IMG/VR virus record: IMGVR_UViG_3300042465_003579 | Span: 1 to 30,394 of that record | Length of the DNA: 30,394 nt | Origin: a virus | Reading direction: 5' to 3' (one strand) | Part shown: positions 1-30,394 of the stretch, piece by piece | Numbering within the stretch: the stretch's first letter is position 1 | Layout: each line of letters begins with the position of its first letter | Position numbers and translations under genes: made by a program | The notes under the pieces: generated by a model | Database searches by the model: none | Seen by the model: the letters and a program-made list of their open reading frames with translations, nothing else | Told to the model about the DNA's origin: nothing

Positions 1-341
1 CACTTGACTGGGCGGTGGCGAAGTCTCTTGGGTATACCCACTACGAACACGACCCTGTTGATGGCAAAGTGTTTCGCAAAACGCCAGAAGGCTTTACTGC
101 TGATTTCAGAATTGAGGACAACTCGTTCTGTTACGACTGGGCACAAGGCGGGCCGATCATTGAGCGGGAAGGCATTACCGTCAGCAAAACAGCACACGGA
201 TTCTGGGAGGCATATAAGCGTCCAGCATCGTTGCAGGAATGCTACCAAGTTGACGCCACCCCACTAATCGCAGCTATGCGTTGTTATGTTGCTAGTAAAT
301 TAGGTAGTGATGTAGAAATTCCAGACGAACTTCTGGTATAA
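1..341 (+). CDS. NinX/DUF2591-family phage protein (5' end missing)
   Basis: The reading frame is open at the left edge, so the true start lies outside the window. The visible start reads LDWAVAKSLG, then YDWAQGGPIIEREGI and a C-terminal TPLIAAMRCYVASKLG...EIPDELL. That order of motifs is typical of the DUF2591 (NinX) family of small phage proteins. The family has no established biochemical role; NinX is named from the lambdoid nin region. An internal GTG at 15 is in frame, but the family motif LDWAVAK begins before it, so I treat the gene as partial. It is the first of a run of small rightward genes. The TATAAT box of the next promoter lies over its last codons. Confidence 0.8.
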   Translation, partial: LDWAVAKSLGYTHYEHDPVDGKVFRKTPEGFTADFRIEDNSFCYDWAQGGPIIEREGITVSKTAHGFWEAYKRPASLQECYQVDATPLIAAMRCYVASKLGSDVEIPDELLV

Positions 342-342
342 T
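313..342 (+). promoter_or_regulatory. sigma-70 promoter with extended -10
   Basis: TGGTATAAT ends at 342 and gives a TGn extended -10. TAGAAA at 313-318 is a fair -35 (4 of 6) at 18-bp spacing. The promoter overlaps the end of the NinX-like gene and lies just before the gene at 370. Confidence 0.6.
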
Positions 343-369
343 TCTTCTACACAAACTCTGGAGTAATTT

Positions 370-618
370 ATGTACAAGCCAACAGAACAAACTTTAGGTT
401 CTTTCGTAGAGAAAGACTACGGTTGTGACTTCACTTACAAACTAACTACTGATCCTTGGGCGTTGTCTCATGGTATGATTCATGAAATCGACACAGGGCT
501 TGGTACTAGTTTTGCGTTGGTTAAAAAGACCGTTGCTTTGGTTGTAATCAACGAACTATCTGGTAGTCCTGTGATTGAACACTGGAAGATTAAGCGGCAC
601 GTAGTGTTTGCGAAATAG
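370..618 (+). CDS. hypothetical protein (82 aa)
   Basis: I do not recognise this 82-residue protein. It is soluble in appearance, mixed in charge, with no transmembrane segment and no catalytic motif I can name. The ATG at 370 is preceded by GGAG at 360-363, and an extended -10 promoter lies just upstream, so it is well placed for expression. Its stop overlaps the Shine-Dalgarno region of the next gene, so the two are probably co-transcribed. Confidence 0.7.
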   Translation: MYKPTEQTLGSFVEKDYGCDFTYKLTTDPWALSHGMIHEIDTGLGTSFALVKKTVALVVINELSGSPVIEHWKIKRHVVFAK

Positions 619-627
619 GAGTAAATT

Positions 628-876
628 ATGACAATAGAAGAAATAGTTTATGCTAAGATTATTGATAATTTGGATAATCAGACCAAATCTAACTATGGTA
701 CTTACTTGAGTAATAAAAGTGATGCCATGTGGAAATTAGATCGTATGGCTCGTGAAGATTTTCTTACGTTATTGAGTGAAGCTATTGAAGATCGACTACA
801 GAACTTTAGTTATAAAATAGACGAGCAGATCGATAAATCTAGCCAAGAATTAGAACATAAAATCAGATGGGAATAG
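628..876 (+). CDS. hypothetical acidic helical protein (82 aa)
   Basis: This is an unrecognised 82-residue protein. It is rich in Glu, Asp, Lys and Ile and looks mainly alpha-helical, possibly coiled-coil near the C-terminus (EDRLQNFSYKIDEQID region). GGAG at 618-621 lies close before the ATG and overlaps the stop of the preceding gene. It probably shares that gene's promoter. No function is assigned. Confidence 0.68.
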   Translation: MTIEEIVYAKIIDNLDNQTKSNYGTYLSNKSDAMWKLDRMAREDFLTLLSEAIEDRLQNFSYKIDEQIDKSSQELEHKIRWE

Positions 877-932
877 TTTAAGAAAACTTTCTGTAGCAAT
901 TTCGGATAAACGTACCAATGTGCACAATTACT

Positions 933-941
933 TGATATAAT
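933..941 (+). promoter_or_regulatory. extended -10 promoter
   Basis: TGATATAAT fits the TGnTATAAT pattern used repeatedly in this left arm. No good -35 is visible at 16-18 bp. It lies 34 bases before the ATG at 975, whose Shine-Dalgarno is AGGAG. Confidence 0.55.
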
Positions 942-974
942 TCGTTAACAGCAACAAACACTAGGAGTAAACAA

Positions 975-1367
975 ATGCAGAATCTCAAAAATCTTTCTAC
1001 ACACCAACGCAAAATGATTGAAGCTTTCCTTGAAGGTAAAACTATTCAAGTATCCGCAACAGGCACATATGATGATTGTTTTATGAATGCTGAAGACTTT
1101 GATACTGATATGGGATTTAAAGATTGCCGTACACTTACAGTAATTAACAGGTTTCGTGACAGTGCATTACGCATCAAACCACCAGAGCCTGTTATTAGTT
1201 ATATATTCAGGTATATTGATGGCAATGGATATATTGGTGAATTCGTAAGCGATAACGCAAGTGATCTTATTGAAAAATACAACGCTAATGGAGCATCAAA
1301 AATTCTTAAAATTACACTAGAAAACGGTAAAATGGTAAATGCTGAAACATTTTGTAGTAAATGCTGA
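975..1367 (+). CDS. hypothetical protein, paralog of the next gene's C-terminal domain
   Basis: This 130-residue protein aligns by eye with the C-terminal part (from about residue 95) of the following 206-residue protein. Shared elements are STH...KMIEAFLEGKTIQ, a W/F-rich middle, LRIKPPEPV and a DGNGYIGE segment ending near MVNAE. The arrangement suggests a duplicated small phage domain; many phages carry proteins with the EGKxIQ...KPEP pattern and no known function. AGGAG precedes the ATG. The last ten or so codons lie inside a 22-bp tandem repeat array, and the stop TGA falls in the second repeat unit, so the original C-terminus may have been altered by repeat growth. Confidence 0.72.
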   Translation: MQNLKNLSTHQRKMIEAFLEGKTIQVSATGTYDDCFMNAEDFDTDMGFKDCRTLTVINRFRDSALRIKPPEPVISYIFRYIDGNGYIGEFVSDNASDLIEKYNANGASKILKITLENGKMVNAETFCSKC

Positions 1368-1444
1368 AACATTTTGTAGTAAATGCTGAAACATTTTGTA
1401 GTAAATGCTGAAACATTTTGTAGTAAATGCTGAAACATTTTGTA
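1335..1444 (+). repeat. five perfect 22-bp tandem repeats
   Basis: Five head-to-tail identical 22-bp units begin at 1335, 1357, 1379, 1401 and 1423. Each unit contains the inverted repeat AAATG-CTGAAA-CATTT. The array overlaps the 3' end of the gene at 975 and stops about 30 bases before the start of its paralog at 1475. The unit length is close to two DNA helical turns, so all copies face the same side of the helix. It could be an iteron-type protein-binding array, or a slippage product. Confidence 0.95.
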
Positions 1445-1474
1445 GTAAAATTTAGTAAATAATAGGAGATAATC

Positions 1475-2095
1475 ATGGAATTCAATGTACTCAAAGTAGG
1501 TGATGAAGTTAAGTTTAACGGTAAGACTTTTGTTCATGATAAGCACTATGAACTATCATCTAATAAAGATGATTATTGGTGGGTAGATGAGATGACAGAT
1601 TATGTTAAAGTTAACTTGACCGAGACTTTTATGGTAAGCCGAGTACATAACAATGGATGTGTAGAACTAAAGTTTAATGGTAATGTTATTACTTATTCAT
1701 GGACTCCTGTTTGCCTTGAGTTGGTCAATGCTTCAGTAGAACAAACACCGAATCCCTATGGCTTTTCAACGCATAAACTAGAGTTATTGAAGGCTTTGAT
1801 TGAAGGCAAAATTATTCAGTATAAATCTGCGATTACATCAGATAAGTGGATTGACCTTACGTTTGTACTAGAGGCTTTGGATAACACCGAAGATAATGAA
1901 CTTAGAGTTAAACCTCCAGAACCTGTGGTTACTACATTGATTAAGGGTGTTATGCAAGATGGTTATGTAACAGAAACAGGTGGTACAATGGAAGAACTAG
2001 ATAAGTACTATGATGGTACAGATAAATTTATCTTGTTTATTAAGCAGACATTCCATGATGGTGTTGTTGTTAATGTTGAGGTTGTTAAAGATTAA
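1475..2095 (+). CDS. hypothetical two-domain protein (206 aa)
   Basis: The N-terminal 90 residues begin VGDEVKFNGK and include a VELKFNGN...YSWTP stretch, resembling a small SH3-like beta-barrel, though this is only a fold guess. Residues 95-206 are homologous to the gene at 975, sharing EGKIIQ, LRVKPPEPV and a DGYVTE segment. The start ATG is preceded by AGGAG, and the 22-bp repeat array lies directly upstream. The function is unknown. The pair looks like a duplication in which one copy kept or gained an extra N-terminal domain. Confidence 0.75.
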   Translation: MEFNVLKVGDEVKFNGKTFVHDKHYELSSNKDDYWWVDEMTDYVKVNLTETFMVSRVHNNGCVELKFNGNVITYSWTPVCLELVNASVEQTPNPYGFSTHKLELLKALIEGKIIQYKSAITSDKWIDLTFVLEALDNTEDNELRVKPPEPVVTTLIKGVMQDGYVTETGGTMEELDKYYDGTDKFILFIKQTFHDGVVVNVEVVKD

Positions 2096-2118
2096 TTCTC
2101 TGGGTTTCTTTGCTTTAC

Positions 2119-2138
2119 GACTCCGAAGGATCGGAATC
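2119..2138 (+). repeat. CCGAAGG-type stem-loop
   Basis: GACTCCG (2119-2125) pairs with CGGAATC (2132-2138), with one mismatch, around AAGGAT. The surrounding 31 bases (2114-2144) match 28 of 31 positions with 28750-28780, 26 kb away. It lies between the 206-aa gene and the next promoter and could end upstream transcription. Confidence 0.6.
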
Positions 2139-2140
2139 TC

Positions 2141-2149
2141 TGTTATAAT
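2141..2149 (+). promoter_or_regulatory. extended -10 promoter
   Basis: TGTTATAAT is an extended -10 located 31 bases before the ATG at 2180. The expected -35 region lies inside the CCGAAGG stem-loop, and no clear hexamer is seen there. Confidence 0.55.
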
Positions 2150-2179
2150 TCTTCTATCAAATCAACTAGGATAATACAA

Positions 2180-2389
2180 ATGTTAATCGATCAATGGAAC
2201 AGAGAAGGTCAAGATGTAATGTACAATGACTCAGGTAACTGGACAGAAGCTCATATTGATTGCTCAAGGGCTACTCTAGGTGGCCGCATTAAGCATTATG
2301 GAACATCAAACGAAGGTAGCGATGTAATATTCTATGAAGAAGATGTTGTTAAGTTTGATGAAGAATGTATGCAACAATATAAAATATAG
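2180..2389 (+). CDS. hypothetical protein (69 aa)
   Basis: This is a short unrecognised protein. Its centre reads as WTEAHIDCSRATLGGRIKHY and its C-terminus is acidic. AGGATAA precedes the ATG and an extended -10 promoter lies 31 bases upstream. It is the last gene before a 560-base non-coding, structure-rich stretch. Confidence 0.65.
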   Translation: MLIDQWNREGQDVMYNDSGNWTEAHIDCSRATLGGRIKHYGTSNEGSDVIFYEEDVVKFDEECMQQYKI

Positions 2390-2606
2390 CGTGGACTACA
2401 AAATCCTAGGTAGGTGAGTGTATGTTGTAGCTCAAAATCCTACTTGGGTTAGTTTGATAGTAAAAAGCCTTGTTGGTGTGAATCAAATCAAAAATCCGTT
2501 TTATGGTCAAAAACCCGCTTGGGTATCTAGGATTAGAAATGACTAAGCTATTAATACCGTGAAAACGCTCCAGTCACAAAAAACACGGGCCGCCCAGCGA
2601 ATGCTC

Positions 2607-2709
2607 GGTCTGGTTTTAATCTGTACGGTATAGTCGGAGACTGGATGGTATAGTCAGAAAATATACCGTCTAGTCACAATCTAGACTGTACAGTATTAAA
2701 CCAGACTGG
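2607..2709 (+). ncRNA. possible cloverleaf-forming RNA or cruciform
   Basis: An outer stem pairs 2607-2626 with 2688-2707: 18 Watson-Crick pairs, one G-T, and single-base bulges at T2614 and T2694. Inside it are three adjacent hairpins: AGTC-GGA-GACT (2632-2642), GGTATA...TATACC (2647-2667) and GTCTAG...CTAGAC (2668-2686). No tRNA signature or CCA end is present. The strand is a guess from neighbouring genes, because the fold is equally possible on the other strand or as DNA. Confidence 0.5.
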
Positions 2710-2816
2710 TTAGTATCAATACCCTTTGGTTCTTGTCGGGTATTTAACCCTAGGGTTGCAAAGGTTATTAATTTATGGTACTTGCGCACATAGGCGCACA
2801 CGTATTTATTACAGAT

Positions 2817-2836
2817 AGGGTTAACCCTTAAGGGTT
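2817..2836. repeat. overlapping perfect palindromes
   Basis: AGGGTTAACCCT (2817-2828) overlaps AACCCTTAAGGGTT (2823-2836), and another AGGGTT follows at 2844-2849. The same word forms AACCCTAGGGTT at 2746-2757 and CTAGGGTTAACCCTAG at 5929-5944. Confidence 0.85.
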
Positions 2837-2953
2837 TCATATTAGGGTTTACAGTCTAAGATTATTTTCGGTTGTGGTGTCGGAACAACACTTTTACATG
2901 CCATAATTCAACCATGCCAAGCAATAATGCGAAGCTACTAAAGGGATTTTAAG

Positions 2954-3055
2954 ATGGTACATTTTCAGGATTTGCGCGCAGTAGATAAGCTTTTTTTAGT
3001 GGTTAACTGCTCATTGTGGGGAGTTGTCCTCCCATTGGTTTCTAAGTTTAATTGA
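2954..3055 (+). CDS. small hydrophobic protein (33 aa)
   Basis: An ATG at 2954 with AAGGGA seven bases upstream opens a 33-codon frame. The product starts MVHFQDLRAVDK and continues into one hydrophobic span of about 18 residues (FLVVNCSLWGVVLPLV), so a single-pass membrane peptide is possible. The next gene starts 11 bases after its stop. Evidence is only the ribosome site, the hydrophobic segment and the tight spacing, so the call is moderate. Confidence 0.45.
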   Translation: MVHFQDLRAVDKLFLVVNCSLWGVVLPLVSKFN

Positions 3056-3065
3056 AGATAATATT

Positions 3066-3290
3066 ATGAATATCGCTACACTACTAACCTTGATTTTGAA
3101 TATCGGCTTTTCTTCAGTCACTGTAGAGAATGCCACGGCCAGCAATGAACTGGTAAAATACTATAATCAAGATACAAAAACAATTTATGATTGTACAATG
3201 GCGCATACTGACATTGGTACAGTATCGGTGTGTCAGTCTAGCGCAAGTACTGCTATTATTTTCGTACTAGTGAAAAAACAATCATTCTAA
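3066..3290 (+). CDS. small secreted or membrane-anchored protein (74 aa)
   Basis: I chose the ATG at 3066 over an in-frame TTG at 3024 because it gives a clean signal-like N-terminus, MNIATLLTLILNIGF, followed by a plausible processing site near ENATASN. The rest has two cysteines (in YDCTM and VCQSS) that could form a disulfide bond in the periplasm, and a second hydrophobic stretch near the C-terminus. No family is recognised. The ribosome site (GAAG) is weak. Small exported phage proteins often act on the host envelope, but no function is shown here. Confidence 0.55.
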   Translation: MNIATLLTLILNIGFSSVTVENATASNELVKYYNQDTKTIYDCTMAHTDIGTVSVCQSSASTAIIFVLVKKQSF

Positions 3291-3299
3291 GGGATAATT

Positions 3300-3410
3300 A
3301 TGCGTTATAATCCAGACAGCGGAAAATATGAATCTAAAGGTAAGCCTAAAGCTTATAAAAAAGAACGAAAAGAAAAGCAGGATAGTGGGAAAATACCCGA
3401 TAAACTGTGA
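3300..3410 (+). CDS. small basic protein (36 aa)
   Basis: The ATG at 3300 follows AAGGGA, which overlaps the stop of the previous gene. The product begins MRYNPDSGKYESKGKPK and is very rich in lysine (YKKERKEKQD), likely unstructured and nucleic-acid binding or interacting. It is short, but its translation signals and tight spacing support it. The function is unknown. Confidence 0.55.
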   Translation: MRYNPDSGKYESKGKPKAYKKERKEKQDSGKIPDKL

Positions 3411-3468
3411 GATAATAGAATCATAAAATCAGACAATAAGCTTACAAAATAAAGTGAGCTTATCGGGT
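3395..3468 (+). promoter_or_regulatory. possible alternative-structure leader
   Basis: Two mutually exclusive stems are possible before the gene at 3506. ACCCGATAA (3395-3403) can pair with TTATCGGGT (3460-3468). ATAAGCTTAC (3436-3445) can pair with GTGAGCTTAT (3454-3463), with one G-U pair. The right arms overlap. The arrangement is attenuator-like, but no U-tract follows. Confidence 0.35.
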
Positions 3469-3505
3469 GATTTTACCCAGTACCATAAAATTATAGGTGC
3501 ATATT

Positions 3506-3754
3506 ATGACAGCTTCAAATCGTTACGTTTCTACAGTCACAGTCTATTCTCCATTGTGTTTTGATGGCTTGCGGGTTGGCCAATGGTTCCAATGGGCAGG
3601 GGCAGACGGAAATGGTTCGCGCGGGCAATGGCTCGGAAAAACAAAAGCAGGAGCAGACGCAGTGCGCTACCAGTCCGGTAAATTCGGCAAAGTAGCAGAC
3701 ACTAAGCGCAATCATTTGATGCGTAAATGGGCGTTGTCTAATGGCGCAAAATAA
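3506..3754 (+). CDS. hypothetical protein (82 aa)
   Basis: The ATG at 3506 is preferred to the in-frame GTG at 3497 because TAGGTG sits at a good distance before it. The protein has a Trp/Gly-rich middle (RVGQWFQWAG...GSRGQWLGKTKAG) and a basic C-terminal part, consistent with a small folded nucleic-acid-associated protein, but no family is recognised. The base composition is less AT-rich than its neighbours, which may reflect recent acquisition. A TATAAT box follows the gene at 3772. Confidence 0.65.
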   Translation: MTASNRYVSTVTVYSPLCFDGLRVGQWFQWAGADGNGSRGQWLGKTKAGADAVRYQSGKFGKVADTKRNHLMRKWALSNGAK

Positions 3755-3771
3755 GCGATAAAATTACAGTC

Positions 3772-3777
3772 TATAAT
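3772..3777 (+). promoter_or_regulatory. TATAAT -10 box
   Basis: A perfect TATAAT lies about 60 bases before the ATG at 3836. No convincing -35 is seen. A short ATAAC/GTTAT hairpin lies in the leader. Confidence 0.4.
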
Positions 3778-3835
3778 CCTGATATAACTCGGGGTTATCT
3801 GCGGTAACTTTGCCGGTTTCTTTTAGGTTTCTATT

Positions 3836-4336
3836 ATGTCAAAAGATATCGAAAATAGCGTCTCTACATTGATCCAAACAACTACAACAATAGTAAATTG
3901 CGTTTATCAAGGCGAAAAGAAAAACGGATTAGGCGGACAAACTACCATGGACAAGTGGAATTTTTTGCTTACTAATGGCAGAACTGGATTAATGGGTATT
4001 GATTTTGACTTTTACACTGGTCTAGGACATCGTAAATTCCCCAAGGGATTCATTGTAGATAAAACATTGAACCCGCGTTGTATAGCATACGCTATACAAG
4101 AAAAGAACAAGAAACCAATTCCTCCTAATGTAGCCTCTATGCTACACAGCTTGATTTCAGATTCAAGTGCATGCAATGAATCATTTTCTAGCTGGTGCGA
4201 CAACTTCGGGTATGACAGCGATTCAAGAAAAGCATTGTCGATTTATGAGGCTTGCCAAGAAAATGGGGATAAACAGAGCAAAGTATTTGACCGTAAGACA
4301 ATAGAAAAATTGTCGGAACTATTACAGGACTATTAA
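3836..4336 (+). CDS. conserved phage hypothetical protein (166 aa)
   Basis: The C-terminal half contains ASMLHSLISDSSACNESFSSW followed by CDNFGYDSDSRKALSIYEACQ. A similar pattern (a W..DFGYD.DSRKA..TY.ACQ segment) occurs in many unnamed phage proteins. I know of no firm function for it. The N-terminal half describes a small domain with an FDFYTGLGHRK segment. The gene stands alone with its own promoter and is followed by another. Confidence 0.75.
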   Translation: MSKDIENSVSTLIQTTTTIVNCVYQGEKKNGLGGQTTMDKWNFLLTNGRTGLMGIDFDFYTGLGHRKFPKGFIVDKTLNPRCIAYAIQEKNKKPIPPNVASMLHSLISDSSACNESFSSWCDNFGYDSDSRKALSIYEACQENGDKQSKVFDRKTIEKLSELLQDY

Positions 4337-4350
4337 AATTAAGCTATAAT
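4322..4350 (+). promoter_or_regulatory. sigma-70 promoter
   Basis: TATAAT at 4345-4350 with a weak TTACAG at 4322-4327 (17-bp spacing) lies 34 bases before the gene at 4385. Confidence 0.45.
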
Positions 4351-4384
4351 CCAAGTCTTCGCTTAATTTAAATCAAGGTAAACT

Positions 4385-5137
4385 ATGAAACAACCCAAAC
4401 CAAAATCTAGTATCATTTACAATGGCCCATCACTTATAGATGGTTCTCCCATCGTATGCATTGCTGTAATAAAATCGACTAACGGTAAGACTGGCAATAT
4501 GCTACAAACCTACATTATCAGATCTGATATATCCCCTATGATTGCAAGTAAATCAGGGTTGGACTATGCTATCTGCGGCGATTGTGTACATAGAGGAATA
4601 GCATCCGAGGGAAACAATAAACAAGCTTTGAACCGGACTTGTTACGTTACCTTGTACCATGGACCGAGCCAAGTATATAAAGGCTTGCAGCGTGGCATAT
4701 ACCCCAGTGCAGACAATGCAGGGATAGTAACCCTAGGGGCTAACCGTATGGTACGCCTTGGGACTTATGGCGATCCCGCAGCAGTACCGCAAAATGTATG
4801 GGATGCTTTATTGTCTGGTGCAGTCGGTCATACAGGATACACACATCAACATAACAATAAAGCAACCCCCAATTATGCGCAGACAATGTATAGCGCAGAC
4901 AATGCGCAAGATGCTATCAAGGCCCACTCCAAGGGTTATCGCACTTTTCGGGTTATTCCATTAAAACAATATGCGCAAGGTAACGCTCTATTGTCTAACG
5001 AGATTCTTTGTCCGGCATCAAAAGAAATGGACTATAAAGCCACTTGCGATAAGTGTAAATTATGCTCAGGAAATACCATTAAAGCGAAATCTATAGCTAT
5101 CGTAGCCCATGGCACTAGTAAATCAAAGGTTGCATGA
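4385..5137 (+). CDS. conserved phage protein with Cys clusters, DUF7227-like
   Basis: The 250-residue protein begins with a YNGPSLIDGSPIVCIAV strand region, then SGLDYAICGDCVHRG, a CYVTLYHGP motif, VRLGTYGDPAAVP, a THQHNN segment, RTFRVIP, and finally CPAS...TCDKCKLCSG. The last part closely resembles a zinc-binding knuckle and ends in an IAIVAHG motif. This motif order is widespread in unannotated phage proteins; I recall it as DUF7227, though I cannot check the number. Its role is unknown, and the cysteine pairs suggest metal binding. The stop codon overlaps the next gene's ATG. Confidence 0.8.
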   Translation: MKQPKPKSSIIYNGPSLIDGSPIVCIAVIKSTNGKTGNMLQTYIIRSDISPMIASKSGLDYAICGDCVHRGIASEGNNKQALNRTCYVTLYHGPSQVYKGLQRGIYPSADNAGIVTLGANRMVRLGTYGDPAAVPQNVWDALLSGAVGHTGYTHQHNNKATPNYAQTMYSADNAQDAIKAHSKGYRTFRVIPLKQYAQGNALLSNEILCPASKEMDYKATCDKCKLCSGNTIKAKSIAIVAHGTSKSKVA

Positions 5138-5262
5138 TGATGTATAAACATCAATTTATAGCAGTGTGTATAGTTCTAGGTTGCGTCCTTTACTCTGTAG
5201 CTATGGTGTGTGTAGTAGCATCCCCAGCTATATACGTTACTTATAGGATACTGAGCCGATGA
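5134..5262 (+). CDS. small single-pass membrane protein (42 aa)
   Basis: Three consecutive ATG codons (5134, 5137 and 5140) open this frame; the first overlaps the TGA of the preceding gene, so translation is probably coupled. The product has one long hydrophobic segment (FIAVCIVLGCVLYSVAMVCV) and a short basic tail (YRILSR). It could be a phage membrane peptide such as an envelope modifier, but nothing specific identifies it. Confidence 0.55.
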   Translation: MMMYKHQFIAVCIVLGCVLYSVAMVCVVASPAIYVTYRILSR

Positions 5263-5290
5263 ACGGTAGTAAATAGCCGATGAACGGTAC
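5254..5290 (+). repeat. 15-bp direct repeat
   Basis: AGCCGATGAACGGTA occurs at 5254-5268 and again at 5276-5290, just before the -35 of the next promoter. Confidence 0.85.
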
Positions 5291-5291
5291 A

Positions 5292-5320
5292 TTGGATCGC
5301 ACAATGTATCGTGTTATAAT
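5292..5320 (+). promoter_or_regulatory. strong sigma-70 promoter with extended -10
   Basis: TTGGAT (5292-5297), 17-bp spacing and TGTTATAAT ending at 5320 give both a fair -35 and an extended -10. It lies 45 bases before the gene at 5366. Confidence 0.7.
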
Positions 5321-5365
5321 TTAGTCAATGCAGAACAATAGTGTGATGCAGAATAAAGGTTTAAC

Positions 5366-5575
5366 ATGTTGAAATTATTGGTTCACGGTTTCGTTTCATA
5401 TAATGCAGACTACACAGAGAATTTATACTATGTGCATAATGATGTTGTTTATGGTTGCTTTAATATTAAACGCCCTAATACTACATTTTGGCCCAAGGGT
5501 AAGGTTTACACAGTATGCACTAAGCCTGCAGCATGGGAGTTCATAGGTAACTATGACCTAAACGAAAAGAAATAG
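5366..5575 (+). CDS. hypothetical protein (69 aa)
   Basis: This is a small protein rich in aromatic residues (NLYYVHNDVVYGCFN) with a WPKGKVYTVCTKPAAW segment, suggesting a compact beta fold. AAAGG lies before the ATG and a strong promoter lies upstream. No family is recognised. Confidence 0.62.
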   Translation: MLKLLVHGFVSYNADYTENLYYVHNDVVYGCFNIKRPNTTFWPKGKVYTVCTKPAAWEFIGNYDLNEKK

Positions 5576-5585
5576 TAGTCCTCTA

Positions 5586-5616
5586 CGTATAACCCTTTAC
5601 AATAGAGGGTTATGCG
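5586..5616 (+). repeat. 11-bp inverted repeat (hairpin)
   Basis: CGTATAACCCT (5586-5596) pairs with AGGGTTATGCG (5606-5616), with one T-G pair, around a 9-base loop. It has no U-tract, so it may stabilise RNA ends or bind protein rather than terminate. It carries the AACCCT/AGGGTT word seen elsewhere in the left arm. Confidence 0.7.
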
Positions 5617-5663
5617 AATAGTCTAATATCGGATTGTTCAAACTTAACTTATCAAGGCTTACC

Positions 5664-5927
5664 ATGTTGCAGACTAAAATATATGACCAATCCAACGCTA
5701 TTATTACAGGCTCATACCATCGTTATAACGGGGACTGTGTAGAGGTGGAATATGTGGGAAGTGCACTAGAGTGCGAGTGTTATATAAACGGAGTAAGGCA
5801 AGATGACGATGGGAGAAACGAAGTTCAACATGTTCTCACATACGACAAAATCAAATATGTAACTCCAGTTTACACAGGGTTTGCACTCCATAACGTATGG
5901 TTAGCATCAGTACCGCAGACAATGTAA
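5664..5927 (+). CDS. hypothetical protein (87 aa)
   Basis: The ATG at 5664 is chosen over an in-frame TTG at 5634 because AAGG stands six bases before it. The protein reads like a small beta-rich domain (VEVEYVGSALECECYINGVRQDDDG). No family is recognised. It is the last rightward gene before the long non-coding region, and a terminator follows it. Confidence 0.62.
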   Translation: MLQTKIYDQSNAIITGSYHRYNGDCVEVEYVGSALECECYINGVRQDDDGRNEVQHVLTYDKIKYVTPVYTGFALHNVWLASVPQTM

Positions 5928-5928
5928 C

Positions 5929-5944
5929 CTAGGGTTAACCCTAG
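5929..5944. repeat. 16-bp perfect palindrome
   Basis: CTAGGGTTAACCCTAG is perfectly self-complementary and begins two bases after the stop of the preceding gene. It is the longest member of the AACCCT/AGGGTT palindrome set. Confidence 0.9.
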
Positions 5945-5952
5945 TAACTAAT

Positions 5953-5978
5953 ACCCGCTATTTATGCGGGTTTCTTTG
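5953..5978 (+). terminator. rho-independent terminator
   Basis: ACCCGC (5953-5958), the loop TATTTAT, GCGGGT (5966-5971) and a following TTCTTT make a typical intrinsic terminator, ending the rightward early genes. Confidence 0.75.
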
Positions 5979-6107
5979 GTTAGTGCATCCACACAATATG
6001 CGGGTGATGTTATGCTGCTAGTTTAAACGTTTGTTTGAAGTTAGTGATGGCCAACATAATGCCACCATTGAACTTTCGCATAATCACCATATGCACCACA
6101 ATAGCGC

Positions 6108-6222
6108 ACGATAAACATACATTGAGCATACGATATGCACACGATAAACAATCGATGTATGCACATAGAATACACGCTACAACCAACGATCACCCACTAT
6201 ACATACGATAGCATCAAACGAT
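6108..6222 (+). repeat. phased ACGAT motif cluster
   Basis: ACGAT starts at 6108, 6130, 6141, 6186, 6205 and 6218, with a TCGAT at 6152, all in one orientation. The first gaps are 22, 11, 11 and 34 bases, close to whole helical turns. ACGATAAACA occurs twice (6108 and 6141), and TGCAC words are interleaved. Confidence 0.6.
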
Positions 6223-6520
6223 TGATTAGCGCGGGTTGTAGGGCCGTATAGGCCGTTCTATGGGTATTATAAACGTATGGATATTTTAGGTTTCTACGGA
6301 CAATGGAACAGGGGTGGCGGGTTTCCCATCAAGCCATACGGACATACTGCTGATAAATCTGTCAGATAATCACAAACAATACCAACCGTATTACCTAGCA
6401 ATCACTAGCAATCTAACAGCAGTAAGTACTACACATTGCATCCCTCGCTATACTACCGTTTAAACCAACGCTATAGCACCTAGAACAAGCCGTACAGACT
6501 TATGTATAGCCTAGGTAGTA

Positions 6521-6554
6521 ATACGCATCCGAAGGGTCGTATGCTCTGTCTTTT
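6521..6554 (+). terminator. possible terminator with CCGAAGG core
   Basis: ATACG (6521-6525) pairs with CGTAT (6538-6542). ATCC pairs with GGGT inside, around GAA, with one bulged C. A pyrimidine-rich GCTCTGTCTTTT follows. Confidence 0.5.
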
Positions 6555-7063
6555 AGGTTTAAGCTGTTATTGAGCTTCCTAGATGATCCAGTACTACGTA
6601 TGTTGCTATACACGTAGTAATGATAATTACACTATACATTTTTTATATGAATGAGTAGAGTATGTATCTTGGTAGCTATGTCTGATGTACTTGGATATTT
6701 CTTGGAATCATTAGACGGTGATCCAAGGAAATAACAGTAACAAAATTTTTAAAAAATAAGATAATTCCAGAAATTCGGAACGCTAATCTATATTTATTGT
6801 GCGATAGACCAGAGAAGTACTATGGAATCATTGCACGTACACCAGTAGTAGATAACTGAAGATGATTTAAGTCTTCGACTTTGTTAATAACTTAACTTTG
6901 TGCTTAAAGTTCCGAAGGAACGTTCTTAAACTTCAGTATTTGTGCCTAACACTGAAGTACCAACGAAGACAACAAAACATGTAGCAAACCACCGTAAGTA
7001 CCGTTGATCATGTGTTGAAGCCTTCAATAGTTGTTGGTTTTGTTTAAAACTTATCAACTTGAT

Positions 7064-7162
7064 TAAATTAAACATTTTCGATGTACTTTATGCTTACCCC
7101 ATGTAGTCTCTATAGCTTTTTTGGACAGAAAACACCTAAATTAAACATTTTCGATGTACTTT
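7064..7162. repeat. 26-bp perfect direct repeat, two copies
   Basis: Identical 26-base copies lie at 7064-7089 and 7137-7162 and are separated by 47 bases. Each includes TTAAACATTTTCGATG. They stand just beyond the 3' end of the leftward regulatory genes. Confidence 0.9.
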
Positions 7163-7180
7163 TGAGTAAAAATCTGAGAA

Positions 7181-7834
7181 TTACTGTTGTATTAAAACAA
7201 CTTTCTTTCTGGAGTAGTTTAATTTATTACGATCAATTCCGAGAACCTTGCAAATCTCTTTGTCGGTAAATCCAGCATCTTTCATTTTATTAGCTTTTAG
7301 AACAATGTTAAGTTCTTCGTCGTTTTCTGACAACACACCAAACATTTCATCATGAATTCTTTTATAGTTTCTAAGCTGCCGCACTTCTAGGTCTAATTCG
7401 TCAATCATATCTACATACTCTTGAACGTCTTCTATAGAATATGTTTCAGACTTCAGAATAGTACAATACATCTTGAATGCTCTACGGAAATCTATAAGAT
7501 TTTTTGCTTTTTCACAATTAGTCCATGCCAAACTTAACGTTTCACTTGAATCGTCTATCTTAAGTTCTTCTTTAAGCTCCTTAACTACTGTTTGGATAAC
7601 TTCTTTATAGAACATACTTTTAGCTGTACTACTAAAATCTTCAGGGTAGTCTTGGATGTTACCTGTTACTAATCCCTGCTTGATTGTGTCTTGTACATAT
7701 GTTTTTACCACCAATGGATTGGTACGAGTAGTTACTGATTCAGACATGGACTTTTTAAGTAAAGCTATAGCTTGGGCTTTTTCTTGGTTAGTCCAATCTG
7801 AAACTAAGTCGATTAATTCATCTTTTTTATTCAT
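7181..7834 (-). CDS. putative DNA-binding regulator with C-terminal HTH
   Basis: This 217-residue leftward protein is largely helical. Its N-terminus contains WTNQEKAQAIALLKKS, the middle is acidic, and residues of about 185-212 (AGFTDKEICKVLGIDRNKLNYSRK) form a clear helix-turn-helix like those of resolvases and small regulators. The start at 7834 has AAAGGA upstream and overlaps the stop of the upstream wHTH gene by four bases (ATGA), so the pair is an operon with coupled translation. The opposite orientation to all the late genes suggests a regulatory role. No specific family is recognised. Confidence 0.72.
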   Translation of the reverse strand: MNKKDELIDLVSDWTNQEKAQAIALLKKSMSESVTTRTNPLVVKTYVQDTIKQGLVTGNIQDYPEDFSSTAKSMFYKEVIQTVVKELKEELKIDDSSETLSLAWTNCEKAKNLIDFRRAFKMYCTILKSETYSIEDVQEYVDMIDELDLEVRQLRNYKRIHDEMFGVLSENDEELNIVLKANKMKDAGFTDKEICKVLGIDRNKLNYSRKKVVLIQQ

Positions 7835-8130
7835 TCGTTTATCCTTTTGATTACTTTGTAGCTATATTGTGGTCTGTTCTTTTCAGACTTACCTTCGATA
7901 ATTTCAATATATCCACCTTTTTCTAACTTACGTATACCTTTAGTTACTGTCAGAGGAACAATCCTTAGTATTTCCGCTATATTTTTCAATGTTCTTACAC
8001 AAATACCGTTGTCTCTACAATCTTGTTCTATTAGACCTAAAATAAATTTATATCCAACAGGTAGGTCTGGTATATCCAGAATATCGAAAGACATTTCTAT
8101 GTAACGTGGATTTTCTTGTTTAGTGTTCAT
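7831..8130 (-). CDS. winged helix-turn-helix regulator (99 aa)
   Basis: Residues of about 20-90 read as a winged helix: LPVGYKFILGLIEQDC, then TLKNIAEILRIVPLTVTKGI (recognition region) and RKLEKGGYIEII...QYSYKVI (wing). This is the classic arrangement of a MarR/GntR-like or replication-type winged-helix domain. It is first in the leftward operon, 34 bases downstream of an extended -10 promoter. It is a good candidate to bind the palindrome in the divergent promoter region (8207-8220) and so repress or time the late genes. That target is inferred, not shown. Confidence 0.78.
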   Translation of the reverse strand: MNTKQENPRYIEMSFDILDIPDLPVGYKFILGLIEQDCRDNGICVRTLKNIAEILRIVPLTVTKGIRKLEKGGYIEIIEGKSEKNRPQYSYKVIKRINE

Positions 8131-8163
8131 GTTTTTTACCTTTATATTGATTATACAAACTTT

Positions 8164-8192
8164 ATTGTACCATACTTGTTTCTGGATTTCAA
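8164..8192 (-). promoter_or_regulatory. leftward sigma-70 promoter
   Basis: On the minus strand TTGAAA (8192-8187), 17-bp spacing and TGGTACAAT (-10 hexamer 8169-8164) form a promoter with an extended -10, driving the two regulator genes. A second TATAAT on the same strand lies at 8155-8150. Confidence 0.65.
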
Positions 8193-8206
8193 GTAAACTT
8201 CCGATC

Positions 8207-8220
8207 TTTACATTTGTAAA
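8207..8220. promoter_or_regulatory. candidate operator palindrome
   Basis: TTTACA-TT-TGTAAA is a perfect inverted repeat whose left half is the -35 of the rightward promoter. A bound protein would block that promoter, and it lies 14 bases from the leftward -35. Confidence 0.5.
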
Positions 8221-8235
8221 TTTCCATGGTATAAT
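8207..8235 (+). promoter_or_regulatory. strong rightward promoter for the PhoH/late block
   Basis: TTTACA (8207-8212), 17-bp spacing and TGGTATAAT ending at 8235 form a near-consensus promoter with an extended -10. The first gene begins at 8281. Confidence 0.75.
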
Positions 8236-8280
8236 TTGTTAATGACAATTTTGTTAGAACCTAACCAAAAGGAGTAATCC

Positions 8281-8592
8281 ATGACTGAACAAGTAACTTC
8301 CCCTGAAACTATCCAAGTACAAGAGTACGGTCTTCCTGAATTTCTGAAAAAGATTCAACAGTTAGTAAAACAAGGGTTTGAACTAGACCTTGATTCCAAC
8401 CTAAACTATCCGCAGCAGTATGGTACAATGTTTACAGCAGGTATGCTGAAAATTAAATCTACTACTTCTGAGTTAGTAAGCGCAGATGAACGTGTACTAG
8501 CCGGTGGTGGTTTGATTGATTCAGTAGGTGATGTTTCTGCGGATACTTCTTTAAAAGTAGACGGACGCACCAAGCAAGCTAAAGCTAAGTAA
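8281..8592 (+). CDS. hypothetical protein (103 aa)
   Basis: This is the first gene of the rightward block, with AAAGGAG before the ATG. It begins acidic and contains LPEFLKKIQQLVKQGFELDL, probably a helix. The C-terminal tail is Ser/Gly/Asp-rich and ends with a basic KQAKAK, consistent with a flexible linker. I do not recognise it. The position just before phoH suggests it may partner that gene. Confidence 0.7.
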   Translation: MTEQVTSPETIQVQEYGLPEFLKKIQQLVKQGFELDLDSNLNYPQQYGTMFTAGMLKIKSTTSELVSADERVLAGGGLIDSVGDVSADTSLKVDGRTKQAKAK

Positions 8593-8618
8593 TTTATCAC
8601 CAATAAGAAGGGAGACTT

Positions 8619-9422
8619 ATGGCAAGAAAACTCAAAAACGTTAGATTAGTTCGTTCTCAAAAAACAACACAAGATATTGTACAGAAAGAAAAATTTACCT
8701 CCCAACCTTTTCCTGTGTTAGTAGCTCAAAACCAGAATCAGCAGTTATTACTAGAAGCTTTCAAGTACGATACCTTAGTAGCAGCACAAGGTTCTGCTGG
8801 TGTAGGTAAGACTCTCCTAGCTTGCTGGTGGGCTGCTAAACAGCTTAAACAGAAGCACATCAAGAAAGTAGTACTTATCCGTGCATACCAACCTTTAGCT
8901 GGTAGAACTATCGGAATGCTTCCCGGTACAGCACAAGAAAAGCTATTACCGTTCTACCGTCAAATGGTGGATTACTTTGAGGACTATCTAGGTAAAGCAA
9001 GTACAGATATTCATCTGAAACAAGAAACTTTAGAGATTTGTTCATTAGAAACTATTCGTGGCAGATCGTGGGATGATGCTATTATTATCGTAGACGAAGC
9101 ACAATCGTTGTTTGTTCCAGAAGTGCAAGCGTTGGTTACCCGAGTAGGTACAAACAGTCAAATGATTTTTTGTGGGGATGATACTGGGGTTCAGACAGAC
9201 GTTAAAAACGGAATGAACGGACTTACATACCTGCGTAAGATTGTTGAACGATATGACATTCCAGATACAAGCTTTATCAACTTTACCAGAGAAGATATTT
9301 GTCGTAAGGGGTTAACTAAAGAGTTCGTTATTGCTTTTGAAGAAGAACAATTACTAGATCAACAAGGTAAAGCTATTTACTCTCAGCAAGATCAAGATAA
9401 ACAACATAAAAAAGGGAGGTAA
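8619..9422 (+). CDS. phoH: PhoH-like P-loop ATPase
   Basis: The 267-residue protein has a Walker A motif GSAGVGKT at residues 58-65 and a Walker B IIIVDEAQ at 155-162. Between them lie the typical PhoH stretches VVLIRAYQPLAGRTIGMLPGT and LETIRGRSW, and later a MIFCGDD sensor region. The PhoH family are cytoplasmic NTPases related to the superfamily 1 helicase core; phage copies are common, but their role is unsettled (RNA metabolism or phosphate starvation have been proposed). AGGGAG precedes the start. The gene ends one base before the ClpP-like gene, whose ribosome site lies inside its 3' end, so the two are co-expressed. Confidence 0.93.
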   Translation: MARKLKNVRLVRSQKTTQDIVQKEKFTSQPFPVLVAQNQNQQLLLEAFKYDTLVAAQGSAGVGKTLLACWWAAKQLKQKHIKKVVLIRAYQPLAGRTIGMLPGTAQEKLLPFYRQMVDYFEDYLGKASTDIHLKQETLEICSLETIRGRSWDDAIIIVDEAQSLFVPEVQALVTRVGTNSQMIFCGDDTGVQTDVKNGMNGLTYLRKIVERYDIPDTSFINFTREDICRKGLTKEFVIAFEEEQLLDQQGKAIYSQQDQDKQHKKGR

Positions 9423-9423
9423 T

Positions 9424-10113
9424 ATGAAACTTAGTGAGTATAAACATTTCAGTAAAACAAGACGCAGAACAGCAGATGAGGATGTTGAAATCGGAGAAGA
9501 TACAGAAGGTACTTTGGGATATTTCGTAAGTTCTCAGACAGCTTCACATTATACTGTACCTATTGATGGTAGTTTTCGTGAACCTGTGTATTACCGTGGA
9601 GTAATCCAGATGTTAATGAACGCAGTAGAGCAAGATGTAGCAGCTTTCCTAGTAAATAGTCCCGGTGGTCAACTATCTGGTTTACTATCGCTCCTAGAAG
9701 GTTTAAACATGACTGAAGCACATACTGTTGCACTGTTAGTAGGTAGTGTAAGTTCAGCAGCGTCTATGTTTGCTTTGCATTGTGATGAAGTTTATGTAGG
9801 AGAAAATGCTACAATGCTCTGTCACAACGTATCGTATGGTACAGGTGGCAAAGGTAGTGATGTTTTAGCACACGTAAAGCATATCAGCAGTACAGCCAAT
9901 AAACTTTTACGTAGAACATATAAAAACTTCTTGACAGAACAAGAAATCAATGATATGATCGACGGAAAAGAAATCTACCTAGAGTCTGATGAAATTGTAG
10001 AGCGATTAAAGCAACGTGAAATTCTTCGCGCTAAAGAACATGAAGCTGAATTAGCAGTGGAAGAACCTAAACCTGTAAGAAAATCTAGAAAGAAATCTGA
10101 ACCTAACACTTAA
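9424..10113 (+). CDS. ClpP-like serine protease
   Basis: The 229-residue protein has the ClpP/crotonase fold signatures AFLVNSPGG (residues 74-82), GSVSSAASM (107-115, with the catalytic Ser probably S114) and LCHNVSYGTGG (132-142, with the catalytic His H134). The C-terminus is basic and low-complexity. Phage ClpP-like proteins often mature proheads, but here the gene lies about 12 kb before the capsid genes and a separate XkdF-type protease lies beside the scaffold. A different substrate is therefore possible. GGGAGGT precedes the start and overlaps the end of phoH. Confidence 0.88.
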   Translation: MKLSEYKHFSKTRRRTADEDVEIGEDTEGTLGYFVSSQTASHYTVPIDGSFREPVYYRGVIQMLMNAVEQDVAAFLVNSPGGQLSGLLSLLEGLNMTEAHTVALLVGSVSSAASMFALHCDEVYVGENATMLCHNVSYGTGGKGSDVLAHVKHISSTANKLLRRTYKNFLTEQEINDMIDGKEIYLESDEIVERLKQREILRAKEHEAELAVEEPKPVRKSRKKSEPNT

Positions 10114-10121
10114 GGATTAAA

Positions 10122-10616
10122 ATGGCAATAACACCTGATAGACTAAAAGAAATCCTAGATTACTCAGCTAGTACAGGTGTTATTACTAACAAGAAAACCA
10201 GAAGAATCTTACAAGCAGATCATGATGGTTTAGTAGCTGTGTTTTGTAGTAAACAAAAGAAATTATTTAAACTTAAATTAGAGAAGATAGCTTATGTACT
10301 AGCTTACGGGGTTAACCCTAATAGTGAACAAAAAGTATTGCATAAAAACCTAGACATTTCAGATAATAGTTCAAAGAACTTAGCTCTTGTGACTAGACGA
10401 GTTTTTCTTCTGATAAAAGAAGCGCATAGAAACTTAATTCAAGGTATAAGGCTATCTTCTCACTCTACTGACCAGTTTAACTACGTGGTTTACTGGATAG
10501 AACAGAACCAAGAGAAACAAAAAGTAGTGCATGATATTGTAGAAGCAAGGAAAGTTATGCTTAAATTGCAACTAAAGTATAGTAAGATACTGACTAAGTA
10601 TTGCGTTTTTGATTAA
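10122..10616 (+). CDS. degenerate HNH/AP2-fold protein
   Basis: The N-terminus (RLKEILDYSASTGVITNKKT) matches the start of HNH_3 homing nucleases (LK..LDYDPETG.FTW). Later LEKIAYVLAYGVNP parallels their HRLAW..YG.xP strand. VLHKNLDISDNSSKNLALVT parallels the nuclease core (..DH.NGD..DN...NL..VT). Here the catalytic Asp-His is replaced by Leu-His-Lys, so activity is doubtful. The C-terminal 60 residues resemble a worn AP2-like DNA-binding domain (VYWIEQNQEKQKVVHDIVEARKV). It may be a domesticated homing-nuclease relative acting as a DNA-binding protein. It follows the ClpP-like gene closely. Confidence 0.65.
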   Translation: MAITPDRLKEILDYSASTGVITNKKTRRILQADHDGLVAVFCSKQKKLFKLKLEKIAYVLAYGVNPNSEQKVLHKNLDISDNSSKNLALVTRRVFLLIKEAHRNLIQGIRLSSHSTDQFNYVVYWIEQNQEKQKVVHDIVEARKVMLKLQLKYSKILTKYCVFD

Positions 10617-10887
10617 ATTGTTGATTTTACTAGATTTATCAGTAATTTCATGTTATAATAACTCATGTTAGAATAATCTGCTGAAAATTCAGACTCAAAA
10701 GTAGCTTTCGATCTCCTTTCAATACTATCTGAGTCTAGTAAGAAGTAAGCGGTACATTATTTAACATAACCTACTGTTGGCTTGTATGCATTAAGCACTT
10801 CATGACCATACACCCTCCACCTTAAGTAAGTGGAACTAATTTAGAAGGAGTAGAAAGTACTCCACATTAAGAAAGAAAAATAATAAA
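10617..10887 (+). other. structured leader of the tRNA block
   Basis: A strong promoter (10631-10659) is followed by a hairpin pairing AGACTC (10691-10696) with GAGTCT (10731-10736), with an inner AGTA/TACT stem. A second hairpin, GGAGTA-GAAAG-TACTCC (10847-10863), would bury an AAGGAG sequence. No gene is seen. The segment is probably untranslated leader RNA. Confidence 0.5.
10631..10659 (+). promoter_or_regulatory. extended -10 promoter for the tRNA block
   Basis: TGTTATAAT ends at 10659 and a weak TAGATT lies at 10631-10636 with 17-bp spacing. It precedes the zinc-ribbon gene and all tRNAs. Confidence 0.6.
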
Positions 10888-11070
10888 ATGACAACCTGCG
10901 TAGTATGTGATAAATATTTTCGGCAAAGTCCTTGGAATAACACTAATGTGTGTTATGATTGCTACGACGATGTTGATGAGATACCACCTGAGATTGATTC
11001 GGAAGATCAGCTAGAAGTTGATTTACTGATGAACCCTTCGGGTCACACTAAAGGATCGTTTTACGAATAA
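10888..11070 (+). CDS. small zinc-ribbon protein (60 aa)
   Basis: Two CxxC pairs (C4-C7 and C22-C25) in MTTCVVCDKYF...NVCYDCYDD strongly suggest a zinc ribbon, followed by an acidic tail and a conserved-looking VDLLMNPSGHTKGSFYE end. Similar small zinc-ribbon proteins occur in many phages without a known role. The ATG is preceded only by an A-rich stretch, while a better ribosome site (AAGGAG) is upstream within a hairpin at 10847-10863. The gene ends one base before a tRNA gene. Confidence 0.8.
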   Translation: MTTCVVCDKYFRQSPWNNTNVCYDCYDDVDEIPPEIDSEDQLEVDLLMNPSGHTKGSFYE

Positions 11071-11071
11071 C

Positions 11072-11142
11072 GGGGTTAGTAGAAGACTACGATAGACATT
11101 TGCAATGTCCTGCTTAGGGAGCGTTACCCTATAGCTCCACCA
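11072..11142 (+). tRNA. tRNA-Ala(UGC) with non-canonical D-arm and T-loop
   Basis: The acceptor GGGGTTA (11072-11078) pairs fully with TAGCTCC (11132-11138). The third pair is G-U, the classic alanine identity element G3-U70. A73 and an encoded CCA follow. The anticodon loop TTTGCAA (11099-11105) gives UGC; four of five anticodon-stem pairs form. The T-stem TAGGG/CCCTA is perfect, but its loop is AGCGTTA instead of TTCRANY. The D-arm is reduced to GTAG-AAGA-CTAC (11079-11090), with no G18-G19 and no spacer bases 8-9. It may be functional but odd, or decayed. Confidence 0.72.
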
Positions 11143-11148
11143 GTTTAA

Positions 11149-11225
11149 GGCCGAGTAGTTCAATTGTCAGAACAGCGTGACTCCAAATCCGTGTGTTGTA
11201 GGTTAAAATCCTACCTTTGCCGCCA
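11149..11225 (+). tRNA. tRNA-Trp(CCA), aberrant
   Basis: The anticodon loop CTCCAAA (11181-11187) reads CCA, the D-arm GTTC-AATTGTCA-GAAC is good, and the T-stem GTAGG/CCTAC is perfect, with CCA encoded. Oddities: the acceptor has one C-U mismatch, the anticodon stem (GCGTGA) carries an extra T, and the conserved G19 and C56 are T and A, which could still pair. It may be a pseudo-tRNA or a deliberately divergent one. Confidence 0.75.
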
Positions 11226-11246
11226 CTATAATAGAAAAGGAAATCT

Positions 11247-11627
11247 ATGCTAAAATTAAAAAAGTTTATCGCTGCGTTGTTTATGAGTTTACTAGTATCT
11301 TGTGGTACAATAAGTAATGTCAACGCTGGAGAAATTAATATTAGCTGTGCTTCTAGTAACTTATCAAGCACAAGTTGCATGGTGGTTGCTACTGCTACTC
11401 TAGATTATGAATCTTTGACTGTAGTACTAAAGAACAATCAGAAGTTTTATTGGTGTAATGGTTGGGGTACTAATGAATGTTATTTAAAAGGTACTTTCGT
11501 AGTATTAAACAAGGAATTCTCTCTAGATGAACTTGCAGATAATGAAATTATGATGTATACTACAAAGAATGTACTGAGTTGTTTTAGGTTGTTTCAACCA
11601 GCAGGATGTACGACAGGTTTTAAGTAA
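11247..11627 (+). CDS. secreted lipoprotein-like protein (126 aa)
   Basis: The N-terminus MLKLKKFIAALFMSLLVSCG has a basic start, a hydrophobic core and a lipobox-like LVSC (C19). A type-I cleavage after NVNA (residue 27) is an alternative. The mature part has six more cysteines, suggesting disulfide bonds in the periplasm. No family is recognised. A phage lipoprotein made near tRNA genes recalls the superinfection-blocking lipoproteins of other phages, but that is only analogy. AAAGGA lies before the ATG, and the gene sits between tRNA-Trp and a 42-aa gene. Confidence 0.75.
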   Translation: MLKLKKFIAALFMSLLVSCGTISNVNAGEINISCASSNLSSTSCMVVATATLDYESLTVVLKNNQKFYWCNGWGTNECYLKGTFVVLNKEFSLDELADNEIMMYTTKNVLSCFRLFQPAGCTTGFK

Positions 11628-11643
11628 AATAAAAGGAGTTATA

Positions 11644-11772
11644 ATGTATTTTAAAGATATTGAATCAAACAAAGAAGCCGCAGAACGTAATAACCGAGAG
11701 TTAAAAGCTGCTGCTAGTGAAAGAATGAAGAAAGTTGCTGCAAAGATTAAGCAGAATAAACAACAAAAATAA
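11644..11772 (+). CDS. small charged helical protein (42 aa)
   Basis: AGGAG sits just before the ATG at 11644. The 42-residue product is strongly helical and basic (ERNNRELKAAASERMKK) with no hydrophobic segment. It starts 16 bases after the lipoprotein gene's stop, and tRNA-Asp follows at once, so it is probably co-transcribed with both. No function is assigned. Confidence 0.62.
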   Translation: MYFKDIESNKEAAERNNRELKAAASERMKKVAAKIKQNKQQK

Positions 11773-11778
11773 GAATAC

Positions 11779-11854
11779 GGCACGTTAGCATAACGGTTAA
11801 TGCTCTAGATTGTCTATCTAAAAGATGTGGATTCGATTTCCATGCGTGTCGCCA
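11779..11854 (+). tRNA. tRNA-Asp(GUC)
   Basis: The acceptor GGCACGT pairs with GCGTGTC (two G-U pairs). The D-arm is GCAT-AACGGTTA-ATGC, the anticodon loop is TTGTCTA, and the T-arm GTGGA-TTCGATT-TCCAT is canonical. The CCA is encoded. The outermost anticodon-stem pair is mismatched (C-A). Confidence 0.88.
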
Positions 11855-11879
11855 AAAACAACATCGATATAGTTTATAA

Positions 11880-11965
11880 GGAAAGTAGTGCGTTGGACGC
11901 AAGAGAATTTGCTAAATTCTTCGGGTTGGAAACAGCCTCTAGTTCGATTCTAGTTCTTTCCTCCA
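11880..11965 (+). tRNA. tRNA-Ser(GCU)
   Basis: This is a class II tRNA with acceptor GGAAAG/CTTTCC, a short D-arm TGCG-TTGGA-CGCA, anticodon arm AGAAT-TTGCTAA-ATTCT, a long variable arm hairpin (GGTT/AGCC), a canonical TTCGATT T-loop, discriminator T and encoded CCA. Confidence 0.88.
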
Positions 11966-11990
11966 AAGATTTTATGTTAGAATACTTCAG

Positions 11991-12066
11991 GGTGAGTTTA
12001 GTTTAGCGGCAAAACCTCAGAATGTGACTCTGAGTGTCATCGGTTCGAATCCGATAGTTCACCCCA
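11991..12066 (+). tRNA. tRNA-His(GUG)
   Basis: The acceptor GTGAGTT pairs with AGTTCAC. An extra 5' G and discriminator C give the histidine-specific G-1/C73 pair. The D-arm is GTTT/AAAC, the anticodon arm TCAGA-ATGTGAC-TCTGA, and the T-arm ATCGG-TTCGAAT-CCGAT. The CCA is encoded. Confidence 0.92.
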
Positions 12067-12087
12067 AAGTATTTTAGTTGTCATCGT

Positions 12088-12160
12088 TGGTGTATAGCTC
12101 AGTTGGTAGAGCGAAACGCTGTTAACGTTTAGGTCATTGGTTCGAAGCCAGTTACACCAG
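12088..12160 (+). tRNA. tRNA-Asn(GUU)
   Basis: There is a perfect TGGTGTA/TACACCA acceptor, D-arm GCTC-AGTTGGTA-GAGC, anticodon arm AAACG-CTGTTAA-CGTTT and T-arm ATTGG-TTCGAAG-CCAGT. The discriminator is G and the next bases are CAA, so CCA is not encoded and must be added. Confidence 0.92.
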
Positions 12161-12173
12161 CAATGATAACTAT

Positions 12174-12257
12174 GGATGTTTGTCCGAGTGGCCGAAGGAA
12201 GGGAGCTGTAACCTCTCTAGTAAAATCACGGTGGTTCGAATCCATCAGCATCCACCA
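12174..12257 (+). tRNA. tRNA-Tyr(GUA)
   Basis: This is a class II tRNA: acceptor GGATGTT/AGCATCC, anticodon arm GGGAG-CTGTAAC-CTCTC, an extended variable region, T-arm GGTGG-TTCGAAT-CCATC, discriminator A and encoded CCA. Confidence 0.9.
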
Positions 12258-12467
12258 TAATATGAGAGGCTAAACTGACTCATAAACGTAGTATACTAGT
12301 AAAGACTACCAGAGAGTTTCAGGCTGTTAACAGTTTGTTGTAATAACCGGATGCATCTAGTTTTTACTTCACGGGTTCGATTCCTGTAGCATCTCCCAAT
12401 ATTCTCAGGGATGGGAACACGAATAACCGTGTAAAGTTATCCATCAGGTGTAAAGCCTGTCCAAATA
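12258..12467 (+). ncRNA. structured non-tRNA segment with orphan T-arm
   Basis: No normal tRNA can be built here. Visible hairpins are TATGAG/CTCATA (12261-12284), GTAGT/ACTAC (12288-12309) and GGCTGTTA/TAATAACC (12322-12348). A canonical T-arm ACGGG-TTCGATT-CCTGT (12371-12387) follows, ending AGCATCT-C-CCA at 12398. Next come ACACG/CGTGT with its loop able to pair downstream, and CAGG/CCTG. It may be tRNA remnants or a functional small RNA comparable to the non-tRNA stable RNAs in the T4 tRNA cluster. Confidence 0.5.
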
Positions 12468-12543
12468 CAGTGTGTGAGAAAGTTGGTAATCTACTTCCCT
12501 TGGACGGAAGAAATCGCTAGTTCGAGCCTAGCCGCACTGACCA
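12468..12543 (+). tRNA. tRNA-Pro(UGG)
   Basis: The acceptor CAGTGTG pairs with CGCACTG. The anticodon arm is CTTCC-CTTGGAC-GGAAG (perfect) and the T-arm is GCTAG-TTCGAGC-CTAGC (perfect). The discriminator is A and CCA is encoded. The D-stem is short (AGA/TCT). Confidence 0.92.
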
Positions 12544-12703
12544 GAGCATAAGCGGAAGCTCCGAGAATTAATCTATTTTCTCTGAGGTAAACACGACCAA
12601 GAAACAGAACGTGTTAAGAACAAGTATTTATTAAAGAAGGTATGTCGGCTGGCCCCACAAGAAACATTAAGTCGAAAGAGGCTGTTTAATAAATAGAATT
12701 TAA
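12544..12703 (+). ncRNA. structured non-tRNA segment
   Basis: Several hairpins lie in series: GAGC/GCTC (12544-12561), an imperfect CTC-GAGAA/TTCTC-GAG stem, AACACG/CGTGTT around 12589-12614, and a perfect 11-bp stem TATTTATTAAA/TTTAATAAATA (12625-12695) enclosing 49 bases with two GGCTG words. There is no anticodon arm or T-loop. It is a possible small RNA or processing element between tRNA-Pro and tRNA-Thr. Confidence 0.45.
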
Positions 12704-12778
12704 GCTATACTAGTTTATCTGGTAAAACACTTCTTTTGTACGGATGAGTGCAGGGTTCAAGTCCTTGGTGTAGCTCCA
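12704..12778 (+). tRNA. tRNA-Thr(UGU)
   Basis: The acceptor GCTATAC pairs with GTGTAGC. The D-arm is GTTT-ATCTGGTA-AAAC, the anticodon loop TTTGTAC, and the T-arm CAGGG-TTCAAGT-CCTTG. The discriminator is T and CCA is encoded. One T-T mismatch occurs in the anticodon stem. Confidence 0.88.
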
Positions 12779-12785
12779 ATATTAT

Positions 12786-12816
12786 AGCGAGTGTCGATTC
12801 CGAGACTCCGCTTCCA
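12786..12816 (+). other. minihelix-like hairpin ending CCA
   Basis: AGCGAGTGTCG and CGAGACTCCGCT form a stem of about ten pairs with one G-G mismatch and one bulged C, followed by T-CCA. It resembles an acceptor/T-arm minihelix without the rest of a tRNA. Confidence 0.4.
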
Positions 12817-12822
12817 TATAAA

Positions 12823-12898
12823 GCAGGTAAGGTGTTTATGGATACACACTAGTCTTCCAAACTTGAGTACATCAGATCGTTACTGAGTACCTGCTCCA
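12823..12898 (+). tRNA. tRNA-Gly(UCC) with unusual T-loop
   Basis: There is a perfect GCAGGTA/TACCTGC acceptor, D-arm GTGT-TTATGGAT-ACAC with GG, anticodon arm CTAGT-CTTCCAA-ACTTG (one T-T mismatch), discriminator T and encoded CCA. The T-stem (ATCAG/CTGAG, four of five pairs) encloses ATCGTTA, where the conserved T54 and A58 are A and T, as in the tRNA-Ala of this cluster. Confidence 0.82.
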
Positions 12899-12993
12899 AG
12901 AATTCAATAGCTAGGTTGGCCGACCGAAAAGACGATTCATTACCGTCCTGCTTTTGTCTTACATTGTAATGTTATTTTAATGGAATAATAAAA

Positions 12994-13698
12994 ATGAATA
13001 CAAAAATTTGTAAAGGCTGTAATCTAGACTTATCTCTATCTAAGTTTAATAAACATACATCTACAAAAGATGGACTACGCACAAAGTGTATAGAATGTCG
13101 TAGAATAGAACATATAGAATATAGGGATAAAAATCCAGAGAAAATCAAAGAACTCCAGAAACTTTGTGATAAGCGGAAAGTTAGTACCCTTGAGGGTCGT
13201 GAAAAGAAACGTGCTAGAAACAGAAAATATGCTCAAACGCCAGAGGGTAAATTGAAAATATCAATCAGTTATAATCGTAATTACAGTAAATATAAATTGA
13301 AAAGAGTTTATAATTACAGACTTCAAACTCCTGAAGAAAAAATTAAAAGAACTAAGGCTATTAGGTTATGGAGAGAAAATAATAGAGATAAAGCTAATGC
13401 ACTAGATTCACTGAGAAGATCACGTAAATTAAATGCAACTCCCTCTTGGTTAACCAACGAAGATAAACTTGAAATAATTGAACTTTTTACAATTTGTCAA
13501 ATGTTTAGATTATACACAGGTCAAGAATACCATGTAGACCATATTGTACCTTTATCAAACAAAAATGTTTGCGGACTTCATGTACCTTGGAATTTACAAG
13601 TTATATCTGCATTTGATAATATGTCTAAGAATAATAAATTTAATGAAAGTTTAGGAATAAATTATTCTGCTAATGCTTATAAAGTCTACGCTACCTAG
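12994..13698 (+). CDS. HNH homing endonuclease
   Basis: The 234-residue protein starts with a zinc-finger-like pair of CxxC motifs (C6-C9 and C32-C35: KICKGCN...TKCIECRR). A long basic helical linker with TPEGK/TPEEK repeats follows. The HNH core is near residues 175-215, YHVDHIVPLSNKN followed by VPWNLQVISAFDNMSKNN, with the Asp-His pair and downstream Asn residues of active HNH nucleases. Free-standing phage enzymes of this type nick or cut DNA to spread themselves. It stands between the tRNA cluster and terminase genes, a typical insertion site. The ribosome site (GGA) is weak. Confidence 0.9.
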   Translation: MNTKICKGCNLDLSLSKFNKHTSTKDGLRTKCIECRRIEHIEYRDKNPEKIKELQKLCDKRKVSTLEGREKKRARNRKYAQTPEGKLKISISYNRNYSKYKLKRVYNYRLQTPEEKIKRTKAIRLWRENNRDKANALDSLRRSRKLNATPSWLTNEDKLEIIELFTICQMFRLYTGQEYHVDHIVPLSNKNVCGLHVPWNLQVISAFDNMSKNNKFNESLGINYSANAYKVYAT

Positions 13699-13885
13699 TA
13701 GGCCGTGTCGCTACGGTTAAGAACGAAAGTTCTAGGCGTCTGTAGTAACTAAAGCTACATAAAAAGAATCTATCAAATTCTACTGAAATAGTTTGCCAAA
13801 GCTACAGCTAAATATTAGCGTGATGATAAACAGTTAGCACGAAAGTCTATCCGCAGATTATGTAACCTGCACTAATTATAATTAT
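13699..13885 (+). other. structured non-coding segment after the HNH gene
   Basis: Three consecutive hairpins follow the HNH stop: CCGT/ACGG (13703-13716), AGAAC-GAAA-GTTCT with a GNRA-type tetraloop (13720-13733) and TGTAG/CTACA (13741-13759). Further short hairpins are GCTAA/TTAGC, CGTG/CACG and GCAG/CTGC. No gene or CCA end is seen. Confidence 0.45.
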
Positions 13886-13925
13886 AACGCCTTGTGGTTA
13901 AATCCCACAGGGCTTTCGGCGTTTT
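13886..13925 (+). terminator. terminator at end of the tRNA region
   Basis: CCTTGTGG (13890-13897) pairs with CCACAGGG (13905-13912), and AACG/CGTT closes a larger stem ending in TTTT. It lies directly before the terminase ribosome site, so some read-through or a separate promoter is expected; a TATAAT occurs at 13877. Confidence 0.6.
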
Positions 13926-13938
13926 AAGGAGAAATATA

Positions 13939-14301
13939 ATGGTGTTCAAAACACGTAAAGAACTAAACGGTGCTATTGACCCTAATATCAATCAGCAAGG
14001 TCGAATCAAAGGTATTAAAGAGAAAACACGTAGAGAAATTAAAGAACAAGAACTACTAAGTTTACTACGTAAGATTAAACCACATATTGCCGACAGTGTA
14101 ATGACTGCTTCACGAATAATGAAAAACGAACAAGCAGCAGATGCCAACAAACTAAAATCAGCAGCATTGCTTATCTCTCTGTACAAAGAACTATTAAAAG
14201 ATGCGTATGAAGGTGGCGATGAAGATGCGGAAGGTACTGAAGTACAACCGAACATGCCTGCGTTTAGTCTGAAGATGATTGAAGAAAAAGATAAGGACTA
14301 A
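13939..14301 (+). CDS. terS: terminase small subunit
   Basis: The ATG at 13939 has AAGGAG upstream; an in-frame TTG at 13894 is inside the terminator and is rejected. The 120-residue product is basic at the N-terminus (NINQQGRIKGIKEKTRREIKE) and helical afterwards (LLRKIKPHIADSVMTASRIM). It matches the small DNA-recognition subunits that lie directly before large terminase genes. The family match rests mainly on position, size and helical character. Confidence 0.78.
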   Translation: MVFKTRKELNGAIDPNINQQGRIKGIKEKTRREIKEQELLSLLRKIKPHIADSVMTASRIMKNEQAADANKLKSAALLISLYKELLKDAYEGGDEDAEGTEVQPNMPAFSLKMIEEKDKD

Positions 14302-14307
14302 AACAAT

Positions 14308-15786
14308 ATGAACAACGTGATATTTTCCCCAGCAAGTAAAGCACAAGAACAATTCTTGAATAGTGATGCTGATATTACATTCTATGGAGGTGCTGCTGGA
14401 GCTGGAAAGTCACATTGTTTATTAGGTGCGTTCTTAAAGTTCTGCCATCACCCTAGAACAAGGGGTGTTATCTTCCGTAGAACAACAAAACAAATTTCTA
14501 ATCCCGGTGGTTTATTTGACTCAGCAATTAATCTGTTCAAGCAAGTTGACCCTAAATTAAGAATAAAAAACAGAGACTTAGAACTTATATTTAGTTCAGG
14601 AGCTACTCTAAAATTTGCTTATCTAGATAATCCATCAGATAAGTATAACTTTCAAGGTGCTGAACTTACGTTTATTGGATTCGATGAAATCCAACAACTA
14701 ACAGAAGACAACGTAATTTACTTACTATCTCGCTTACGTTCTACCACAGTAGATTATAAGAAACAAATCGTAGCTACAGGTAATCCTGACTATGATAGCT
14801 TCATTAGACACTGGGTTGAATTTGCTTTAGACGAACGTGGAATCCCTATTCGTAAAGAAAAATATCCTACTAGATATATGAAGCAGATTCCCGGTGGTAA
14901 AGTAGAATGGGCGAATACTAGGGAAGAACTTGAAGCAATTCACGGTAAAGGTGATGAATCAGGTATCCTATCTTTTGTGTTTATTCCCGGTACTATCTAC
15001 GATAATCCTCCTTTGATGAAGGCTGATCCTACTTACGTATCCAAATTAAAGTCCCTACCTCGCGTTGAAATGGAAAGACTACTCTTGGGTAGCTGGTACG
15101 CACGATCAGAGGCTTCAGGACTGTTTAAACGTGAATGGACACCTATTATTGAGGAACCTTTCGTTAAAGCTAAAAAGGTTCGTGCATGGGACTTAGCTTT
15201 CAGTAAACCATCGGAACAATATCCGAATCCTGACTGGACTAGAGGAACGTTGTTAGCCAAAGATAAAACTAACATGTATGCAATTGAACATTGTGTAGGT
15301 TTAAGGGATAGAGTACATGAAGTTGAAACTCTTATATTCAAGACAGCTATTGATGATGGTACAGATGTTGTAATTAGTATTCCACAAGACCCTAATGCTG
15401 CTGCTGGTGCTTACGCACGAGACTTACAGCGTAGATTAGGTGAGATGGGTTTTACTTGTAGGTTACAGAAACCTGTTAAATCTAAGATTACTAGGTTTGC
15501 TCCGTTCAGTTCAGTAGCCCAAGCAGGTTATGTGCGTGTAGTACGTGGTGCTTGGAACAAAGAGTTATTCGATGAACTTGAAGTCTTCGGAAATGAAACT
15601 CCACACAAGGATGATATCGCAGATACGATTAGTGATGCATTTACTTTACTAAACAAAGATGGGAGTCTACCGGACTTTTCACTCAACAATGTAGGTTCAG
15701 TTGCTTCTCCTATTTTCTCAGGATACAACTTAAATTCTATTATGCCTAATCAGACTTTCCAAAGTTTACCAAGTTTTTCTTTCTAG
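14308..15786 (+). CDS. terL: terminase large subunit (packaging ATPase and nuclease)
   Basis: The 492-residue protein has a Walker A-type FYGGAAGAGKSH near residues 25-36, a Walker B-like FIGFDEIQQL near 125-133, and a C-terminal RNase H-like nuclease with RAWDLAFSKP near 292-301 and HKDDIADTISDAF near 431-443. It drives DNA into the prohead by ATP hydrolysis and cuts concatemers. The length is normal for phage large terminases. It follows the small subunit by six bases. Confidence 0.95.
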   Translation: MNNVIFSPASKAQEQFLNSDADITFYGGAAGAGKSHCLLGAFLKFCHHPRTRGVIFRRTTKQISNPGGLFDSAINLFKQVDPKLRIKNRDLELIFSSGATLKFAYLDNPSDKYNFQGAELTFIGFDEIQQLTEDNVIYLLSRLRSTTVDYKKQIVATGNPDYDSFIRHWVEFALDERGIPIRKEKYPTRYMKQIPGGKVEWANTREELEAIHGKGDESGILSFVFIPGTIYDNPPLMKADPTYVSKLKSLPRVEMERLLLGSWYARSEASGLFKREWTPIIEEPFVKAKKVRAWDLAFSKPSEQYPNPDWTRGTLLAKDKTNMYAIEHCVGLRDRVHEVETLIFKTAIDDGTDVVISIPQDPNAAAGAYARDLQRRLGEMGFTCRLQKPVKSKITRFAPFSSVAQAGYVRVVRGAWNKELFDELEVFGNETPHKDDIADTISDAFTLLNKDGSLPDFSLNNVGSVASPIFSGYNLNSIMPNQTFQSLPSFSF

Positions 15787-15810
15787 ACTATAACAACATA
15801 AAGGAGCCAC

Positions 15811-17280
15811 ATGGCTACACGTAAAATAAATAAAGCAACCACAGCCTTTGATGAAACTCCTGATCGATTTAGGTTGGGCGAAATGGGTAGACTAGGACTT
15901 TCAGTGTTCGGCGGTGTTACTAATACTGAACTTAAGTCTGAACTAAACTGGCCCAACAGTATTAATACTTTTCAACAAATGAGTTATCATAGTAGTATCA
16001 ATTCTGCTCTTACTTTGTTTGATACCATCATTGGTAAGGCTACTTGGTCTATGCTTCCTCCAAAGGATGCAACTGAAGAAGAAAAACTTCAGTGTAGGCA
16101 AGTAGAACAAATGATGCATGACATGGATGAAACATGGCCTGAGTTTGTTAAAGATATTTTAAGCATGAATGTGTATGGTTTTTCTGTTCATGAGAAAGTT
16201 TATCGTAGACGTTTAAAGTCCAACGGTAGTATGTACAATGATGGTGTTATTGGTTGGAAGAAACTACCTATTCGCGCTCAAGAAACTATTGAAAAGTTCA
16301 TCTTTAGTGCAGACGGAAATGAAATCAAAGGTGTAAAGCAGAACCTAGCTGCTGTAAACGATAATTACAACAGATTTTCAGGTAGAGAATCTAATGAAGT
16401 AATTATGGGTCGTAATAAGTTTATGCTGTTTCGTGCAGGTAAACACAGAGGTGATCCGTTCGGTAAATCCCCATTACGTGATGCTTATCTTGCTTGGAGA
16501 TTCCTAACCGCGCTGGAAGACCTAGAAGCTACCGGAGTATCCAAAGATTTAAACGGTCTACCTATTCTTTATATTCCACCGCAGTATTTATCCGCAGATG
16601 CCAGTGACTCTCAGAAAGCTATTAAGCTTTATTACGAAAACGCAATGCGTAACTTGCAGATGAACCAACAATCTGCGATGATTCTACCTAATGCATTTGA
16701 TCCAGATTCTAAGAAAGAATTATTTAGGTTAGAACTCCTGTCTGTAGACGGTAAGAAAGCTTTTGACTTAAACAAGATTAAAGAATACTATAAAAATCTT
16801 ATTGTAACTTCCTTATTTTCTGAAGTAACTTCAATGGGTCAATCTCAAGTAGGTTCTTTTGCTCTAGGTTCACTAAAAAATAGTATGACTGGTTTAGCTG
16901 CTGAATCAATGATGAAAGTTATTGTTGAAGTACTGAACAGGGATTTAGTCAAACAGACGTACCAATTAAACGGATGGGACGAATCTCGTGCAGGTAAGTT
17001 AGATTATGACGAATTAGATTCTGTTGATCTTGAATCAGTATCCAAGGCATTTCAACGTTACGCAAGTACAGGATTACTTGAACTTGATCGTGATGTACTC
17101 AATGCAGTACGTGCTTCACTTGATATTGATACTCTACCTGAAGATATGAAACCTCAGACTGACATCCTTACAGGTAACACTAGTAAATCTGGCGAAGGTA
17201 TGAAGACAGCAGGCGAAGGTACATCGCTATCTCCTAGCGGTGAAGATACTTCGAGTAACAACGTAGAAAATAAAGGATAA
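15811..17280 (+). CDS. portal protein
   Basis: The 489-residue protein occupies the portal position between the large terminase and head genes. Segments such as NTFQQMSYHSSINSALTLF, AGKHRGDPFGKSPLRDAYLAW and SFALGSLKNSM are typical of the DUF935/Mu-like portal family. It forms the dodecameric DNA channel at the prohead vertex. Its C-terminus is Ser/Gly/Asn-rich and flexible. AAAGGAG lies before the ATG. Confidence 0.9.
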   Translation: MATRKINKATTAFDETPDRFRLGEMGRLGLSVFGGVTNTELKSELNWPNSINTFQQMSYHSSINSALTLFDTIIGKATWSMLPPKDATEEEKLQCRQVEQMMHDMDETWPEFVKDILSMNVYGFSVHEKVYRRRLKSNGSMYNDGVIGWKKLPIRAQETIEKFIFSADGNEIKGVKQNLAAVNDNYNRFSGRESNEVIMGRNKFMLFRAGKHRGDPFGKSPLRDAYLAWRFLTALEDLEATGVSKDLNGLPILYIPPQYLSADASDSQKAIKLYYENAMRNLQMNQQSAMILPNAFDPDSKKELFRLELLSVDGKKAFDLNKIKEYYKNLIVTSLFSEVTSMGQSQVGSFALGSLKNSMTGLAAESMMKVIVEVLNRDLVKQTYQLNGWDESRAGKLDYDELDSVDLESVSKAFQRYASTGLLELDRDVLNAVRASLDIDTLPEDMKPQTDILTGNTSKSGEGMKTAGEGTSLSPSGEDTSSNNVENKG

Positions 17281-17283
17281 TAA

Positions 17284-18564
17284 ATGCAGTGGACTAAAAA
17301 AGATTTACCCTTCAGTGTACAAAACAAACCTACTGAAATAGTAAACAAAGGTTTAGCCGCTGCTAATAAAGCCCTTTTAAACGGTAAAAGTAAAGTAGAG
17401 GCTACACTAGTAGCCCTTGGTACTATACGAGCCATTGAACAGGCGTTAAACCCTGTTGTAGAGCCTATAGTACCTACTCATGTTTCTTTATTGAAAGCTC
17501 AAGAAGAACCTAAGAACACTATCCACCGTGCGTTTCTTGGTAAAAATGCGTTACCTACTGATTCAGACAGAGTTTTAGTTTCTGCTGATTTTAATGAACA
17601 AGCTCAGTTAGTACTTGTGTTTGACACAGGAGAAACATTAACAACTAAGTCAATCATAACAGAAGAAATAATGCAGCAATTTCTTACTGTAACTACAGGT
17701 TCTACAGGTGATATAACAGGGTTAACTAACCCTACTGATTACTTAGGATTTAATACTAATGCAGATTTAGCGTCAGATGTAGGTGAACTCACTTGGAATG
17801 AAACAGATGGTACTCTTGATTTGGGACTGAAAGGTGGTAATGTAACTTTACAAGTAGGTCAAGAGCAGTTAGTGCGTGTACTTAATAAAACAGGTACTCC
17901 GATGGTGGATATGCAAGTTGTACGCATAACTGGAGCACAAGGTAATAGGCTTACTGTCGGTTTATCTATTGCTACTGATGTTAGTTTTGCAGATAACACG
18001 TTTGCTGTAGTCACAGAGTCTATACTGAATAACCATGAAGGTTTTTGTACAACATCAGGTCTTGTTAGAAACGTAGATACTTCTTTGTTTCCAGAAGGTT
18101 CAGATTTGTATCTTTCAGCAGTAACCGCAGGAGCCATTACAGCGACACCTCCTTTAGCTCCTGCTAGAGTAATTAGAGTAGGTTATTGTGTTCGATCACA
18201 CGCTACAGTAGGAAGTATATTTGTTTCTATACTTGAACATCCTGATATTGTAGAGATAGGTAGTGTCTTAATTAACACTCCACAAAACAATGAAGTACTC
18301 ATGTATGAACAAAGTACAGGTTTATGGAAAAATAAAGCAATAACCTCTGAAGGAGATGAAGTGTTAGCTAAAAGAATAAATTTCGTAGGAGAAGATATTA
18401 TCTATAAAGCAGAGGCTGCTGTCGGAACAATAGACTCTCAGAATACTTGGCGAATACGTAAAATTACTATAGCAGTAGATGGTGATGTTTCTGAAACTTG
18501 GGCTTCTGGTAATTCAAATTACGATAAAGTATGGAATGATCATCTAACATACATTTACTCTTAA
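17284..18564 (+). CDS. ChaB-like domain fused to a structural protein
   Basis: The 426-residue product begins QWTKKDLPFSVQNKP...NKALLNGKS...ALGTIRAIEQ, resembling the small ChaB-like proteins often found beside portal and capsid genes. The rest is beta-rich and Gly/Thr/Val-rich (TDYLGFNTNADLASDVGELTW; VTLQVGQEQLVRVLNKTG), like phage head-fibre or tail-decoration domains. This reads as a fusion of a ChaB-type module with a virion surface domain. It starts four bases after portal. Confidence 0.68.
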   Translation: MQWTKKDLPFSVQNKPTEIVNKGLAAANKALLNGKSKVEATLVALGTIRAIEQALNPVVEPIVPTHVSLLKAQEEPKNTIHRAFLGKNALPTDSDRVLVSADFNEQAQLVLVFDTGETLTTKSIITEEIMQQFLTVTTGSTGDITGLTNPTDYLGFNTNADLASDVGELTWNETDGTLDLGLKGGNVTLQVGQEQLVRVLNKTGTPMVDMQVVRITGAQGNRLTVGLSIATDVSFADNTFAVVTESILNNHEGFCTTSGLVRNVDTSLFPEGSDLYLSAVTAGAITATPPLAPARVIRVGYCVRSHATVGSIFVSILEHPDIVEIGSVLINTPQNNEVLMYEQSTGLWKNKAITSEGDEVLAKRINFVGEDIIYKAEAAVGTIDSQNTWRIRKITIAVDGDVSETWASGNSNYDKVWNDHLTYIYS

Positions 18565-18567
18565 CCA

Positions 18568-18596
18568 TTGACTTTCATTAATTTAAATAGTATAAT
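18568..18596 (+). promoter_or_regulatory. consensus-like sigma-70 promoter
   Basis: TTGACT (18568-18573), 17-bp spacing and TATAAT (18591-18596) lie between structural genes, giving the next group separate expression. Confidence 0.7.
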
Positions 18597-18631
18597 ACGT
18601 TATCTCAACACAACCAAATAAGGAACAACTC

Positions 18632-19036
18632 ATGTCATTATCAAACACAACAGAAGCAGCAGCACTTGATGTATTTTTAAGAGGGGTTGATCCTTCTTAT
18701 CGTGCTGGAGCAACACAATACTTAGCATTATTTACAGCAGACCCATCTGAGACTGCATCACTAGCTTCAGAAGCAAATTATACAGGTTATGCAAGGGTAG
18801 CATTAACAAAGTCCACAAGTTGGACTGGAACATCTAGCCCTTACACAAATACTAACCTTATCCAGTTTGGTGCTTGTACAGCAGGAACTAACGCAATTAC
18901 CCACTTTGCTGTAGTAGACACTGTTTCAGGTGCAGTAGCAATGATGATTAGTGGTGCGCTATCAGCTACACTCAATGTATCAGCCGGTATTCAACCACAA
19001 TTTGCCAGTGCAGCACTCAGCATTACGGCAGAGTAA
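18632..19036 (+). CDS. phage structural protein, tail-fibre-like family
   Basis: The 134-residue protein contains YLALFTADPSETASLASEANYTGYARVAL and later TNAITHFAVVDTVSGAVAMM. This pattern is common in short phage proteins labelled tail fibre or virion structural protein. It is probably a surface or decoration protein. AAGGA precedes its start and it has its own promoter. Confidence 0.7.
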   Translation: MSLSNTTEAAALDVFLRGVDPSYRAGATQYLALFTADPSETASLASEANYTGYARVALTKSTSWTGTSSPYTNTNLIQFGACTAGTNAITHFAVVDTVSGAVAMMISGALSATLNVSAGIQPQFASAALSITAE

Positions 19037-19049
19037 ATAGGTACTACTT

Positions 19050-19925
19050 ATGGCAGGATTCCGAAATTTACGAGAATTAACTGATGCTCAAGACCAAGGT
19101 AAATATTTATATGCTTCTTGGAGAAAGCAACCGACTCAGGCGACTGCTGCTGGTATCTGGTTTGACTTGAGTATGTCACACGGTAATCCTTCACCTAATT
19201 ACTATATTGGAAGTCCTAATACTTTTACTTTATTAAAACAAAGTACAGATGGTGGATTAAGACATGGAGGGAATGTAAATACCCTAGGTATGAAAAAGTT
19301 CTTGCGAAAAATGATGGCACAGCAGGTTCTAGGTACAGGATCACCATTACCTTGTAAACTAATGGATTACGTAGGGTTTTATCCGTTCATTGATGAGTCT
19401 ATTCTGGATGAACAATTCATGGATAATACAATTTCACCAACAAGATATGCTGACGGTAAAGGCGTACAACTTATGCCTGTAGTAGTAGCTGGTCAAACAG
19501 GTGGTCAAACATTTACAGTTAAATACACTAATCAAGATGGTATAACTGATAGAGTTACTGGGCAAGCAAGAATGACTACTCAGTTCGTCAACGGAACTAT
19601 ATTACATAGCATTCAAGCAAATAGTAATTATGTAAACAATAGTCCTTTCCTTTCCCTTCAAGATGGAGATAGTGGTGTTAGATCAGTGCAGTCTGTAACC
19701 ATTGAAGGTGTAGGTGATGTTGGATTGTTCAGTTTAGTACTAGTTAAACCACTTGCGAGTTTTAGTTTATTCACAGTAGATTCTCCTACAGAAGTTGACT
19801 ACTGGCAAGATATGGCTTCAATGCCTGAAATTTTGGATGATGCTTACTTAAATTTAGTAGCACTTCCCAACGGAACACTTTCTGGAGCACCTATAAACGG
19901 TATTCTTGAAACAGTATTTAATTAA
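19050..19925 (+). CDS. virion structural protein, first of a tandem pair
   Basis: The 291-residue protein shares its plan with the next gene: an MAGF start, W(R/Q)KxxT..AT, AGIWFDL/AGVWYSL, a GNPxP stretch, HGGNV, YxDGxGVQ near the middle, and a shared GDxGxRSVQS segment. The rest is beta-rich. Related pairs occur in other phages as unnamed structural proteins. I infer a virion surface role. Confidence 0.72.
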   Translation: MAGFRNLRELTDAQDQGKYLYASWRKQPTQATAAGIWFDLSMSHGNPSPNYYIGSPNTFTLLKQSTDGGLRHGGNVNTLGMKKFLRKMMAQQVLGTGSPLPCKLMDYVGFYPFIDESILDEQFMDNTISPTRYADGKGVQLMPVVVAGQTGGQTFTVKYTNQDGITDRVTGQARMTTQFVNGTILHSIQANSNYVNNSPFLSLQDGDSGVRSVQSVTIEGVGDVGLFSLVLVKPLASFSLFTVDSPTEVDYWQDMASMPEILDDAYLNLVALPNGTLSGAPINGILETVFN

Positions 19926-19934
19926 GGAGAATTT

Positions 19935-20828
19935 ATGGCAGGATTTACATCACAAGATGACATGATCAATTCGATCAGTAACTTAGGTCAATCATATAGA
20001 AGTGACTGGCAGAAATCAACGTTTGCTACTACAGCACAAACAGCAGGGGTTTGGTATAGTCTTTTGCGTGGTGGTGGTAATCCCCCAGCAGATACTATTC
20101 AAGGAACAGGTACAAACTTAGCGTTCCGAGCATTAACCGATACTACAGCAGGAGCCACAGGGATTCCCCATGGTGGTAATGTTGGTGGATATAAAGTTTT
20201 ATTAAATGCAGCAGCACAAACAGCAGCAGCAACCACTGCCCCATGTGTTTTAATGCTAGTAGATACTCTTGGGTTTTATCCGATTACAACAGTTACTACC
20301 ACAGGTAACCAAACACTGAATAATTCAGTAGGTTTACCTAGATATACTGATGGTGCTGGGGTACAAGCATTTCTTACCCCTAGCACAGTAATGGGTGCGG
20401 GAACTCCTAACATATCCATAGGCTATACAAACAGTGTAGGTACAGCAGCTAGAGCTACCCCTGCTACTCTACCTATTGCTAATGCAACAGCCCCTGTTTC
20501 TCAGATTATTTACTCCGGTACTGGTGCAGGTAAGTACGGACCATTTATGCCTTTGCAAGCAGGAGATGCAGGTATTAGATCAGTACAGTCGATTAATTTA
20601 TCCGCTACTATGACAAGTGGAGTATTAAACCTTGTTTTATGTAAACCGCTTATGACTATGCCTATTACTGTTTTAGGTATTACATCAGAAAGAGATTTAG
20701 TAAATCAAATAGCAAGTATGCCAAAGATTTACGATGGTGCATGTTTGCAATGGTTGATGTTAGCTGGAGCAGCCACACCCGTAGCTAGTCCATTGTCTGG
20801 TCACTTAGAATTTGGATGGAACGTGTAA
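19935..20828 (+). CDS. virion structural protein, second of a tandem pair
   Basis: The 297-residue protein is a diverged paralog of the preceding gene, with the same MAGF start, RGGGNPPADT, IPHGGNV, LPRYTDGAGVQAF, PLQAGDAGIRSVQS and VLCKPL elements. It has more Thr/Ala stretches. AAGGAGAA precedes the ATG. A duplicated structural gene may allow two surface variants or a hetero-oligomer. Confidence 0.75.
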   Translation: MAGFTSQDDMINSISNLGQSYRSDWQKSTFATTAQTAGVWYSLLRGGGNPPADTIQGTGTNLAFRALTDTTAGATGIPHGGNVGGYKVLLNAAAQTAAATTAPCVLMLVDTLGFYPITTVTTTGNQTLNNSVGLPRYTDGAGVQAFLTPSTVMGAGTPNISIGYTNSVGTAARATPATLPIANATAPVSQIIYSGTGAGKYGPFMPLQAGDAGIRSVQSINLSATMTSGVLNLVLCKPLMTMPITVLGITSERDLVNQIASMPKIYDGACLQWLMLAGAATPVASPLSGHLEFGWNV

Positions 20829-20829
20829 A

Positions 20830-21735
20830 ATGGCATTAATAGGAAACCGATCAGTACTACTTAAATCTCCTAATCGGTTTCTTAACGGGAACTCTGGAAC
20901 AGGTGGTGGTATTGCTGTAATGCGATCTGCTTTTAATTTACACGGGATGATGAGAAATGCTTATGAAGTATATGATAATAAGTCAGCGATTCCGTATGGG
21001 CATCTAAGTCCTAGTTCTTGGGTATTACCTAAAGTTGCTGGTGGTATTTCATCTAGAAATGTGACCGTCTTAGACATATCATCTACTGGACTAGCTTACG
21101 GCGGTATTACAACCACTGCAACAGCTAGTTTTACTCTAGCTCCATTACCAGTTACAGCTTTTCCGTTAGATGATTCTCCTGTTGTAAGAACAGCAAGTGC
21201 TAGTTTTTCTGTTAATTTTAATAACGCAACAGGTAAGTTAATCACTAATGGTATTGGTTCTGCTTCATTGCAATTTACTTTTGCGAACGCATTACTTACT
21301 GCCTCTATAGGTGGTGGTGGTACAGCAGCTTTTTCTGTTAATACAAACAGTCCATTACTTGGAGCTATTTCAAATGGGGATGGTACTAGTATTATTCAAA
21401 TATCTGTAGCTAACGCACAAGCATATCCATTAAATGATTCTAGTCCAGCTAGAACAGGTACTGTTGGAATTAATTTTGCAGGAGCATTAACACCTTACGC
21501 AACAGGATCAATGGCAGGTACTACTGTAGACTCTAGTGTTATTACAAGTGATACTATTGCTGATGCTGTTTGGAATGCAGTAGCTGCTGATTATAATAAC
21601 CCTAATTCTACAGGTAACAAGCTAAACACAGCATCTACAGGTGGTGTTGATCTGACAGCTCTAGTAAATGCTATTCTAGAAGATGTTAGATTTAAGAAAG
21701 TACTAACTAAGGGAACTTTCTTAGCATTAAAATAA
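20830..21735 (+). CDS. virion structural protein (301 aa)
   Basis: The ATG at 20830 is chosen over an upstream in-frame ATG at 20812 because the latter lies inside the previous gene and GGATGGA lies near the right place. The protein is Gly/Ala/Ser/Thr-rich and beta-prone, with internal near-repeats of a TASASFSVNF/FPLDDSPVVRT type (a related AYPLNDSSPART occurs later). It ends with a SDTIADAVWNAV...LVNAILED segment typical of structural phage proteins. Confidence 0.7.
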   Translation: MALIGNRSVLLKSPNRFLNGNSGTGGGIAVMRSAFNLHGMMRNAYEVYDNKSAIPYGHLSPSSWVLPKVAGGISSRNVTVLDISSTGLAYGGITTTATASFTLAPLPVTAFPLDDSPVVRTASASFSVNFNNATGKLITNGIGSASLQFTFANALLTASIGGGGTAAFSVNTNSPLLGAISNGDGTSIIQISVANAQAYPLNDSSPARTGTVGINFAGALTPYATGSMAGTTVDSSVITSDTIADAVWNAVAADYNNPNSTGNKLNTASTGGVDLTALVNAILEDVRFKKVLTKGTFLALK

Positions 21736-21736
21736 T

Positions 21737-21786
21737 TAATTCAAAGGATATTGGTTTATTTACTAGTATTCTTTGGAATTATATGG
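21737..21786 (+). repeat. imperfect hairpin before the protease gene
   Basis: A TTCAAAGGATA arm can pair imperfectly with TATTCTTTGGAA, just before the next promoter. It may act as a weak terminator or mRNA-end stabiliser. Confidence 0.3.
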
Positions 21787-21792
21787 TATAAT
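21764..21792 (+). promoter_or_regulatory. extended -10 promoter for the head-protease genes
   Basis: TGGTATAAT ends at 21792. A weak TAGTAT is found at 17-bp spacing. It drives the protease, scaffold, decoration and capsid genes. Confidence 0.55.
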
Positions 21793-21824
21793 CGGATATA
21801 AGCGTAATTAATATAAAGGGTTGT

Positions 21825-22214
21825 ATGAAAACAACAAATACCAACCAACATAAAATCGCTAAGTCTCTAAATGAAGAACTGATGCAAGTTACATATGTTG
21901 CTATGCTACCAGACTCGACAGATTTGCACGGAGATTTCACTTCAGCAGAAGAAGTCCGTAAAGCAAAAGAGTCGTTCAACAGTTCTCTCCAAAGAGCCAA
22001 CCTATTTCATATGACTATGACAGATTCATTTTCTGTAATAGAGTCATATCTAGCCCCTTGTGATATGGAGCTAAACGAACAGTTTGTTGCCAAAGGTACT
22101 TGGTTAATGACTTTACAAGTCCATGACGAAGATGTTTGGGACATGATTAAACAAGATTCAGTAACAGGTATTTCTATAGGTGCTATGGCAAGTGTAGAAG
22201 AACTTGAAGATTAA
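21825..22214 (+). CDS. XkdF-type prohead protease (Peptidase_S78-like)
   Basis: The 129-residue protein matches the N-terminal part of XkdF: VTYVAMLPDSTDLHGDFTS, LFHMTMTDSF (H62), VIESYLAP, GTWLMTLQVHDEDVWDMIKQ and TGISIGA. These enzymes cleave scaffold and capsid during prohead maturation. It is short because the usual C-terminal part appears at the beginning of the next gene, so the ancestral protease gene seems split. The start has AAAGGG upstream. Confidence 0.82.
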   Translation: MKTTNTNQHKIAKSLNEELMQVTYVAMLPDSTDLHGDFTSAEEVRKAKESFNSSLQRANLFHMTMTDSFSVIESYLAPCDMELNEQFVAKGTWLMTLQVHDEDVWDMIKQDSVTGISIGAMASVEELED

Positions 22215-22227
22215 GTAAAGGATTATA

Positions 22228-23253
22228 ATGGCAACACAACGTAAAACAAAAAGAAAACTAACAGATATTTCATTTGACGGTGCTGATTCTCATATTGCAC
22301 TTGTTCATAAAGATCAAGGTGGTCCAGCAAATGGAGCAGATTATAAACTTGTGATTAAGAATCTGACTTTTTCTAAAGAAGCTATTGAGAAAATGCAACA
22401 GGTTAGAGTAACACTTGATTTACCTGATTTCCTTGAGAAATTCTTTAATATATACGGCACTAACGCCGAAGTACTAGCTCGGATGATGGGTTATGTCCCA
22501 CCTGAAGATGAGGATGAAGATAAAGAGTACGGTAGTGATTGGTACGAGAATTATGTCCAAGAAAAACTTCAGTCGTTTGAAATCCTCAAGTCCCTGAAAG
22601 ATACAGATTCACTAGCTACAGTATTAGCTACATTGAACGAAAAAGAATACTTAACTATGTTAGAAGATCAATTTGTTGTTGAAAAAGCACTAATTGAACT
22701 AGACAAAGTTACTCCCCAATCTGATTCTGAACAAGAGTCCGATACCTCGAATATCATGCATGAGGTCAACGAGCCAGAGGTATCTGTCTCTAAACAAAAT
22801 ATCAAGAAGGAAAAACAAATGACAAAACCAACCACAGAAACTAAAACTGTTACTGTTGAAATGGTAGAAAAGTCTATGTTGGAATCCTTGCAGAAAAGTC
22901 TAGACGACCAGAAGCAAGAACTCCAAAAAGCACTCGACACCATTAACTTGTTTGAACAAGAAAAGAAAGCTCAGATTGTTAAGTCTAAGACTTCTCAATT
23001 TCAAGCACTAATTAAAGATGAAAAGGTTTTAGCACCTGTATTAAAGGCTGCTCTGGCATTGGAATCTGACGAAGATTATACATTGTTTCTAGGCGCTGTG
23101 ACTGTAATGCAAGCTGAAGTAACTAAACAAAAAGAACAACTAGAAAAATCTGCGTTGTTTACTGAGCAAGGCGCTACGGTTGCTGAAGACTCTAAAGAAA
23201 AGGAAAGTGCAGTTGCACGTATCCTAAAAGCTAAACAAACTCAAACTAAATAA
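22228..23253 (+). CDS. scaffolding protein with XkdF-tail-like N-terminus
   Basis: The 341-residue product begins RKLTDISFDGADSHIALVHKDQGGPANGADYKLVIKN, resembling the C-terminal portion of XkdF proteases. An acidic middle (PPEDEDEDKE and later DSEQESDTS) and a helical, Lys/Glu/Gln-rich coiled-coil-like C-terminal half follow, ending KQTQTK, as in capsid scaffolds. It stands between the protease and the decoration/capsid genes. A second ribosome site inside the gene suggests a shorter scaffold product from 22819. Confidence 0.75.
   Translation: MATQRKTKRKLTDISFDGADSHIALVHKDQGGPANGADYKLVIKNLTFSKEAIEKMQQVRVTLDLPDFLEKFFNIYGTNAEVLARMMGYVPPEDEDEDKEYGSDWYENYVQEKLQSFEILKSLKDTDSLATVLATLNEKEYLTMLEDQFVVEKALIELDKVTPQSDSEQESDTSNIMHEVNEPEVSVSKQNIKKEKQMTKPTTETKTVTVEMVEKSMLESLQKSLDDQKQELQKALDTINLFEQEKKAQIVKSKTSQFQALIKDEKVLAPVLKAALALESDEDYTLFLGAVTVMQAEVTKQKEQLEKSALFTEQGATVAEDSKEKESAVARILKAKQTQTK
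22819..23253 (+). CDS. nested in-frame start: short scaffold form
   Basis: AAGGA at 22807-22811 lies seven bases before an in-frame ATG at 22819, ideal for initiation. The 144-residue product would be just the coiled-coil scaffold domain (MTKPTTETKTVTV...). Phages such as lambda (C and Nu3) make a scaffold from an internal start of the protease gene, so this is a plausible parallel. Confidence 0.55.
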   Translation: MTKPTTETKTVTVEMVEKSMLESLQKSLDDQKQELQKALDTINLFEQEKKAQIVKSKTSQFQALIKDEKVLAPVLKAALALESDEDYTLFLGAVTVMQAEVTKQKEQLEKSALFTEQGATVAEDSKEKESAVARILKAKQTQTK

Positions 23254-23265
23254 TAGGAGCAAAAC

Positions 23266-23667
23266 ATGCCTGTAATCGCAACCGATACTCTACGTATCTC
23301 TAATCTCGTTAAAAAAGAACAATGGGCCGAACTAGGATATTGCCGCGCTGTAGTAACTGTAAATGAAGCCGCAGTTAAGACCTATGCTGTTGGCACATTA
23401 CTTGGTAAAGTAACTGCTAACGGTAAATACAAAATCGCTGTACAAACCGCTGTAGATGGTTCTCAAACCGCTGCAGCAATTGTACTTGCTGACGCATCAA
23501 TTGCAGCTACTACTGACACTAAGTTAGTTGTGCTAGTCAAGGGTCCAGCATCTATCAGTGCAGGAGCTTTAGTTCTAGATGCTACTTATGACTTAGACGC
23601 TGAGAAATTAGTAGTATATACTTCTTTAGAAGCCCTCGGTATTCAAGTGCTAGATAAATCTGCCTAA
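23266..23667 (+). CDS. head decoration protein
   Basis: The 133-residue protein has the AVGTLLGKVTANGKYKIAVQTAVDGSQTAAAIVLAD pattern of lambda gpD-type decoration proteins, then VVLVKGPASISAGALVLD. Trimers of such proteins bind the expanded capsid. It lies directly before the major capsid gene, the normal place. AGGAG precedes the ATG. Confidence 0.85.
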   Translation: MPVIATDTLRISNLVKKEQWAELGYCRAVVTVNEAAVKTYAVGTLLGKVTANGKYKIAVQTAVDGSQTAAAIVLADASIAATTDTKLVVLVKGPASISAGALVLDATYDLDAEKLVVYTSLEALGIQVLDKSA

Positions 23668-23699
23668 TACTAATTATTTAAATTAAAGGAAAATATAAA

Positions 23700-24728
23700 A
23701 TGGCACAAACCCGTTCTTATACCAATGCTTTTGAAGTTGTAGATTACACTCAAGAGCTACAAATCGTACCTAATTCTTGGACACTTTTGAATGATTCAGG
23801 TTTATTCTCTGAAGAATTCCTAGCGGGTAATACTGTTACTTTCGAAGAATCAGCTAAAACTCTAGGTCTAATTGGTGACCAGTTCCGTGGTGCTAAACCA
23901 CAAGCAAACAAAGACGATAACCGTAAGATTCGTTCTTACCCAATCGCCCACTTCCCAATCGTAGATGCTGTTAAACCTGAAGATATTCAAGGTAAACGTG
24001 CTTACGGTAGTACAGATGCTGCTGAAACAGAAGCTGCTGTAATCGCTCGTAAGATGGAACGTATTCGTAAGAATATGGACATTACTATGGAAGTTGGACG
24101 TTTCAGTACTTTAACTACTGGTAACCTCTACGCTCCTAACGGAACTATTTCTGGTAATCTTTTCTCTGACTTTGGTATTACCCAAACTTCAGTTGACTTC
24201 GTTCTAGGTACTGCTGGTACTGATGTAGTTGCTAAGGTTGAGACTGTAATTGCAGCTATGCAAGATAATGCTAGTACTGGTGATGTTATCACTGGTGTTA
24301 TCGCTTACTGCTCACCTGAATGGTTTGCTAAACTAATCGCTCACGCGAAGATTCAATCTGCTTACCAGTACTTTAGTGCTACTGAAGGTCAGATGATTCA
24401 ACGTAATCGTGCTGGTGGTAACAACGGTCTATACCGTGAGTTCTCATACGCTGGTATCCGTTTCGTTGAAGTTCGTACTGTACTAGCTGGTCAACGTCTA
24501 ATCCCTGCTGGTGAAGTCGTGTTCGTACCTACTGGTACTAGCGATACTTTCGTATCTTACTTTGGTCCTGCTAACCGTATGGACTTCGTTAATACGATTG
24601 CTGAACGTGGTTATATGTGGACATACCGTGATCCAAAAGGAAGTGGTATTGATATCGACGGAGAGTTCAATGTAACTCACTTTGTCCGTAGACCCGCCCT
24701 TGTAATTAAGGGAACTTCCTCAAATTGA
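23700..24728 (+). CDS. major capsid protein (HK97/lambda gpE type)
   Basis: The 342-residue protein is typical of lambda-E-like capsid subunits: a QIVPNSWTLLNDSGLF start, FEESAKTLGLI, RKIRSYPIAHFP, AETEAAVIARKMERIRKNMDITMEVGRF, a middle ending PEWFAKLIAHAKIQSAYQYF, and a C-terminal YMWTYRDPKGSGIDIDGEFN. It forms the icosahedral head shell. Codons look more uniform (GGT, CGT, AAC) than in neighbours, consistent with high expression. Confidence 0.93.
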   Translation: MAQTRSYTNAFEVVDYTQELQIVPNSWTLLNDSGLFSEEFLAGNTVTFEESAKTLGLIGDQFRGAKPQANKDDNRKIRSYPIAHFPIVDAVKPEDIQGKRAYGSTDAAETEAAVIARKMERIRKNMDITMEVGRFSTLTTGNLYAPNGTISGNLFSDFGITQTSVDFVLGTAGTDVVAKVETVIAAMQDNASTGDVITGVIAYCSPEWFAKLIAHAKIQSAYQYFSATEGQMIQRNRAGGNNGLYREFSYAGIRFVEVRTVLAGQRLIPAGEVVFVPTGTSDTFVSYFGPANRMDFVNTIAERGYMWTYRDPKGSGIDIDGEFNVTHFVRRPALVIKGTSSN

Positions 24729-24743
24729 GTTTAAACTTAATTA

Positions 24744-24760
24744 AGCTTCACTAAGAAGCT
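24744..24760 (+). terminator. weak terminator or 3' hairpin after the capsid gene
   Basis: AGCTTC (24744-24749), ACTAA and GAAGCT (24755-24760) form a 6-bp stem followed by ATTTA. It would only partly reduce transcription into the inserted nuclease gene. Confidence 0.35.
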
Positions 24761-24778
24761 ATTTACTGGAAAGAATTG

Positions 24779-24807
24779 TTGACTCAGTTCTTTCTGTTAA
24801 GTAAAAT
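24779..24807 (+). promoter_or_regulatory. sigma-70 promoter for the inserted nuclease
   Basis: TTGACT (24779-24784), 17-bp spacing and TAAAAT (24802-24807) precede the homing endonuclease gene. A GACTG/CAGTC hairpin lies in the leader. Confidence 0.6.
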
Positions 24808-24892
24808 ACAATAGCTATCTCGACGGAGAGAAAAGACTGATTATCCACCAGTCCTGCTATTTGTTTATAGTGGATATATTTCGGGAGAAATT

Positions 24893-25723
24893 ATGAATAA
24901 AGAAAATAAGTACTATGTCTATTTACATAGACTTAAAGGTACTAACCAAGTATTTTATGTAGGTAAGGGTTGTGGTTATAGATCAGTTCAGAAAGCTGGA
25001 AGAACTAGTGAATGGATTGAAAAATCCTTAATTGGTTATACTGTTGAGATAGTAAAAGATCATCTATCAATTAGGGAAGCTATCGACTTAGAAACAGAAT
25101 TATTTTACTACTACAAAGAAACTTTAATAAATAAAGTTAAACCCTCATTAGTTAAAGAAATTAACTACGAATTCCTAAGTTCAATTTTAGAGATTTCTGA
25201 AGATTCAGTTTCTGGCTTAATCTGGAAGAAAGATGCTCTACTACTTAATGGCGGGATCAGAAGACTTCGTGGTAAAAGAGCAGGCAGATTAACATCTGGT
25301 TATTGGGTGATTCGTTTGTTTGGTAAGGCTTTAAGAGTTAACAGAGTAGTTTACTCTTTGTTTAATAAAACAGATTTAAATGTTGATTTATTGATAGACC
25401 ATAAAGATGGTGATCGTTCAAATAATTCTCCAGAGAACTTAGAAGCTGTAACTCATGCACAAAATGCTAGAAACAAATTGAATAGCAGCTCTAGATTAAA
25501 TGAAGATACAGGTGTCACAGGTGTTTCTAGAGTTAAATTAGGTAAATACGATTACTATATGACTCAGTGGAGAACAATTGATTGTAGAAACAAAAGTAAA
25601 AGTTTTAACATCTCTACTTACGGCGAACAAGAAGCCTTACGTTTAGCCACAGAATGGCGCAAAGAACAAATAAGATTACTCAACGAGCAAGGCGCAGGTT
25701 ATACCGAACGTCATGGAACATAA
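24893..25723 (+). CDS. GIY-YIG + HNH + AP2 composite homing endonuclease
   Basis: The 276-residue protein has three modules. Residues 7-83 look like a GIY-YIG nuclease: YYVYLHRL...VFYVGKG for the paired strands, an Arg in YRSVQ (R30), a Glu in LETELF and LINK (N80). Residues 142-195 are HNH: LRVNRVVYSLF, then LLIDHKDGDRSNNSPENLEAVTHAQN, with D169-H170 and N182. Residues 206-262 are an AP2-like DNA-binding domain (GVTGVSRVKLGKYDYY...EALRLATEWRKEQI). It interrupts the head-to-connector gene order, carries its own promoter and GGGAG ribosome site, and is surely a mobile gene. Having two nuclease types in one chain is unusual. Confidence 0.88.
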   Translation: MNKENKYYVYLHRLKGTNQVFYVGKGCGYRSVQKAGRTSEWIEKSLIGYTVEIVKDHLSIREAIDLETELFYYYKETLINKVKPSLVKEINYEFLSSILEISEDSVSGLIWKKDALLLNGGIRRLRGKRAGRLTSGYWVIRLFGKALRVNRVVYSLFNKTDLNVDLLIDHKDGDRSNNSPENLEAVTHAQNARNKLNSSSRLNEDTGVTGVSRVKLGKYDYYMTQWRTIDCRNKSKSFNISTYGEQEALRLATEWRKEQIRLLNEQGAGYTERHGT

Positions 25724-25732
25724 GGACAAACA

Positions 25733-26155
25733 ATGGCAACACTTACTCTTATTCAGCAGGTTAGATTAACGGTTCAGGACTCAACTGTTGGATTATACAT
25801 CTTAACAGATGATGAAATTCAGTATTTTCTAGATAAAAATAACAACAGTATTGCTAGATCATCTATTGACGCAGCTAAGTCTATCTTGCTAAATCTGTCA
25901 ATGCGTACAGATGACACAGTAGATATCTTAAGTATTAAAAACAGTAAAACAGCAGAACAATATAGACTAGCTCTACAAATGTTTCTTAAAGACCCTAATA
26001 CTAATCCTTTCCTTGATAATGTTCAGGGTTATATAGGTGGTGTATCTATCAGTGATATGCAAGCAAACAACGCTACAACAGATAACAACATTATAACTAA
26101 TCCTTATACTGAGAATTTTTCCAAGTTTCCAACAAGCAGTTATTTTGAGGTTTAA
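25733..26155 (+). CDS. head-tail connector (gp6-like)
   Basis: The 140-residue protein begins QQVRLTVQDSTVGLYILTDDEIQYFLDKN, with a helical DDEIxxFL segment and SIDAAKSILLNLSMR. These features fit adaptor proteins that join portal to neck in long-tailed phages. It is the first of four short connector genes. AAGGA precedes the ATG. Confidence 0.78.
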   Translation: MATLTLIQQVRLTVQDSTVGLYILTDDEIQYFLDKNNNSIARSSIDAAKSILLNLSMRTDDTVDILSIKNSKTAEQYRLALQMFLKDPNTNPFLDNVQGYIGGVSISDMQANNATTDNNIITNPYTENFSKFPTSSYFEV

Positions 26156-26512
26156 ATGAACAGATTCCTAAGTACTACCATAAAAATACTACAAGTACAC
26201 GGAATAGATTTAACATACAACACGGTTTCTACAGGTGCTTATAACGTAGAAACAGGTACTGCTGCAATCACTAAAGTACCTTGCGTTAAACGAATGTTCC
26301 CTAAACAAATTGTAGCGAATACTTATAACTATCCTACTTTAGTAGGTAAAGAAGTTGTGTTGTTTTATTTAGCAAACAATTCTCTTGGGTTTACTCCTAA
26401 AGTAAACGATGAAATTACATACAAGTCTCTGCAATATAAAATTCAGAGTTTTACTGAATATGTAACTAATGGTGAGATTGTTTTATATAAACTAATAGCA
26501 TCAAGAGGTTGA
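26156..26512 (+). CDS. head closure / stopper protein
   Basis: The 118-residue product is beta-rich (KEVVLFYLANNSLGFTPKVNDEITYKSLQYKIQSF) and sits second in the neck set. This resembles the small stopper proteins that close the head after packaging. The ATG follows the previous stop without a gap, so translation is coupled. The evidence is mostly position and fold type. Confidence 0.65.
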   Translation: MNRFLSTTIKILQVHGIDLTYNTVSTGAYNVETGTAAITKVPCVKRMFPKQIVANTYNYPTLVGKEVVLFYLANNSLGFTPKVNDEITYKSLQYKIQSFTEYVTNGEIVLYKLIASRG

Positions 26513-26513
26513 T

Positions 26514-26999
26514 ATGATAAAGTGTAATGTAGAAGACTTGATTAAAGACCTTGAAAAATTACACAAAGATGTTACTCGTAGATTGGAACAAATGGTTCGT
26601 GGGTTCATGTATGAGTTTGCTATGACAGCGATTGAGAAAACACCATTAGGTGATGTTGAAACTTACGAAGCTTTATATGTCAAACGTTTTAATAGAACAG
26701 GTCTAGATATACAAGCTGGTTTCGCACAAGGTTCATGGCAAGTTCCAGATACTGTAGGTGGAGAATTGGATTTCCAAGACTTATACTCAGGTAGTGCTGC
26801 TTCTAAAGTTGTACGTACTCATATGATGAACTATAAACTAGGTGAAACTATTACTCTAGGAAATACTGGACCATACATCACAATACTGGAAAATGGCTAT
26901 TCTGATCAAGCTCCTGACGGTATCTTAAAACCAACAATAGACCAGATGCTAAGTACATATAAGATTGACTTAATAAGACATTACCAACAGAATCAATAA
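26514..26999 (+). CDS. tail-completion protein, HK97 gp10-like
   Basis: The 161-residue protein has a helical start (LIKDLEKLHKDVTRRLEQMVRGF), AIEKTPLGDVETY, then GSWQVP and a GPYITILENGYSDQAPDGILKPT segment. The K-T-P...GxxxxSW...P...LENGxS pattern is characteristic of HK97 gp10-like neck proteins. It is third in the neck set. Confidence 0.8.
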   Translation: MIKCNVEDLIKDLEKLHKDVTRRLEQMVRGFMYEFAMTAIEKTPLGDVETYEALYVKRFNRTGLDIQAGFAQGSWQVPDTVGGELDFQDLYSGSAASKVVRTHMMNYKLGETITLGNTGPYITILENGYSDQAPDGILKPTIDQMLSTYKIDLIRHYQQNQ

Positions 27000-27007
27000 G
27001 GAATCTA

Positions 27008-27418
27008 ATGGCTGAAATACTAAACATAAAAAGAGCGTTAGAACGCAGATTATTAGCGATTAATCCTACACTGCCGACAGGTCTTGAAAACGTGGAGTTT
27101 ATCCCACCTGTTGACACGATGTACCAACGTTGTCAGTTTATGATAAACCCACCTGAAGATACAGTATTAGCTTCAGGTTTTAGTAGAGAACGTTTGCAGA
27201 TGCAAGTGTTTATCGCTGATATGAAAGGTAAGGGAACTGCTGGTGTTATTTCCAGAGCAGAACTAATCAGAAATACTTTCGCTAAAGGTCTGTCTTTAAC
27301 GGAAGGTAGTACTAGGATTTATGTACTGAAAACCCCACAAATTGGATCGGTGTTTCCTACTCAAGATAGGATATTGATTCCAGTAATTATTAATGTTATT
27401 GGTGAGGTTTATTCCTGA
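27008..27418 (+). CDS. tail terminator protein, DUF4128-like
   Basis: The 136-residue protein reads KRALERRLLAINP...PTGLENVEFIPP, MINPPEDTVLASGFSRERLQMQVFIADMKGKGTAG, and RAELIRNTFAKGLSLTEGSTRIYVLK...RILIPVIINV. This matches the DUF4128 tail-terminator family that caps the tail tube. AAGGA precedes the ATG. Confidence 0.78.
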   Translation: MAEILNIKRALERRLLAINPTLPTGLENVEFIPPVDTMYQRCQFMINPPEDTVLASGFSRERLQMQVFIADMKGKGTAGVISRAELIRNTFAKGLSLTEGSTRIYVLKTPQIGSVFPTQDRILIPVIINVIGEVYS

Positions 27419-27430
27419 TCTAACAAAAAT

Positions 27431-27466
27431 GGTAGCTATACCTGAATAGTAATATTTGCAAATATT
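27431..27466. repeat. palindromes before the tail tube gene
   Basis: AATATTTGCAAATATT (27451-27466) is a perfect 16-bp palindrome. GGTA-GCTA-TACC lies at 27431-27442. They could be mRNA hairpins or protein-binding sites. Confidence 0.8.
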
Positions 27467-27487
27467 GAATAAATAAAGGAAAACATC

Positions 27488-28696
27488 ATGGCATTAGCAA
27501 AAGGCGTTGCAAAGCGCGTCGTAATTAAAAAAGAAACTACATGGGGTACTCTAGCAGGGCCAACCAGTGCTAAGTATCTACGTAGAGTAACAGCTAATTT
27601 TAACTTAGCAAAAGAAACCTATGAATCAAACGAAATTCGCACTGACTATCAGTTAGCAGATTTCCGACACGGTGTTCGTTCCGCAGCAGGTTCGCTGAAC
27701 GGTGAATTATCTCCCGGTTCTTACTCTGATTTAATGCAATCTATTGTAGCAAAAGATTTCGCAACAGGCATTACTACAAGTTCTGCTTCTGTTACAATCG
27801 CTACTTCTGGTTCATTCTTCACTATTACTCGTGCTACTGGCAGTTACTTAACTGACCTGTTGTATGTTGGTAGTATCGTTCGTTTAGTAGGGGCTGGCTT
27901 AAACGCAGCTAACGTAGGTAACAACTTACTTGTAGTCGCTTTAACAGCTACTATTATGACTGTTAGAGTACTCTCAGGTACTCCACTGGTTCCAGAAGGT
28001 CCAATCGTTACTGTAACTGCTGTAGTTACTGGTAAACAAACCCTTGCTCCACTAACAGCTCACACGGACGATTCTTATACTATTGAAGAATTTTACTCTG
28101 ATATTGCTCAGTCTGAAGTTTATACAGGTATGAAGGTTGGTACAATGAATGTACAACTCCCATCTACTGGGTTAGTGACTTGTGACTTTAGTTTAATGGG
28201 TAAAGACCTTGCACAAACAGGAACTTCCGCTTACTTCACAACTCCAACAGCAGCAGGAACAACTAGTACTCTAGCTTCTGTATCTGGTGCGTTAGTAGTT
28301 AATGGTGTTGCTGTAGCTCTGATTACTTCTCTTGACTTCACAGTAGAACGTGCAATGGAGAATGCTACTGTAGTAGGTTCTAACAGTATCGCTGATATGT
28401 TCACTGGTCGTATTAAGGTTAATGGAAACATTAGCACTTACTTCCAAGATGCTACATTCCGTGATTACTTCAAAGATGAAGCTGTTATATCTATTGTTGT
28501 AGCTGTAACTGCTGGTCAAGGTAAAACAGATGATGCAATTTCATTTACTTTACCTAAAGTAAAAGTAGGTTCTTTTGATAAAGCTGATGCCGAAAACGGT
28601 ATCGTAGCTTCTCAGTCGTTCCAAGCTTTATTGAATTCTACAGTAACTGGTGGTCTACCTCCAACTACTATTATGATTCAAGACACAAGTATCTAA
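27488..28696 (+). CDS. major tail tube protein (Phage_tube_2-like)
   Basis: The 402-residue protein contains the family signature LAKETYESNEIRTDYQLADFRHGVRSAAGSLNGELSPGSYSDLMQSIVAKDF near residues 38-95, then beta-rich repeats. It forms the long non-contractile tail tube. A good terminator follows the gene. Its long beta-rich middle may include an Ig-like or decoration domain, as tail tubes often do. Confidence 0.9.
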   Translation: MALAKGVAKRVVIKKETTWGTLAGPTSAKYLRRVTANFNLAKETYESNEIRTDYQLADFRHGVRSAAGSLNGELSPGSYSDLMQSIVAKDFATGITTSSASVTIATSGSFFTITRATGSYLTDLLYVGSIVRLVGAGLNAANVGNNLLVVALTATIMTVRVLSGTPLVPEGPIVTVTAVVTGKQTLAPLTAHTDDSYTIEEFYSDIAQSEVYTGMKVGTMNVQLPSTGLVTCDFSLMGKDLAQTGTSAYFTTPTAAGTTSTLASVSGALVVNGVAVALITSLDFTVERAMENATVVGSNSIADMFTGRIKVNGNISTYFQDATFRDYFKDEAVISIVVAVTAGQGKTDDAISFTLPKVKVGSFDKADAENGIVASQSFQALLNSTVTGGLPPTTIMIQDTSI

Positions 28697-28713
28697 TATA
28701 AATTAGACCATAG

Positions 28714-28754
28714 AAACCTCCTTGGATAAAACCTTGGAGGTTTTGTTGTTTACG
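28714..28754 (+). terminator. rho-independent terminator after the tail tube
   Basis: AAACCTCC (28714-28721) pairs with GGAGGTTT (28736-28743) and is followed by a T-rich run. Confidence 0.8.
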
Positions 28755-28780
28755 ATTCCGAAGGAACGGAATCTTTGTTT
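28754..28780 (+). terminator. CCGAAGG stem-loop with T-rich tail
   Basis: GATTCCG (28754-28760) pairs perfectly with CGGAATC (28767-28773) around AAGGAA, followed by TTTGTTT. The sequence nearly repeats 2114-2144. Confidence 0.65.
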
Positions 28781-28853
28781 CTGGATTGGAGATTTTTACT
28801 TCTAACAATATTCAAGGAATATTTTACTTAACAATCTCTACAAGAGATTTTAC

Positions 28854-28882
28854 TTGATTATTATACATAGTAATGTTATAAT
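28854..28882 (+). promoter_or_regulatory. strong promoter for the tail chaperones
   Basis: TTGATT (28854-28859), 17-bp spacing and TGTTATAAT ending at 28882 form an extended -10 promoter after the terminators. Confidence 0.72.
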
Positions 28883-28939
28883 AGGATTAAGCCCAGAATA
28901 AATAGTTCTGGTAATAACAACTAATTGAAAGGAACTACC

Positions 28940-29341
28940 ATGTTAGACCTAAAAGTACAAAACCTAGCAGAACAATCAGAATCAGGATACGAGTTTGAAC
29001 TTGTGTATCCAGCTTCACAGGAACGCACAGGAGCCTTCGTTAAGGTTCGTGGAGCGCAATCTCCTGTAGCACGTACATATGCTCGTAAGAAGTACAACGA
29101 GTACCGCTTACGTGAACAAGCCGCAAAGCGTAAAGGTAAAGAAGATGAAATGACTCTAGATGAAGCTGAAGATTTGAGTATCGAATCAGCTATTAACAGA
29201 GTCATTAGCTGGAAGGGAATTACTGAAGATAAAGTAGAAGTTACTTTTACTAAAGAAAATGCTGAACGTATTTTCCGCGCTCACTCTTGGATTAAAGATC
29301 AAGTAATGGAGGAAAGCGACCAGCTTAGTAACTTTCAGTGA
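28940..29341 (+). CDS. tail assembly chaperone, short form (G-like)
   Basis: The ATG at 28940 is chosen over the in-frame TTG at 28925 because AAAGGA sits at 28928-28933. The 133-residue protein has VYPASQERTGAFVKVRGAQSPVARTYARKKYNEYRLREQAAKRKGKEDE and SAINRVISWKGI, typical of tail assembly chaperones placed before the tape measure. It ends in AAC TTT CAG TGA, inside an overlap with the next frame, consistent with programmed frameshifting. Confidence 0.85.
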   Translation: MLDLKVQNLAEQSESGYEFELVYPASQERTGAFVKVRGAQSPVARTYARKKYNEYRLREQAAKRKGKEDEMTLDEAEDLSIESAINRVISWKGITEDKVEVTFTKENAERIFRAHSWIKDQVMEESDQLSNFQ

Positions 29342-29717
29342 AGAAGAACTAGAGCAAGGTAAACTGTATGCTGAACAAGAGTTTGTGTTTGCTCAAGTTC
29401 AGTCAGACGGTAAATCACTAATGGATCATTTACTTTCGGTTAAAGCCCAAGGTATTAATCCTTTAGAACTTGAAAATCTTGTAGAACTTCCAGAATCATT
29501 AAGAGAACAATGGTTCTGGTTCTTGGCATTGAACAGTACTAGACAATGTGGTTTTGGTTTTAGTCCTATTAGTTATTCCGAAATTTATTCGTTCTTTAAA
29601 CTAATAAAAATAGAACCAGATCAATCAGACATTGATGTTATTAGATTATTTGATTCAGTTGCTATTGATGCAAATAATAAGAAACAACAAAAAGAACAGA
29701 AGAACAAAAAGAAATAA
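29307..29717 (+). CDS. tail assembly chaperone frameshift extension (GT-like)
   Basis: This frame is open from 29307, has no good ribosome site and overlaps the end of the chaperone in the +1 frame. A shift at TTT-C (29333-29336) would give ...SNF followed by SEEELEQGKLYAEQEF. The sequence then continues LLSVKAQGINPLELENLVELPES, LREQWFWFLALNSTRQ and a Lys/Gln-rich tail. The product would be a fused chaperone that loads the tape measure. I infer +1 (or -2) shifting, unlike the usual -1 of lambda. Confidence 0.78.
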   Translation, partial: WRKATSLVTFSEEELEQGKLYAEQEFVFAQVQSDGKSLMDHLLSVKAQGINPLELENLVELPESLREQWFWFLALNSTRQCGFGFSPISYSEIYSFFKLIKIEPDQSDIDVIRLFDSVAIDANNKKQQKEQKNKKK

Positions 29718-29722
29718 ACTTT

Positions 29723-29749
29723 AAGCCTGCATGTTAGCTCTGTAGGCTT
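29723..29749 (+). terminator. hairpin after chaperone genes
   Basis: AAGCCTGCA (29723-29731) pairs with TGTAGGCTT (29741-29749), with one G-U pair, followed by ATTCTTT. It is a possible weak terminator. Confidence 0.5.
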
Positions 29750-29789
29750 ATTCTTTATGTGGTTACCAACGTGCTTACATAAAGAATAA
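29748..29789 (+). repeat. 13-bp perfect inverted repeat before the tape measure gene
   Basis: TTATTCTTTATGT (29748-29760) pairs with ACATAAAGAATAA (29777-29789) around a 16-base loop. It overlaps the previous hairpin by two bases and ends 12 bases before the tape measure ribosome site. Confidence 0.85.
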
Positions 29790-29810
29790 TGTCCAGATAA
29801 AGGAAATGAA

Positions 29811-30394
29811 ATGTTAGAATTATCCCAAATTGGTTTTACTGTAGAAACTAAACCACTAGAAGATGCAGCAACTAAACTTGCAGCATTGGGCACAGCCGCA
29901 TCTAAATTAGCTGGAGACTTAAAGAAACTAGATAAAGCTTCCGCTGATGCAGCAGTTAATCAAAAGAAAGTAGAACTAGCAGCAGAAAAAGTAGCTACGC
30001 AAGCAGCTAAAACAGCAGAAGTAGTAGATCGTGCTGAAAAGAAAAAACAAAAAGCTGTAGAACAAACAACTAAAGCCACTAAAGATGCACAAGTTGTACA
30101 AACAGGTTTAGTAGATAGTATTGAACGTAAACGCGATCTAATCAGTGAAGGTTGGACTCGTGGTGAATCTAGTGTACTTAAAATGGCTGAAGCTATGGGT
30201 ATTGCTGGTGGAGAAATGGAAAGACTAAAAGGTCTATTACGTGATATCGGTGGACTAGCTAGTAACCCTTTCGATTCTACATTAGGTTCCTTACGTAGTA
30301 TTCAAAAAGAATTTGATGGTTTAGTGCTTCGTTCTAAGTTAGTTGATCAAGGTATCGAACTAACAACTACACAGCTTAAACAGTTCGCTAGAAT
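29811..30394 (+). CDS. tape measure protein (3' end missing)
   Basis: The ATG at 29811 has AAAGGA upstream and the frame is open to the window end (194 codons). The N-terminus, MLELSQIGFTVETKPLEDAATKL, is typical of tape measure proteins. A long Ala/Lys/Glu/Gln-rich helical segment with heptad character follows (AAVNQKKVELAAEKVATQAA). Tape measures set tail length and lie inside the tube. Position after the chaperone pair supports the call. Confidence 0.9.
   Translation, partial: MLELSQIGFTVETKPLEDAATKLAALGTAASKLAGDLKKLDKASADAAVNQKKVELAAEKVATQAAKTAEVVDRAEKKKQKAVEQTTKATKDAQVVQTGLVDSIERKRDLISEGWTRGESSVLKMAEAMGIAGGEMERLKGLLRDIGGLASNPFDSTLGSLRSIQKEFDGLVLRSKLVDQGIELTTTQLKQFAR

What the first reader, a model, noticed from the sequence alone, without database searches (positions are those of the whole stretch)
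11072..11142. tRNA-Ala with intact alanine identity but a minimal D-arm and a swapped T-loop
The acceptor stem pairs at all seven positions and carries the G3-U70 pair and A73 that mark alanine tRNAs, with UGC in a perfect 7-base anticodon loop and encoded CCA. The D-loop is only four bases (AAGA) with no G18-G19, and the T-loop is AGCGTTA, so the usual D-loop/T-loop elbow contacts cannot form. A decayed gene would be expected to lose identity elements as well. Standard tRNA finders may miss it.
Basis: partly seen in the sequence, partly recalled or inferred. Interest (0 to 1): 0.75.

Follow-up and report, generated by a model that had tools for sequence, protein, structure and literature searches.

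The report
Phage alanine tRNA with rewired elbow
A virus of bacteria carries an alanine transfer RNA gene that standard software misses because the two loops that normally lock the molecule into its L shape use a different, matched set of letters; the same re-lettered elbow recurs in hundreds of phage tRNAs of 18 amino-acid types and in the only cysteine tRNA of some bacteria, so it is very likely a working alternative design rather than a broken gene.

Summary
Window 11072-11142 folds by itself as a cloverleaf: tRNA-Ala(UGC), G3-U70, A73, encoded CCA, D-loop AAGA, T-loop AGCGTTA. ARAGORN (default and relaxed) and the Rfam tRNA model miss it. Eighteen distinct homologues share the AAG/AAA-type D-tetraloop, AGCGTTA T-loop and G3-U70, with compensatory stem changes, so it is not decay. 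The T-loop A[GT]CGTTN recurs in 216 distinct tRNAs of 18 isotypes with isotype-correct identity elements. In T-loop-unbiased phage loci it gives 28 cloverleaves; permuted motifs give none except two that overlap canonical or class loops. D- and T-loops covary: U55 goes with G18-G19, G55 with A18-G19, in six isotypes and several backgrounds; 54-58 switches between U-A, A-U and G-G; 19-56 also switches. The elbow is therefore rewired, not lost. In two near-complete Saccharibacteria genomes the sole tRNA-Cys found is of this class, so the design very probably supports translation. Among related phages, canonical and rewired tRNA-Tyr replace each other. I found no description of this class in the searchable literature. 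Expression, charging and 3D contacts are untested.

The parts
11072..11142 (+). phage tRNA-Ala(UGC), compact D-arm, rewired elbow
   Evidence: sequence; cloverleaf MFE; 18 distinct homologues with compensatory changes; missed by ARAGORN and Rfam
11072..11078 (+). acceptor stem 5' strand GGGGTTA (G3 at 11074)
   Evidence: pairs 7/7 with 11132-11138; G3-U70 in 39/39 class Ala tRNAs
11079..11090 (+). D-arm GTAG-AAGA-CTAC, 4-bp stem, AAGA tetraloop; no spacer 8-9; A11084 = proposed A18, G11085 = proposed G19
   Evidence: 18 distinct aligned homologues keep the 4-bp stem with 3-4 pair types per position (the filter demanded the stem and an AAG/AAA loop start)
11094..11110 (+). anticodon arm AGACA-TTTGCAA-TGTCC, anticodon TGC at 11101-11103; A27.C43 mismatch leaves a 4-bp stem
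   Evidence: sequence; closest relatives L022, L061, L116 have C27.C43
11115..11131 (+). T-arm TAGGG-AGCGTTA-CCCTA; loop A54 G55 C56 G57 U58 U59 A60
   Evidence: outer stem pairs vary in compensation; 18-55 and 54-58 covariation
11132..11142 (+). acceptor 3' strand TAGCTCC (U70 at 11136), A73, encoded CCA
   Evidence: sequence
11149..11222 (+). tRNA-Trp(CCA), 6 nt downstream of the Ala gene; T-loop TTAAAAT with D-loop AATTGTCA: U19-A56 instead of G19-C56
   Evidence: Rfam 48 bits; not found by ARAGORN; A56 goes with D-loop GT in other loci
12823..12898 (+). tRNA-Gly(UCC), T-loop ATCGTTA with G18-G19 D-loop: the U55 subtype of the same class
   Evidence: identical in L002; ARAGORN misses it by default, finds it at -ps80
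11779..12778 (+). rest of the tRNA cluster found by ARAGORN: Asp, Ser, His, Asn, Tyr, Pro, Thr
   Evidence: ARAGORN
14308..15786 (+). terminase large subunit used to find syntenic relatives
   Evidence: PHROG 979, E 1.6e-155; 80 loci

Best explanation
The element is a functional phage-encoded tRNA-Ala(UGC) of a class, apparently undescribed, whose elbow is rewired. Shown by comparison: conserved cloverleaf, conserved alanine identity, and correlated D-loop/T-loop changes. Inferred: C56 still pairs with G19 of the D-loop; U54-A58 is replaced by A54-U58 and G18-U55 by A18-G55, so the L shape and the exposed G19-C56 face that RNase P, the ribosome and other factors use are kept, while the U54, U55 and A58 substrates of TrmA, TruB and m1A58 enzymes are gone. 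It is processed from the phage tRNA cluster, charged by the host AlaRS through G3-U70/A73 and reads GCN codons in place of an ordinary tRNA-Ala. The likely benefit (least certain step) is an elbow that needs no host T-loop modification, or that host factors or nucleases recognising the standard T-loop do not see.
For: Eighteen distinct aligned homologues with compensatory stems. G3-U70 and A73 in 39/39 class Ala tRNAs against 3 G3-U70 in 177 non-Ala members; Cys U73 24/24, Asp G73 12/12, Trp G73 6/6, none demanded by the scanner. Permuted-loop control. 18-55 covariation: AT-type loops GG 35/35, AG-type A-G, p = 7e-22; same rule in U-A, A-U and G-G backgrounds; MI 0.455 against a shuffle maximum of 0.05. 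Canonical and alternative isoacceptors in one locus nearly exclusive: 13 both, 1422 one kind. The only tRNA-Cys found in two near-complete Saccharibacteria genomes is of this class among 40-41 tRNAs covering all amino acids. One tRNA-Tyr per phage in 42 related phages, elbow types interleaved on the terminase tree, at least 16 changes.
Against: No expression, charging or structural data. The near relative L002 (95% terminase identity in the best segment) lacks the Ala-Trp pair, so the gene is dispensable. The 18/19 numbering is inferred, because D-loop length varies; 23 of about 165 A54-U58/G55 tRNAs contain GG in the D-loop, many as AAGG, which also holds AG, but some may be true exceptions. 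Loci were partly chosen for the motif, so frequencies are not representative. The scanner demanded stem pairing and the D-arm filter demanded a 4-bp stem and AAG/AAA loop, so stem percentages are inflated. Related sequences share ancestry, so the Fisher and shuffle values overstate independence.
Confidence: 0.85

Rival explanations
1. A decaying tRNA pseudogene that has lost its elbow.
For: Unusual loops; the gene is absent from the closest relative L002; only 4 of 5 anticodon-stem pairs.
Against: The same loops recur with compensatory stems and invariant G3-U70/A73; permuted-loop control empty; the class supplies the only tRNA-Cys found in two bacterial genomes.
Confidence: 0.03
2. A conserved tRNA-like RNA with a job outside the ribosome, such as a decoy for tRNA-cutting defences, an amino-acid donor or a regulator.
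For: Elbow divergence could hinder standard tRNA partners; some Verrucomicrobia class Ala tRNAs have C33 instead of U33; tRNA-Gly with a non-standard elbow in staphylococci serve peptidoglycan synthesis (own knowledge).
Against: Eighteen isotypes with correct discriminators; U33 in the window member; near-exclusion with canonical isoacceptors; sole tRNA-Cys found in two genomes.
Confidence: 0.06
3. A tRNA that works without D-loop/T-loop contacts, like mitochondrial type II tRNAs or tRNA-Pyl with a compact core.
For: 4-nt D-loop and no 8-9 spacer resemble M. alvus tRNA-Pyl (PMC7609411).
Against: Base 18 and base 55 covary in at least six isotypes and several 54-58 backgrounds, and 19 with 56, which an absent contact would not produce.
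Confidence: 0.06
4. On the cause only (compatible with the best explanation of what the molecule is): the rewired elbow has no adaptive meaning; phage tRNAs drift among equivalent elbow pairs because constraint from host modification enzymes is relaxed.
For: Several combinations exist, including intermediates (AUCGUUA; UGCRANN), and canonical and variant forms interchange freely.
Against: AGCGTTA is one strongly preferred solution over very divergent stems and isotypes (135 of the 206 A54-U58 loops); drift might be expected to scatter more.
Confidence: 0.4

Closest known systems
Canonical bacterial tRNA-Ala(UGC)
   Same: Acceptor stem with G3-U70, A73, CCA, UGC anticodon with U33, 7-nt T-loop on a 5-bp stem, C56 and a D-loop G
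   Different: A54 G55 C56 G57 U58 T-loop instead of UUCRA, A18 instead of G18, 4-nt D-loop, no 8-9 spacer, 4-bp anticodon stem
Archaeal/bacterial tRNA-Pyl (M. alvus type)
   Same: 4-nt D-loop, no nucleotide between acceptor and D-stem; tRNA-Pyl in general lacks G18-G19 and TpsiC (PMC7609411)
   Different: Other anticodon and identity, different T-loop, long anticodon stem; the present class spans 18 isotypes
Eukaryotic initiator tRNA (A54-A58)
   Same: A at position 54 (PMC7912444)
   Different: A58 kept, one isotype only; U55 and G18-G19 kept (own knowledge)
Suppressor tRNAs selected from randomised D/T-loop libraries (Zagryadskaya, Steinberg 2003/2004; cited in PMC7912444, papers themselves not held)
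   Same: Non-standard 54-58 and elbow combinations can work in E. coli (own knowledge, not checked here)
   Different: Laboratory selections, not natural genes

Membership tests
Canonical bacterial elongator tRNA | 7-bp acceptor, cloverleaf, CCA end | tested here: met
Canonical bacterial elongator tRNA | T-loop U54 U55 C56 R57 A58 | tested here: not met
   AGCGUUA
Canonical bacterial elongator tRNA | G18-G19 in the D-loop | tested here: not met
   D-loop AAGA; A18-G19 inferred
Canonical bacterial elongator tRNA | matches Rfam RF00005 / ARAGORN | tested here: not met
tRNA-Ala | G3-U70, A73, NGC anticodon | tested here: met
   39/39 class members
tRNA-Ala | aminoacylated with alanine | not testable with these tools
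   needs an AlaRS assay
tRNA-Pyl | CUA anticodon and elongated anticodon stem | tested here: not met
   anticodon TGC, 4-bp stem
tmRNA | no anticodon arm, tag reading frame | tested here: not met
   anticodon arm present; ARAGORN tRNA/tmRNA scan reports no tmRNA in the window
Rewired-elbow tRNA class defined here | T-loop A[GU]CGUUN on a 5-bp stem with D-loop G18 if U55, A18 if G55 | tested here: met
   Ala A18/G55, Gly G18/U55 in the window

The most novel reading that the evidence does not exclude
Bacteria and their phages use a second, natural 'elbow code' for tRNAs: the three elbow pairs 18-55, 19-56 and 54-58 are interchangeable modules, assembled into fully functional tRNAs for nearly all amino acids, and phages exchange standard and rewired versions to escape host factors (modification enzymes, or defence nucleases reading the T-loop) that recognise the near-universal TpsiC elbow.
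Probability: 0.3. Interest if true: 0.92.

Novelty: new variant of a known kind. Interest (0 to 1): 0.82.

Why it matters
The TpsiC loop and G18-G19 are textbook near-universals, and the reviews held here name only exceptions such as mitochondrial tRNAs, tRNA-Pyl and eukaryotic initiators. A natural, multi-isotype class with matched changes on both loops shows that the elbow can be re-lettered as a unit in what are very probably working bacterial tRNAs. It means tRNA counts in phages and some bacteria are too low (ARAGORN finds 118 of 271 members), offers compact, possibly modification-independent scaffolds for tRNA engineering, and makes it directly testable whether T-loop modifications and elbow-reading defences shape phage tRNAs.

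Tried and rejected
Exact 19-mer scan of viral contigs for the window acceptor and D-arm: 0 hits. blastn of single members against named phages: Ala and Tyr types gave nothing useful, Cys none; the Lys query led to two named phages with members and to canonical SUSP2 tRNA-Lys, which is not a member. Limnohabitans phage DC31, the closest named terminase relative, has no class member in the 21 kb searched. A Verrucomicrobia-wide pattern search was malformed: it missed genomes known to hold the gene, so its zero is not used. A Saccharimonadia scan by exact pattern gives matches in 25 of 195 genomes, only about 11 of them with the tRNA layout (by reading the matches); it misses other stems, so it is a lower bound. 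Fold energy is not significant alone. Considered and rejected: tmRNA, tRNA-Pyl, pseudogene. The scanner required U33, so it misplaced or missed the anticodon arm of C33-bearing Verrucomicrobia Ala tRNAs; these were read by eye.

Full report
What is there. Window 11072-11142 reads GGGGTTA GTAG-AAGA-CTAC GAT AGACA-TTTGCAA-TGTCC TGCT TAGGG-AGCGTTA-CCCTA TAGCTCC A CCA. It lies directly after an ORF stop (11070) and 6 nt before a tRNA-Trp, at the head of a tRNA cluster upstream of the terminase gene of a tailed phage. The record is a 30,394-base virus fragment. Its terminase relatives include Limnohabitans phage DC31 (filed under Pakpunavirus) and Pseudomonas phages. The free RNA folds as a cloverleaf. 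ARAGORN at default and relaxed settings and the Rfam tRNA model miss it.

It is conserved. Terminase-based relatives gave two homologues missed by ARAGORN, L061 and L022, with the same AAGA D-loop and AGCGTTA T-loop on changed stems. A pattern scan of viral contigs gave 41 stretches, most of them tRNA-like. Nineteen aligned Ala rows including the window (18 distinct homologues) keep G3-U70 and A73 in every row. The 4-bp D-stem has 3-4 pair types per position, and 383 of 399 stem cells pair. The scanner demanded the T-loop family and acceptor, anticodon-stem and T-stem pairing, and the D-arm filter demanded the stem and an AAG/AAA loop start, so those figures are inflated; G3-U70 and A73 were not demanded.

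It is a class. A cloverleaf scanner for T-loop A[GT]CGTTN found 285 hits in the loci then held, 264 with CCA, in 18 isotypes; 216 are distinct at score 40 or more. Discriminator bases fit the isotype: Ala A73 39/39, Cys U73 24/24, Asp G73 12/12, Trp G73 6/6, His C73 9/10; G3-U70 is in 39/39 Ala and only 3 of 177 others. Control: in loci chosen only by terminase, the real motif gives 28 CCA-ended cloverleaves, while permuted motifs give none except two whose patterns include canonical or class loops.

The elbow is rewired, not absent. ATCGTT-type loops have GG in the D-loop in 35 of 35; AGCGTT-type loops have A-G (Fisher p = 7e-22). Near-minimal pairs occur in six isotypes: Ile AAAGGTA/AAAAGCA, Asp TCATGGAC/TCATAGAC, Gly TTATGGAT/TTACAGAT, Lys TAAGGTG/TAAAGTG, Tyr TTAAGGAG/TTAAAGAG, His TGATGGAT/TGATAGAT. 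A census of 1473 tRNAs with any T-loop shows the same rule in other 54-58 backgrounds: U54-A58 with U55: GG 897/902; U54-A58 with G55: AG 128, GG 18; A54-U58 with U55: GG 40/40; G54-G58 with G55: AG 54, GG 7; G54-G58 with U55: GG 10, AG 1. At a fixed D-loop offset, mutual information of 18-55 is 0.455 against a within-isotype shuffle maximum of 0.05. Position 56 also switches with 19: A56 often with D-loop GT, U56 with GA. The window holds three kinds: Ala (A18-G55, A54-U58), Gly (G18-U55, A54-U58; 12823-12898) and Trp (U19-A56). The base contacts themselves are inferred.

It very probably works in translation. A genome scan gave 72 stretches, mainly Saccharibacteria tRNA-Cys and Verrucomicrobia tRNA-Ala/Lys. 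In two near-complete Saccharibacteria genomes I recovered 40 and 41 tRNAs covering all amino acids; each has exactly one tRNA-Cys and it is of the AGCGTTA type, among ordinary chromosomal genes (LemA, M48 peptidase, DNA ligase). A search for a canonical tRNA-Cys in six such genomes found only matches that do not have a tRNA layout, judged by reading them. In a locus, an isoacceptor is nearly always either canonical or alternative (13 both, 1422 one kind). In 42 related phages each has one tRNA-Tyr, and its elbow type changes at least 16 times on the terminase tree, as expected of interchangeable parts.

Verrucomicrobia cases mostly sit in tRNA arrays, some beside PriA or LeuRS genes, so whether they are core or mobile is open. 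Named phages with members: Pseudomonas phage ventosus (tRNA-Pro-like, unannotated, weaker acceptor stem) and Synechococcus phage BUCT-ZZ01 (tRNA-Lys, not annotated as a tRNA).

Known or new. Reviews of non-canonical tRNAs (PMC7609411), the elbow (PMC4810234) and the T-loop (PMC7912444) do not mention such a class in the passages searched; the last names A54-A58 of eukaryotic initiators as the special case at 54. The phage tRNA evasion paper treats the anticodon loop and does not use the words T-loop or D-loop (PMC10264068). [quoted passage not shown] the present class probably keeps the L fold but with other letters. The library lacks most subscription papers, so absence of a report is not proof of novelty.

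Limits. Motif-selected loci, inferred numbering of D-loop bases, shared ancestry among sequences, no RNA data. The selective reason is unknown; modification independence and evasion of T-loop-reading factors are hypotheses.

Noticed in passing
window 12823-12898: tRNA-Gly(UCC) with T-loop ATCGTTA, missed by ARAGORN at default, identical in relative L002.
   Followed up: yes
window 11149-11222: tRNA-Trp(CCA) with T-loop TTAAAAT and D-loop G18-U19, a compensated U19-A56 elbow; missed by ARAGORN.
   Followed up: partly
window 12351-12399: 49-nt tRNA remnant: acceptor-like ends and an intact T-arm ACGGG-TTCGATT-CCTGT but no D or anticodon arm.
   Followed up: no
window 12904-12971: Rfam int-alpA RNA match (41 bits, above gathering) just after the tRNA cluster.
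   Followed up: no
L002 2380-2545: Closest relative lacks the Ala-Trp gene pair; the junction GGGGTTA|CTGCCACTATAAT looks like a deletion footprint.
   Followed up: partly
L232, L233, L241, L246, L285 and other Verrucomicrobia loci: Class tRNA-Ala with C33 instead of the near-universal U33 before anticodon UGC.
   Followed up: no
L253 458, L254 7727: tRNA genes with anticodon TTA (UAA suppressor-like) inside Verrucomicrobia tRNA arrays; the one in L254 resembles tRNA-Gln and has T-loop TGCGAAC.
   Followed up: no
L040, L041: tRNA-Tyr with T-loop GGCGTTA and D-loop AAAG, a further elbow combination (G54-U58).
   Followed up: no
L123 2997-3070 (Pseudomonas phage ventosus), L124 2996-3069 (Synechococcus phage BUCT-ZZ01): tRNA genes of the class not annotated as tRNAs in named phage genomes.
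   Followed up: partly
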